From IMG/VR virus record IMGVR_UViG_3300030328_002316, positions 1 through 45,698 of that record: a DNA stretch of 45,698 nt; one strand, written 5' to 3'. The stretch comes from a virus. Below are positions 1 to 45,698 of the stretch, one piece after another. The translations under genes were made by a program, and so were the position numbers. Position 1 is the first letter of the stretch, and each line of letters opens with the position of its first letter. Below the pieces are notes generated by a model, which saw nothing but the letters and a program-made list of their open reading frames with translations, was not told the origin of the DNA and did not search any database.

Positions 1-1073
1 AAAGCCGCTATTCCTCTTGCCATTTGGTAGGCTTTCTTTTGCGCTTCCATTCGTTTAATCGTATCCTCAATAACCGCTTTGCCTGTTTTGCGATAGACCA
101 AAATAGGTGATTGGCTGCACAAGCAATTAATTGATTCGCCTCGCTTACTGTAAAATTCTTCCACTTCCTGCTGTGTGAATATTCCGCCATGTTTCGACAC
201 GTGATTCGGGCGACTTGTAGCGGCCAGCGCACTAAACCATAACTGGCGGAAAATAAAACCACTATCATCAAACACAGTTTCATTTATATCTTTTGTTTTA
301 GCTCTCTGTGCTGCCCTGTAAGCGCCTAAAATCTCAGTACGTGCGATTCGTTGCGCTCGACTAAAACCAACGCCTACACGCTTAACTACGTCCGCAGAAA
401 TGGCGCGAATGCCTAAACCATCAGCCATGCCGCGCGTTAACGTTTCTGACAGGTCAACTTTCATTGATTCAGTTAAACCTTTCATTTCATTAAATACGCG
501 ACCGTAAACTAAACCTAATGATTGTGTTGATTGCGGGTTAAATTCATCGTTAGTAATTGCTGGTATTTGTCGCGCTAATTCATCGCCTACTAATTCAGGT
601 GTTGATTGGCTTTGTATGTCACGTATTGCGTCATTAACCCCATCATTATAAGCGCTAGATAAATACGACTGAAAAAACCAATTGGGCGGTTTGTTGCCGG
701 TGTAAGTTTCTAGCAACTCAGTATAAAGCAACCTTTCAATAAATGAGTTAATCGAATCGTAACGCGCTAAGTCTATTTGGTATTCGTAGTAAGTCGTCTT
801 GTTTACGGCAACACTTGACCTGTGAGTATCTAGCTCGCCTTTTGTGTTTGTGAAATATACAAGCGGATGCCATACCGTTGAAGTTGAAGAATTAGCCGCT
901 GCAACTGTGCGATATTCTGATTGCTCAGCAACTAGTGAGCGCATACCTTTTGATATGCGCTCGAATCGTCTTTTTAATTCACGCTGCTCACGGCTTAAAT
1001 TGCTTTTTTGATGCGCCGGGTCTGCTGCATCTTTTGGAATTACAGGCCCGTTTTTAATCTGTCTTATTTTCAT
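1..1073 (-). CDS. MuF/SPP1 gp7-like head morphogenesis protein (runs off left edge; stop at 45599-45601)
   Basis: Read on the minus strand from an ATG at 1073-1071, the frame stays open to base 1. In the terminal repeat at the right end the same frame meets TGA at 45601-45599, giving 357 residues on a circular map. The C-terminal third has the family signature: ARTEILGAYRAAQ, then HVSKHGGIFTQQEVEEFY and NCLCSQSPI, the conserved His/Gly and Cys-x-Cys region of Mu gpF/SPP1 gp7 proteins. These minor head proteins act with the portal during procapsid assembly or are ejected with DNA. The start overlaps the end of the portal gene by 20 bases, so translation is probably coupled. Product call is by motif and by position after the portal. 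Base 1 (a) differs from the matching base 45600 (c), which matters only for the stop codon. Confidence 0.85.
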   Translation of the reverse strand, partial: MKIRQIKNGPVIPKDAADPAHQKSNLSREQRELKRRFERISKGMRSLVAEQSEYRTVAAANSSTSTVWHPLVYFTNTKGELDTHRSSVAVNKTTYYEYQIDLARYDSINSFIERLLYTELLETYTGNKPPNWFFQSYLSSAYNDGVNDAIRDIQSQSTPELVGDELARQIPAITNDEFNPQSTQSLGLVYGRVFNEMKGLTESMKVDLSETLTRGMADGLGIRAISADVVKRVGVGFSRAQRIARTEILGAYRAAQRAKTKDINETVFDDSGFIFRQLWFSALAATSRPNHVSKHGGIFTQQEVEEFYSKRGESINCLCSQSPILVYRKTGKAVIEDTIKRMEAQKKAYQMARGIAA

Positions 1074-2433
1074 TAGGCTCATCATCCAATGTTAATTCGT
1101 CTTTTGGCATTTCAAGCTCGTATTGTGTTGCTGGCTTATCTTTATCCGCCCCACCTGCTTCGCGTATTTCTTCCGTTGTCCATGGCGCTTCTTCTCGCGC
1201 ATCGTATGCGGTTTTATTATCTTCAATCATCGACTTTGAGTTAGCAAGCTTTTCAGATTTGCTAGGCTCTGAAATATCAGGCCAAACTACATTAATACTT
1301 CCATTGCTAGGCGCTGGCAATAAGCCAAGCTCAACAAACCATTCATATATTGAAATCATTCTAGGGCCAAACTCATTAGTCTGTTTTGACTTTAGGTATT
1401 TATTTAAGCCCTTTGAGTTTTCCTCGCTTGAGCGCTCACCCGTCATAAAGCCGATCATTTCAGTCATTGGCACTTCATCAGATGCAAACGCTTCTTGTAA
1501 TGCAATATTAAAAGCGCCAGTTGGATCGGCTAGATTTGACTGCAAGGTGTAAACTTTTGAGCCACCAAGCTTTAAATAGTTATTTATGCCATTTTCAAAG
1601 TCGTCAATGGATTGGTCTATCTCTTCCTTTTTAGCTCCCATTGCTTGAATAGCTTTAGGGTCATCAGCGCTCATTACTGTGCGTTGCTTAGCGTTTTTGC
1701 GTGAACCTTCGGCAGATGAGCCGCGTATTTTATTTGCATCAAACAGAGCATTAAACGGCGCTTCCAGCACAGGTGTACCTTCAATTTGCGCGCCTACTGC
1801 GTTAGTTACAACGAATACACGCGAGCGGTGTATTTTCATTTGCTCGGCGTTTGTTGTAGTCCTATCACCTAACGCAGCAGGATTTAACTCATAATACTTT
1901 GGCTTATTCCAATCCTTATCAAAGTAATCGCTAACGTAATCAGTAGTGCCCTCACATTCAACTTGGTAAAACGGATTAATAGCAACTAAGCCACTGACTC
2001 GACCTATTTCATCAGTTAACTTTTTCTTCTCACGCTCTTTAAATACAGGAACAATAGTGGCGTAATTGCCAACCCTAGCGTATTTCTCAGCTTCTTTGAT
2101 GACATTAAATAGCTTAAACTTTTTATTTAAATCATCTACAGCCTTTTCAAATGCCGTGGGAGTTTTACCGCGAGTATCTGCATCACCATCAATAATAGTT
2201 GGATTTTCAATAAAGCATCGGTTAACTACTTTATTAATCATAGCCTTTGCAAAGCCGTTACGCTTATGCAGGTTATACATATGCTCAAATGTTACATTGT
2301 CAGGATAACCATACGATTTAGAGTCATCGCGGTTTGTATCGCCAAAGTTAACAGGCGCAGAAAATAAGTGATTCATATTCCTTCGGTGGCCCATATTTGC
2401 CGCAAAGGTTTTGTTTAGGTAATTTTTAGACAT
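1054..2433 (-). CDS. Portal protein, DUF1073-like
   Basis: 459 residues, a usual portal length. The N-terminal part (FEHMYNLHKRNGFAKAMINKVV) resembles the start of DUF1073-type portals, where the incoming helix is followed by a long mixed domain and a helical crown; the acidic C-terminus (LTLDDEPNENKTD) is also typical. It would form the dodecameric ring at the packaging vertex and dock the terminase. The MuF-like gene follows with a 20-base overlap, the classical portal-MuF pair, but both are on the minus strand and far from terminase and capsid genes. The ATG directly follows the T-run of a terminator and has no good ribosome binding site. An internal ATG at residue 20 has GAAGGA just before it, but the spacing is short. 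So the start is uncertain. Confidence 0.8.
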   Translation of the reverse strand: MSKNYLNKTFAANMGHRRNMNHLFSAPVNFGDTNRDDSKSYGYPDNVTFEHMYNLHKRNGFAKAMINKVVNRCFIENPTIIDGDADTRGKTPTAFEKAVDDLNKKFKLFNVIKEAEKYARVGNYATIVPVFKEREKKKLTDEIGRVSGLVAINPFYQVECEGTTDYVSDYFDKDWNKPKYYELNPAALGDRTTTNAEQMKIHRSRVFVVTNAVGAQIEGTPVLEAPFNALFDANKIRGSSAEGSRKNAKQRTVMSADDPKAIQAMGAKKEEIDQSIDDFENGINNYLKLGGSKVYTLQSNLADPTGAFNIALQEAFASDEVPMTEMIGFMTGERSSEENSKGLNKYLKSKQTNEFGPRMISIYEWFVELGLLPAPSNGSINVVWPDISEPSKSEKLANSKSMIEDNKTAYDAREEAPWTTEEIREAGGADKDKPATQYELEMPKDELTLDDEPNENKTD

Positions 2434-2463
2434 AAAAAAGCCACACGTTAAGAGTATGGCTTT
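2434..2463 (-). terminator. Intrinsic terminator abutting the portal start codon
   Basis: On the minus strand AAAGCCATAC (2463-2454) pairs with GTGTGGCTTT (2446-2437) in 10 base pairs including one G-T, followed by a run of T to 2434. The portal ATG begins at 2433. It would end leftward transcripts of the 6042-2494 unit unless they are antiterminated. Confidence 0.75.
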
Positions 2464-2472
2464 ATTGTATCA
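2464..2472 (-). promoter_or_regulatory. Late-type extended -10 promoter for portal operon (TGA-TACAAT)
   Basis: Minus-strand TGATACAAT lies 31 bases before the portal ATG and directly against the 5' arm of the terminator at 2434-2463. Predicted initiation near 2457 falls inside that arm. The same motif is found before the other structural operons of this genome. Confidence 0.6.
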
Positions 2473-2493
2473 TTGATTGGATTGGCGGGCTAT

Positions 2494-2895
2494 TTACTCC
2501 ATATCTAGCGCTTTACTGTACCGCTTTGCGCATGACGATGACATCTTTAAAGAGAAAAGCACTGATATTAAGTGTATCGCCGCAATTACAGGGCTGTTTA
2601 TTAGTATTAGTAAAATAACATCGAGTGAAGATATAAAGCCATTGAAAGCAAAATCAAATGTAGTCTTATTGCTAAATGGCTTAAATCTCTTTATCGCCTC
2701 TGACTTTTCAGTTTCACGATCATCAAACTCACTGATGTAGTGAACGACTACAAGCCCGCATAATACCACAAGTGCGATAAGAATCAAAAATATAACACTT
2801 GCGAATGACTGCAAACTATGTAGATTGAAATACCAAGATGCAGCAAGCGTTGATGTTATTGCTAAACTAATTAATTTACTATATATCTTTTTCAT
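2494..2895 (-). CDS. Small multi-pass membrane protein
   Basis: 133 residues with three to four hydrophobic segments (ASVIFLILIALVVLCGLVVV, then FISSLDVILLILINS and AAIHLISVLFSL) and a charged stretch between them. I recognise no family. Its ATG overlaps the stop of the upstream gene (ATGA), so it is translated as part of the leftward small-gene operon that begins near 6089. It is the last gene before the terminator that precedes the portal. A role at the host membrane (for example exclusion or envelope modification) is possible but not shown. Confidence 0.6.
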   Translation of the reverse strand: MKKIYSKLISLAITSTLAASWYFNLHSLQSFASVIFLILIALVVLCGLVVVHYISEFDDRETEKSEAIKRFKPFSNKTTFDFAFNGFISSLDVILLILINSPVIAAIHLISVLFSLKMSSSCAKRYSKALDME

Positions 2896-3110
2896 TTCTC
2901 TTCTCCATTAACAACAAATACCCGATCGCCTTTTAACTTTTCAAGCTCTTTGTGTAACTCTGCGTTTTGCTCGATTAGTGATTTGTAGTTATCATTAGTC
3001 TCAGCTAGTAATTGATAAAGCTCATCAGCGGAATCTTCAAACTCAACCCTACCCTCAAATAGAGCTTGTATTAAGTTTAAGTTTTTATCTATCAATTCTT
3101 GATCAATCAT
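2892..3110 (-). CDS. Hypothetical protein, coiled coil
   Basis: 72 residues, acidic, with a heptad-like C-terminal half (LIEQNAELHKELEKLKGD). No family recognised. It overlaps both neighbours by four bases in the leftward operon, which supports it as a real gene. Confidence 0.6.
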   Translation of the reverse strand: MIDQELIDKNLNLIQALFEGRVEFEDSADELYQLLAETNDNYKSLIEQNAELHKELEKLKGDRVFVVNGEEK

Positions 3111-3445
3111 ACCGCTACCCCGCTATGCTCGTTAAAATGCGCTTTACGCGCTATTAAATTTTGACACGTTGCAAATAAATGCTTTGTGCTATCTGTAAAT
3201 TTAACCGGCTTTAATCGTGAATCACCGCCGCGTGTAAACTTAATTACTTCGTCAATACCTAATTCACGCATTACAGCTAACTGCCTTTCACGCCAACCTT
3301 GATTAATACCAAAGTAATACGGCGGATGCTTTTCATCTTCATCATTACAGTGCCAGTTATCCCACATAGCTTTTAGCGTAACTTCTGGTAATGGGTTTTT
3401 CTTGTTTAAATTCATTAAGCGTAAGTATTTTTTGTAGCTATTCAT
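3107..3445 (-). CDS. Hypothetical protein
   Basis: 112 residues, basic, Trp-rich centre (MWDNWHCNDEDEKHPPYYFGINQGWRE cut into its conserved-looking W/H/Y positions around residues 28-52). No family recognised. Start and stop overlap the neighbouring genes by 8 and 4 bases. It sits just after the MazG-like gene, but I can infer no function. Confidence 0.6.
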   Translation of the reverse strand: MNSYKKYLRLMNLNKKNPLPEVTLKAMWDNWHCNDEDEKHPPYYFGINQGWRERQLAVMRELGIDEVIKFTRGGDSRLKPVKFTDSTKHLFATCQNLIARKAHFNEHSGVAV

Positions 3446-3902
3446 TGTTGGTGCCTATAAATTTACTTAAGCTAGGCTGAAAGAAGTTAGGGCTTTCTTT
3501 TGTAATCTTGCCGTTTTTATCCAGTGGAAAGCTACCATCAGGCATCCGCTTTGAGTCATTAGATGCTATTACTTCGTTTAGCGCGCCTACAATATCAAAA
3601 CCCATATATTGAGCCGTACCAACTGCTGTTACTATTTGATCGCAAAAAGCATCTAGTAATTCAATCTTAGATTCTTCTCGGTGCAGCGTAAGCGTAAAAT
3701 CTCCCATGTAAATTCCAATGTGCTTCTTGTAATTATCACCAATACAAGACACCAATTCACGTGCACTGTCATCACCAGTCACCTGCAAACCTTCTGCAAA
3801 CTCCTCAAGATGGCAACCGTATTGAGTTGCAGTATCCTCAAGCGTTGGATTAGGTTTTGCGTCTGAAAACCATTTAGCTATTTTTTCTATTTCATTGCTC
3901 AT
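3438..3902 (-). CDS. MazG-like / PRA-PH family nucleotide pyrophosphohydrolase
   Basis: 154 residues. The all-alpha NTP pyrophosphohydrolase pattern is visible: an N-terminal helix with HLEEFAEGL, a middle helix ELLDAFCDQIVTAVG (metal-binding E/D positions), and the C-terminal tail ASNDSKRMPDG followed by NFFQPSLSKFI, the usual end of phage PRA-PH-like proteins. Such enzymes hydrolyse (d)NTPs or related nucleotides to monophosphates, either to clean the nucleotide pool or to lower host alarmones. Substrate cannot be read from the sequence. GGAGAG precedes the ATG and it overlaps the HNH-like gene by 11 bases. Confidence 0.7.
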   Translation of the reverse strand: MSNEIEKIAKWFSDAKPNPTLEDTATQYGCHLEEFAEGLQVTGDDSARELVSCIGDNYKKHIGIYMGDFTLTLHREESKIELLDAFCDQIVTAVGTAQYMGFDIVGALNEVIASNDSKRMPDGSFPLDKNGKITKESPNFFQPSLSKFIGTNNE

Positions 3903-4542
3903 TTTTTCTCTCTCCTCTTAATGGCATTTTAACTGCTTGGTCATGATCCATTCCAAGCTTGTAAATTCTACTTCTAAGCGTGTTGTAATTAATGTTGTAT
4001 TTTTCTGCCGCATCAGCCATACACATATCAACACCATCAATGTTCAGTATTCTGTTGTCCGTCTTATTTCTAGATTGCCTTGAGAACTCAACCCATTTAC
4101 AATTACCTTTGTGATAACCGCCATCATTTGATATCCGCTCAAGTGAAGCTCCTTCAAAATAATTTCCCCCCATATCCTCAAGAAAGCCAGAAAAGTCAAG
4201 CCACTTGTCACAAACTGAAATACCTTTATCGTGATACCACTTCGAATCCCGCCTGCTAGGATTTAAGCATCTTTGCTTCATGTTTGCCCAAGAAATATAA
4301 ATCCTACTCCTACAATCTCTTTTTGACATGTTGTGCTTTGCTCTTCTGAGGCATGTCTCCCTAGCTTTTTCTTTTGCTAGGCATCCGCATGACTTTGTAG
4401 CTCCACCTTTAAGCCTTTGCGAGTTTATAACTCTCTCACTACCGCAAGAGCAAACGCAATTCCAGTATGCGTGACCTTGCTTTTTATGGCTAAAGCCCTT
4501 AACTGTAATTCTTTCAAACACCATTCCCGTCAAGTCTAGCAT
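3892..4542 (-). CDS. Zinc-ribbon/HNH-like endonuclease, likely free-standing homing type
   Basis: 216 residues. An N-terminal ribbon has CVCSCG and CGCL cysteine pairs. A central block follows the pattern of a widespread phage family: YISWANMKQRCLNP, GISVCDKWLDFSGFLEDMG, SLERISNDGGYHKGNCKW and SRQSRNKT, which resembles a degenerate HNH/AP2-type homing nuclease core (Asn-Cys-x-Trp and following Asn). The C-terminus (DAAEKYNINYNTLRSRIYKLG) looks like a small HTH DNA-binding repeat, as in modular homing enzymes. It lies next to a truncated dUTPase start and a 23-base palindrome, which fits insertion into or replacement of a dut gene. Catalytic activity is inferred. Confidence 0.6.
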   Translation of the reverse strand: MLDLTGMVFERITVKGFSHKKQGHAYWNCVCSCGSERVINSQRLKGGATKSCGCLAKEKARETCLRRAKHNMSKRDCRSRIYISWANMKQRCLNPSRRDSKWYHDKGISVCDKWLDFSGFLEDMGGNYFEGASLERISNDGGYHKGNCKWVEFSRQSRNKTDNRILNIDGVDMCMADAAEKYNINYNTLRSRIYKLGMDHDQAVKMPLRGERKNEQ

Positions 4543-4553
4543 AATTAACCCTG

Positions 4554-4576
4554 TTTAATAATCAGTGATTATTAAA
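4554..4576. repeat. 23-base palindrome upstream of HNH-like gene
   Basis: TTTAATAATCA and TGATTATTAAA are perfect inverse complements around one G. It sits 12 bases before the HNH-like start codon and 20 bases past the stop of the dUTPase remnant. It could be an operator, a nuclease recognition site or an insertion boundary. Confidence 0.7.
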
Positions 4577-4596
4577 TCTTAATCGTTATAAGTTGG

Positions 4597-4653
4597 TTAG
4601 TCAAGCTGTAAATCAGCTCCTGCGCTGCCTTTTGTTTTATGTGTTGGTATCAT
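4597..4653 (-). pseudogene. dut: 5' remnant of a dUTPase gene
   Basis: An 18-codon frame with a good ribosome binding site (AAGGA, 7 bases before ATG) encodes MIPTHKTKGSAGADLQLD and then TAA. This matches the N-terminus and motif 1 of trimeric dUTPases (x-GSAGxDL). Motifs 2 to 5 are missing; the HNH-like gene starts where the rest should be. The evidence is one short motif, so the call is moderate. Confidence 0.55.
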
Positions 4654-4804
4654 TTTTATTCCTTACTAATTCGTTTATTTGTTTGTCAATTTCACGCCAT
4701 TCTAAACCTTGACGCTCTAGTTTGTTTTTAAGTCGCAACTCAGGCTCTTGCATTATTCGATTAACAACGCTTGAGTAGCTGTTTCGTGTTTTAGGGTTTT
4801 TCAT
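4637..4804 (-). CDS. Hypothetical 55-residue protein
   Basis: ATG at 4804-4802 overlaps the TAA of the upstream gene (TAATG). The product is basic and helical (LRLKNKLERQGLEWREIDKQ) and overlaps the dUTPase remnant by 17 bases. No family recognised. The tight overlap with both neighbours is the main support. Confidence 0.55.
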   Translation of the reverse strand: MKNPKTRNSYSSVVNRIMQEPELRLKNKLERQGLEWREIDKQINELVRNKNDTNT

Positions 4805-4971
4805 TAATCGAATACCGATAAATCTAAATCATAACCCAAATCGTAATCGTTAAAACCTCCTAACCAAGCGTAATATTCAACACCCTGCGTTACTTTTACG
4901 TATGGATTATCGCTTTTAGAATCTCCGCTTGCTATTGCGTAATAGCCGCGCTCATATGCTTCTTTAATCAC
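4804..4971 (-). CDS. RMF/CrpP-like small protein
   Basis: 55 residues from a GTG at 4971-4969 that overlaps the upstream stop (GTGA), with AAGGAGG just before it. The pattern AYERGYYAIASGD, then NPY and YYAWLGGF matches the ribosome-modulation-factor/CrpP-like fold seen in many phages (Gly-Tyr-x-Ala, Pro-Tyr, W-x-x-GF). Cellular RMF inactivates ribosomes by 100S dimer formation; what the phage copies do is mostly unknown. Assignment is by short motif. Confidence 0.5.
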   Translation of the reverse strand: MIKEAYERGYYAIASGDSKSDNPYVKVTQGVEYYAWLGGFNDYDLGYDLDLSVFD

Positions 4972-5429
4972 CACGCCTCCTTAGCTGTTATCAGCTTATC
5001 AATCATTTCATCGGTTATCGCGTCTGCTGCTTGACCGTTTGGTACGGCTAGCCACGCAACGTTAGTTAAATGATTTTTGTTAAATGACTTGGCAATAAAA
5101 TCCTTGTGGCGCCTGTCTAAGTATTCAGCTAAATCACTCTGGTACATTTCAGTTTTAATTTGAACCGGGTCAACTTTAAAATACTTTTTGCCGTTATCAT
5201 CCTCACCAATTGCAAGTAAAAGTATTTGCCATAAGTGCCTAACGTTAGTTATTGCAAACACCATTGAGCGGCCAACATCTTCGGTTTTAAGTGTTTTATA
5301 GTTAACAACCTCTGCCGTGTAGTCTGATTCGGTAAGTTGACTATGCCACACACCTAAGTTTCTAAGTCCAACTTTGGCGCTTTTTAGCGCGCCTTTCATT
5401 GGGTTATATTTTTTATTCCTTTTGGCCAT
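4968..5429 (-). CDS. Hypothetical protein
   Basis: 153 residues from an ATG at 5429 with GGAAGG eight bases upstream; the frame extends eight codons further up but that start lacks a ribosome binding site. The N-terminus is basic (MAKRNKKYNPMKGALKSAK). No family recognised. It sits in an overlapping chain of genes downstream of a small HTH gene. Confidence 0.65.
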   Translation of the reverse strand: MAKRNKKYNPMKGALKSAKVGLRNLGVWHSQLTESDYTAEVVNYKTLKTEDVGRSMVFAITNVRHLWQILLLAIGEDDNGKKYFKVDPVQIKTEMYQSDLAEYLDRRHKDFIAKSFNKNHLTNVAWLAVPNGQAADAITDEMIDKLITAKEAW

Positions 5430-5649
5430 CACTAACACCTTCCAATTCCGCACAAAACTTCCATTGTGCTTTTAATTTGTCTGGCATTTCTGTGTATTGA
5501 CCGTAGTCGCAAACCTTACCGCACGGACTAACCGCAATGCCAACATTGTAATCATCAACAACACAGTGCTTAGTAAGTATATCGCTAATTGAGCTATTAG
5601 CCGGCAAACCATAGCTATTTAATTTTTTACTGTGCGTGAATTTATCCAT
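5413..5649 (-). CDS. Hypothetical 78-residue protein
   Basis: Start at ATG 5649 (MDKFTHSKK). The frame is open further upstream, but that stretch is the coding sequence of the 56-residue HTH gene in another frame, so the shorter start is chosen. Two cysteines occur in AVSPCGKVCDYG. No family recognised. Confidence 0.55.
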   Translation of the reverse strand: MDKFTHSKKLNSYGLPANSSISDILTKHCVVDDYNVGIAVSPCGKVCDYGQYTEMPDKLKAQWKFCAELEGVSDGQKE

Positions 5650-5812
5650 TGTTTTTAGCCTTAACCAATGCAGCGCCACTACATACAAAATTAAAGCGCT
5701 TAGGGTAATTATTAAACCAGTCTTGCAATGTTCTAACAGGTACATGGCTTATTTCTGATAGCTCAGCAAGGCTTGTTAGCCCTGCCTGCTTTGCTTGTTT
5801 TGATGGTGTCAT
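5642..5812 (-). CDS. Small HTH DNA-binding protein
   Basis: 56 residues. The ATG overlaps the stop of the upstream gene (ATGA) and the end overlaps the next start by 8 bases. LTSLAELSEISHVPVRTLQDWFNNYP reads as a helix-turn-helix of the kind found in short phage regulators (the HVPVRTLQDWF recognition-helix part is clear). Position as second gene of the operon suggests a regulator. Targets are unknown. Confidence 0.65.
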   Translation of the reverse strand: MTPSKQAKQAGLTSLAELSEISHVPVRTLQDWFNNYPKRFNFVCSGAALVKAKNNG

Positions 5813-6042
5813 TTACGTAATGCCTTTTCAATTTCAAACTCTTGATTTCTTTCGCCGCGCTTGACTTGCTCGTGCCAATAGTCGTCAAAGGTTGCAGCTT
5901 TAGCCAATAATGACAACTTACCACACAGCTCCATTACACCTTTATAGCTGCCATCATATTCATTAACCGCTTTTTGCGCCTCTAAAGCCATACCTTCTCG
6001 ACCAACCTTATCACCGTACTTCCTTAGTTCTGCTATTTTCAT
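5809..6042 (-). CDS. Hypothetical 77-residue protein, first gene of leftward operon
   Basis: Start chosen at ATG 6042 (MKIAELRKYGDK) because TTGGAGAG lies just upstream; a longer frame to 6117 would begin inside the promoter. Helical and charged, with no family recognised. It is the first gene behind the promoter at 6089-6117. Confidence 0.65.
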   Translation of the reverse strand: MKIAELRKYGDKVGREGMALEAQKAVNEYDGSYKGVMELCGKLSLLAKAATFDDYWHEQVKRGERNQEFEIEKALRK

Positions 6043-6088
6043 CTTTAACTCTCCAATTAAGTTCGCGTTATTGCGTTTCATTGAGGTT

Positions 6089-6117
6089 ATAATAAGCGAA
6101 TACCGCGCAAGGGTCAA
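6089..6117 (-). promoter_or_regulatory. Strong sigma70-type promoter, leftward
   Basis: Minus-strand TTGACC (6117-6112), 17-base spacer, TATTAT (6094-6089). It drives the chain of small overlapping genes from 6042 down to 2494. Confidence 0.75.
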
Positions 6118-6154
6118 TAGGTTTATTAAAATAAATTAAATTAATTTTAGGTAA

Positions 6155-6177
6155 GAAAAAGCCGCAGTTAAGCGGCT
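6155..6177 (-). terminator. Intrinsic terminator after RusA gene
   Basis: Minus-strand AGCCGC (6177-6172), loop TTAACT, GCGGCT (6165-6160), then TTTTT. It separates the recombination operon from the downstream leftward operon and its own promoter. Confidence 0.85.
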
Positions 6178-6181
6178 GGGG

Positions 6182-6586
6182 TTATTCATCTAAAGCAGTT
6201 ATAAAAGCCTCGACTCTTGGATTGTCTTTATCAATGCCGCCGTACACTTCTTTATTCTCTACAATGTAATTAACGTTATCATCTGGTATTAATCCACACT
6301 CAACAATTGCATCTTGGAAAAACTTTTTAACTGTTCCAACAAAATTATCTAAATCTGGCGAGTTATTGGCTTTAGCGTAATAAACGTACTTAACCTTTAC
6401 TCTGCCTTCGATTGGGTCAAGCTTATCAATCTGATGCTTTACATGCTCCTTAAATTTCTTTTTAGCATCATTGCTTGAGCGGTGGTAAGCGTTACGATAC
6501 CAGTTAACGTTTAGCGACTGAGTTAACGCTCCTTTTTTTGGTTTAGCTATTCCGTATATTGGCAATGTAAATTTATAGTCACTCAT
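6182..6586 (-). CDS. RusA-like Holliday junction resolvase
   Basis: 134 residues, family length about 120-135. The core SPDLDNFVGTVKKFFQDAIV followed by GLIPDDNVNYI shows the conserved Asp residues (D-x-DN and DD) that bind metal in RusA. RusA-type enzymes cut four-way junctions symmetrically and resolve replicative or recombination intermediates before packaging. It is the last gene of the leftward operon that also encodes SSB and ERF, which agrees with a recombination role. Confidence 0.85.
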   Translation of the reverse strand: MSDYKFTLPIYGIAKPKKGALTQSLNVNWYRNAYHRSSNDAKKKFKEHVKHQIDKLDPIEGRVKVKYVYYAKANNSPDLDNFVGTVKKFFQDAIVECGLIPDDNVNYIVENKEVYGGIDKDNPRVEAFITALDE

Positions 6587-6828
6587 AAATCACCTAGTAC
6601 CTCTTTTAACTCAAGGCTATCTAAAACTTCTTGATCTGTATTTAAAGCCCAATCCCATAAGTGTTGATTTTTTCTCTTTACTATTTGCCACTTAAGAGCG
6701 CCAAACTTAGATATCACAACACGGCAATTTCTAGTTACGTCCTGCTCATATTCGTAAAAACCACCATTAGCTGAAATTGCTCCTCGGAAAGTTGAGAAAG
6801 TAATCTTTCTTATTTGTCCTAATTTCAT
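6583..6828 (-). CDS. Hypothetical 81-residue protein
   Basis: Mixed beta-type sequence with aromatic residues (GGFYEYEQDVTRN, LKWQIVKRKNQHLWDWA). No family recognised. It overlaps the RusA start by four bases and follows SSB. Confidence 0.6.
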   Translation of the reverse strand: MKLGQIRKITFSTFRGAISANGGFYEYEQDVTRNCRVVISKFGALKWQIVKRKNQHLWDWALNTDQEVLDSLELKEVLGDL

Positions 6829-6840
6829 AAATCACCTATT

Positions 6841-6854
6841 GCGCCCGAAGGCGC
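6841..6854 (-). other. UUCG-tetraloop intercistronic hairpin
   Basis: In leftward RNA GCGCC-UUCG-GGCGC forms a very stable tetraloop hairpin between the SSB gene and the next gene. There is no T-run, so it is more likely an mRNA stability or processing element than a terminator. Confidence 0.65.
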
Positions 6855-6869
6855 GTTAATGGTTAAAGG

Positions 6870-7385
6870 TTAAAACGGTGGATTGTTTTGGCTGTCGTTA
6901 GGATTGAATCCGCCTTGCGGTGCATATCCACCTTGCTGTTGTGGTGCGTTTTGCTGTTGAGCCTGTTGCTGGTACTGCTGCGCTGGCGCTTGTTGCTGTT
7001 GATATTGCTGACTAGGCGCTTGCTGCTGCTGCGGTGCATAACCTTGCGTATTTTGTGCGCCTTGTGATTGGCCTTGTGGTTTGCCTCCAATCAAATCAAG
7101 ATTTTCAACTCGCACAGATAGCGCAGCGCCTTTACCGTTTTGACCTTCCCACTCTTGCAATTCAAGCTCGCCACTGATAGCAACCTGAGTGCCTTTTTGT
7201 AGATAGCTAGGTAGTTGACCTTCGGCTTTTTTGCCAAACATCGCACAGCGCACCCAGTTGGTTTTTTCTTTGTCGCCATAACCTGATTTAACTGCAACGC
7301 TAAACTCGCAAACTGTACTGCCTGATGGTAAAGTTTTAACTTCTGCTGGATTGCCTAAATTGCCTGTAAAATTCCAGTTGTTCAT
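6870..7385 (-). CDS. ssb: Single-stranded DNA-binding protein
   Basis: 171 residues. Residues 1-110 are an OB-fold SSB core (NWNFTGNLGNPAEVKTLPSG, then NWVRCAMFGKKAE, GTQVAISGELELQEWEG). Residues 115-160 are a low-complexity Gln/Pro/Ala/Tyr linker, and the end is the short acidic tip DSQNNPPF, comparable to the DDIPF tip that binds partner proteins. It protects ssDNA and recruits replication and recombination enzymes. Its operon with ERF and RusA fits. Confidence 0.9.
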   Translation of the reverse strand: MNNWNFTGNLGNPAEVKTLPSGSTVCEFSVAVKSGYGDKEKTNWVRCAMFGKKAEGQLPSYLQKGTQVAISGELELQEWEGQNGKGAALSVRVENLDLIGGKPQGQSQGAQNTQGYAPQQQQAPSQQYQQQQAPAQQYQQQAQQQNAPQQQGGYAPQGGFNPNDSQNNPPF

Positions 7386-7389
7386 TTTC

Positions 7390-7668
7390 TTATCCTTCTA
7401 AATTGATTGGTTTGTTTATATCTGTTAAATGATTAAAGTCTATTTCTTTTATACTCTCGACTATTTGAGAGATGTTTTCAAGTTGATTTAATGCCCTCTT
7501 TAAATTTGGCTGTTTAACATCGGCTAGTAACGCGGCGTTATTAACATCAAAACCATTTACTAAATCATACTCAAGACCCTTTATTATGTCCGAGCTGCTT
7601 ATCTTGGTTAGTGATAGCAGCAAGTCTAACCGCTCGTTTGTTTGGCTTGCTGCGTGTAAGGTTTTCAT
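7390..7668 (-). CDS. Possible small HTH regulator (PapB/FocB-like)
   Basis: 92 residues. The middle, NAALLADVKQPNLKRALNQLENI, has the spacing of a helix-turn-helix and resembles PapB-family regulators, where a similar helix pair is preceded by an acidic region with a variable loop. It sits between SSB and the coiled-coil protein in the recombination operon. Similarity is weak, so function stays open. Confidence 0.5.
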   Translation of the reverse strand: MKTLHAASQTNERLDLLLSLTKISSSDIIKGLEYDLVNGFDVNNAALLADVKQPNLKRALNQLENISQIVESIKEIDFNHLTDINKPINLEG

Positions 7669-7670
7669 GG

Positions 7671-8387
7671 CTAGTATCTTACGCTTACATTTGGAAGTAG
7701 ATTCTTTGCCGCTAATGTAATTACTGTTTTTGCGTCATCTTCTGAAATACCATTTTCAACCAGCACGGATAGAATAGCATTGTTAATTTGCTTTTTATGC
7801 TCGGTATCAGCTTCTCGCTTTAACCTTGCGCTTTCTTCTTGCTGCAATTGCGCTTGTCGTGCATTCTCAGCATCAATAAGCGCTTGCCTTGCTGCTTGCT
7901 CAGCTATTTGCTTTTCTCGCTCTTCCTGCGCCTTGCGCTCAGCTTCGCGTTGCGCTTCACGCTCTTTAGCTTCTAAATCCCATAGTCGATTTAACTGTAA
8001 AGCTTCTTCGTGGTCGCGCTCTATTTGCTCTGCCAGTTCTTTTTCAGCTTGTATGCGCTTTTCTTCATCAAGAATACGCTTACGCTCTGCATTCCATTCG
8101 TCAATTAAAGCGGTGAATGGGCTGTTAGCTTTTTCAAGGCGCAGTTTAATTTCTTTCGCCTCAGCTTCAACCTGTGCTTTGTATTGCTTTGATAAATCAA
8201 TACGCTGGCGGTCTAGCTTTTTAAGTAAGTCGTTAACAAAGCTTGCTTGATCTTTCACAAACTTGCGCTGCTCTTTATCGGCCATATCAACGTAAAGACC
8301 TTGATACCTTTCGCCCTCAGCTTCAAGCTGCGCCAATTTCTCATCGGTGGTTAAATCCGAAAATAGAACCAAATTAAAATCACTCAT
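7671..8387 (-). CDS. Coiled-coil protein adjacent to ERF
   Basis: 238 residues; start taken at ATG 8387 (MSDFNLVLFSDL) because TGGAGAG precedes it at proper distance; an upstream ATG at 8399 is part of that ribosome binding site. Residues about 60-200 are a long Glu/Ala/Arg/Gln coiled coil. Proteins like this commonly stand next to RecT/ERF annealing proteins in phages and are thought to help recombination, but biochemistry is lacking. The C-terminal part (NAILSVLVENGISEDDAKTVITL) may be a small separate domain. Confidence 0.7.
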   Translation of the reverse strand: MSDFNLVLFSDLTTDEKLAQLEAEGERYQGLYVDMADKEQRKFVKDQASFVNDLLKKLDRQRIDLSKQYKAQVEAEAKEIKLRLEKANSPFTALIDEWNAERKRILDEEKRIQAEKELAEQIERDHEEALQLNRLWDLEAKEREAQREAERKAQEEREKQIAEQAARQALIDAENARQAQLQQEESARLKREADTEHKKQINNAILSVLVENGISEDDAKTVITLAAKNLLPNVSVRY

Positions 8388-8398
8388 TTCACTCTCCA

Positions 8399-8974
8399 TT
8401 ATCGTAACTGTTTTATTTGATCTGCAACCTGGTTAGATACCGCAAAACCATTTGTCTTTAATTCACTGATAATCACATCAGCCGTTTTTGCTCCGCTTTG
8501 AATATCAACCAACATAAATTGCTTGTCGTTTTCAAAGTTGTTGTACCAATTAACGTTTTGGCTTGACTGCTTAGCCGGTTGTTTTTGATTGCTAGCTGCA
8601 TTGCCGTCATCATCCTCAGAAGGGATGCCAGCAATAGACTGCAAGGCGTATCGCTTAGCGTAAGTTATAGCGCTACCAGCCGCTTGAGGGTCTTGCTTAA
8701 CCATTGGCAGCACAAGGATGTCACTCATCCATTCACCAGACTCATGCATCAATATTGTTTCAACGCCAACCTTGTTATCTTGCATAATTGGAAATTGACT
8801 ATAACTAAGCCCGTTATTACAAAAAGGAATACGTACAGCATCAACAACACTATTCATATCAGCGTACTTACTTTTGAAAAATGGATTGTTAGCCCCTTTT
8901 TTGGCGCCGCTCATTTCAGCTTGAGCTTTATTTAACGCCGCGGCAATATGCTTTATTGATTCAGACTTTTGCAT
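8399..8974 (-). CDS. erf: ERF-family single-strand annealing protein
   Basis: 191 residues. The ERF signature is complete: NPFFKSKYADMNSVVDAVR, NNGLSYSQFP, VETILMHESGEWMSD, then DPQAAGSAITYAKRYALQSI and GIPSEDDDGN. ERF proteins form rings that anneal complementary ssDNA and support recombination-dependent replication or genome circularisation. A linker rich in Gln/Ser/Asn leads to a small C-terminal helical domain. SSB, RusA and the coiled-coil protein are in the same operon. Confidence 0.92.
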   Translation of the reverse strand: MQKSESIKHIAAALNKAQAEMSGAKKGANNPFFKSKYADMNSVVDAVRIPFCNNGLSYSQFPIMQDNKVGVETILMHESGEWMSDILVLPMVKQDPQAAGSAITYAKRYALQSIAGIPSEDDDGNAASNQKQPAKQSSQNVNWYNNFENDKQFMLVDIQSGAKTADVIISELKTNGFAVSNQVADQIKQLR

Positions 8975-8976
8975 AA

Positions 8977-9078
8977 CTAAGACCTCGCACTTAATATTTG
9001 CTCAATCTCATAAACGCGAGCTTCATCGCCTTTTAATTTAGCTTCACCTAAAGATTTTAATAATTTCTCATTACTCAT
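8977..9078 (-). CDS. 33-residue small protein
   Basis: ATG at 9078 preceded by GGAGGG; product MSNEKLLKSLGEAKLKGDE followed by ARVYEIEQILSARS, a likely helical hairpin. It ends three bases before the ERF start codon. No family recognised. Confidence 0.5.
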   Translation of the reverse strand: MSNEKLLKSLGEAKLKGDEARVYEIEQILSARS

Positions 9079-9094
9079 ATACCCTCCAGTATTT

Positions 9095-9238
9095 TTATTG
9101 TGGTCTAAAACCGTTTTTGCGTGCCGCTGCCATCAATATAGCCTCAGCGTTGTATTTCTTAGTTCCATGCAGTGACTTTAAAAAGTCGTGTACGTGCGGT
9201 GGTAAGTCGCATCTAACTGGTTTGTTGTTGTCTTTCAT
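9095..9238 (-). CDS. 47-residue small protein, first gene of recombination operon
   Basis: The frame offers two ATGs (9244 and 9238); AGAGGA touches the first and is 6 bases from the second, so 9238 is preferred. PVRCDLPPHVHDFLKSLHG followed by KKYNAEAILMAAARKNG resembles a short ribbon-helix-helix-like or CopG-like peptide. It is the first gene after the leftward promoter. Confidence 0.55.
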   Translation of the reverse strand: MKDNNKPVRCDLPPHVHDFLKSLHGTKKYNAEAILMAAARKNGFRPQ

Positions 9239-9268
9239 TTTCATTCCTCTGCGTTTAAGTTGCATCCA

Positions 9269-9296
9269 TTATTATAAATTAATGGCAATACGTCAA
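9269..9296 (-). promoter_or_regulatory. Leftward early promoter for recombination operon
   Basis: Minus-strand TTGACG (9296-9291) with TAATAA at a 16-base spacer (9274-9269); an alternative TATAAT overlaps at a shorter 14-base spacer. It faces away from the rightward promoter at 9320-9348. Confidence 0.6.
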
Positions 9297-9319
9297 TAAC
9301 TTTTTAATTATTTTTATGC

Positions 9320-9348
9320 TTGATTTTAATTATCGAATAAAGTACAGT
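9320..9348 (+). promoter_or_regulatory. Rightward early promoter
   Basis: TTGATT (9320-9325), 17-base spacer, TACAGT (9343-9348), followed by AACGC. It forms a divergent pair with the promoter at 9269-9296. Confidence 0.6.
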
Positions 9349-9377
9349 TAACGCTCAATCAATAAATGGAGAGTGAA

Positions 9378-9716
9378 ATGAGCGATACAAAATTTACAAA
9401 GGGTGAGTGGAATATAAAAACAAAAGGGCATTATTTTGATGGCGGTAGGCAATACAAGCATGAAGTATTAGTAAATGATACTGGAGTAACATGCTTTGAT
9501 CGCGCTATAGCTAACGCCAATCTAATTAAAACCTCACCTAAAATGTATGAAATGCTTGAGAGTGTTATCGGTGAGCTTTATATGTTAATCGATGAGGTTA
9601 ACGACCAAAGAGCTAGCAGAATAAACTCACAAACTGAAACCGAGCCTGATTATCACGATATGGAAACCCTGCATAATATTCAAGTATTGCTAGCCGAAGC
9701 AAGAGGTGAGCTATGA
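9378..9716 (+). CDS. ANAxLI-type small phage protein (paralogue of 28816-29109)
   Basis: 112 residues from ATG 9378; TGGAGAG precedes it and the ATG at 9366 belongs to the ribosome binding site. FTKGEWNI at the start, ANANLIKTSPKMYEMLESVI in the middle and LLAEARGEL at the end match a widespread family of short phage proteins of unknown role. A second, diverged copy is encoded on the minus strand at 28816-29109. Confidence 0.65.
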   Translation: MSDTKFTKGEWNIKTKGHYFDGGRQYKHEVLVNDTGVTCFDRAIANANLIKTSPKMYEMLESVIGELYMLIDEVNDQRASRINSQTETEPDYHDMETLHNIQVLLAEARGEL

Positions 9717-9754
9717 ACACAATACTACACGGCAACACTGAAGAAATAACTTAA
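9713..9754 (+). CDS. 13-codon micro-frame, possible gene remnant
   Basis: ATG overlaps the preceding stop (ATGA) and encodes MNTILHGNTEEIT before TAA. It could be a leader peptide or the truncated start of a lost gene. Only the coupling to the upstream gene supports it. Confidence 0.25.
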   Translation: MNTILHGNTEEIT

Positions 9755-9772
9755 GCCCCTAAAATGGGGTTT
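9753..9772 (+). terminator. Weak intrinsic terminator or hairpin
   Basis: AAGCCCC, loop TAAAAT, GGGGTTT and then ATTATG. The stem is good but the T-run is short. It separates the 9378 gene from the RHH promoter. Confidence 0.5.
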
Positions 9773-9790
9773 ATTATGCATTAAACAAAG

Positions 9791-9827
9791 TTGACGTACG
9801 TACAAATTAAATATAAACTGTACGTAC
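9791..9827 (+). promoter_or_regulatory. Promoter with two GTACGTAC operators
   Basis: TTGACG (9791-9796) is followed at 17 bases by TAAACT (9814-9819), or TATAAA at 15. Two copies of the palindrome GTACGTAC lie at 9796-9803 and 9820-9827, each followed by a near-identical AAWTTAAATA tail, 24 bases centre to centre. One overlaps the -35 and the other the start site. The downstream gene is an RHH-type repressor, so autoregulation is likely. Confidence 0.7.
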
Positions 9828-9849
9828 AATTTAAATAGGGAGTTTCATA

Positions 9850-10065
9850 ATGAAGCCGTTAAACATTAGGTTTTCAGAAAAAGTAGAGCTTGGAATATCT
9901 GATATAAATGCACTTGTTGATAATGACAAATCTCAATCAAAAATAGCTAGGGCAGCTATGCAGATAGGAATTGAGTTTCTTAAAAATTACAGCGAATCAC
10001 AAGAATCAGCCTTTTACACTCTTGATGAATATATTGAACTTAAAAATCTAAAGTCATTGAATTAA
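9850..10065 (+). CDS. Ribbon-helix-helix (Arc/MetJ-like) transcriptional repressor
   Basis: 71 residues, GGGAG before the ATG. PLNIRFSEKVELGISDINAL is the beta strand plus first helix and SQSKIARAAMQIGIEFLKN the second helix of an RHH fold. RHH dimers insert a two-stranded sheet into the major groove of short palindromes, usually in tandem, which is what lies just upstream. It probably controls its own unit, which continues into the replication genes. The C-terminal 25 residues are acidic. Confidence 0.75.
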   Translation: MKPLNIRFSEKVELGISDINALVDNDKSQSKIARAAMQIGIEFLKNYSESQESAFYTLDEYIELKNLKSLN

Positions 10066-10088
10066 AAAAGCCAGCGGGTCAGGCTGGC
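10064..10088 (-). terminator. Leftward-facing intrinsic terminator
   Basis: On the minus strand GCCAGC, loop CTGACCC, GCTGGC, then TTTTTT. No minus-strand gene lies upstream of it here, so it may block antisense transcription; on the plus strand it is just a hairpin between the repressor and replication genes. Confidence 0.55.
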
Positions 10089-10111
10089 AATTAAAGATCA
10101 ACGAGGTAATT

Positions 10112-10879
10112 ATGGCACAAGGTTGGATTTCACTCAACAGAGAGTTGATGAACCATTGGGTTTGGGATTGCGAGTTTAGCGCAGGTCAGGCGTGGGTTGA
10201 TTTGCTTTTATATGCTAACCATAGTCAAGCCAAGCTAATGATTAAAGGGCAGCTTATAGAGGTCAATCGAGGGCAGCAAGCAAGGTCTGAATTGACGCTT
10301 TCAAAGGCTTGGAAATGGTCAAGGAACAAGGTTAGAAGGTTTCTAAAAAACCTAGAAAAAGACGGTATGATTGAGCTAAAAAGCGGACACCTAACAACTG
10401 TTATAACTATATGTAATTACGATAGTTTTCAGTCTAGCGATACATCAAGCGAAACAACTAAAGGACAACAGGCGAAACAGCAAAAGGACAACACTCGATA
10501 CACAAACAATAATGTTAATAATGAAAACAATGAAAATAAAGAGAATAGCGGAAAACAAGTTTTACCGCCTTGCCCGCATCAAGAGGTAATCAATATTTGG
10601 TCAGAGGTTATGAGTGACCAGCGGCAGCCTAGGGTTTGGGATGGGCAAAGAAAAGCAAACCTAGCGAATCGCTGGAAGGAATGTTTTAAGATAATGAAGT
10701 CTGATAATTCAGGTCCGCTTTACACGGATAAAGATACCGGCTTAGAATTTTGGAGAAGCTTTTTTATTTACATGAGAAGCTCAGACTTTTTGATAAACGA
10801 TTGCAAACCATTCGGATTGGACTGGATTGTAAACAAAGCTAATTTTACAAAAATATTTGAGGGTAACTACCATGGATAA
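10112..10879 (+). CDS. Replication initiator, phage O-like (winged helix)
   Basis: 255 residues. Residues 1-105 (GWISLNRELMNHWVWD, AWVDLLLYANHSQ, SRNKVRRFLKNLEKDGMIEL) match the winged-helix N-terminal domain of phage replication proteins. A low-complexity Gln/Asn/Lys linker (about 110-150) leads to a C-terminal domain rich in Trp that may load the helicase encoded next. GAGGT precedes the ATG. It overlaps the helicase gene by 8 bases. The origin is often inside such genes; I see no clear iterons. Confidence 0.8.
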   Translation: MAQGWISLNRELMNHWVWDCEFSAGQAWVDLLLYANHSQAKLMIKGQLIEVNRGQQARSELTLSKAWKWSRNKVRRFLKNLEKDGMIELKSGHLTTVITICNYDSFQSSDTSSETTKGQQAKQQKDNTRYTNNNVNNENNENKENSGKQVLPPCPHQEVINIWSEVMSDQRQPRVWDGQRKANLANRWKECFKIMKSDNSGPLYTDKDTGLEFWRSFFIYMRSSDFLINDCKPFGLDWIVNKANFTKIFEGNYHG

Positions 10880-12227
10880 TCAAATAGAGTGGGAGCAAGA
10901 GTTTTTAGGTTCGTTAATGCTTATTGAGGACCCGACAAGCAAGCCACTATTAACGGCGATTAGTAAAGTTGAGTCTGGCTGCTTTGTTAACTCAGAGCAT
11001 AGAAAGATGCTAAAAGCCATTAAGCAGATAGTGCAGAAAGGCGATCAGGTTAACGGGCTTACAATATCTGACAATTGCGATCTTCCATTTCACGTACCTA
11101 TGGAGATAGCAAAAAACACAGTTAGCGCGGCAAACCTACCAAGCGTAACAAAAAACCTTGTTGATGCGTCTGTGCAGCGTTTTGCGCTATCTAAAATGAA
11201 TGAGGCTATGATTATACTAAACGATAAAACTCAAGGCACACTTGCTGACAGGGTTCAAAAATCAAATTCAGTATGGTCAGAGGTTGCAGCTAGAATTCAA
11301 AACCGTGAAAGCAGATTAAAGCGAATGTCTGAATACATGGAAATAAGCCTTAATGAAACTTACGACAGAATAGAGGGTGTTATTCCTGCTGGATACAAGA
11401 CACCATACGATAACCTTAACGATCTAATAGACCCAAAAAATGTACCGCAAGGCTCATTGTTCGTAGTTGGTGGATTGCCTAAGATGGGAAAAACAAAAGT
11501 TGTTAGTGGTTTTACTAACGGCATGGTCCGCATGTATGACGAGCAAGTAATTATTTACTCGCTTGAAATGATGGGCGAGCAAATGGCAGAAAGGGCCATG
11601 TGCGAAGATGCAAGGGTTGATAGCGGGGCGTTTTGGCGCAATGATGGGCCAGATGATCACGAGGCTGCAAAACTTGGAATTACTATACAAGATATGCGTG
11701 ATAAGGATATTTGGGTAAATGACCGCTCTGGGATAACAATAGAAGAAATTGAAACCGAGTGCAGGCAGCTTGCAAGAGATAAAAAGGTTGGCATGATTGC
11801 GGTTGATTACTTAACGCTAATGACAGCACCAAAGGCAGACCGTAACGATTTAGCATTTGGCATGATAACAAAGCGACTTAAAACACTCGCTAAAGAATTA
11901 AAATGCACGGTCCTATTATTAACTCAGCTAAGCAGGGAAGTTGCAAAAAGACCAGATAAAAGACCAATGCCGGCAGATGGTAGAGATACAGGGCAGATTG
12001 AGCAGGATTGTGATTTCTGGCTTGCTGTACATAAGCAAGCTGTTTACGAGGATGAAAATTACAACCATCCAGATGTTGTTGAGTTAATATTGAGGCTTAA
12101 CCGTCACGGCAGAACAGGCACTGCTTACATGAAAGATATGGGAGCTTACCTTTTACCAATAGATAAACCTATGGGTTACGGCGAGCAGCCTAAACAAACA
12201 GGAAAAAGGCAGGGGGGTTTTGCATGA
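10872..12227 (+). CDS. Replicative DNA helicase, DnaB family
   Basis: 451 residues from ATG 10872 (GAGGG eight bases upstream; a start at 10857 would precede that site). N-terminal DnaB-type domain (QEFLGSLMLIEDPTSKPLL, HRKMLKAIKQI), then a RecA core with Walker A GGLPKMGKTK near residue 200, Walker B VGMIAVDYLTLM and the sensor LLLTQLSREVAKR. It unwinds DNA at the phage fork as a hexamer and would be loaded by the preceding protein. Confidence 0.9.
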   Translation: MDNQIEWEQEFLGSLMLIEDPTSKPLLTAISKVESGCFVNSEHRKMLKAIKQIVQKGDQVNGLTISDNCDLPFHVPMEIAKNTVSAANLPSVTKNLVDASVQRFALSKMNEAMIILNDKTQGTLADRVQKSNSVWSEVAARIQNRESRLKRMSEYMEISLNETYDRIEGVIPAGYKTPYDNLNDLIDPKNVPQGSLFVVGGLPKMGKTKVVSGFTNGMVRMYDEQVIIYSLEMMGEQMAERAMCEDARVDSGAFWRNDGPDDHEAAKLGITIQDMRDKDIWVNDRSGITIEEIETECRQLARDKKVGMIAVDYLTLMTAPKADRNDLAFGMITKRLKTLAKELKCTVLLLTQLSREVAKRPDKRPMPADGRDTGQIEQDCDFWLAVHKQAVYEDENYNHPDVVELILRLNRHGRTGTAYMKDMGAYLLPIDKPMGYGEQPKQTGKRQGGFA

Positions 12228-12502
12228 TTAAATCAAAAAAGATACGCGAATCAGCAAGGGGTGAGGATTGCACTTTGCGTGTATCGGCTAATTGTCAGGA
12301 TGGTGAAACCGTTGTGTTTTGCCATTTAAATACATGGTTTCGTGGTGTTGGGTTGAAAAGCCCTGATTTATTCGGTGTGTATGCGTGTTACGAGTGTCAT
12401 TTACTACTGGATAAATCACAGGTTGAATTTCAAGACCAGCTTAGGGCGTTAACTGAAACACAAATGAAGCTATATGATAAAGGGTTGCTGGTGGTGAAAT
12501 GA
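12224..12502 (+). CDS. YbcO-like putative nuclease (DUF1364)
   Basis: 92 residues. KKIRESARGEDCTLRVSANC, VVFCHLN, GLKSPDLFGVYACYECHLLLD follow the DUF1364/YbcO pattern with paired Cys and His residues of an HNH-like metal site. These proteins sit in lambdoid nin-type regions and are proposed structure-specific nucleases. It overlaps both neighbours by four bases. Confidence 0.8.
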   Translation: MIKSKKIRESARGEDCTLRVSANCQDGETVVFCHLNTWFRGVGLKSPDLFGVYACYECHLLLDKSQVEFQDQLRALTETQMKLYDKGLLVVK

Positions 12503-12945
12503 GCTTAATTAAATCAATAAAATTCGTAGGTACTAACTTTGATGTTATAGAGCAGCTATGCAGGGAGGTTTATAATCACGAGGGAAATTTAAAAGTAACT
12601 ATTGAGCCTTGGAGTGATAAGCGAACAGTAAGCGCAAATGCTCAACAGCATGTTTGGTATGCAAAGATAGCAAAGCAAGACGGTGAGGACGTGCAGTACA
12701 TTCAAAGGGTTTGTAAATTGATGCACGGTTTACCTATTTTACTTAATGATGCTGAGATTGGTAGAAAGCTAAAGTGGACGCTAGATAAGCTTGGTTTTTT
12801 CAATTGGGCCTATGAGCAACAGGTTGGTTATATGGATTTTGTGCCAGTCACTAGCTTAATGAGTACAAAGCAGCATAATGAGTTTAGAGACAATATGATG
12901 AATTACTATAATAAAAACGGTTATTGCTTGGATTATATCACTTAA
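12499..12945 (+). CDS. NinB/YbcN-like recombination protein
   Basis: 148 residues. KRTVSANAQQHVWYAKIAKQ, KLMHGLPILL and the end region TSLMSTKQHNEFRDNMMNYY recall the NinB/YbcN group that follows YbcO-like genes in other phages. NinB binds ssDNA and acts with annealing proteins. The resemblance is by pattern and synteny, not a strong motif. Confidence 0.5.
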   Translation: MSLIKSIKFVGTNFDVIEQLCREVYNHEGNLKVTIEPWSDKRTVSANAQQHVWYAKIAKQDGEDVQYIQRVCKLMHGLPILLNDAEIGRKLKWTLDKLGFFNWAYEQQVGYMDFVPVTSLMSTKQHNEFRDNMMNYYNKNGYCLDYIT

Positions 12946-12979
12946 ATGATAAATAAAACGAAAATATCGCATTTAACCC

Positions 12980-13008
12980 TTTACAACAAAATCAAACCGT
13001 ATTATATT
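12980..13008 (+). promoter_or_regulatory. Sigma70-type promoter for small-gene unit
   Basis: TTTACA (12980-12985), 17-base spacer, TATATT (13003-13008), followed 43 bases later by the ATG at 13052. Confidence 0.7.
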
Positions 13009-13051
13009 TAACGCAACTTAAATAAACTTTTAACAAAATAGAGAGTCAAAA

Positions 13052-13258
13052 ATGAGTTCAACAAACTTACAAGATAAAATAGCAACTGAGTTTAACGGTA
13101 TTAATGACAGTGCTAGCACTAGGTTTACAGCCAATGATACTGACTTTGTTTTTACTGATGGCACAATCTACCAGTCTGTTGATGGTCAACTGTGTGGCGG
13201 TCACAAGAAAGTAAAAACGATAAACGCAGTTAAAAAATTCGTTGAAGCAAGAATTTAA
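13052..13258 (+). CDS. Hypothetical 68-residue protein
   Basis: Own promoter and AGAGAG site upstream. DFVFTDGTIYQSVDGQLCGG suggests a small beta domain; the end is a basic helix. No family recognised. Confidence 0.6.
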   Translation: MSSTNLQDKIATEFNGINDSASTRFTANDTDFVFTDGTIYQSVDGQLCGGHKKVKTINAVKKFVEARI

Positions 13259-13264
13259 CTTAAC

Positions 13265-13286
13265 TCGACGACATATGTGTCGTCGA
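13265..13286. other. Strong intercistronic hairpin
   Basis: TCGACGACA, loop TATG, TGTCGTCGA: 9 base pairs, extended outward by AACTTAA/TTAAGTT with a bulge. No clear T-run follows, so it may be a weak terminator or a processing/stability element between two small genes. Confidence 0.6.
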
Positions 13287-13336
13287 CATTGTTTAAGTTA
13301 CTAATTTTAAATACAATCCAGAAAAAGAGAGTTAAA

Positions 13337-13639
13337 ATGAAAAAATTACTACTAGCTGCAATATTAACAATCGGTTCAATGCCAGCTTTAGCAATGAGCA
13401 ATTACACTTACTGTAAAAAGTTTAGCGAACTTGGCGGCAAGACTGTAGATATACGCTCGCAAGGTTACAGTAAAAAAACTTTAATAGATGAGCTTAATAA
13501 GCACGGCGCTATCACTGCTGAGAGTAAGGCTATGCTTGATTTTGCTTATTCAATACCGCTTACTAGTGATTTAGATGGTGACATTGAAAACTTTAAGCGC
13601 ATGGTATTTACTATTTGCATGGATGAGATTGGAGAGTGA
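13337..13639 (+). CDS. Secreted periplasmic small protein
   Basis: 100 residues from ATG 13337 (AGAGAG upstream). MKKLLLAAILTIGSMPALA is a clear Sec signal peptide with an ALA cleavage site near residue 19. The mature part has two cysteines (YCKKF near its start and TICMDEI at its end) that could form a disulfide, and is otherwise helical. Exported phage proteins of this size can alter the envelope or exclude other phages; no family is recognised. Confidence 0.65.
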   Translation: MKKLLLAAILTIGSMPALAMSNYTYCKKFSELGGKTVDIRSQGYSKKTLIDELNKHGAITAESKAMLDFAYSIPLTSDLDGDIENFKRMVFTICMDEIGE

Positions 13640-13640
13640 T

Positions 13641-13832
13641 ATGAACATATGCAAAATAAAATTCATTAGCGGCGGCAAGATGCGTATAACTGCAAAGACT
13701 GAGTTTTTAGCAATGCGACATGCGAGTCAGTACGGTACAGTCGCAAGCTGTGAAGAAGCAGCATCGCGCTGGTGGCATTTAATTTGGGTAGTTTTAATTG
13801 TTTTGGGTTTTTATGCGGGGCAAATGTTATGA
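13641..13832 (+). CDS. Small protein with C-terminal membrane anchor
   Basis: 63 residues from ATG 13641 (GGAGAG upstream). The first 45 residues are soluble and basic; the end, WWHLIWVVLIVLGFYAGQML, is one membrane helix. It follows the secreted protein by one base and precedes the next gene with an ATGA overlap. Confidence 0.6.
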   Translation: MNICKIKFISGGKMRITAKTEFLAMRHASQYGTVASCEEAASRWWHLIWVVLIVLGFYAGQML

Positions 13833-14206
13833 GAGATTTAACGGAAGAAGAATTAAAGTTAGCGCCTGATTGGGTTGTTAAGTTTGATTTCTTCAATGGT
13901 GAGCTAATTTACATGTCTGATGTTGTTGGTAATTACGAAGGAAAGCCACTGTATAGGTTTTTAGATGTCAAGCATAACATTGAGGAGTTTGGTGTTGAGG
14001 GTGATTACGACCTCTGCACTAGATTAATGCCATCAAAACCTTTCGAAATAGCCAAGCATGAGTTTAGTGATAAAGATATCAGACTTTCTAACTTATGCGA
14101 ATCAAAAATAGAGCTTGCTGTTGATGATTGCGGAATTGAGCATTACTTTACGTTACACAAATCAGACGCCATAGCAATAGCTAAAGCGCTAGGTGTAACA
14201 GGGTAG
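13829..14206 (+). CDS. Hypothetical 125-residue protein
   Basis: Start at ATG 13829, overlapping the previous stop. Acidic; the second half (ESKIELAVDDCGIEHYFTL, SDAIAIAKALGV) looks like a small alpha/beta domain. No family recognised. Confidence 0.6.
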   Translation: MRDLTEEELKLAPDWVVKFDFFNGELIYMSDVVGNYEGKPLYRFLDVKHNIEEFGVEGDYDLCTRLMPSKPFEIAKHEFSDKDIRLSNLCESKIELAVDDCGIEHYFTLHKSDAIAIAKALGVTG

Positions 14207-14214
14207 GATTTAAA

Positions 14215-14463
14215 ATGAACGCAATGAAAAAGGCAGAGCAAAGGCTTATTGATAATCTTGAGCGTAAAAAATTAGCGAGAGATTACAGGGTTAGAGCTTG
14301 CAAGATTGGTGGCAATGCAATTAGATTGGTTAGTGATTTCTTTTTGCATGGCATTCGCGATGATGTTATTAACCGCTCACATGAGTTTTATGTCTCATGT
14401 GATGAGCATAAGTGGACTATAAATGATTTGGATTATGCTTTAAGTCAAATGGAGGGTAAGTAG
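14215..14463 (+). CDS. Hypothetical 82-residue protein
   Basis: TAGGAT precedes the ATG. Basic helical N-terminus (KKAEQRLIDNLERKKLARDY), acidic end. No family recognised. Confidence 0.55.
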   Translation: MNAMKKAEQRLIDNLERKKLARDYRVRACKIGGNAIRLVSDFFLHGIRDDVINRSHEFYVSCDEHKWTINDLDYALSQMEGK

Positions 14464-14657
14464 TGAAAGTTTATAAAGTTACTTTTGAAGGCATCAACCC
14501 TGTTGGAAATTGCTTGGTAATAGCAGCTGAAAATAAAATCGATGCTCTTTTTATGGCAAAATCCAATATTACATGGGGTAAGGTTGTTATCGATGATATT
14601 GTTGAGGTTGATATATCAAAGCCTTGTGTAATAGAGTTTTTGAGTGGGGATTATTAA
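14463..14657 (+). CDS. Hypothetical 64-residue protein
   Basis: GTG start with GGAGGG upstream, overlapping the stop of the previous gene by one base. Looks like a small beta-alpha domain (VYKVTFEGINPVGNCLVIAA). No family recognised. Confidence 0.5.
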   Translation: MKVYKVTFEGINPVGNCLVIAAENKIDALFMAKSNITWGKVVIDDIVEVDISKPCVIEFLSGDY

Positions 14658-14658
14658 T

Positions 14659-14793
14659 ATGCGCAATTTTAGAGTTAAGCTATTTTTGTTTGTTATAAAT
14701 TCAGCTGCTAGCATTCTTCCAGATGAATTTAGAAGTAAAGATTTTATTTTGAATATGGTTAAAATAGGACGTATAGGATGTGATTTAAAATGA
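14659..14793 (+). CDS. 44-residue small protein
   Basis: ATG 14659 with GTGGGG upstream. MRNFRVKLFLFVINSAASIL is mildly hydrophobic, the rest is basic. It overlaps the following interrupted frame by four bases. No family recognised. Confidence 0.45.
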   Translation: MRNFRVKLFLFVINSAASILPDEFRSKDFILNMVKIGRIGCDLK

Positions 14794-14969
14794 CATACCC
14801 AGACCAATTTACAACCGTACCTATTAGCCATATGGTGCTTGATGTGGTTGATGAGCTATACGATCATTCTGAAATGACTGGGTAATTTATCGGACTAGCT
14901 AAAGCTGTTGAGATTGAAGAAATAGCAGCTAGTGAAGTTGAAAGGGTGATGAGTAAGGTGATGAGATGA
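14790..14969 (+). pseudogene. Small gene interrupted by an in-frame TAA
   Basis: From ATG 14790 the frame gives 31 residues (MTYPDQFTTVPISHMVLDV then VDELYDHSEMTG), meets TAA at 14883-14885, and continues in the same frame with FIGLAKAVEIEEIAASEVER then VMSKVMR to TGA at 14967-14969. The second part is a good amphipathic helix and its stop overlaps the next start (ATGA), so the intact gene was probably 59 codons. It is a point nonsense mutation, a sequencing error or a readthrough stop. Confidence 0.55.
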
Positions 14970-15190
14970 GTAAAATATTGGTTATTGGCAACTCAGATTG
15001 CAGTAAGGCATTGATTGGTGCGTTAATAAAGCATTACGGTGGAGGCGTTGTTGACTCGAAGCAAAGCGAGCCTTTAACGAAAGCTCAAATGCCAGATCAA
15101 TATTGGGGAATGGGTAGGCCAAGACCAAATAACCAATGGCGCGGTGGCAGTCGTGGCAAGGGCGGTAAAACAAAGTGGCCAAGAAGGTAA
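14966..15190 (+). CDS. Hypothetical 74-residue protein
   Basis: ATG overlaps the previous stop. The N-terminus (ILVIGNSDCSKALIGALIKH) looks like a beta-alpha unit; the C-terminus is very basic and Gly/Arg/Trp rich (RPNNQWRGGSRGKGGKTKW), suggesting nucleic acid binding. No family recognised. Confidence 0.5.
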   Translation: MSKILVIGNSDCSKALIGALIKHYGGGVVDSKQSEPLTKAQMPDQYWGMGRPRPNNQWRGGSRGKGGKTKWPRR

Positions 15191-15217
15191 GTAAAAACAA
15201 CCCGCAATAATTAACTG

Positions 15218-15226
15218 TGTTATAAT
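15218..15226 (+). promoter_or_regulatory. Late-type extended -10 promoter before terminase (TGT-TATAAT)
   Basis: TGTTATAAT ends 36 bases before the terminase small subunit start. No -35 match is evident at 16-18 bases. Confidence 0.65.
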
Positions 15227-15261
15227 TCGGTTATTGATTTAATTATTTTATAGGTGATTTT

Positions 15262-15648
15262 ATGGCAGCAGGGAGACCTAGCGACTATAAGCCTGAGTAT
15301 TGCAATGCTGTAATTGAGCATATGAAAGAGGGCGCTTCATTAACATCATTCGCAGCGTCAATAAATTGTGCTCGTTCAACTATCAATGTTTGGATGGAAG
15401 CAAACCCAGAATTTTCAGAAGCCGTAAAAGCTGGGAAGGCTCAATGTGCTGCTTGGTGGGAAGGTATTGGGCGTAAAAATGCCGTTGAAGGTGGCGGAAA
15501 TGCTACACTTGTAATATTCGGGCTTAAAAACATGGCTGGTGATGACTGGCGTGAAAAGCAAGAAATTGACCACACAAGTAGTGACGGCTCAATGACCCCT
15601 AAATCAATTCACGACTTCTACGCGGACAATACTGACGAAAGTGAGTAA
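15262..15648 (+). CDS. terS: Terminase small subunit
   Basis: 128 residues. RPSDYKPEYCNAVIEHMKEG then SLTSFAASINCARSTINVWMEANPEFSEAVKAGK (shown here by its HTH core around residues 30-60) is the DNA-recognition HTH of small terminases, and WREKQEIDH near the end is a common tail. It binds the packaging site and regulates the large subunit, whose GTG start overlaps its end by 8 bases. Confidence 0.85.
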   Translation: MAAGRPSDYKPEYCNAVIEHMKEGASLTSFAASINCARSTINVWMEANPEFSEAVKAGKAQCAAWWEGIGRKNAVEGGGNATLVIFGLKNMAGDDWREKQEIDHTSSDGSMTPKSIHDFYADNTDESE

Positions 15649-17035
15649 GCAACCTAAACCGTCAATGAACCCTAATCTTAAATCGTTTTGGTTAACGCCA
15701 TCACGATTTAAGATATTGTCTGGCGGTCGAGATTCTGGCAAGAGTTGGGATGCAGCAGCTAACGCTATTCGCATGGCTGACTATTGCAAAATGAAATTCC
15801 TCTGTACACGTCAATTTCAAAATCGCATTGAAGATTCTGTTTACTCACTTCTGAAAATACAGATTGAGCGCTTTGGCCTAAAAAGCAGATTCACTGTAAC
15901 CAACAACAAAATAATCCATAATATAACCGGCTCTGAGTTTTTATTCTATGGTATCCAGCGCAACCTAGAGGAAATGAAATCAATAGAGTCTGTTGATGTT
16001 CTTTGGATTGAAGAAGCTGCAACCGTAACTAAAGCTCAGATGGACATACTAGAGCCAACGATACGAAAAGACGGCTCAGAGATTTGGTGTGTATACAACC
16101 CTAATTTGATAAGCGATTACATACACGATAGGTTTGTTGTTCAAGATGAGCCTTACTGCGTACACCAGCATATTAACTACGACCAAAACCCTTTTATATC
16201 TCAAACGTCATTAAGGCGCATAGAGCACCTAGCCAAAATAGATCCAGATAGTCACGCGCATATTTACTTAGGCGTACCAAAAGGTAATGATGACAGCTCC
16301 GTTATTAAGCTTAAATGGATACAGGCTGCTATTGATGCGCATACCAAGATTGATGAAATGTTTAGCGGTTCGCATACTCTTGGTTACGATATAGCGGATA
16401 GTGGTGGTGATACTAACGCTACAATACTAGCTAAAGGCTCGGTTGCTATTGAATGTGATGAATGGAAAGGGCAAGAAGATGAATTGCTTAAATCGTGCCG
16501 CAGAGCGTACAGGAACGCATTAAGAGTTAACGCACACATAAACTATGACTCTATTGGTGTAGGCGCTACAGCAGGCGCTAAGTTTGCAGAGATTAACGAA
16601 GAACGCAGCAGGGATAATGGTTACATCGAAGTTCAATACAGTAAGTTTAACGCTGGTAGTCGTGATTTAATTGATGCTGATGGCTATTACAGTGAGCATG
16701 ACAACATAACAAACAAAGATAAGTTTGCAAATCTTAAGGCGCAAACATGGTGGTTATTAGCTGATAGGTTTAGATGCACGTATGACTATATCGTCAATGG
16801 TAATAAGAATTACACTACCGACCAGTTGATTAGTTTATCTAGTGAAATGGATCATATTGACAGATTAGTTAAGGAGCTATCAACACCATTGCGCGATACC
16901 GATAACAATGGTCGCGATAAAGTGGAAAGCAAAAAGGATTTATTAAAGCGTGGTGTTGCGTCCCCTAACTTGGCAGACGCATTGGTTATGGCATTCGCAA
17001 AGGTTGATAGCAACCCTTACGATGCGTGGTTATAG
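15641..17035 (+). CDS. terL: Terminase large subunit
   Basis: 464 residues from a GTG. Walker A-like GGRDSGKS at residues 28-35, Walker B VLWIEEA near residue 120, a coupling motif VYNPN, and the RNase H-like nuclease domain beginning GYDIADSGGD with a later Asp in the ASPNLADALVMAF block. This is the PBSX/Terminase_3 type. It translocates DNA into procapsids and cuts the concatemer; this group is often associated with headful packaging, in line with a circularly permuted assembly. Confidence 0.93.
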   Translation: MSKQPKPSMNPNLKSFWLTPSRFKILSGGRDSGKSWDAAANAIRMADYCKMKFLCTRQFQNRIEDSVYSLLKIQIERFGLKSRFTVTNNKIIHNITGSEFLFYGIQRNLEEMKSIESVDVLWIEEAATVTKAQMDILEPTIRKDGSEIWCVYNPNLISDYIHDRFVVQDEPYCVHQHINYDQNPFISQTSLRRIEHLAKIDPDSHAHIYLGVPKGNDDSSVIKLKWIQAAIDAHTKIDEMFSGSHTLGYDIADSGGDTNATILAKGSVAIECDEWKGQEDELLKSCRRAYRNALRVNAHINYDSIGVGATAGAKFAEINEERSRDNGYIEVQYSKFNAGSRDLIDADGYYSEHDNITNKDKFANLKAQTWWLLADRFRCTYDYIVNGNKNYTTDQLISLSSEMDHIDRLVKELSTPLRDTDNNGRDKVESKKDLLKRGVASPNLADALVMAFAKVDSNPYDAWL

Positions 17036-17036
17036 G

Positions 17037-17351
17037 TTAATTTATATCCCTAAGCAGTCTTACATCATTAAGATACCAGCCATCAAAATCGCTATTAATG
17101 TATTTTGATGGCATCCTGTAAGCATCAAGAAGCATACAGGGTATGCCCACAAGTGGGATTATTAATATATAGCAAACCAAAAACCAAGTAGCATGAAGTA
17201 AGGTCATGATTGACCACTTGAAAGGATTAATACTCATATAAATCTCTCCAGTGCAGCTAAGCTCTACATAATTTAAAATGTAATAGAAAAACCTATCCAG
17301 AAACTTTGCTTTTGCTATATCTTGAATTAAAATTTTCTCAACTGTGATCAT
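17037..17351 (-). CDS. Hypothetical membrane protein
   Basis: 104 residues. The central stretch (IMTLLHATWFLVCYILIIPL then VGIPCMLLDAY) forms one or two membrane helices. It is convergent with the terminase gene, ending one base past its stop. AAGGA precedes the ATG. No family recognised. Confidence 0.55.
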   Translation of the reverse strand: MITVEKILIQDIAKAKFLDRFFYYILNYVELSCTGEIYMSINPFKWSIMTLLHATWFLVCYILIIPLVGIPCMLLDAYRMPSKYINSDFDGWYLNDVRLLRDIN

Positions 17352-17367
17352 ATTAAATCCTTATCCG

Positions 17368-18162
17368 CTATTGCGGCTTTTTGGTTATGTACTCAATTGC
17401 AACATCTAAAAAATCATCAAACTCACCGTTGTTTTCATCCCACAGCAAGCGCAGTAATTCCCGCAACTCTTCCTCTGGAGTTTTTGGTTTTTGAATCCAT
17501 GAGCCTTCAGCTACAGCAAATACACCTAAACTGCAATGCTCAACTGTAATTATGTTTGAGCCATCACTGTGATTGCACTTCCCGATAACTTTAACTGCCT
17601 TACCTTTTATTTCAGCAAGCCTTCTGAATTTAGAGTAAATCAAAACCTCATCACCAATTTTAGGCCATTTATCACACTTCGAATCTTCACAACCCAAAAC
17701 TAAATTGTCACCGGCGTTTTTCATAATCTGCTTCATTTCAAATTCCTCTTCGGGTGTTGCTGTTTGTATTTGTTTGGGTGGTAGTGGGATTGTTATTTGT
17801 TTTGACTCTTCATTATTGGCAAAAATATCTACAGGTATTTCATAAAACACAACATTACAATCGCCTGAAAACTCAAAACACATTGAGCGAGAAGTAAGGC
17901 CACTAACACCAAACCCAGCATTTTTAGCCAATTCAATAATAAACTCTGCATGTTCAGGTGATTGCACTTCTCCGTAGGTGTTGGCTAGGTATTCGGGGGT
18001 TATGTTTGCTGCACTTTCAAATCCATGGAAGTCTTTGTAAAGCTTATTTGCATGCGTTGATTCATATTCATCTTTATAATCTTTTAGCGCAAAACCACAG
18101 CCTAGGGATGTAGCTAATACTACGCAGTCGTTGCTTAATTTAAGTATTGCTGGATATTTCAT
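17368..18162 (-). CDS. Hypothetical protein, first gene of leftward arm of cassette A
   Basis: 264 residues from ATG 18162 (GAGAG five bases upstream; a GTG four codons earlier lacks a site). N-terminal half is alpha/beta; the middle (WPKIGDEVLIYSKF, IKGKAVKVIGKC, GSNIITVEHCSLG) looks like a small beta-barrel domain found at the end of many phage hypothetical proteins, and the C-terminal helix is acidic (TPEEELRELLRLLWDENNGE). Several Cys are present. No family name is justified. Confidence 0.6.
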   Translation of the reverse strand: MKYPAILKLSNDCVVLATSLGCGFALKDYKDEYESTHANKLYKDFHGFESAANITPEYLANTYGEVQSPEHAEFIIELAKNAGFGVSGLTSRSMCFEFSGDCNVVFYEIPVDIFANNEESKQITIPLPPKQIQTATPEEEFEMKQIMKNAGDNLVLGCEDSKCDKWPKIGDEVLIYSKFRRLAEIKGKAVKVIGKCNHSDGSNIITVEHCSLGVFAVAEGSWIQKPKTPEEELRELLRLLWDENNGEFDDFLDVAIEYITKKPQ

Positions 18163-18200
18163 TTTGACTCTCACTCTCCATTAATTAATTTACACCCCAA

Positions 18201-18250
18201 ATAATAAACTAAAAATAACACTTGTCAATAATTGATTTTAATATTATAGT
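18201..18250. promoter_or_regulatory. Compact divergent promoter pair A
   Basis: Rightward: TTGTCA (18222-18227), 17 bases, TATAGT (18245-18250). Leftward: TTGACA (18228-18223), 16 bases, TATTAT (18206-18201). The two -35 hexamers overlap by five bases, so RNA polymerase can occupy only one at a time. Confidence 0.7.
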
Positions 18251-18283
18251 TAGCGGGAAGTTTAATTATTAGAGGGTTTAAAG

Positions 18284-18463
18284 ATGGATTTATACAAGCA
18301 CAAAATAATGCTGGCCATGGCAAGCACCGCTCACAGTGATAGCTTTATACCTAGACTTACCAAGAAGGACGCAATGCGTTGCGACTGCACTAATTGCCGA
18401 ATGGGTAAGTCAAATAAGTGCACTACATATACACCAAGCAAAAGCGGAAGAGGTAAAAAATAA
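18284..18463 (+). CDS. Small zinc-finger-like protein
   Basis: 59 residues. Cysteines in CDCTNC and CTTY (around residues 33-46) could bind zinc; the C-terminus is basic (SKSGRGKK). AGAGGG precedes the ATG at 18284 and the stop overlaps the next start (TAATG). First gene of the rightward arm of cassette A. Confidence 0.55.
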   Translation: MDLYKHKIMLAMASTAHSDSFIPRLTKKDAMRCDCTNCRMGKSNKCTTYTPSKSGRGKK

Positions 18464-18786
18464 TGCAAACAATACACGCAACAGAAGCGGCAGAAGCTGC
18501 AGCAAATATTAATAGAGTCGATTGGATTCACGGCGCGGCTGAGTTGGTTTTATCTAATGAGGTGCAATATGACCGTAGTACACCAAAGAGTAAGGAGGCT
18601 TTTATCTCGCTTGATAATGTTATGGAGGATACTATAGGTAGCTTTGCTGTTAAGGGTCTATTAATAAAATGGATGGGCGGTGCTGAGTGCTGCGATTGCC
18701 GTGACGCATTGACCAGTGTTGTTAGGAATGATATCAAGCTTTTACTGTATGTAATGGCAGATGATTTTAATATAGGGGTAGAGTGA
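18463..18786 (+). CDS. Hypothetical 107-residue protein
   Basis: Alanine-rich start (HATEAAEAAANINRVDWIHG), a CCDC motif in the middle and a hydrophobic helix near the end (DIKLLLYVMADDF). Overlaps both neighbours by a few bases. No family recognised. Confidence 0.55.
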   Translation: MQTIHATEAAEAAANINRVDWIHGAAELVLSNEVQYDRSTPKSKEAFISLDNVMEDTIGSFAVKGLLIKWMGGAECCDCRDALTSVVRNDIKLLLYVMADDFNIGVE

Positions 18787-19532
18787 TGAATATTGAATTT
18801 AAAGAAGGTGCGGTTTGTTTTGCTTTGGGTATGCAGTGGCATTCTGGATGTAAAGGTAAGTTGCTCTTTAGTGAGCTAGACCTGAAGGCAGTGCATGCAG
18901 AAGTTTTAATTGAAAAGCCAGACTTCCAACTAAACACCATAAAGCAAGGTGATTACATTGAAGCATCAGAACTTGATACTGAGCAGAATCATAATGATGC
19001 GGTTGATGTTTTTGGGTTGCTTGGATTTGAGTGTTACGGAAATTATAGTCTGCTAAGAAGCTATGGAAATTTATACATACACAATGAAAAAGAGATTCAC
19101 TCCTGCACCAATGAGAGTGAATTTACAAAAAGAAAACTAACCTACAACCAACTAATGGCAATAGGCGAGTTAAAGCGCTTGGAGATTGAGCGTGATAATG
19201 TTGATCCGACCAAAGTTTACAAAGATTGGCACGAATCCCAGAAAGAAGCTAAAGATATTGGGTGTAATAAGTCCGCACCTAAAACAGCTCCGGACTTAAC
19301 TCCGGACTTGGCAAATAAACAGGAGGTAAAAATGCAAAAGAATAAACCAGTAGTAGCGCAAGTAATGATTGATTTAACCGAGCGTATGGAAATAGGAATC
19401 AAGACTTACGGTGAAGCGTTAAGAGCTAATAACGGCCGCGATGCTTTGCAAGATGCTTATGAGGAGGCGTTAGATCTTGCGTGTTATCTTAAGCAAGCCA
19501 TGATTGAGCGAGACAGTAAGGAGGTTAAATAG
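18783..19532 (+). CDS. Two-domain protein with MazG-like C-terminal phage domain
   Basis: 249 residues. The first 180 have no recognised family. The last 65 (VAQVMIDLTERMEIGIKTYG, NNGRDALQDAYEEALDLACY, LKQAMIER) match a common short phage protein with an all-alpha, MazG-like metal-binding pattern (EExxDLxxYL). A perfect AGGAGG followed by ATG at 19332 lies in frame at the junction, so the C-terminal domain can also be made alone. The linker holds a duplicated CTCCGGACTT. It may be a fusion of two genes. Confidence 0.6.
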   Translation: MMNIEFKEGAVCFALGMQWHSGCKGKLLFSELDLKAVHAEVLIEKPDFQLNTIKQGDYIEASELDTEQNHNDAVDVFGLLGFECYGNYSLLRSYGNLYIHNEKEIHSCTNESEFTKRKLTYNQLMAIGELKRLEIERDNVDPTKVYKDWHESQKEAKDIGCNKSAPKTAPDLTPDLANKQEVKMQKNKPVVAQVMIDLTERMEIGIKTYGEALRANNGRDALQDAYEEALDLACYLKQAMIERDSKEVK

Positions 19533-19732
19533 TGGTAACTTTTATAAATGAAATGCTTAGGGTTATTTTGATTTCTTTTTTTGTTATCGCTGCCGTGTGT
19601 GCGTTTCTTGCTGTTATCTATTTCGGTGCTGTAATTTCAATATGGAATACCTATGCTGGTATATTTTACGTTTACATTTTAATTATACTATCCGTGACAA
19701 TCAAGAGGGTAGCTAGTGCAAATACCTACTAA
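19532..19732 (+). CDS. Small two-helix membrane protein
   Basis: 66 residues from a GTG overlapping the previous stop (AAGGAGG upstream). Two hydrophobic helices (VILISFFVIAAVCAFLAVIY and AGIFYVYILIILSVTI) separated by a short loop. No family recognised. Confidence 0.5.
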   Translation: MVTFINEMLRVILISFFVIAAVCAFLAVIYFGAVISIWNTYAGIFYVYILIILSVTIKRVASANTY

Positions 19733-19892
19733 CAAACCGCTACTATGTAGCTATAACGACAATGAAGGTAATCATCACGGCTACATAGTTGCAATGTACA
19801 AGAATGGCCGCTTTTACAGTGGTCTATATCCAATTAACCGCGTCACAGGTTGGCGTGAAATACCTAAAGAGGGGTTTAATTATGCTATTTAA
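19716..19892 (+). CDS. 58-residue small protein
   Basis: GTG start at 19716 with GAGGG six bases upstream, overlapping the end of the membrane gene. GYIVAMYKNGRFYSGLYPIN then RVTGWREIP looks like a small beta domain. It ends 11 bases inside the next gene. No family recognised. Confidence 0.5.
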   Translation: MQIPTNKPLLCSYNDNEGNHHGYIVAMYKNGRFYSGLYPINRVTGWREIPKEGFNYAI

Positions 19893-20073
19893 AGAAGGCA
19901 ATCCGAATCACGAAGAAAGCGTTTTAGTAATGACTCAGGATAAAACAATCATTCAAGGTCGATTTTATGCTGATGAAGATGATTTTTACACTGAATATGG
20001 AGATTTGATTGATGCGCTAGGTTATGCTGATATGCCATCAATAACTTGGGATTACAACATTAAAAAACTTTAG
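19882..20073 (+). CDS. Hypothetical 63-residue protein
   Basis: ATG 19882 with GAGGGG upstream. Acidic, aromatic (QGRFYADEDDFYTEYGDLID); ends ITWDYNIKKL. Weakly reminiscent of DUF551-like phage proteins. Longer frames start inside the upstream gene and are rejected. Confidence 0.5.
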   Translation: MLFKEGNPNHEESVLVMTQDKTIIQGRFYADEDDFYTEYGDLIDALGYADMPSITWDYNIKKL

Positions 20074-20082
20074 GGGTTATTA

Positions 20083-20226
20083 ATGAATGAATTTTACAAA
20101 CAGCAAATAGAAAAGCTTAAAGACAAAGTTATTGCACATGCTAAACTTGGTAATGAGTTAAAGGTAGCTATGCTTGAGAAAGAGATAGCTAATTATGAGA
20201 AATCTTTGAAAGGTAATAGGGGTTAG
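20083..20226 (+). CDS. 47-residue helical protein
   Basis: ATG 20083, TAGGGG upstream. MNEFYKQQIEKLKDKVIAHA then KLGNELKVAMLEKEIANYEK is a coiled-coil-like helix. No family recognised. Confidence 0.5.
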   Translation: MNEFYKQQIEKLKDKVIAHAKLGNELKVAMLEKEIANYEKSLKGNRG

Positions 20227-20227
20227 T

Positions 20228-20416
20228 ATGGCTGCCGTTAAATTAATAGCAAACCGAGATGCAATCAGGTTAATACTTGATTCGCTTGGTCTGAATGATG
20301 AATGTATAACTTCACTATCAATAAATGGTAAGGAAATTATAAATCTGGAAAACTTAAATGAAAATATAGAAATAACAGTTTCAAGGTTGATAGTTAACAA
20401 GGGTGCAGGAGGTTAG
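20228..20416 (+). CDS. Hypothetical 62-residue protein
   Basis: AATAGGGG precedes the ATG closely. Sequence KLIANRDAIRLILDSLGLND and EIINLENLNENIEITVSRLI suggests an alpha-beta unit. No family recognised. Confidence 0.45.
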   Translation: MAAVKLIANRDAIRLILDSLGLNDECITSLSINGKEIINLENLNENIEITVSRLIVNKGAGG

Positions 20417-20417
20417 T

Positions 20418-20621
20418 ATGGCAATGGTTGTTACTTATTTTTATTCAGGTGCAATAGTTGGCACAATGCTAAAAGGCGGAATTAGAGATGTAAAGCATTT
20501 TGACGGGTCTGTAACTGTGGAGCCTGACGTTAGTGTTGATGATGTTATTTATGAAATAAAGAGTAAGCACTCGTACAAAAATACTAAGATGGCTCATATT
20601 AGGCAGCTAAACAGAATTTAA
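20418..20621 (+). CDS. Hypothetical 67-residue protein
   Basis: Start at ATG 20418, which has AGGAGG upstream; a longer frame would start before that site. The first 20 residues are mildly hydrophobic, the rest mixed. Last gene of cassette A before the capsid operon. Confidence 0.5.
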   Translation: MAMVVTYFYSGAIVGTMLKGGIRDVKHFDGSVTVEPDVSVDDVIYEIKSKHSYKNTKMAHIRQLNRI

Positions 20622-20647
20622 CCAAACTAACACGCAAATAAAATAAA

Positions 20648-20656
20648 TGATACAAT
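20648..20656 (+). promoter_or_regulatory. Late-type extended -10 promoter for capsid operon (TGA-TACAAT)
   Basis: TGATACAAT ends 30 bases before the ATG at 20686 and one base before the terminator stem. Initiation expected near 20663 would fall within the 5' arm of that stem. Confidence 0.65.
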
Positions 20657-20657
20657 T

Positions 20658-20685
20658 AGCCCTATAGCAACTATGGGGCTTTTTT
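20658..20685 (+). terminator. Intrinsic terminator abutting the protease/scaffold start codon
   Basis: AGCCCTATAG, loop CAA, CTATGGGGCT (10 base pairs, one T-G) and TTTTTT, with the ATG of the next gene following at once. It should stop transcripts from cassette A. Confidence 0.85.
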
Positions 20686-21813
20686 ATGCGTGTAATACTC
20701 ACCACAAATACAAATAAAACGTCAGTCAAAAAGGCTGATGGTAAATATCAAATTAGCGGCATTCCTGTGACTGTCGATAATGCAATCATGAATGGCTTTA
20801 AATATACGGCGGAAGAAAACGCTAAGGGCATGAAAACCTTAAATGGCATGCCTATGGCTTTGACTCATCCTGCCGATGAGGATGGGCGCAATGTGTCTAT
20901 CTTCTCACCTGATGGCATTGACTTCTACTCTGGCGGCAAAGTAACCAGCACTTACAATAAAGACGGTGTTTGGTACGCTGATTCTGAAATTGACGAAAAG
21001 AGACTAAAGGCAACTGAGCAAGGTGAATACTTTGCTAATCGTCTTGATAATGGCTTGCCTATTGGTGTCAGCACAGGCTTAACATTTGAAGCTAACAACA
21101 AGTCAGGTGATGGCTACAAGATGGAGGCGATTAATCAGTCGTACGACCACCTTGCTATGCTGCATGATTCAGAGCGACCTGCGGGTGGCGATTCTACCGT
21201 TATGCGCTTTAATGGTGAGGACGTATCAGTAATTAATATTGATGATATTGAAAAGCCAAAACCAACAGGGCCAGAGAATGAATTAATCATTCAAGATAAT
21301 TTTATTGACAAAGTAGCAAACAAGCTAAAGGCGCTTTTTGCTAACGATAACCAAAACAGTTACAATAACACTGATTTAAACACAAACCACGAGGCTCCTA
21401 TTATGGATCGTACTGAAATGCTCGAAGCGCTAGGCTTAGCTACTAATAGCCAAGTCACAGACGATGAGCTTAAAACACTAATGAAATCTAAGCTCGCCGC
21501 AAACGCTAGTGAGGGTTTTAGTAAGGAAGATGTTGTAGAAATCGTTAACTCTGCAATTAAACCTTTAGCCGACCAACTAACTGCAAACGCTGAGCAAGAG
21601 CTTGACTCTATCGCTGAGCAAGTTGAAGCGCTTAAAATGGGTATTAACAAAGACTCTGCAAAAGCTATGGGCTTAGATGCTGCTAAATCATTCTTAGCTG
21701 CTAACTCTGCTGAATATGTTGCAAGCGGTTATGTAGCGCCTCAGAAGCGTGCATCTCAAACTAATTCAGAAGATGACGGCGTTTACCGTTCTTCTAAACC
21801 ATTCGCATCATAA
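20686..21813 (+). CDS. Prohead protease/scaffold, DUF2213 family
   Basis: 375 residues. The N-terminal 190 are DUF2213: SGIPVTVDNAIMNGFKYTAEE, LNGMPMALTHPADEDG, GVWYADSEIDEKRL, GLPIGVSTGLTFEAN, YDHLAMLHDSERPAGGD. These proteins occupy the prohead-protease slot and are thought to process the capsid. The C-terminal part is Ala/Glu-rich and coiled, as in a scaffold, and has its own in-frame start at 21403. No ribosome binding site of usual form precedes the first ATG, only the GGGGC and T-run of the terminator. Confidence 0.82.
   Translation: MRVILTTNTNKTSVKKADGKYQISGIPVTVDNAIMNGFKYTAEENAKGMKTLNGMPMALTHPADEDGRNVSIFSPDGIDFYSGGKVTSTYNKDGVWYADSEIDEKRLKATEQGEYFANRLDNGLPIGVSTGLTFEANNKSGDGYKMEAINQSYDHLAMLHDSERPAGGDSTVMRFNGEDVSVINIDDIEKPKPTGPENELIIQDNFIDKVANKLKALFANDNQNSYNNTDLNTNHEAPIMDRTEMLEALGLATNSQVTDDELKTLMKSKLAANASEGFSKEDVVEIVNSAIKPLADQLTANAEQELDSIAEQVEALKMGINKDSAKAMGLDAAKSFLAANSAEYVASGYVAPQKRASQTNSEDDGVYRSSKPFAS
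21403..21813 (+). CDS. Nested in-frame scaffold protein (internal start)
   Basis: ATG 21403 (codon 240 of the DUF2213 gene) has GAGG eight bases upstream and begins MDRTEMLEALGLATNSQVTD, a domain start. The 136-residue product would be a free scaffold, as with lambda Nu3 inside C. This is inference from the site and domain border. Confidence 0.5.
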   Translation: MDRTEMLEALGLATNSQVTDDELKTLMKSKLAANASEGFSKEDVVEIVNSAIKPLADQLTANAEQELDSIAEQVEALKMGINKDSAKAMGLDAAKSFLAANSAEYVASGYVAPQKRASQTNSEDDGVYRSSKPFAS

Positions 21814-21824
21814 GGGGCTAACTC

Positions 21825-22274
21825 ATGGCAGCGGGAAAAAATAGTATTTTTGTTGGCGGCGTTGGTCGCATCAAGCAAACAATCGAAGGCGTTGCGCAAT
21901 CTGCGTTTAAGCCGGGTCAATTACTTGCGCGTGCAGTTGGTGATGCAGCTGACGTAACAAGCAAGGCGGCAACAACTTTCGGTAATGAATTTTTAATTTG
22001 TGATGACCAAGCGGCTACAGTTGGCGGTTCAACGTCTACACCTGTAACGGTAGGTGACACGATTAAAGCAATCAACGTTAACAGCGGTGATTTAGTGTTG
22101 CTTTCATTTGCAAACACTCAAAACGTCACAACTAAAGGTTTAGCTGTTGCATCTAATGGCGATGGTGATTTTAAACTTGCAGCTACTGACGGTACTGAGC
22201 AAGTATTCGCGGTAACAGAAGAAGTTATCAACGTAACAGCCGCCGGCACTCTTGTGCTTTGTCGCGCAATTTAA
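21825..22274 (+). CDS. Capsid decoration-like protein (DUF2190-like)
   Basis: 149 residues, Ala/Thr/Val rich, beta. FKPGQLLARAVGDAADVTSK, GNEFLICDDQ, GDTIKAINVNSGDLVLL and ALVLCRAI-like end resemble small head-decoration/cement proteins placed between protease and major capsid genes. It would trim the capsid surface and stabilise it. Call rests on composition, length and position. Confidence 0.6.
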   Translation: MAAGKNSIFVGGVGRIKQTIEGVAQSAFKPGQLLARAVGDAADVTSKAATTFGNEFLICDDQAATVGGSTSTPVTVGDTIKAINVNSGDLVLLSFANTQNVTTKGLAVASNGDGDFKLAATDGTEQVFAVTEEVINVTAAGTLVLCRAI

Positions 22275-22284
22275 GGGGTAAATG

Positions 22285-23352
22285 ATGAGCATTTATTTTG
22301 ATAGTAAAAAAGGCGCAACAGGCAAAGAGCTGTTTGCACTAAATAAACAATGGGATGAGCTTTCATACTTCCGTCAAGCTGGTGCTGCTGACTCAGTTAA
22401 GCTGCTTGATGGCTTAGGTGAAACTTTTGGCATTAACAAAGCTAAAGACGGCTTAACAGTTAACAACCTGCGCGTTGATGAAATGTATCGCATGGTTGAT
22501 GGTACTGCTACTGGTGAAGATCGTGATTGGGGTAATCAAACTCTATTAGGTCGCTTAATGGCTGGCGCTCAAACTGTAAATATAGGTAAAAAAGTTGTTG
22601 AGTCTCGCCGCTACAGTGAGGCTGGTCGAGTTACTCGTTCAATGTCTGGTCAAACTGACATCCAAATGGATAAAACAGAAAGCAACTACCAAAAGACAGT
22701 TATCCCAATCTTTGACGCTGGTTACGGTCGTGATTTCCGCGATGTTGAAGCTATGCGCTCAGAGCTATTGCCAGCACTTGCAGAAGATTCACAAGAAATT
22801 GAGTTTTCATTGCTTGAAGATGTAAATGATTACTTGTGGAATGGTGATGCAGGTTTAGTTGTTGATGGCACTAGTTGGTCAGGTGTTAAGTCTGATACAA
22901 GCATTGCTTCATACACGCTGTTAACTGACTTAACTACTGCTACTGCGAAAGAAACAACAGATGAGCTTTTAGCTGTAATTGATGTGTTACGTATTAACAA
23001 TGATAAATCTGGCCCTTTTGATTTATTCGTATCGCCTCAAATTATGTCTCACATGCAGTCTTTAGCAACTGAAAATACAAGTGGCTTTATGAATATCTTG
23101 TTGGCTGTGCGTGCGTTAATCCCTGAGTTTGCTACAATTCAGGTTGACGCTAAGCTGCAAGGTAATCAAGTGTTTGCTTCTGTAATTGGCACTCAAGGCT
23201 TGCACGCTAAAGTTGGTATGATGATGTCTAGCTACCAAATGCCACGCTTTAAGCATAACGACCCTTACCAATTTGTTAAATGGTTTGCTGCTGGCTTCCA
23301 GTCTAAAAACACATTTAGCGGTAAGAAGTCATCAGTTTACGCATCATCTTAA
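22285..23352 (+). CDS. Major capsid protein
   Basis: 355 residues. Two adjacent ATGs (22282, 22285) follow AAGGGG; the second has the better spacing. The sequence (RVDEMYRMVDGTATGEDRDW, YQKTVIPIFDAGYGRDFRDV, FDLFVSPQIMSHMQSLATE, QGLHAKVGMMMSSYQMPRF) looks like an encapsulin-like HK97-fold major capsid of the group that accompanies DUF2213 proteins. It directly follows the protease/scaffold and decoration genes. Confidence 0.82.
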   Translation: MSIYFDSKKGATGKELFALNKQWDELSYFRQAGAADSVKLLDGLGETFGINKAKDGLTVNNLRVDEMYRMVDGTATGEDRDWGNQTLLGRLMAGAQTVNIGKKVVESRRYSEAGRVTRSMSGQTDIQMDKTESNYQKTVIPIFDAGYGRDFRDVEAMRSELLPALAEDSQEIEFSLLEDVNDYLWNGDAGLVVDGTSWSGVKSDTSIASYTLLTDLTTATAKETTDELLAVIDVLRINNDKSGPFDLFVSPQIMSHMQSLATENTSGFMNILLAVRALIPEFATIQVDAKLQGNQVFASVIGTQGLHAKVGMMMSSYQMPRFKHNDPYQFVKWFAAGFQSKNTFSGKKSSVYASS

Positions 23353-23366
23353 TTGAGGTTTGACCT

Positions 23367-23597
23367 GTGAAAGTTAACGTAACCAAAGCAGGTCATTACA
23401 TCAAAGTAGATGGTGTAACGACTGAGCTTGAAAAAGGAGAGCAAGAGATTGCTGATTCTGTAGCTGAAAAAATGGTTAAGTCTGGTTTTGCTGAGGCGGT
23501 AAAAGTTGAAGTTAAATTGGAAGATATTAAGGAAGAGGAAGAGGTAAAGGCTGAAGTTAAGCCCACACCTAAAAAGACCGCATCAACCAAAAAGTAA
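23367..23597 (+). CDS. Small head-associated protein
   Basis: 76 residues. VTKAGHYIKVDGVTTELEKG then EQEIADSVAEKMVKSGFAEA forms a compact domain common after capsid genes in phages; the end is a Glu/Lys low-complexity tail (EEEEVKAEVKPTPKKTASTKK, trimmed here to its start). Role unknown. Last gene before a terminator. Confidence 0.55.
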   Translation: MKVNVTKAGHYIKVDGVTTELEKGEQEIADSVAEKMVKSGFAEAVKVEVKLEDIKEEEEVKAEVKPTPKKTASTKK

Positions 23598-23615
23598 TTT
23601 AACTTGCTAAATAAA

Positions 23616-23640
23616 GCCCTGCCATTGTGCAGGGTTTTTT
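23616..23640 (+). terminator. Intrinsic terminator after capsid genes
   Basis: CCCTGC (23617-23622), loop CATTGT, GCAGGG (23629-23634), TTTTTT. It ends the capsid operon before a new late promoter. Confidence 0.85.
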
Positions 23641-23669
23641 ATGCCTATAGCGCGATAAAAATCTTAGCA

Positions 23670-23678
23670 TGTTATAAT
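23670..23678 (+). promoter_or_regulatory. Late-type extended -10 promoter (TGT-TATAAT)
   Basis: TGTTATAAT ends 43 bases before the SGNH hydrolase start and has no evident -35. Confidence 0.6.
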
Positions 23679-23720
23679 TTAACTAATAACTTGCATTCAA
23701 CATAAATAAAGGGGCTTAAA

Positions 23721-25067
23721 ATGCCAATTGTAACTAAATTCTTTCTAGCTGGTAGCGAGCCTCCTGCTGCTATAAATTACGATACTATAGTTGGTGTAGG
23801 TGCATCAATAACGCAAGGTATGTTTGATGGTAAATATTTCGAGTCTTCTTTCAGGGGGGTTAATTTCTCAACATCATCAACTGGCGGCGCTACACTTCAA
23901 AACATAATAGACAACGTTCAAAGCTTTATAGATTTAGCAAGCGGAAGAACTCTTTTCATTATGCATGCAGGTGGCAATGATTGTACAGGATTAACTAGTG
24001 CAGGTGGTACAGAAGATGGTGCTACTGGTACTGTAATCGACTATTTAAGTATTGAGCAATCTAATAGAGATGCAACGGAAGCAAGGTACAGGCAGCTTAT
24101 AGGACTGCTTAAGCCTCATGGAGATCTAGCTATAGCCAATTTAACTTTTAGAGACTATAAAGGTCAAGTTTTACCGCTGCAAGACCCATCAAGTGTTGGT
24201 TCTGGTAGTTGGAATGATGAGCTTTTAAATCCACTGATACAAGAGCTTGCACCAGAGTGGTATAGCAATGGATCGCCTGTATTTGATTACTACAACACGG
24301 TTTTATCAAACCCAGATGTATTAGATATTGATGATAATGTTCATATGTATGATGATAGAACATATGTACCTGTTGATGGTGGGTACCCTAGCGGCATAGG
24401 TAGTAAAACTATACGAGATTACATGATTAAGACGCTTGGAGAAGTTGGAGCAATACCAAGCGCTCCATTTGACAAATCTATTTACAGCAACAGAATAAGA
24501 ATCAATATAGGTAACACTATAGGTGTTGTTAATAGACCCTTTTACAACGGTGAAGATAACAATATAGCCATAGAAAATGCAACGCTACCACCTACAAACC
24601 TAGTTAGTTATGATGACTCAAAGCTAGTGGGGACACCTGTTTTATCGCTTAACACAACTGAAAACGGGTTTTCAAGCAGAATTAACTTAGATACTAATTT
24701 TCTGTCGTTCAGCGAAGGTTTGCTTGATGGTAACGCCTTATCAAGTTCACTTTCATGCCCTAACAGCGAAACTTTTGAGTTAAAAATTACAAACATAGGT
24801 AAGGGGAGGGTTTCTCTAGCTGGACTAAGGCAAACCACATCGAGAGACGATGCAGTATATAGTACGGAGTACACTATAACAGATGATAACGGCTCAACAT
24901 CAAAAGTTACAGGCTCTAGCTGGGATTCAGCATCACCAGATCCATTCGATCAATTTGTTGAGATTGACTATGACACCAGCGTTTCTGGAGAGCTGACTAT
25001 ATCAATATCTGGCGTTGGTAGTAACGGTTTTGGATATATATCATCTATAAATATAGATATTGAATAA
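23721..25067 (+). CDS. SGNH/GDSL-type hydrolase with beta-rich C-terminal domain
   Basis: 448 residues. Residues about 20-250 are an SGNH hydrolase: block I VGVGASITQG with Ser29 as nucleophile, an Asn-type region around TSSTGGATLQN, block III HAGGND, and an Asp/His region DIDDNVHMYDDRTY that could supply the last catalytic pair. The C-terminal 190 residues are beta and may bind a surface or sugar. In virions such enzymes deacetylate O-antigen or capsule. It lies in a late unit with two likely structural proteins, so a virion location is probable. Confidence 0.75.
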   Translation: MPIVTKFFLAGSEPPAAINYDTIVGVGASITQGMFDGKYFESSFRGVNFSTSSTGGATLQNIIDNVQSFIDLASGRTLFIMHAGGNDCTGLTSAGGTEDGATGTVIDYLSIEQSNRDATEARYRQLIGLLKPHGDLAIANLTFRDYKGQVLPLQDPSSVGSGSWNDELLNPLIQELAPEWYSNGSPVFDYYNTVLSNPDVLDIDDNVHMYDDRTYVPVDGGYPSGIGSKTIRDYMIKTLGEVGAIPSAPFDKSIYSNRIRINIGNTIGVVNRPFYNGEDNNIAIENATLPPTNLVSYDDSKLVGTPVLSLNTTENGFSSRINLDTNFLSFSEGLLDGNALSSSLSCPNSETFELKITNIGKGRVSLAGLRQTTSRDDAVYSTEYTITDDNGSTSKVTGSSWDSASPDPFDQFVEIDYDTSVSGELTISISGVGSNGFGYISSINIDIE

Positions 25068-25116
25068 ACCACGCCGCATTAATTTGCGGTGGTACTTAAC
25101 ACATTGAGGATTTACC

Positions 25117-25398
25117 ATGGCGACTAGGCCGAATATCAAGATTTCAAAAGGCGTGGACAATGATGTTTACGCACTACTTAATGCGCAGGCGGGCTATCCT
25201 GCTGTAACAGTTGGTACGCCTTTGCGCATTCAGAATAAAGGTGGGCCAGATGTTTACATACATGAAGCTACTGAATCAATTGAAGCTGTCGGAGGAACAA
25301 CGGTGCACGCCAATTTACAAACTATAACGTCAGACAGTGCAGTAGGTGTAATTGCAACATGTATTGCTAATACTGTTATTAATGTCGAGGTGCTGTAA
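25117..25398 (+). CDS. Probable small virion protein
   Basis: 93 residues, beta (NIKISKGVDNDVYALLNAQA, GTPLRIQNKGGPDVYIHEAT). Its stop overlaps the next start, and the pair resembles gene pairs in marine phages that encode capsid- or tail-surface proteins. No exact family. Confidence 0.45.
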   Translation: MATRPNIKISKGVDNDVYALLNAQAGYPAVTVGTPLRIQNKGGPDVYIHEATESIEAVGGTTVHANLQTITSDSAVGVIATCIANTVINVEVL

Positions 25399-25949
25399 TG
25401 AGCGCGCTATTTGGCTCAACTATCGGGCTTCTCATTAAGAAGCTGCTTACTGGCGACACGCTTGAAAATGCAAGGTTAAGAGTTGACGTTGCGCAGACTG
25501 GATTTTGGGAAGGTCGAGAGTTCAGGCTAGAGCGTGAAATAGCAGGCCCAACTGTAATTAAGTTTGTAGCTCCGATTAACTTTATATTGCAGTTGCAGGC
25601 ATTTGCTAGTCACGATGGAGAAGCTACGTTAGCAGTTTACTCTGACACTCAGGGTTCTGAGGATGGTACTTTTGAATCGCTAACGCCAAACCCAAACAAC
25701 GCAATGAGTACAACGCCAAGCTATACTCCGCAAATAACACTATCAACAGGTGGAACATTCACGCCTACAGATACAGACCCAAACTTTGCACGTGAGTTTA
25801 TTAGGGTTGTATCGTCTAGCGCTACCGCCCAACGTAGCACTGTTGGTGGTTCTGGTGTAAAGGAAAGGGGTTTAGGTGCAAATACTTACTACTTAGTTTT
25901 CACTGGCTCAAAATCATCATACCGGTTAATTTACGAAGAAAGACCATAA
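25398..25949 (+). CDS. Probable virion surface/fibre protein
   Basis: 183 residues, beta-rich with Ser/Thr-rich repeats (STTPSYTPQITLSTGGTFTP) and an N-terminal helix. It overlaps the preceding gene and precedes a bidirectional terminator. Structural role is inferred from composition and its late operon. Confidence 0.45.
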   Translation: MSALFGSTIGLLIKKLLTGDTLENARLRVDVAQTGFWEGREFRLEREIAGPTVIKFVAPINFILQLQAFASHDGEATLAVYSDTQGSEDGTFESLTPNPNNAMSTTPSYTPQITLSTGGTFTPTDTDPNFAREFIRVVSSSATAQRSTVGGSGVKERGLGANTYYLVFTGSKSSYRLIYEERP

Positions 25950-25952
25950 CAA

Positions 25953-25975
25953 AAAGCCCTCATTGCGAGGGCTTT
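25953..25975. terminator. Bidirectional intrinsic terminator
   Basis: AAAGCCCTC, loop ATTGC, GAGGGCTTT, with T-rich sequence to the right and A-rich sequence to the left. It serves the rightward virion genes and the leftward cassette B gene ending at 25983. Confidence 0.85.
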
Positions 25976-25982
25976 GTTTTCG

Positions 25983-26174
25983 CTAATAACCTATGGCTAT
26001 TAGCATTAAGCCTACCACGAATAAGGTAATAACTAGAAATGTAAGTATCATTAGCGAAGCATCACCAAAATTATTAACCTTTACGCTTTCATCAAGCAAT
26101 AATGCAGAAGCGAATGGCATTAACATAAAGCAAAACACAGATGACAAAATAAGATTCATTCCTATCGATTCCAT
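25983..26174 (-). CDS. Small two-helix membrane protein
   Basis: 63 residues with two hydrophobic helices (LILSSVFCFMLMPFASALLL and MILTFLVITLFVVGLMLIAI). AAGGA precedes the ATG. It follows the phosphoesterase gene closely. Unknown role. Confidence 0.55.
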   Translation of the reverse strand: MESIGMNLILSSVFCFMLMPFASALLLDESVKVNNFGDASLMILTFLVITLFVVGLMLIAIGY

Positions 26175-26183
26175 AATATTTCC

Positions 26184-27377
26184 TTAACCTAAAGTGTAAA
26201 TGTGTTTTGGTGCATCTTTGTAACCTAGCATTGCCGGTGTAATACTATGCTCTGTCATGTATCCAAATTCACGATGGTAAATAATAACCACTGCACCGCG
26301 TTTTGATAGCCAGCCACCTGAGCTTGCATGCGCGTCTGGGGCTGATAAAGTTTGATGCTGCGTCATTATCATAAGATTAGTTTCAAGCTGTTTGCGGTGT
26401 TGGTAATGACCCGTATGCCCGTAACAATATTCACATGCAAACATTATCTCGCGGAACTTACCTGCAAACACCTGCGGCAATGCTTCAAAGCGCTTTTTAT
26501 GTGAGTGGTGAGCGAATATACCAACCTTGCCAAACTTAAAGGCATAGTATGGGTCGATTGAAGTATCAACAGTTACACGCTTTTCATCTTCATAGAATAC
26601 AGTTAGAAACTCACGCATCCACGCGCTACCTGATTCGTCATGATTACCCTCAGCAAATATGCAATGCACTTTGCCATGCTTCTCTAATAGCATGTTGATA
26701 ATTTGACGGGTTACACGAATACATGCACGCACTAACTTTTGATAGCGACTATCAGCGTCCAGCACATGACCGTGAGCGGGCGTGACAGCTTTTAATCCGT
26801 CCCAGTGTAGAAAGTCACCTATCTGCATTAATACTGCTTGCTCTGTGTCTGGCGTTTTATCCATCGTAGCTATAAACCAATCAAGCAGCATTTGTTCAGC
26901 TAGCTTTATATTCCACTTGCCGCCGGTTTCTTCTGCGTCCGCTAGCATGCCTAAGTGATAATCAGTGATAGTGTATTGGGCTAATAAATCACTGTTAGTG
27001 TGACTAGGTTTATTTGTTGGTACGTGGCGGGGTAAGTCTTTTTTCAGCTCATCGGCTAAGTCGCTTACTAATTTAATCGACTCAACTTCACGCTTGCCGT
27101 ATTTAATCCAAATCGGCTTGCCATGCTCATTAACTTGCATATCAGATACGCCGTTAATGTTTGGGTTTTGCTTTATGATATTGACTATGTTTTCAATCGA
27201 TGGGTCGATATTGCTTAGTTTGGCATTCACTAGCCTGATTTGTTTGCGCAAAGTTGAGCGGTGTAAGTTAATGCTTTTAGCAGCTTTGGTAACATTGCCA
27301 TTACAGTTAATTAGCGCCTGCATGGCTTGTAATTGCTTTTCAGTACAGCTTTTACGTAGTGCATCCGTTATAATCAT
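26184..27377 (-). CDS. HTH plus calcineurin-like metallophosphoesterase protein
   Basis: 397 residues. N-terminal HTH (QALINCNGNVTKAAKSINLH then RSTLRKQIRL). From about residue 135 a metallophosphoesterase core appears: DYHLGMLAD, MQIGDFLHWDG, AEGNHDESG, HHSHKK and YGHTGHYQHR, giving the metal-binding Asp/His/Asn set. Fused proteins of this kind are seen in several phages and often carry uninformative names. It could be a DNA-directed phosphatase or nuclease. GGAGAAG precedes the ATG. Confidence 0.75.
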   Translation of the reverse strand: MIITDALRKSCTEKQLQAMQALINCNGNVTKAAKSINLHRSTLRKQIRLVNAKLSNIDPSIENIVNIIKQNPNINGVSDMQVNEHGKPIWIKYGKREVESIKLVSDLADELKKDLPRHVPTNKPSHTNSDLLAQYTITDYHLGMLADAEETGGKWNIKLAEQMLLDWFIATMDKTPDTEQAVLMQIGDFLHWDGLKAVTPAHGHVLDADSRYQKLVRACIRVTRQIINMLLEKHGKVHCIFAEGNHDESGSAWMREFLTVFYEDEKRVTVDTSIDPYYAFKFGKVGIFAHHSHKKRFEALPQVFAGKFREIMFACEYCYGHTGHYQHRKQLETNLMIMTQHQTLSAPDAHASSGGWLSKRGAVVIIYHREFGYMTEHSITPAMLGYKDAPKHIYTLG

Positions 27378-27399
27378 TTTTCTTCTCCGTAACTTGTTG

Positions 27400-27423
27400 C
27401 GGTTACATGGTGGAATGTAACCG
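27400..27423. other. Perfect 9-bp intercistronic hairpin
   Basis: CGGTTACAT and ATGTAACCG flank a 6-base loop (GGTGGA on plus, TCCACC in the leftward RNA). There is no T-run. It sits just before the phosphoesterase gene in the leftward message and may control its translation. Confidence 0.6.
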
Positions 27424-27430
27424 TATTTGG

Positions 27431-27616
27431 TTATTTAAGCTCAGTAAGTATCAGCTTAACTCCGCCGCCCTCAACTTCTTTTACATCGAACTGCTGCATG
27501 GTCTTTGCTGCCAGCATTGTTACAGCCTTAACCATTGACTCGCTAGATATTTCATTTTCATCATCAAGCTCGATTAGGTGGTCGGCAATGCTCTTTGCTA
27601 TTTGATTTGCGTTCAT
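27431..27616 (-). CDS. Hypothetical 61-residue protein
   Basis: ATG 27616 with GGGGTG upstream. Acidic helical start (NQIAKSIADHLIELDDENEI), then a short beta end. No family recognised. Confidence 0.5.
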   Translation of the reverse strand: MNANQIAKSIADHLIELDDENEISSESMVKAVTMLAAKTMQQFDVKEVEGGGVKLILTELK

Positions 27617-27617
27617 A

Positions 27618-27809
27618 TCAACACCCCATAAATACATTTGGTTGACTTTTCCAGCCTCTTGCGCGGCGGTCGATTACCTTTTTAGGCTTTGCATTGCTAG
27701 TAGCGGCAATTACCCAAATAGGTCTATATTCGTGCTTTACTCTAGGTACGTGCGTGCTGCTCATTGCGCGACTAGTTTGTGTAAAGCTTAAATCTGACAT
27801 GTTGTTCAT
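27618..27809 (-). CDS. Hypothetical basic protein
   Basis: 63 residues, AGGA eight bases upstream of ATG 27809. Basic, with PKKVIDRRARGWKSQP near the end. It ends two bases before the next gene. No family recognised. Confidence 0.45.
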   Translation of the reverse strand: MNNMSDLSFTQTSRAMSSTHVPRVKHEYRPIWVIAATSNAKPKKVIDRRARGWKSQPNVFMGC

Positions 27810-27858
27810 ATTTATTATCCTATTTTACTTATTTGCGCGACTGCAATGCCGCTAAAAA

Positions 27859-28410
27859 TTAAATTTTTGGTGTCTCAATTCTTTTATTACCTTGGTACCA
27901 AGATAATATCTCTTTCTTGTTGCCAATAAGCTCGTTAAGAGTCTCTAGCGCCGATAAAATATCACCTGGAATACAACTATCATCGCCACCTTCTGGAAAT
28001 TCATCTTCCCAATAATCAGCTTCAACTTGACGCATGTAATTAGGCTCGCACAACACCAAGCGCAAATTATTTGGGTTTAATTCATTGTTCGTGACGTAAT
28101 CAGAAAAACTATCAAAATCAAAAAAGAATTCATCTGTGTCGAAAATAGCGAAAGGATGCTTACCATCCCACTCAACTAATTCGTACGATTTAAATTTTTC
28201 TAATCTGCCTTTTTTGTGGCAACTCTCGCAGTAAGAATTAACTAAAATTTCACCGCCGCATTTTTCGCAGTTTTTATGAGTGCAGCCGCAGTATCTAGCT
28301 AAATGCTCGTTATCACCAAAGAATCGACCATCACTAGAAACCCAACCTGAAATACCAGTTTTAAACTGAGCTGCTTCATCAGAAGCATAAAAAATCTTTT
28401 TTTCTTTCAT
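27859..28410 (-). CDS. Zinc-ribbon-containing hypothetical protein
   Basis: 183 residues. Residues about 40-68 hold CGCTHKNCEKCGG and YCESCHKKG, a zinc ribbon. The rest is acidic with ELVEWDGKHPFAIFDTDEFF, and resembles phage proteins of unknown role. TAAGGA precedes the ATG. Confidence 0.6.
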   Translation of the reverse strand: MKEKKIFYASDEAAQFKTGISGWVSSDGRFFGDNEHLARYCGCTHKNCEKCGGEILVNSYCESCHKKGRLEKFKSYELVEWDGKHPFAIFDTDEFFFDFDSFSDYVTNNELNPNNLRLVLCEPNYMRQVEADYWEDEFPEGGDDSCIPGDILSALETLNELIGNKKEILSWYQGNKRIETPKI

Positions 28411-28439
28411 TGCTTAATCCTTAATATTATTAGTTTAAT

Positions 28440-28703
28440 TTACTTTGCGTATTTCATGCCTTGCCTTTCTGGCTTTGACATTAGATCTATTAATTTGTTT
28501 ATATCAGATAACTTACTTGGCTTGTGCTCTATAAATATATCAGATGAATTTTTCAATAATGAAGACCAAACACCAAGCTCATTAAAAAACCTAACCCCAC
28601 CTGAGCAGACAGATATATATTTAATTTCATCAGTTACATAGTCTGTACCATGTGGAGCATTGTCGCGAATAGATTTTAACTCTCCTAAACTTAAATCAAT
28701 CAT
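28440..28703 (-). CDS. Hypothetical 87-residue protein
   Basis: GGAGAG precedes the ATG and the upstream stop overlaps it (ATGA). SLGELKSIRDNAPHGTDYVT suggests a short alpha/beta protein. No family recognised. Confidence 0.5.
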   Translation of the reverse strand: MIDLSLGELKSIRDNAPHGTDYVTDEIKYISVCSGGVRFFNELGVWSSLLKNSSDIFIEHKPSKLSDINKLIDLMSKPERQGMKYAK

Positions 28704-28819
28704 TTCTTCTCTCCAGTTAAATATTCATCTTCGAATTTAGATATTAAAGTAATTACGCCGTACAATAAAAAACATGTACCGGCATATAAAACAGTTAAAA
28801 ACATTTCTACAGGTGTCAT
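28700..28819 (-). CDS. 39-residue single-pass membrane peptide
   Basis: ATG 28819 overlaps the stop of the ANAxLI-type gene, and the end overlaps the next start. MTPVEMFLTVLYAGTCFLLY then GVITLISKF is one membrane helix with an acidic tail. Confidence 0.5.
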   Translation of the reverse strand: MTPVEMFLTVLYAGTCFLLYGVITLISKFEDEYLTGEKK

Positions 28820-29109
28820 GACTCACCCCTTGATTTTGCTAGTAGATTTTCAATATCTCCACCAAATTGAGTAATCGCGTCTGCCAACTCTATCTCGTAA
28901 AGTCCTGAATTAATAGCCTCACTAATCTTAACAAGCATCTCGCGCATCTCAGGCGCACACTCCATAATCTTTGCATTTGCACGCATTGTATTTTTATCAG
29001 TGCCTACAAACTCGTTTTCTATAACCTGCGCAATAGGATTGCCATCAACTTTTATATCTATGTAGTAATCATTCTCTACTGCGTACCAATTACCTTTTGT
29101 TATATTCAT
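28816..29109 (-). CDS. ANAxLI-type small phage protein (paralogue of 9378-9716)
   Basis: 97 residues. ITKGNWYA, RANAKIMECAPEMREMLVKI and LLAKSRGES at the end match the gene at 9378 in order and spacing. Like that gene it is the first one after an early divergent promoter. Role unknown. Confidence 0.65.
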   Translation of the reverse strand: MNITKGNWYAVENDYYIDIKVDGNPIAQVIENEFVGTDKNTMRANAKIMECAPEMREMLVKISEAINSGLYEIELADAITQFGGDIENLLAKSRGES

Positions 29110-29140
29110 TTTTACCGCTCCATTTAATTAACTTGCACTA

Positions 29141-29191
29141 AATTTAATTTAATATAATAGACTTGTCAATAATTAATTTAAGATATATACT
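29141..29191. promoter_or_regulatory. Compact divergent promoter pair B
   Basis: Rightward: TTGTCA (29163-29168), 17 bases, TATACT (29186-29191). Leftward: TTGACA (29169-29164), 17 bases, TAAATT (29146-29141). The shared centre CTTGTCAATAATTRATTT is nearly the same as in pair A. Confidence 0.7.
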
Positions 29192-29221
29192 TTAGCTATC
29201 AAATTAATTGAGGGTATAGAA

Positions 29222-29536
29222 ATGAGAGAGTTAAAATTTAGGCATTACAATCTTTTCACTAATGAAATGCACTATTCGGAAAAAGACTTTCATTGTCTTG
29301 AGCATTACTTTTCAAATCGTGAGTATGATTCAAGTGATGAAATGCAATTCACTGGCTTAAAAGATGAAAGCAGTATTGAGCTTTATGATGGTGATATATA
29401 CGAGCAATGGGGTAAAGTTCAAAAGTGCGAGTTTGACCAAGTGATATATGAAATAGCGGAATGCCTTATATTTGAAGGTGACTTTAAAATTATTGGCAAC
29501 ATATACGAAAACCCAGAATTATTAGAGAGCAAATAA
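29222..29536 (+). CDS. YopX-family protein
   Basis: 104 residues. MRELKFRHYN at the start, MQFTGLKDESSIELYDGDIY in the centre and KIIGNIYENPELL at the end are the three conserved parts of YopX proteins. They are common in phages of many hosts and of unknown function. First gene of the rightward arm of cassette B. Confidence 0.85.
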   Translation: MRELKFRHYNLFTNEMHYSEKDFHCLEHYFSNREYDSSDEMQFTGLKDESSIELYDGDIYEQWGKVQKCEFDQVIYEIAECLIFEGDFKIIGNIYENPELLESK

Positions 29537-30130
29537 ATGACAAAACTATCACAAGATAAAGTTAACGAATTAAAATTACACAGCAAGATTAATAAGCGTG
29601 TACTGCATCCTATGGGTATTAGCTTGATTGGTGCTGAGTTTAAATATGCGCCAGAGCGTAAGGTTAAGGAGCTTGGCGATGTCAGCAACCCACTTGCTAA
29701 GGTTGAGCAGTTTAATTACATTGTGCAGCTATTACGAAGCGTATTATCTGGCACAAACACAAGCGAAAAGGTTATCGAATCTGCGCGCATATATTTATTC
29801 GATAAAGAAACGCATAAAAATAACTTTCCATATGACCGCACAGTAAAATGTAACGGCAAGCGCTTTGCAGTTAATCGCGTTATACCTGCACATAATGTGC
29901 TGTCTAATTGGCCTACTGACACCAAAGGTAAGATTTACGCATGCTCTGCTATTATGGGTGGGCGCGAAGTTAATGAAAGCGTCATGCAGGCAGCTATTGA
30001 GTGTATTGATAAAGGTGTAGGAATTAACCCTGCCGCAACTGCCAATAAAGTTACATACGTGCAGGTAAGTAACATGGTTAACAAAGTTAAACAGTTCTAT
30101 GAGTTTGCAAAGGAATATGGTGATTTATGA
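29537..30130 (+). CDS. Hypothetical 197-residue protein
   Basis: It starts directly after the YopX stop. Helical and basic; PYDRTVKCNGKRFAVNRVIP and VLSNWPTDTKGKIYACSAIM are notable. No family recognised. Confidence 0.55.
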   Translation: MTKLSQDKVNELKLHSKINKRVLHPMGISLIGAEFKYAPERKVKELGDVSNPLAKVEQFNYIVQLLRSVLSGTNTSEKVIESARIYLFDKETHKNNFPYDRTVKCNGKRFAVNRVIPAHNVLSNWPTDTKGKIYACSAIMGGREVNESVMQAAIECIDKGVGINPAATANKVTYVQVSNMVNKVKQFYEFAKEYGDL

Positions 30131-30330
30131 GAAGTCCATACAAAGGTAAAGAAGAAGCTGTTATGAATGCGCTTGTTGAGGCTTGGAATAATTACGTTGA
30201 TTTGGATATAACACATCCACAGCACAATGATGATTTTGGTAAAGGTATACGCGATTGTCAAAATGTAATACAGCATAGGATATTACAGCGAGACTATCCT
30301 GAGACATTCCCTACGCACAAAAGAGATTAA
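30127..30330 (+). CDS. Hypothetical 67-residue helical protein
   Basis: Overlaps the previous stop (ATGA). SPYKGKEEAVMNALVEAWNN, HPQHNDDFGKGIRDCQNVI and RDYPETFP match a widespread small phage protein without known role. Confidence 0.55.
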   Translation: MRSPYKGKEEAVMNALVEAWNNYVDLDITHPQHNDDFGKGIRDCQNVIQHRILQRDYPETFPTHKRD

Positions 30331-30339
30331 TGCTACAAT
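30331..30339 (+). promoter_or_regulatory. Late-type extended -10 promoter (TGC-TACAAT)
   Basis: TGCTACAAT ends 36 bases before the 21-residue gene at 30375 and starts one base after the previous stop codon. Confidence 0.6.
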
Positions 30340-30354
30340 ATAGGCTCTATCAAT

Positions 30355-30924
30355 ATGATTGAGGAATTTTTATTATGGGTACAACTGCTAAGCCAAGCCG
30401 CCCAAAACCAACAGGTTCTAGTAAACCAAAGTCAAAGTAATGTAATTTTTATTGCCTATATTATTACAATCAGGAAGTCGTACCTATTCGGTTCGGCTTT
30501 TTTATTTTCGCTTATTGTTTCTATTTCAGAGTTAATTCCATCTAATTTACCTAGCGATTTGCACGGCTTAGTTTTTTATTGTGCGACATTGCTCACATGG
30601 CTATCTGTCGCTAGCTTACATATACGCCAAACATCAAGCAAAAACACGCTAATATGCTGTGCTATAATGATTTTATTCTTATTAACCATGGCGTGGGATT
30701 CATATATAAATGCATATACTGAGACTTTTATTTGGCGCAATTATGAGAACATCATTCTGCTCATTCATGTGTGCATCATTATATCGCTTTATAAACCAAG
30801 AGCCATCATTGACGGTTTGGTGGATAAGTTTATCAACGCTGTCAATCTGCTGCGCAATAATTACGCTTGCTTATATTTTTGGTATACTATTAAAAATTGG
30901 CAAATCAACAAAAGACTATTATGA
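30355..30924 (+). CDS. Multi-pass membrane protein, start uncertain
   Basis: Up to 189 residues with four hydrophobic helices (LFGSAFLFSLIVSISEL, LHGLVFYCATLLTWLSVASL, TLICCAIMILFLLTMAW, IILLIHVCIIISLY). The stop overlaps the next ATG (ATGA). The first ATG (30355) has no ribosome binding site and its first 28 codons overlap the 21-residue gene, so the real start may be a rare codon downstream. Possibly holin-like; this is a guess from topology. Confidence 0.5.
   Translation: MIEEFLLWVQLLSQAAQNQQVLVNQSQSNVIFIAYIITIRKSYLFGSAFLFSLIVSISELIPSNLPSDLHGLVFYCATLLTWLSVASLHIRQTSSKNTLICCAIMILFLLTMAWDSYINAYTETFIWRNYENIILLIHVCIIISLYKPRAIIDGLVDKFINAVNLLRNNYACLYFWYTIKNWQINKRLL
30375..30440 (+). CDS. 21-residue Pro/Lys/Ser peptide
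   Basis: ATG 30375 with GAGGA eight bases upstream encodes MGTTAKPSRPKPTGSSKPKS followed by K and TAA. Very short Pro/Lys peptides of this kind precede membrane or connector genes in several phages. It lies within the membrane-protein frame in another phase. Confidence 0.5.
   Translation: MGTTAKPSRPKPTGSSKPKSK
30476..30503 (+). terminator. Candidate intrinsic terminator inside membrane gene
   Basis: AGTCGTACC, loop TATTC, GGTTCGGCT (9 pairs with one mismatch and one G-T) and TTTTTT. If active it would limit expression of the connector genes from the promoter at 30331. Confidence 0.4.
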
Positions 30925-31241
30925 GTGACGAAAACGCAGCAGAAATAAGGCACATTAACAAAAACATTGAGTCTATGTCAGCAGCAGTTAGCAATCTGGC
31001 AAACTCGGTTAATGAGCTGGTTATTCAAGAGCGCGTGCGCGCAGAGCGTGACGCAAGCATGGATATTAGAGTGACAAAGGTTGAGGAAAAGATTAGCATT
31101 CATCAGCCGCACATTGACTGGATAGGCGGAATAAAAAAGATATTTGATTCCGTACTAGTTAAATGGGGCATTCCTATTTTTTGTATTGGTATTTTAGCTG
31201 TTGCAGCAAAAGCGGCTGGTATACCTGTTTTTGGGGGCTAA
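30921..31241 (+). CDS. Coiled-coil protein with C-terminal membrane helix
   Basis: 106 residues from ATG 30921. The first 70 are coiled coil (ESMSAAVSNLANSVNELVIQ), then WGIPIFCIGILAVAAKAAGI is a membrane helix. It resembles XhlA/haemolysin-like phage membrane proteins in layout. A role in lysis or DNA entry is possible. Confidence 0.55.
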   Translation: MSDENAAEIRHINKNIESMSAAVSNLANSVNELVIQERVRAERDASMDIRVTKVEEKISIHQPHIDWIGGIKKIFDSVLVKWGIPIFCIGILAVAAKAAGIPVFGG

Positions 31242-31242
31242 T

Positions 31243-31395
31243 ATGGCTAAAGGTAAATTAATGGTTGATTTTAAGATTAAGCATACATGGTTTATTATGC
31301 CGGTAAACTACATGCTCATTAATTTAGGTTTTAACCCTTGGATTCCTAGCTTCTGCATTAAGCTGGGAAAACCTTATTTTGTGGAGGGTAAGTAA
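31243..31395 (+). CDS. 50-residue small protein
   Basis: ATG 31243 with GGGGG upstream. MAKGKLMVDFKIKHTWFIMP then NYMLINLGFNPWIP is amphipathic and aromatic. No family recognised. Confidence 0.5.
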   Translation: MAKGKLMVDFKIKHTWFIMPVNYMLINLGFNPWIPSFCIKLGKPYFVEGK

Positions 31396-31396
31396 C

Positions 31397-31780
31397 ATGC
31401 CATTCACATTAGAAACAGTTAAAGCATACGGCGCATCTGGCAATGATGTTTTTATTCAGGCCAAGATTGATGCTTTTACAGATACTTACACTTGCTTAAC
31501 GACTTCATACAGCATTGCTATTGCTGACGATATTGCCAACAGCTACGTTGCAGGCACTATTCAAGAGTCAAGCGGTGAAGCGCAAGTGACATCAACTAAA
31601 GCTCCAAATGGCGCAAGCACTAACTTTAAGCAAAGCAAGTATGGTGATTCAGGCGAGTATTCAAATGGCTTATTAGCTAATGCTTATTTAAACGATGTTA
31701 ATTACTGCTTGCCAATTGATAACTCAACTTTCTTTATTGGCGTTGCTGGCTCCACTTATGAAGCGGATAACCCACAATGA
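31397..31780 (+). CDS. Head-tail connector, adaptor-like
   Basis: 127 residues from ATG 31397 (GGAGGG upstream). DVFIQAKIDAFTDTYTCLTT, IADDIANSYVAGTI and NGLLANAYLNDVNYC are helices like those in DUF4054-type adaptors. It is the first of four ordered connector genes. Position supports the call more than motif. Confidence 0.55.
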   Translation: MPFTLETVKAYGASGNDVFIQAKIDAFTDTYTCLTTSYSIAIADDIANSYVAGTIQESSGEAQVTSTKAPNGASTNFKQSKYGDSGEYSNGLLANAYLNDVNYCLPIDNSTFFIGVAGSTYEADNPQ

Positions 31781-32133
31781 GTAAGCCTATGCGTTTTACC
31801 GCAAATAAAACCGTTACAATATGGTTTAAGCGCGTTACCGGTATAGGCTACGAAAAGACTGTGACTTATGACCGCGTTACGACTAAAGCATGTTATGAGC
31901 AAGGCGGCAGCAGTCAGCATTCAGACTCTATGGGTGATTTATTTACACCTAAGTCTGTTTATTGGATGGAAGTTTTAAGCGAAAATCCGCGCCTAGGTGA
32001 TTACATTGCATTAGGCGACCAATCTACTATTGAAAAACCAACGGACGCAGTTAAAGCGGAAGAAATACGGATTTCAGCTTTGCAGGATTGCTCACTGATT
32101 GGCGATGTTGACGATTTAAAGGTTGTGACTTAA
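31777..32133 (+). CDS. Head closure/stopper-like protein
   Basis: 118 residues, beta: VTIWFKRVTGIGYEKTVTYD, YWMEVLSENPRLGDYIALGD. Between the adaptor-like and gp10-like genes, the usual place of a stopper. Overlaps both neighbours. Confidence 0.55.
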   Translation: MSKPMRFTANKTVTIWFKRVTGIGYEKTVTYDRVTTKACYEQGGSSQHSDSMGDLFTPKSVYWMEVLSENPRLGDYIALGDQSTIEKPTDAVKAEEIRISALQDCSLIGDVDDLKVVT

Positions 32134-32528
32134 TGCCAGTTACAGGCGCTAATAAGATAAAAGCTAGAATGAAAAGCTTTGTTGGTGATGTTACCAATAA
32201 AAAAAGCTTGCAGTTTATTAATGCTGTAGGTGCGCAAGCTGGTATTTTATCAAAGGAAAAAGCGCCGCTTGAGTTTGGTACGTTGCATAATAGCCAAAGA
32301 TTTGACGTTGTAAAAGGTGCGGGATATATAAAAGGCACTTTGAGCTATAACACTAAATACGCCTCAATTCTTAATAATGGTATTTACAAGTGGAAACCAA
32401 GACCGCCTGCAAATAAAAAAGGGCCAGCGTGGAATCCCAACGCAGCGCCACACTTTTTAGAGTACGGTTTCGAATCACCAGATGGCCAAGCGATGATTAA
32501 AAAATACTTAGAGATATTTAAAATATGA
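32133..32528 (+). CDS. HK97 gp10-like tail completion/neck protein
   Basis: 131 residues. KAPLEFGTLHNSQRFDVV, YNTKYASILNNGIYKWKP and NPNAAPHFLEYGFES follow the gp10 family order (Pro/Gly-x-Leu, Tyr-x-x-x-Leu-x-x-Gly, His-Phe-Leu). It joins head and tail. Confidence 0.75.
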   Translation: MPVTGANKIKARMKSFVGDVTNKKSLQFINAVGAQAGILSKEKAPLEFGTLHNSQRFDVVKGAGYIKGTLSYNTKYASILNNGIYKWKPRPPANKKGPAWNPNAAPHFLEYGFESPDGQAMIKKYLEIFKI

Positions 32529-32977
32529 CATTACTCGCAGATTTTGAGCAGCAAAGATTATTAAATCATATTCGCACAAGTGGATTGCTTGACGGCTTCA
32601 CTGACTTTTTAGGTAATGCGCAAGGTGCAACACAAAGCACATCTTCTTATATTGTTGATATGACCACTTACCCTAAAAACGAGCGATTGTTACAAGTTAG
32701 GCTTTCAGGTAATGACCAATTTGCTGATGGTAGCATTGGCATGACTCAATACCCTTGCAGCGTTTACGTATTTAGCAAAGCAAACATTGAAGACGAAGGC
32801 GTAACAAGCGGATTAACGTCTGACTTAATCAAATGGTTACGCGCTAACTATCGAAGTGATGATGAGTGCATTATATCAATTCAAGTACTAGGAAAAGGCG
32901 GCCCATACATGATGGAAGATAGTCGCGTTTACTTTGAAATACCATTAAATGTGCGATTTACTGAAATTAATGGTTGA
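32525..32977 (+). CDS. Tail terminator protein
   Basis: 150 residues, starting with an amphipathic helix and a beta sheet (ERLLQVRLSGNDQFADGS, YPCSVYVFSKAN), ending in strand VYFEIPLNVRFTEIN. Typical of gpU-like tail terminators, and it follows the gp10-like gene. A -35-like TTGACG overlaps its stop codon. Confidence 0.65.
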   Translation: MTLLADFEQQRLLNHIRTSGLLDGFTDFLGNAQGATQSTSSYIVDMTTYPKNERLLQVRLSGNDQFADGSIGMTQYPCSVYVFSKANIEDEGVTSGLTSDLIKWLRANYRSDDECIISIQVLGKGGPYMMEDSRVYFEIPLNVRFTEING

Positions 32978-33002
32978 CGCGTTAATTAAATTATACTATT
33001 GT
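32974..33002 (+). promoter_or_regulatory. Candidate promoter for the RNA/tRNA region
   Basis: TTGACG (32974-32979) with TATTGT at 17 bases (32997-33002); a better -10, TATACT (32992-32997), sits at a 12-base spacer. It precedes 825 bases without a protein gene. Confidence 0.45.
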
Positions 33003-33310
33003 TTGTTTTGTGCAGTGCGAAGTATGGCACGTAAAGACACATTGACTATTGGAGCTTTTGTTAGCGTATTGCAGTTTTGAGAGTGGAAAGCGCTTCATCT
33101 AGTTTATTGTTATCTGGGTGTTAAACTAAATAAACGACAAGGAAAATGTGATTAGGCAACCTTGTAAAAAACTTATAAGAGTCGCATTCGCAAGACCAAA
33201 AAGTGCGGACGCTTAGGAAAGACTAAGCCTTAAGGTAGGAGGTGATTTATCTACCAGCTAGGAGGTTAGACTAGTATTGCTAAGCACAGTCGAGAGATAG
33301 AGCGAGGCAG
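33003..33310 (+). ncRNA. Structured noncoding RNA candidate with super Shine-Dalgarno
   Basis: About 300 bases with no coding frame but several local stems: GTGC/GCAC at 33010-33031, TAGTTTA/TAAACTA near 33099-33127, ACAAGG/CCTTGT near 33138-33167, GCTTAG-GAAAGA-CTAAGC at 33211-33228, GGTAG/CTACC around 33235-33255, CTAG/CTAG at 33258-33273. AGGAGGTGAT (33237-33246) is a 10-base complement of the 16S 3' end and AGGAGGTT follows at 33260, neither with a normal start codon at working distance. It lies just upstream of tRNA-Pro and probably shares its transcript. Confidence 0.45.
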
Positions 33311-33317
33311 AATTAAA

Positions 33318-33394
33318 CAGGATGTAGCTCAGCTTGGTAGAGTAGCTCGTTTGGAACGAGGCGGTCATAGGTTCAAATCCTATCATCCTGACCA
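33318..33394 (+). tRNA. tRNA-Pro (UGG)
   Basis: 77 bases with encoded CCA. Acceptor CAGGATG/CATCCTG, C1-G72 and A73 as in bacterial tRNA-Pro, D-loop AGCTTGGTA, anticodon loop TTTGGAA with TGG at 33352-33354, T-arm ATAGG-TTCAAAT-CCTAT. One mismatch (G-G) closes the anticodon stem. It reads CCA and, by wobble, other Pro codons. Confidence 0.92.
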
Positions 33395-33549
33395 ATCACT
33401 TAGGTGATATAAATAGAATGCAATGGTATGTGTAATTGGTATGAATTGAAGGGCGCAGGTATTGCTGCGGATATGGAATTGATCAACCAAACGGCAAAAT
33501 CCTTTCAATTTCTCAGTTCGAATCTGAGTACACATAACCGGTGCATTCC
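33395..33549 (+). ncRNA. tRNA-like structured element, not a canonical tRNA
   Basis: A small hairpin ATCAC-TTAG-GTGAT (33395-33408) separates it from tRNA-Pro. Then 8 pairs TATGTGTA/TACACATA enclose a perfect T-arm CTCAG-TTCGAAT-CTGAG (33512-33528) and one long arm (AATTGAAGG with CCTTTCAATT, one bulge) that carries CGCAG-GTATTG-CTGCG. An outer helix GAATGCA (33416) pairs with TGCATTC (33542). No normal D or anticodon arm can be drawn and no CCA follows. It may be a degenerate or expanded tRNA, or a tRNA mimic. Confidence 0.45.
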
Positions 33550-33571
33550 GTACCAATCAAATTAGATTTAG

Positions 33572-33597
33572 CCGCTCATTAATTTGGGCGGTTTTTT
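33572..33597 (+). terminator. Intrinsic terminator after tRNA-like element
   Basis: CCGCTCA, loop TTAATT, TGGGCGG (7 pairs, one T-G), TTTTTT. It ends the RNA/tRNA transcript. Confidence 0.8.
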
Positions 33598-33691
33598 GAA
33601 AGAGTTTATTGGTGTGATTATCAATTAACCCGTTAAGTCGTTTCGATAAGTTCCGCGCAAGGCTGAAAGTAATCACAACCAATACACTTTC
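33598..33691 (+). other. Long imperfect hairpin, possible attenuator part
   Basis: TATTGGTGTGATTA (33607-33620) pairs with TAATCACAACCAATA (33670-33684) with one bulge; GAAAGAGT (33598) with ACACTTTC (33684) extends it. The enclosed ACCCGTTAAG (33628-33637) is an exact 10-base complement of CTTAACGGGT (33718-33727) in the next terminator. Confidence 0.55.
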
Positions 33692-33710
33692 ATTTTGACC
33701 CTCCAAACCA

Positions 33711-33735
33711 AAACCACCTTAACGGGTGGTTTTTT
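33711..33735 (+). terminator. Intrinsic terminator before tail tube gene
   Basis: AAACCACC, loop TTAACG, GGTGGTTT with T-run to 33735. Its loop and 3' arm can pair instead with 33628-33637. A new late promoter follows at 33752. Confidence 0.8.
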
Positions 33736-33751
33736 ATTGCCTGCGTATAAG

Positions 33752-33760
33752 TGTTATAAT
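33752..33760 (+). promoter_or_regulatory. Late-type extended -10 promoter for tail tube gene (TGT-TATAAT)
   Basis: TGTTATAAT ends 43 bases before the ATG at 33803, with no evident -35. Confidence 0.65.
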
Positions 33761-33802
33761 GCCTTTGATAACGTTATCAACAATTATTTGAGGTATAAAA
33801 TT

Positions 33803-34318
33803 ATGGCAACATGTGACAGCCAACCAATTGGCATCGGTCGCGGTCTGGTACTTTCTTGGGTTCAAGGATGCGGTACAGATGACCCACTTTCAACAGCAAC
33901 AACACCACTTGTTTACACCAAGCTTGGCTTTGTGGAAACTCGCGGCGAAAACCTAACGCCACGCACAGTAACAAGTAACACTGACTCAAGCGGAATCTAC
34001 ACTGACACTACTGTAATTGGTAGTGACATTGAGATTACAGCAAGCGTACTTGATGCAAAAGATGTAGCAAACGTAAGTTCTCAACAAGCTTTGCGCACTT
34101 ACTACATCACAGAAGTTCAAGCAGGACGTCAACCGTCTGTTTGGGTGCGTATTCTTGACCCGCTACTAGAAGAGTATCGATATTACTTCTGTAACATTAC
34201 ATCACTAGGTCGCAGCGCTGAGAATGAGGGAAACCGTACTGGTGAGTTTACCTTTACGGCTATCCCGACATATGACGAAGCAAACGCAACTTATCAAGCG
34301 GAAGTTATTGCCCCTTAA
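33803..34318 (+). CDS. Major tail (tube) protein
   Basis: 171 residues from ATG 33803 (GAGGT upstream; an upstream extension lies across the promoter and terminator and is rejected). Beta-rich: YTKLGFVETRGENLTPRTVT, SDIEITASVLDAKDVANVSS, RYYFCNITSLGRSAENEGNR, FTFTAIPTYDEA. Length and place before the tape measure fit a lambda gpV-like tube protein. Confidence 0.75.
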   Translation: MATCDSQPIGIGRGLVLSWVQGCGTDDPLSTATTPLVYTKLGFVETRGENLTPRTVTSNTDSSGIYTDTTVIGSDIEITASVLDAKDVANVSSQQALRTYYITEVQAGRQPSVWVRILDPLLEEYRYYFCNITSLGRSAENEGNRTGEFTFTAIPTYDEANATYQAEVIAP

Positions 34319-34319
34319 G

Positions 34320-34922
34320 TTATTTAGCCGCTCTTTTTAGGGCGGCTTTTCTGTCTAGTTCATCCTGATAATCCATAAGCCTTTGCTGCTCTGCTTTGCT
34401 TAATTTCTCATCACGCTTTTTCTTAGCTTCTGGGAATTTAATATCCCACGCCATTAGAAATTCTGTCATTGTCATATCGGCGGCTTGCTCGCGAGTTTTA
34501 TTTAAATGCTCCTGTGCTAATCCCATATACATATAAGCGTCAAATTCTTTCATTGGCTCACCATCGCCACCACTCTCATCGCTTGTAACGCCTACCACGC
34601 CGTGCTTAATGCAATGTGACGCTAACACCACAATATCACTCATAAAGTCGCTTGACGGTGGGTTAACAAGCTTTAACTTGCCATTATCGTAAACCTTAAA
34701 CCTACCAGTTGCTTTTTCAGGAAGTTTAGGCTCACAACACGCTTGCACAATTTCTAGCGCTCTATGATATTGCCAATTTATTGACGGGCAATTAAAAAAT
34801 GAAGTTACCGTTTCAATTATTTCTTTTGGTGTGCCTAGCTTGTCAATATTTTGGAATGTAGGTGATAACTTGTATTCAACATCGTCAATATAAATTGCTG
34901 CAAATCCATAACGAGTAAGCAT
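34320..34922 (-). CDS. Tail assembly chaperone-like protein on the opposite strand
   Basis: 200 residues. LSPTFQNIDKLGTPKEIIET, YHRALEIVQACCEPKLPEK, FMSDIVVLASHCIKHGVVGV and MTMTEFLMAWDIKFPEAKKK match phage tail-chaperone proteins of the DUF6246 type. It lies exactly between tail tube and tape measure, where chaperones are expected, but is encoded on minus. AAGG precedes the ATG. A hairpin AGCCGC/GCGGCT with TTTT at 34325-34350 inside its 3' end may stop the convergent tail tube transcript. No frameshift site is needed in this layout. Confidence 0.7.
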   Translation of the reverse strand: MLTRYGFAAIYIDDVEYKLSPTFQNIDKLGTPKEIIETVTSFFNCPSINWQYHRALEIVQACCEPKLPEKATGRFKVYDNGKLKLVNPPSSDFMSDIVVLASHCIKHGVVGVTSDESGGDGEPMKEFDAYMYMGLAQEHLNKTREQAADMTMTEFLMAWDIKFPEAKKKRDEKLSKAEQQRLMDYQDELDRKAALKRAAK

Positions 34923-34943
34923 GAATGAAAGCCTTATTAGCTG

Positions 34944-34952
34944 TGTTATAAT
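34944..34952 (+). promoter_or_regulatory. Late-type extended -10 promoter for tape measure operon (TGT-TATAAT)
   Basis: TGTTATAAT ends 35 bases before the ATG at 34987. The TTATAA core is self-complementary, so it may also start leftward transcription of the chaperone gene. Confidence 0.65.
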
Positions 34953-34986
34953 GCGTATAGTTTACATTATTTTTGGATTGTTTTGA

Positions 34987-37074
34987 ATGACTGAGAATTT
35001 AGGTTCGATTAGGTATGACGTAGAGGTTGGCACTGCTGGTATGCTAAAAGCCGAGTCAGTCGTAAGTAAAAGCACAACAAATGTAGCAAATGATTTTAAA
35101 AAGATAGACAACGCTGCAAAAAACACAAATATACAAATGACAAAAGCGGCTGCTGGCGTGCGTAAAGGCGTGCAGGCTAATCTCGGTCAAGCCGGCATTC
35201 AGGTGCAACAATTTGTAGGGCAATTACAAGGCGGTCAATCCGCAATGGTTGCACTTGCTCAGCAGTCAGCGGATTTAGGTATTGTACTTGGTGCGCCGTT
35301 GATTGGTGTGTTCGTGTCGCTTGCCGCTGTGCTTGCTGGCACTCTTGCCCCTGCAATATTTGGCAGCACATCAAATATAGAGAAACTGCAAAAAGCAATA
35401 GAAAGCACCAAGGCAGTAATGTCAATTGGTGCAAGTGGCGTTGCTGAATATACTGAGGAAATGAAGCGATTAAATACCGCATCTGAAACGCTGGCAAAAA
35501 TAAAAATAGCATTGGCAATGACTCAAAACGCAGAAGCTATGAAAGCTGCGCGAAAAGAATCATCAGCATTACGTGCTGACTTGTTTGGATTCCAAGAAAC
35601 AGCTCAAGATGCAGCGGAAAGACTGACTGGATTAACATCTAAAGCAGATGACATTCAGGGTATAGCTCTTGCCATGAGGGATTTCAACTCAGCTGCAAGT
35701 GACGATAAAAAACTAAAGGCATTAAAAGAAGCGGAAGAGTTGCTTTTAGGCTTAAGTAAGGATGGCGTATTCCCAACAAAAGAGCTGGCTGATTATGCGC
35801 AAACATTCCTAACTCTATCAGATTCAGTAAGGCAGACAATAGCAAATAACAAAGCCCTGAAAGAGTCACAAGATGATCTTGCAGAGTCAAACAGAGTAAG
35901 CGAAGATTCATTTAATGATATGAAAAACGCCTTACTAGGTAACATCATTGAGCTGAAAAGCGGCGAGCGTGCAGCACTTAAATGGTCGTTATTAATGCAG
36001 GGTCTTGATGCTGACCAGCAAGCCCAGATATTAAGGCTGTATGATAAAAAAGAAGCTTTAGAAGCTACCAACAAGGCTACTGAGGAAGCAATAAAAGCTA
36101 ACGAGCGTTACGATGAGTCAGTTAGAAAGCAAACCGAATCTGATTTAGCTTGGTTTGAGCAGCAGGAGCAATGGCTAAAAGACCAGAGCAAACAGAAAGC
36201 CGCAACGCTAACAACGCAAGTGCAAAGTATAGGCCTGACTCCACTTGAGCAAATACAAGCACAGTATGATGCTGAAAAGGCACTACTAGAACAAGCAGAG
36301 GCTGACAAGGTTGAAATAGTTGGCACATACGCAGAAAGATACGCCCAAATAGAAGCTGAAAAGCAAGATAGAATTAGGAGCCTGCAAGGTGAAACAAGCC
36401 AATTCATGGAAAATGCATTTGGCAATCTTGACACTCAAATAGCCGGCACGCTTGGTAATATAGTTTTAGGTGCGCAAGATGGTGAAGAAGCGCTAAAGGG
36501 ATTAGCGAGAACAATACTAACTCAAGTTGTTGGCGCTATAATTCAACAAGGTATCGCGTCCGCAATAGCAAGCAGTACAGCAGCAACAGCACAAACAGCA
36601 GCTAATGCCACGGTATTAAGCACAGCAGTACCGTTAGCAGCTGCAACTTCACTGGCAAGCTTTGGTGCAAACTCAGGGCCAGCTTTAGCAGGTATAGCAG
36701 CAGTATCAGCCGCAGCAGCAGCTTTGCCGTCTTTGATGGGTGGTCGTCAATATGGCGGGCCAGTATCGCAAGGTATGTATCGAGTTAATGAAACTGGTAC
36801 ACCTGAGATTTACAGCCAAGGTGGTAAAGATTATTTAATGAATACAAAAAACGCTAATATAACGCCACTTGATAAGGCGGGTGGTGGATCGCAAATGCCG
36901 CAAATTATAGTTAACAATAACAGCCCTGAAAAAGCATATGTAACTTATGACGAGGCTGCAAACATTGCTAATGTTCAAATTGGTAGAGAGGCTAAGAAAG
37001 CGTCACAAGGTCGCGGTTCGCTTTATAATGGGCTAAGCAAAGGCACTAACGTAAAAAATAACGCTAGGAGATAA
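34987..37074 (+). CDS. Tape measure protein
   Basis: 695 residues. N-terminal coiled region (VVSKSTTNVANDFKKIDNAA), a hydrophobic segment LGIVLGAPLIGVFVSLAAVL, a long helical central part, and a C-terminal membrane-like Ala-rich region (LSTAVPLAAATSLASFGANS) followed by GGRQYGGPVSQGMYRVNETG, the typical TMP end. It sets tail length and is injected. The ribosome binding site is weak (GGA about 12 bases upstream). Confidence 0.88.
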   Translation: MTENLGSIRYDVEVGTAGMLKAESVVSKSTTNVANDFKKIDNAAKNTNIQMTKAAAGVRKGVQANLGQAGIQVQQFVGQLQGGQSAMVALAQQSADLGIVLGAPLIGVFVSLAAVLAGTLAPAIFGSTSNIEKLQKAIESTKAVMSIGASGVAEYTEEMKRLNTASETLAKIKIALAMTQNAEAMKAARKESSALRADLFGFQETAQDAAERLTGLTSKADDIQGIALAMRDFNSAASDDKKLKALKEAEELLLGLSKDGVFPTKELADYAQTFLTLSDSVRQTIANNKALKESQDDLAESNRVSEDSFNDMKNALLGNIIELKSGERAALKWSLLMQGLDADQQAQILRLYDKKEALEATNKATEEAIKANERYDESVRKQTESDLAWFEQQEQWLKDQSKQKAATLTTQVQSIGLTPLEQIQAQYDAEKALLEQAEADKVEIVGTYAERYAQIEAEKQDRIRSLQGETSQFMENAFGNLDTQIAGTLGNIVLGAQDGEEALKGLARTILTQVVGAIIQQGIASAIASSTAATAQTAANATVLSTAVPLAAATSLASFGANSGPALAGIAAVSAAAAALPSLMGGRQYGGPVSQGMYRVNETGTPEIYSQGGKDYLMNTKNANITPLDKAGGGSQMPQIIVNNNSPEKAYVTYDEAANIANVQIGREAKKASQGRGSLYNGLSKGTNVKNNARR

Positions 37075-37075
37075 T

Positions 37076-37546
37076 ATGGCAATTCCAACAGATTACCCAC
37101 ACGGCATATTGCCAGACCCGCTGATAGGAAAGCAACGCAGTGTCATGCAAAAGTTTGACACTCGCGAAAACTTTGACGGCAAAAGTATAGTTAGACCTAA
37201 GCGTGACTTTTCAACGGTTTACTTTGATGTGTCATTTTTAATTGCAGAAAGTAAAAAGCAACTGTTTGCGCTGTGGCTAACAAAGGTTGATAAGGGTCAG
37301 AATTTCAAAATAAGCCTTAAAACTGAAGGTGGATTTAACGAATATACTGTACATTGGACTGTAGTTCCTGAAAACCCAAGGGAGTTTCAGGGTTATTACA
37401 CGTATCAAGGCACACTTTATGCTGACCAGTTATTGCAAGGTTTTGAAGGTGCAACAGAAGCAGACCTTAATGCCTATTGGAAGATTCTTGTTGATGGTGG
37501 AGTTAACCCGCTTGCTATAACTGTAAATGAGAATTGGCCATCATGA
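37076..37546 (+). CDS. Minor tail protein (distal tail)
   Basis: 156 residues. IPTDYPHGILPDPLIGKQRS, RRDFSTVYFDVSF-like strand, FQGYYTYQGTLYADQLLQGF. Follows the tape measure by one base (GGAG upstream) in the position of lambda gpM-like proteins. Confidence 0.65.
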   Translation: MAIPTDYPHGILPDPLIGKQRSVMQKFDTRENFDGKSIVRPKRDFSTVYFDVSFLIAESKKQLFALWLTKVDKGQNFKISLKTEGGFNEYTVHWTVVPENPREFQGYYTYQGTLYADQLLQGFEGATEADLNAYWKILVDGGVNPLAITVNENWPS

Positions 37547-38037
37547 ATGATAGATTGAAAAAGCTATTTACAACACAAAACGGCAAGGTTGATATTTACA
37601 CCGCGGTTATAATATCAAGCCCTACAATGGGCGATGTTAATTTGATAAAAGACTTTCTTGGTGATTTAACGCTTAATGTCGATGGTGTGCCAACGGTGTT
37701 TAGTGGCGCAATGGTTGAAGTGCCAGAGCAGTCAATACTTGGCTCAGATGATGTTGATAAGGGCGAAATAAAATTAGACCGAATTGGGTATGAAGTTGTA
37801 ACAAAGTTAAGATTACTTGATGATGCGCCAATATTTGAGCCTGTAAACGTTAGAATAATGCAATACACAAGTGATGATGTAACAGCGCCGCAGAATGATT
37901 ATACAGTATACGCTGCTAATTTTAACGTTGGAGCAAGAGCGGTTACAATAGAGCTAACAACGCAAAACCTGCAAAAAATAACAAGGTCAGATGAGATTTA
38001 TAACCCATCTGAATTTATAGGGCTGGAAAATGTATGA
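37543..38037 (+). CDS. Minor tail protein, DUF1833-like
   Basis: 164 residues from ATG 37543, overlapping the previous stop. VDIYTAVIISSPTMGDVNLI, GVPTVFSGAMVEVPEQSIL and YTVYAANFNVGARAVTIELT fit DUF1833 or gpL-like tail-tip proteins. Confidence 0.6.
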   Translation: MNDRLKKLFTTQNGKVDIYTAVIISSPTMGDVNLIKDFLGDLTLNVDGVPTVFSGAMVEVPEQSILGSDDVDKGEIKLDRIGYEVVTKLRLLDDAPIFEPVNVRIMQYTSDDVTAPQNDYTVYAANFNVGARAVTIELTTQNLQKITRSDEIYNPSEFIGLENV

Positions 38038-38456
38038 TGGATGAATCAGAGTTTATTTCTTTAATGACTGGCAAACCATGGATTAACCGTGGCGACAGCA
38101 CTGATGGCGCTGACTGTTACGGGCTGGTTAAGCTCTACAATGAGTTGGTGCAAGGTAAAGCGCTTCCAGTGGTAACAGGCTATAAAGAGGGGTTTAAGTT
38201 TCATTCTTTATGGCGCAGTGAAATAAACAAAACTTGGTGGCAAGTTGGCAAATGGCAACAAGGCGCTATGGTTACATTTTACGATAATGCGCACAATCCA
38301 GTACATGTTGGTATTTGCATTGGCAATCAACAGGTATTACATTCACCCGGCACAGAAGAAAAGCCCGGTAAAGTATCAATTCACAAGCTCGCAACTCTAA
38401 TGGGTAGTGGTGCATATAAAAACGCAACATTTCATAAAGTGGTGAAACATGCCTAA
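38034..38456 (+). CDS. NlpC/P60-family tail peptidase
   Basis: 140 residues. Cys28 in GADCYGLV, His in NPVHVGICIG near residue 92 and His in VLHSPG near 103 form the NlpC/P60 Cys-His-His set. These tail-tip enzymes (lambda gpK-like) may cut cell-wall peptides during entry. It overlaps both neighbours by a few bases. Confidence 0.85.
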   Translation: MMDESEFISLMTGKPWINRGDSTDGADCYGLVKLYNELVQGKALPVVTGYKEGFKFHSLWRSEINKTWWQVGKWQQGAMVTFYDNAHNPVHVGICIGNQQVLHSPGTEEKPGKVSIHKLATLMGSGAYKNATFHKVVKHA

Positions 38457-40932
38457 GTTAATAATTCAAGATAACTTAAAAATAAAGCAGCCTGTAGTTA
38501 TACCATTTAAAGAGGGAGCAAGCGCTGCTGATATGCTTGAAAGTAAATTCAAAAGCATAGATTTAAGCAAGGCCACACTGCATATAAATGACACTCAAGT
38601 ATTTGCCAATAATCATGAGGCTTTATTGTCACCTCTAAAAAATGGCGATAGCGTAACGCTGTCAATTGAAGTTAAAGGGTTTATTGGAGACATTATTGAT
38701 TTTGCCTTGGACATAACCGGTGTTGGTGCTGCCCTTGGTTTTCTTCAAGATTTATTTACACCAGAGTTGCCGGGCGGACAAGAAACATCAAGCCCAAACA
38801 ACAGTCTAACTAGTCAGAAAAACATTATACGTGCTTACGCTCAAAAAGCTTTAGTTTGCGGAAGCCCTAGATTGTACCCTGACCTAATCGGTGAGCCTAT
38901 TGAGTATTATCAAGGTAATATAAAATACTCTGAAAGTTACTTTTATGCCAGCTACGGCACACTAAACGGTGGCACTGTTCAGGCTGGCGAAACTGACATA
39001 ATTAGATTTGCCGGTGCAACATCTAACTTTTATTATCCAACTGCTGGCATAACAACAATACCAAACTACAGGGTTGGGCAAGAAGTTGACGAAATTGACG
39101 GCCAAACACTAAAAGGGATAAACGAAGGGTCTAACGGTGCGTCTTATAGCTGCGTAGAGGGTTCAACATTAACAACTTATGCTGGGGGTCAGTTTGAGGT
39201 TTACTTACTGCAAAACTCAGATTCTGACAATTTAAAAGCATCATTTGATGCTGGCGATGAAAACATCGGTCTAAATTACATGGCAGAAATAAGCGAGGGC
39301 GGCCCACCAGTCAGCGAGCCTGTTTATGGCACCGGTAAAATATCATCAATGACGCTTATGGGTTCTGATTATCAAGTAATAATAACTAACTTTAACGGGC
39401 CATACTCGGACACATCAACTTATAGCGGTCCGTACGTATTCACTATAAAACTTGATAATACACTAGGCCCATTTGTAAACCCTACACAGTGCGAAAAGAT
39501 GTTTTTCAATATTGCATTTAATCGAGGGTTAAAAGCGACCGTTCCGATTACTGTTACTGTGTACGAGCTTGATAGTAAAGGCGGTTCGCGAACTGGTGCT
39601 AGCGAGACTTTTTCGGTAACTTACACAGATGACATTGTTGATGCGCAGTATTACACATTTGAAATAAGTATAGCGAATGGTCGAGCTTGGTATGAGTGGA
39701 CTATACAGAGAACAAATGAAGCATCACAGGCAACAGACAAGCCTGACATTCCAACACTTGAAAAGTCATTCTGCATCAAAGAGTTTGGGAGTTATGACTT
39801 TAAAAATGCAACAATGTTAAAAACAGTAATGAACTCAACTCAAACCCCTACTAGCAGCGGGGTTGATAATAAAATAAACATTGTCAATGGTCAGGTTGAA
39901 ATGCCGAGCTACGACAAATCAACCGGCACAGTGCTAACTAATGCGACAAGTAGAAACCTTGCTGATGCAGTTATGTTTGTCTGGAGTGAGTTTCATGGTC
40001 TAGACTTAAACTTACTTGACCTAGATGAGCTTTACACTATTGTCGATGGATTACCAAGTGGGTTTGAAACCTTTGATTATACATTTGACGATACTAGTGT
40101 AAGCGTTGGCGAAAAGCTAGACATTATTTTAAATGTTGGGCGCATACAAAAATATTGGGACGGTAAAAAGGTTAGATTCTGGCGCGATGAAAAAGTCAAT
40201 TTTAATTCTGCAATGTTAAGTCGAGCAGATATTGCAAGCGAATCAGAGCGCAGTTACTCAGTATCAAGATCATCTTTTGTCGCTGGAGAATATGACAGCG
40301 TGCAAGTTGAGTATGTAAATCGTGAAATAAATAAAAAAGCATATATTTACCGCTCATTTGATAGCGCTGGAAATATCATAAGTGTAAGCGGGTCAAACCC
40401 TAAAACAGTTAATCTAATTGGCTGTCAAGATGAGCCAAATGCAACCAACCGAGCTGAGCTTGAGATAAGGCGCATGCTATATCAGCGCTGGAATTTAAGC
40501 GATACATTCATGGATTCACAGCGTTTTTTAGGTAAAGGCGATGTTGTTTTATATAACGAGGTTTACGAGGGCGGTAGCGCATTTGGAGGTGAGATTCAGA
40601 GTGTAAATACTGGAACTGCAACGGTGCGAGAAGAGTTAAATTTAAGCCTAGGTACCAGCTATTATGTTTATTACACAAATATGCATGGTGATGTTATTGG
40701 CCCACAAGTTTTAACAGGTTTTACTGCTAATTCATTTACATGCGCAGACTTAAGCGAGGCTTACGTTTACGGTGATGAAGATTCGCAAATGGGAAGCAGA
40801 TATTACATCACAGAAGTTAACGACTCAATAAATCGACAGTGGCGCGTAATAAACAGAGAAAGCAGTGGCTATAACGTGCAAGTCAATTTAGTCAACTATG
40901 ACGAGCGTATTTATGAATATGATACAATATAA
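38449..40932 (+). CDS. Tail tip/host-specificity protein, J-like
   Basis: 827 residues. The first 80 have a small ubiquitin-like domain as in gpI-type proteins, followed by a hydrophobic patch (FIGDIIDFALDITGVGAALG) and YAQKALVCGSPRLYPDLIGE, which is the start of the J-like central hub. The rest is beta. Here I and J functions seem fused in one gene. It forms the baseplate hub and binds the receptor, possibly with the spike that follows. Confidence 0.75.
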   Translation: MPKLIIQDNLKIKQPVVIPFKEGASAADMLESKFKSIDLSKATLHINDTQVFANNHEALLSPLKNGDSVTLSIEVKGFIGDIIDFALDITGVGAALGFLQDLFTPELPGGQETSSPNNSLTSQKNIIRAYAQKALVCGSPRLYPDLIGEPIEYYQGNIKYSESYFYASYGTLNGGTVQAGETDIIRFAGATSNFYYPTAGITTIPNYRVGQEVDEIDGQTLKGINEGSNGASYSCVEGSTLTTYAGGQFEVYLLQNSDSDNLKASFDAGDENIGLNYMAEISEGGPPVSEPVYGTGKISSMTLMGSDYQVIITNFNGPYSDTSTYSGPYVFTIKLDNTLGPFVNPTQCEKMFFNIAFNRGLKATVPITVTVYELDSKGGSRTGASETFSVTYTDDIVDAQYYTFEISIANGRAWYEWTIQRTNEASQATDKPDIPTLEKSFCIKEFGSYDFKNATMLKTVMNSTQTPTSSGVDNKINIVNGQVEMPSYDKSTGTVLTNATSRNLADAVMFVWSEFHGLDLNLLDLDELYTIVDGLPSGFETFDYTFDDTSVSVGEKLDIILNVGRIQKYWDGKKVRFWRDEKVNFNSAMLSRADIASESERSYSVSRSSFVAGEYDSVQVEYVNREINKKAYIYRSFDSAGNIISVSGSNPKTVNLIGCQDEPNATNRAELEIRRMLYQRWNLSDTFMDSQRFLGKGDVVLYNEVYEGGSAFGGEIQSVNTGTATVREELNLSLGTSYYVYYTNMHGDVIGPQVLTGFTANSFTCADLSEAYVYGDEDSQMGSRYYITEVNDSINRQWRVINRESSGYNVQVNLVNYDERIYEYDTI
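40920..40928 (+). promoter_or_regulatory. Late-type extended -10 promoter for tailspike (TGA-TACAAT)
   Basis: TGATACAAT is inside the last codons of the J-like gene and ends 33 bases before the ATG at 40961. Confidence 0.55.
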
Positions 40933-40960
40933 ACAACTATCACATAGAGAGATTTAAGCA

Positions 40961-43057
40961 ATGGCAACATTTGATGATGCAAAAAGAGATGCGGCTGACT
41001 TGGCCAAGCTCGTTAATGAAGACACTGATGTAACAACGCGATACGGTGCAAATCCAAAAGTATCAGCGCCAAAAGCTATAAGACTAATAGAAACGTCTGG
41101 CACTGACGCGGTAAACCAAATACAAACTGATGCAGCCAACGCTATTGCCACACTAAACACATCACGCGGTTTTCGTGTTGTGGGTGATTTTGCAAGTGGC
41201 TTTACTTATGAGTTAGCTAATGATGTTGCAATTGATGGTGGCGGTAATTACTGGGCTTATGCTGATGTTAATGCGCTACCTGTAACTGTGCCTGCTGGTA
41301 CAACGCCAAGTGAGCCAACATACACGCAAGTTACATTTAATCAAGCATCTGGCGTAACAACAACAGCGGGGATTAACGCGCAAGAGTTTATTGATAACTT
41401 TGAGCTAAAAATATTCCAATCACCAACCGATAACCTGACCAAAGTTTCAACCTTTGCCGGCGGTGTTGGCGTTGTTTATGAGGTGCGTAAAACTTCTGAT
41501 AATTCACTAGCGACTATCTATAGCGATAAAGACGGCATTACTGAAATAACGCAAAACGGTACGGCTAACGTTTCGAATGGTGATGCTGAGTGTGTGTTTT
41601 ATATTGATAATTTACCAGAAGAACTAAAAATTGAAATAAATTCCGTTAGCGCCAATTTTAGAAATTACCTATTCACAATGCAGAGCAATAAAGGAAAGCT
41701 GGAAAACATTCCAGACGTTAAGGATTTTGCAAGCGTGGATGACGCTGTCAGTTCAGCTCTGTCCGATAAGTTAGAATTAAAGATAACTGGCAACGACAAC
41801 ACAATTAACTCTGGATTGTCAGTTACTGATTATTTAAACTTAAGCGGGAATGGTTTTAATAACTCTAAAATAACAGCTACATTAACTGAAGATGAAGCTG
41901 CATTAAGTGTAGTTAATGGATTCAACGTTAAAGGTATTAATTTAGCATCTGGGGACAGTCTAAAAGGCATAGGGGTGTCATCAGGAAACAACCAAGTTGC
42001 ATTCAACTCGTACTTAGATTCAGCTATAAACGGCTTTAAGTACGCTATTTGGCATAGGAAATCTCTATGGAACAGTTATAAAAACCTCAACTTGGGAGGC
42101 AACCTCTGTGGCATAAGGCTTGATAGAGCTGATTATGCTGCTGACAACTCTAATCCCGAATCTCCGGGCGGCTGGAATACAGGGTGGTTCAACAATCAGC
42201 TGACTTTCGACAACGTACTCGTTGACGGTTCTGGTGGCGGAGAGGTCGGAATATGGGCGTGCGGTATGGGTATGACATTCAACGCTGTCACATGCCAAGA
42301 CATATTAACTGACGGCACCGCAAACAAGATACTACCAGCTGGTCAGGTTGGTACTGGTCTGATTATTGATGCGGGCACCGACTCAGGCAAAAGCGGGTGG
42401 AACAACAAAGTAATAAACTATTACGCTGAGAATGTTGGTGTAGGTATACACGCAAAAGGGCAGAAATTTCTTAGCATAGACAGTGCCTTTGTGCAAGGTA
42501 AGGCTGGCGAAACTAAGAGTGCTGTCTTAGCTGAACGCTCGATAGTTACCGTATCTGGGCTGGTTGGTCAGGACTCATTTACTGATGGTGTAGTTAAAGC
42601 GATTGACGAGTCAACGGTTTATGTTAACAATTTAATAGGGCCAGTAATTGGGACTAAATTTGTTGCTGACGCCACTAGTGACATCAAGCTTCGCGGCGAA
42701 AAAGACAAAGATCTTAACGATTATTACTGTAATGGCACAGGTACACCGGGAGAGGTGTTTACTTTCCCTGAGGTTGTACCCCCTAACGGTTTTGTTACGC
42801 TTAGATTTGTGGGGTTTAATGATGGTTTCGACGTTCGATTTGGTACAGCTAGGCTCTACAATTGGAACAACGCAAGCGCCAGCGTTGTAGTTTGGGAAAA
42901 TGGCACTCCGCCCAGCGCAGTTACTGTTGCAGTGTCAAATGGTGGCGTTATCACTATGACTTATAATTCTTCGCAAGTTTTGCAAGGTAGGGTTCAAATA
43001 GTTCAAGAGGGCGGATACGGCATCAGTAGCACCGGCCAAACATTAACGCCAGTATAA
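40961..43057 (+). CDS. Tailspike/tail fibre with beta-helix
   Basis: 698 residues. N-terminal attachment part (DDAKRDAADLAKLVNEDTDV, APKAIRLIETSG), then a particle-binding-like module (GFRVVGDFASGFTYELANDV, GNYWAYADVNALPVTVPAGT). Residues about 280-560 show the Asn/Gly-rich repeats of a right-handed beta-helix (NLGGNLCGIRLD, NAVTCQDI, YAENVGVGIHAKGQ). The end is a beta tip. It is the likely receptor-binding or depolymerase protein; no catalytic residues can be named. Confidence 0.78.
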   Translation: MATFDDAKRDAADLAKLVNEDTDVTTRYGANPKVSAPKAIRLIETSGTDAVNQIQTDAANAIATLNTSRGFRVVGDFASGFTYELANDVAIDGGGNYWAYADVNALPVTVPAGTTPSEPTYTQVTFNQASGVTTTAGINAQEFIDNFELKIFQSPTDNLTKVSTFAGGVGVVYEVRKTSDNSLATIYSDKDGITEITQNGTANVSNGDAECVFYIDNLPEELKIEINSVSANFRNYLFTMQSNKGKLENIPDVKDFASVDDAVSSALSDKLELKITGNDNTINSGLSVTDYLNLSGNGFNNSKITATLTEDEAALSVVNGFNVKGINLASGDSLKGIGVSSGNNQVAFNSYLDSAINGFKYAIWHRKSLWNSYKNLNLGGNLCGIRLDRADYAADNSNPESPGGWNTGWFNNQLTFDNVLVDGSGGGEVGIWACGMGMTFNAVTCQDILTDGTANKILPAGQVGTGLIIDAGTDSGKSGWNNKVINYYAENVGVGIHAKGQKFLSIDSAFVQGKAGETKSAVLAERSIVTVSGLVGQDSFTDGVVKAIDESTVYVNNLIGPVIGTKFVADATSDIKLRGEKDKDLNDYYCNGTGTPGEVFTFPEVVPPNGFVTLRFVGFNDGFDVRFGTARLYNWNNASASVVVWENGTPPSAVTVAVSNGGVITMTYNSSQVLQGRVQIVQEGGYGISSTGQTLTPV

Positions 43058-43071
43058 TTTAGGAGAATAAA

Positions 43072-43314
43072 ATGAAAGCTGATTACATTCAAAGAACAGA
43101 AGAAGGTTCAATAACCCACAAAGACTGTGAGTATATTGTTTACGATATTAAAGATTTAGGAAATGGCGAGGTTTTAGCCAAGTGTAAAGTTAAAAACCTC
43201 GTTGGAGAGTTTGTTGGCTTAATACCATTTCACTTTAACAAAAGTGGGAATGATATCATTGAAGATCAAGCTAATATAGAGTTAGAAAATATAGTGGAAG
43301 CGTTAATCGCTTAA
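43072..43314 (+). CDS. Hypothetical 80-residue protein after tailspike
   Basis: AGGAG precedes the ATG. CEYIVYDIKDLGNGEVLAKC and EFVGLIPFHFNKSGNDIIED suggest a small beta protein. It may be a spike chaperone or accessory; no family recognised. Confidence 0.55.
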   Translation: MKADYIQRTEEGSITHKDCEYIVYDIKDLGNGEVLAKCKVKNLVGEFVGLIPFHFNKSGNDIIEDQANIELENIVEALIA

Positions 43315-43403
43315 TTAACTTTACTATTGTGGTCTTTGCATAATAAATAACAAAGGCCACACACTAAAATCACTGTAATAACTATTGCTTGTAAATCTGG
43401 CAT
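43311..43403 (-). CDS. 30-residue membrane peptide
   Basis: ATG 43403 with AGGGA upstream; MPDLQAIVITVILVCGLCYL then LCKDHNSKVN is one membrane helix. Convergent with the 43072 gene, overlapping by four bases. Last frame of the leftward lysis region. Confidence 0.4.
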   Translation of the reverse strand: MPDLQAIVITVILVCGLCYLLCKDHNSKVN

Positions 43404-43488
43404 TTTTCTATCCCTATTATTTTGTTATTGAACTAACAATGTGCGATATTCGCCTTTATTGCTAATAACTAATTGTTATATGTTATAG

Positions 43489-43980
43489 CTACTTAATCAT
43501 TAACCTTGTTTTATCTGCGCTACTTCTAGTTGTGCCAAACCAAAACTGCATAGCGCTACCCCATTCCTTAACAACTACGCCTAACAGCATAAATAAAACC
43601 TCGCGACTTCCTACTGGCACGTCAACGTAAAACAGCAAGAAAACTAGCAATGCTATCAACACAGTTAAACCAATGCTTAAATAAGCTGGCATCTTGCTTT
43701 GATTGTGCGCTTGCCTTGCATTGGCTTTATCGCCAAACTCAGCTTGAAGCGTTTCAAGTTTAATTTGCTGTAACTTTGTTTTGTGCGTAAGTTCAATTTC
43801 TTTTAATTTAACTTGCGCCTCTGGATTGCCAGCTATAAAGCTATTGATAGCATCTGGCGTGTTTTCAGTGCCAAACTCTGATGATATTAAAGCGCCAACG
43901 CCTGCACCAACTGGCCCTAAAGCGCTACCCAATAACGGAGCAAAGTCCGCAACCTTTTTGCCTAGCTCTGACCAATTCAT
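43489..43980 (-). CDS. Holin, 3TM GTA-type family
   Basis: 163 residues from ATG 43980 (GGCGG upstream; overlaps the preceding micro-gene). MNWSELGKKVADFAPLLGSA then LGPVGAGVGALISSEFG is the start typical of the GTA_holin_3TM family, followed by a charged helical linker and two membrane helices (LSIGLTVLIALLVFLLFYVD, VLFMLLGVVVKEWGSAMQFW) with WFGTTRSS at the end. It would open the inner membrane for the lysozyme. Confidence 0.78.
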   Translation of the reverse strand: MNWSELGKKVADFAPLLGSALGPVGAGVGALISSEFGTENTPDAINSFIAGNPEAQVKLKEIELTHKTKLQQIKLETLQAEFGDKANARQAHNQSKMPAYLSIGLTVLIALLVFLLFYVDVPVGSREVLFMLLGVVVKEWGSAMQFWFGTTRSSADKTRLMIK

Positions 43981-44057
43981 AAAAATACCGCCAGCACAAA
44001 CATCCAAAATATAGCGCATATGCAAAACGCGCTCACTGTCCATCTATTAACTTTCAT
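43977..44057 (-). CDS. 26-residue membrane micro-protein coupled to holin
   Basis: ATG 44057 encodes MKVNRWTVSAFCICAIFWMF then VLAVFL; its TGA overlaps the holin ATG. One membrane helix with a basic N-terminus. Both overlaps suggest translational coupling. It may be a holin regulator or only a leader. Confidence 0.45.
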   Translation of the reverse strand: MKVNRWTVSAFCICAIFWMFVLAVFL

Positions 44058-44058
44058 A

Positions 44059-44217
44059 TTAACACCCCACACTAAAACCCTTTGCAAATAACAAAAGGAG
44101 AATAAATAAAAATAGCATCAAGCTGATAAACTTCCACGTTTCATGCTTGCGCCTAGCTTTTCTTCCCGCAAATCTTAACTGCCTAACTTCTTGCTCTAAC
44201 TCTTTGGTTGTTTTCAT
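44059..44217 (-). CDS. 52-residue single-pass membrane protein of lysis cassette
   Basis: ATG 44217 overlaps the lysozyme stop (ATGA). Basic helix MKTTKELEQEVRQLRFAGRK followed by FISLMLFLFILLLLFAKGF, one membrane helix. Layout suggests an antiholin or second holin rather than a spanin. Confidence 0.5.
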   Translation of the reverse strand: MKTTKELEQEVRQLRFAGRKARRKHETWKFISLMLFLFILLLLFAKGFSVGC

Positions 44218-44708
44218 AATTTAACATCCCAAACGCCATTACCTTCCAATGCGTTGACCCACTTTTGATAAGTGCTTGCACCAAATTTAGTGTTGTAGAC
44301 GCGCTTGTAATACTCGAAAAAGTTAATGCAGTCTAAATCTTTATCGCCTGACAGCTTAGGTAGTGGGTGCGGGTCCATCGAGTATTTAAGGCGAGCCATA
44401 GCGCAAGCGTATATAGGTGCATCTATAAGAGATTCAAACGTAAACACAGGTATAAGGCTATCTATGCGGGTAAGAAAATCAGAATCCCTAAAAGCATCAC
44501 AGTTATTCCATATGTCATCATGAGTATCAGGCTCCATTTGCCAAATACCAAGAGCAGGACCATTAATTTGCTTGATATACTCACCGCAATTAGATTCAAT
44601 TGCCGCTGTGCATAATGATAAAAAGTTAGATTCTTTGCTTTCGTAATTACCGCCCATATATTGATGGGTTGGCTTGATTATATAATCGTATAGTTGCTGT
44701 GCGTTCAT
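44214..44708 (-). CDS. Endolysin, lysozyme/transglycosylase-like
   Basis: 164 residues, no signal peptide. TAAIESNCGEY with Glu38, then GPALGIWQMEPDTHDDIW, is the catalytic region of a lysozyme-like fold (Glu plus G-x-W-Q-x-x-P), and YACAMARLKYSMDPHPLP its helical middle. It would cut peptidoglycan after holin action. GGAGGA precedes the ATG. Confidence 0.75.
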   Translation of the reverse strand: MNAQQLYDYIIKPTHQYMGGNYESKESNFLSLCTAAIESNCGEYIKQINGPALGIWQMEPDTHDDIWNNCDAFRDSDFLTRIDSLIPVFTFESLIDAPIYACAMARLKYSMDPHPLPKLSGDKDLDCINFFEYYKRVYNTKFGASTYQKWVNALEGNGVWDVKL

Positions 44709-44878
44709 TTAACTGTCCTCCGCAAAATTAAAATTCGTTGTTTTTCTGTTGATTCGAAATAGCTCTTTGCCGAACCCCCGCCAGACAGACCGTAGCCAGC
44801 TCTTGCCCACCATTTTATTCTATTGAAGGCGCTAACCTTGAAACTATCCCGCACCTTCTTTGTTATCATTCGTTTCAT
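44705..44878 (-). CDS. 57-residue basic protein before endolysin
   Basis: ATG 44878 to TGA overlapping the endolysin start. MKRMITKKVRDSFKVSAFNR, then RAGYGLSGGGSAKSYFESTE. Similar short basic Gly-Ser proteins precede lysis genes in other phages; unknown function. Confidence 0.5.
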   Translation of the reverse strand: MKRMITKKVRDSFKVSAFNRIKWWARAGYGLSGGGSAKSYFESTEKQRILILRRTVK

Positions 44879-45027
44879 TTAACCACCTTTGCGCTAATTG
44901 CCATCCATCCACGACCTCGCTCAATTTCTGCTTCTTCTTTCGCTTGCCGCTCGCTTTCACAATCGTAAATAGTGATTTTGCAATCTTCACCATCTGCGTT
45001 TTTTAATTTAACAATGTAGTCATTCAT
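44875..45027 (-). CDS. 50-residue small protein
   Basis: ATG 45027 overlaps the previous gene's end by 8 bases. MNDYIVKLKNADGEDCKITI then YDCESERQAKEEAEIERG: beta hairpin plus helix. No family recognised. Confidence 0.5.
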   Translation of the reverse strand: MNDYIVKLKNADGEDCKITIYDCESERQAKEEAEIERGRGWMAISAKVVK

Positions 45028-45208
45028 TTATAAACCTCATTGGCTTTTCATCGTTGTAAACTTCTGCTTGCACCTCGTATATATGCGATTGAACTATATC
45101 ACCTTGGCGCTCGTATTTTCTAGCAAGCTGTAGAAATAAGTTTCTAGCTTTTTTTGCATTTCCTTCGTATTCTGCTTCACGTGCTTTTTCTAGTAAGTCA
45201 TCTTGCAT
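45020..45208 (-). CDS. 62-residue helical protein, first gene of lysis operon
   Basis: MQDDLLEKAREAEYEGNAKK then ARNLFLQLARKYERQGDIVQ looks like a single TPR-like helix pair. First gene behind the leftward promoter at 45240-45267. Confidence 0.55.
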   Translation of the reverse strand: MQDDLLEKAREAEYEGNAKKARNLFLQLARKYERQGDIVQSHIYEVQAEVYNDEKPMRFINE

Positions 45209-45218
45209 AATATTAAAT

Positions 45219-45267
45219 TTAATTTATGTTGTTTTAGTTAGTATAATGCTTTATAGTTATTTGGCAA
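45219..45267. promoter_or_regulatory. Divergent promoter pair D with overlapping -10 elements
   Basis: Leftward: TTGCCA (45267-45262), 16 bases, TATACT (45245-45240). Rightward: TTAATT (45219-45224), 17 bases, TATAAT (45242-45247). The two -10 elements overlap by four bases. Confidence 0.6.
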
Positions 45268-45301
45268 GTTTAAATTTTTATTAATATTTGGAGTGTTGAA
45301 A

Positions 45302-45583
45302 ATGAGCAAAAGAAATAATTTAGAATGGAGAGAATCTGGAGATCATCTGCCTGAGTTTATGAGAGACTTTCACGACCAGAAAAGCCTATTTAAAGCGTTA
45401 AGCTCGTCTTTTGGCAATGCTGAGGATTGCCCTTTAAGCTTTAGGGATGGTCAAATATATACAATAGATTGGTTTCTTTGGTTTATGGCTATACATGGGT
45501 ACAAGCTAACAAAAACAACTGCTAAGGTTGAGTGTAAAGATATTGACTTAGCTATAGAAAAGGGTTGGGATTACAGGCTTTAA
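45302..45583 (+). CDS. Hypothetical 93-residue protein
   Basis: ATG 45302 with GGAG eight bases upstream. EWRESGDHLPEFMRDFHDQK, GQIYTIDWFLWFMAIHGYKL, then an acidic helix. No family recognised. It is an isolated rightward gene between the leftward lysis and MuF genes. Confidence 0.55.
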   Translation: MSKRNNLEWRESGDHLPEFMRDFHDQKSLFKALSSSFGNAEDCPLSFRDGQIYTIDWFLWFMAIHGYKLTKTTAKVECKDIDLAIEKGWDYRL

Positions 45584-45608
45584 AACGAAAGCGGCTATTC
45601 AAGCCGCT
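45581..45608 (-). terminator. Intrinsic terminator overlapping the MuF stop codon
   Basis: On minus AGCGGCT (45608-45602), loop TGAAT, AGCCGCT (45596-45590), then TTCGTTTTA. The loop's TGA is the MuF stop codon. It ends the portal-MuF transcript before the lysis genes. Confidence 0.75.
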
Positions 45609-45698
45609 ATTCCTCTTGCCATTTGGTAGGCTTTCTTTTGCGCTTCCATTCGTTTAATCGTATCCTCAATAACCGCTTTGCCTGTTTTGCGATAGACC
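45601..45698. repeat. 98-base terminal redundancy identical to 2-99
   Basis: Bases 45601-45698 equal bases 2-99. The repeat is most likely the overlap left when a circular or circularly permuted genome is assembled as a line, not a packaged direct terminal repeat, because it is within a gene. Confidence 0.85.

What the first reader, a model, noticed from the sequence alone, without database searches (positions are those of the whole stretch)
20648..20686. Late promoter embedded in a terminator whose T-run ends at the start codon (capsid operon)
TGATACAAT is one base before a 10-bp stem (20658-20680) plus TTTTTT, and the next base begins the ATG of the protease/scaffold gene. A transcript starting about 7 bases after the -10 would begin inside the 5' arm and could not form the full stem, while read-through RNA from cassette A would. 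One short element would thus both insulate and start the capsid operon. The same design is found at the portal gene, which argues against chance. It also leaves only GGGGC and U-rich sequence as the translation signal.
Basis: partly seen in the sequence, partly recalled or inferred. Interest (0 to 1): 0.75.

Follow-up and report, generated by a model that had tools for sequence, protein, structure and literature searches.

The report
Hairpin gating phage head-gene start sites
In a marine phage, a 39-base element in front of the capsid operon (and again before the portal gene) appears to act as terminator, promoter and ribosome-site lock at once, so only RNA started at its own promoter should be translated; the same layout recurs before genes of many other phages.

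Summary
TGATACAAT (20648-20656), a 10-bp stem with a CAA loop (20658-20680), TTTTTT (20680-20685) and ATG (20686) sit exactly as described, and the portal gene has a twin on the minus strand (2472-2433). No full copy appeared in 200 shuffles of the window; the real window has two. The layout is conserved at the DUF2213 and portal starts of Pseudoalteromonas phages H40/1, XCL1123, H103, TW1 and C7, and at the DUF2213 start (portal less so) of Vibrio phages pYD21-A and LP.1. The stem covaries. In viral contigs the same layout precedes genes of about 31 protein families. When the predicted RNA start falls inside the hairpin, the ATG opens a gene in 63 of 79 cases, against 7 of 42 when it falls upstream. 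Read-through RNA should therefore terminate or hide its ribosome site, while RNA from the local promoter lacks the 5' arm and exposes it. This is the start-site logic known from T4 genes e, soc, 49 and I-TevI, fused here to an intrinsic terminator and placed on head operons: a new, apparently widespread variant of a known kind. No RNA ends were measured, and 'late' timing is untested.

The parts
20625..20635 (+). -35-region box, this copy of the family consensus AAATAGCCCRCC, 17 nt before TACAAT
   Evidence: T at -23, A at -22, C at -20 and -18 over-represented in 26 element promoters
20648..20656 (+). extended -10 TGATACAAT
20663..20664 (+). predicted transcription start (7-8 nt after the -10), inside the 5' arm
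   Evidence: inference from -10 geometry; leader of 22-23 nt
20658..20667 (+). 5' arm of hairpin AGCCCTATAG; the outer 5-6 nt are absent from the local transcript
   Evidence: covariation
20671..20680 (+). 3' arm CTATGGGGCT carrying the Shine-Dalgarno GGGG
20680..20685 (+). T6 tract: U-tract of the terminator and spacer to the start codon
20686..21813 (+). DUF2213-type head gene (phrog_760), 375 aa, first gene of the capsid operon
   Evidence: orthologue annotated DUF2213 in H40/1
21825..23352 (+). head decoration (21825-22274) and major capsid/virion structural protein (22282-23352), rest of the operon
2464..2472 (-). extended -10 TGATACAAT of the portal copy
2434..2463 (-). portal copy: AAAGCCATAC / GTGTGGCTTT stem, 7-nt loop, T6 ending at the ATG
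1054..2433 (-). portal protein gene (phrog_146, Phage_portal_3)

Best explanation
The element is a promoter nested in an intrinsic terminator whose 3' arm is the ribosome-binding site. RNA polymerase arriving from the upstream co-directional genes makes the whole hairpin plus U6 and mostly stops just before the AUG. Any RNA that slips through carries the Shine-Dalgarno inside a stem of about -11 to -14 kcal/mol and is poorly translated. RNA polymerase starting at the local extended -10 begins 7-8 nt downstream, inside the 5' arm, so it cannot rebuild the stem. It passes the U6 without terminating and leaves GGGGC free, with U6 as the spacer to AUG. Head genes are thus made only from their own promoter, whatever the upstream cassette does. 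Shown here: the anatomy, its conservation and covariation, and predicted folding. Inferred: the RNA 5' and 3' ends, termination efficiency, the translation block and the timing.
For: The composite is absent from shuffles. In six complete Pseudoalteromonas phage genomes (window included) and Vibrio LP.1, every TAYAAT-hairpin-T4+-start-codon composite that opens an ORF longer than 2 codons sits at a head gene: DUF2213, portal, or the C7 minor head gene. Protein-selected relatives, not chosen for the hairpin: 11 of 17 distinct DUF2213 starts and 8 of 11 distinct portal starts carry the strict design. pYD21-A and LP.1 DUF2213 fail only on the spacing or -10 threshold. Stem pairs 4-7 change on both sides while staying paired. 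Predicted start inside the hairpin: ORF in 63/79, against 7/42 upstream of it (Fisher 1.7e-11; by protein family 31/47 against 7/42, 4e-6). P(SD unpaired) averages 0.05 in long RNA and 0.39 in TSS RNA, rising in 48 of 49. 3' arms pair better with anti-SD than the same 12-mer at non-genes (-5.7 against -3.7, p=6.6e-5). In Vibrio 1.210 the T-run is gone but the -10 lies in the loop of a hairpin whose 3' arm holds the SD.
Against: No RNA data. The local SDs are weak (-4.7 and -2.4 kcal/mol against a phage gene median of -6.25). Relatives L009 and L011 keep the promoter and GGGGCTTTTATG or GGGAGCTTTTATG but have no hairpin, so the lock is dispensable in some phages. If the real start is only 5 nt after the -10, about 6 bp of the portal stem survive. 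The IMG/VR rows were selected by a pattern containing GGCTTTTTTATG.
Confidence: 0.7

Rival explanations
1. Compaction only: an ordinary terminator of the upstream operon and an ordinary promoter of the next happen to overlap to save space. The hairpin has no effect on translation.
For: Phage genomes are compact. Terminator 3' arms in these phages are often GGGC anyway, and a T-rich spacer is harmless (examples).
Against: The 3' arms at genes have better anti-SD complementarity than the same 12-mer at non-genes. Vibrio 1.210 lost the T-run but keeps a promoter nested in an SD-pairing hairpin. In a few IMG/VR loci the -10 sits in the loop rather than before the stem, and the ATG is still a gene.
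Confidence: 0.2
2. Attenuator: transcripts from upstream form the hairpin, and a phage antiterminator lets them into the head operon late. The TACAAT is not a promoter.
For: A terminator directly before a late operon is the classic antitermination geometry (layout).
Against: The extended -10 is conserved at a fixed 32-36 nt from ATG with a shared -35-region box. The -10 stays when the hairpin is lost (L009, L011).
Confidence: 0.07
3. DNA operator: the palindrome is a repressor or activator site over +1, read as DNA.
For: Perfect inverted repeats at +1 can be operators (stem).
Against: Arm sequence varies while pairing is kept, including U.G pairs that break DNA symmetry. The T6 and ATG are fixed on one side only.
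Confidence: 0.03

Closest known systems
T4 genes e (lysozyme), soc, 49 and I-TevI, with segB and phage Aeh1 mobE: RBS-sequestering hairpins with embedded late promoters (PMC3014915, PMC2988022)
   Same: Long upstream RNA hides the RBS in a stem; a promoter just before the gene starts RNA inside the 5' arm and frees the RBS.
   Different: T4 hairpins are described as translation locks, not intrinsic terminators, and guard lysis, accessory or homing-endonuclease genes. Here the stem carries a T6 tract abutting AUG, and it guards portal and capsid operons in siphophages with -10 promoters rather than T4 TATAAATA late promoters.
IS10 and IS50 transposase protection from external transcription (recalled, not tested; no paper held stated it)
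   Same: Read-through RNA folds over the RBS; the native promoter starts within the inverted repeat.
   Different: Transposon end sequence, no terminator fused to the start codon.
Ordinary overlapping terminator-promoter pairs between phage operons
   Same: Insulation plus new initiation in a short spacer.
   Different: No requirement that the start lies inside the stem or that the 3' arm is the RBS.

Membership tests
Intrinsic (rho-independent) terminator | GC-containing stem directly followed by a T-run | tested here: met
   10 bp, 5 GC pairs, loop 3, T6; stem energy -14.3 kcal/mol
Intrinsic (rho-independent) terminator | RNA 3' ends at the T-run | not testable with these tools
   no RNA data
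Extended -10 sigma-70-type promoter | TGNTANAAT | tested here: met
Extended -10 sigma-70-type promoter | TTGACA-like -35 at 16-18 nt | tested here: not met
   a different conserved box (AAATAGCCCRCC) sits there; extended -10 promoters can lack a -35, so this does not exclude promoter function
T4 e/soc/I-TevI-type start-site-gated RBS hairpin | SD inside the stem in long RNA | tested here: met
   P(SD unpaired) 0.00
T4 e/soc/I-TevI-type start-site-gated RBS hairpin | local promoter whose RNA lacks the 5' arm | tested here: inconclusive
   predicted from -10 geometry; start not mapped
T4 e/soc/I-TevI-type start-site-gated RBS hairpin | T4-type late promoter TATAAATA served by gp55 | tested here: not met
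   TGATACAAT instead; works like it, is not a homologue
Any Rfam RNA family | covariance-model match | tested here: not met
   none at E<=1 in 20000-21500

The most novel reading that the evidence does not exclude
A general, convergent phage regulatory device: terminator, promoter and ribosome-binding site folded into about 40 nt, used across unrelated phages (head, portal, terminase, endolysin, primase and homing-endonuclease genes) to make a gene deaf to upstream transcription and translated only from its own start site.
Probability: 0.5. Interest if true: 0.75.

Novelty: new variant of a known kind. Interest (0 to 1): 0.62.

Why it matters
It would be a compact, self-insulating gene-start module, useful for annotation (a terminator touching an ATG is not a reason to reject the start) and for genetic design. 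It would also show that start-site-gated translation, known from T4, extends to structural genes of common marine siphophages. The rule is testable in one reporter experiment and one RNA-end map.

Tried and rejected
Simple promoter and terminator counts in the window are at background, so neither part alone is evidence. An extra helix ACACGCA/UGCGUGU over the AUG in the window is not conserved, since H40/1 lacks the 3' partner, and was dropped. U.G against G.U bias in stems relative to ordinary terminators was only suggestive (14:4 against 79:64, p=0.08). Other GGCTTTTTTATG sites with the -10 far upstream mostly open tiny ORFs and are chance. Five literature searches for an overlapping terminator-promoter element found no description of this fused design; the two T4 reviews came. 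The library holds open-licence papers only. The H40/1 genome paper does not mention promoters or terminators.

Full report
WHAT IS THERE. The window is a virus record related to Pseudoalteromonas siphophages. The portal gene carries a second copy on the other strand (2472-2433).

IS IT CHANCE. The -10 motif alone and terminator-like sites alone are at background. The composite is not: a hairpin of at least 7 bp, T5, ATG and an abutting TAYAAT occurred in none of 200 dinucleotide shuffles, and twice in the window. In the complete genomes of H40/1, XCL1123, TW1, C7, H103 and Vibrio LP.1, every TAYAAT-hairpin-T4+-start-codon composite that opens an ORF longer than 2 codons sits at a head gene: DUF2213, portal, or (C7) a minor head gene that follows an annotated DNA methylase. 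One further LP.1 site (40922, minus strand) matches the scan but its start codon opens only 2 codons and is not a gene. DUF2213 and portal homologues picked by protein similarity, not by the motif, show the strict design at 11 of 17 and 8 of 11 distinct starts. LP.1 and pYD21-A DUF2213 miss only because the -10 overlaps the stem or reads TAAAAT.

THE STEM IS UNDER RNA SELECTION. Among DUF2213 starts the three base pairs nearest the foot are fixed, while pairs 4-7 vary and stay paired (C-G, U-G, U-A; A-U, G-C, C-G). In total 109 of 126 cells are paired, against 98.1 +/- 2.4 in shuffles, with 0 of 2000 shuffles reaching the observed value; the portal set behaves alike. Some of those rows come from a hairpin-selected sample and the rows are related, so the number is not a probability.

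THE START SITE RULE. After removing duplicates, when the predicted start (7 nt after the -10) lies inside the hairpin, the ATG opens an ORF of at least 60 aa in 63 of 79 cases (median 171 aa). When it lies upstream of the hairpin the figure is 7 of 42 (median 12 aa); Fisher 1.7e-11. The 63 proteins form 31 sequence families: portal, head morphogenesis, terminase, head-tail adaptor, endolysin, primase, RNA ligase, GIY-YIG and HNH endonucleases among them. Counting families, 31/47 against 7/42 gives p=4e-6. A tighter pattern gave a complete list: in viral contigs 44 of 48 matches open a gene or run to the contig end, while in bacterial and archaeal genomes 7 of 27 do. Two of those seven are truA-like (L301 confirmed by Pfam) and one is slyX. 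In a few loci the -10 is in the loop instead (for example L273), and the ATG is still a gene.

WHY THE 3' ARM MATTERS. GGGGC lies 7-8 nt before the ATG, at normal Shine-Dalgarno spacing, and this phage uses AAGGGG-type sites elsewhere (21825, 22282, 23721). Across the 31 families the 3' arm pairs better with the anti-SD (-5.7) than the identical 12-mer at non-gene ATGs (-3.7; p=6.6e-5). Folding gives a mean SD-unpaired probability of 0.05 in upstream-initiated RNA and 0.39 in locally initiated RNA, higher in 48 of 49 cases. Two kinds of exception are informative. Vibrio 1.210 has no T-run, but its -10 lies in the loop of a hairpin that pairs the SD, which is the pure T4 form. L009 and L011 have no hairpin yet keep the promoter and a G-rich SD followed by CTTTTATG.

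PROMOTER. Element promoters share a box AAATAGCCCRCC 17 nt upstream of the -10, unlike TTGACA. A phage-specific activator is possible. Whether the promoter is late is not shown.

MECHANISM AND STANDING. Best reading: read-through RNA terminates before the AUG or, failing that, hides its SD; local RNA starts inside the 5' arm and escapes both. Shown: anatomy, conservation, covariation, the start-site rule and predicted folds. Inferred: RNA ends, efficiencies and timing. It works like T4 e, soc, 49 and I-TevI but is not homologous, lacks the T4 late promoter, and adds the terminator. I found no paper describing the fused form, within an open-licence library only.

Noticed in passing
window 20625-20635 and about 2490-2481 (minus strand): Conserved box AAATAGCCCRCC 17 nt upstream of the -10 in element promoters of this phage group, not a TTGACA; partial matches also precede the -10s at 15218 and 30331. 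Possible site of a late activator.
   Followed up: partly
L161, L171, L177, L212, L221, L231: GIY-YIG-type homing endonuclease-like genes carry the same promoter-in-terminator start; T4 homing endonucleases (I-TevI, segB) use the terminator-free version of the trick.
   Followed up: partly
L291, L301 (truA-like), L300 (slyX), L286, L299: A few bacterial genes show TATAAT abutting a hairpin whose T-run ends at the ATG; truA-like genes appear twice in gammaproteobacterial MAGs.
   Followed up: partly
window 23611-23645: An ordinary terminator whose T6 is also followed by ATG, with no gene behind it; a useful negative control.
   Followed up: no
L037 (Vibrio phage 1.210.O) 15100-15160: DUF2213 start with the -10 inside the loop of an SD-pairing hairpin and no T-run, with a separate terminator just upstream.
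   Followed up: yes
window 33318-33394: tRNA-Pro (TGG) gene between the connector genes and the tail genes; Vibrio 1.210 has a tRNA-Pro (TGG) just before its DUF2213 gene.
   Followed up: no
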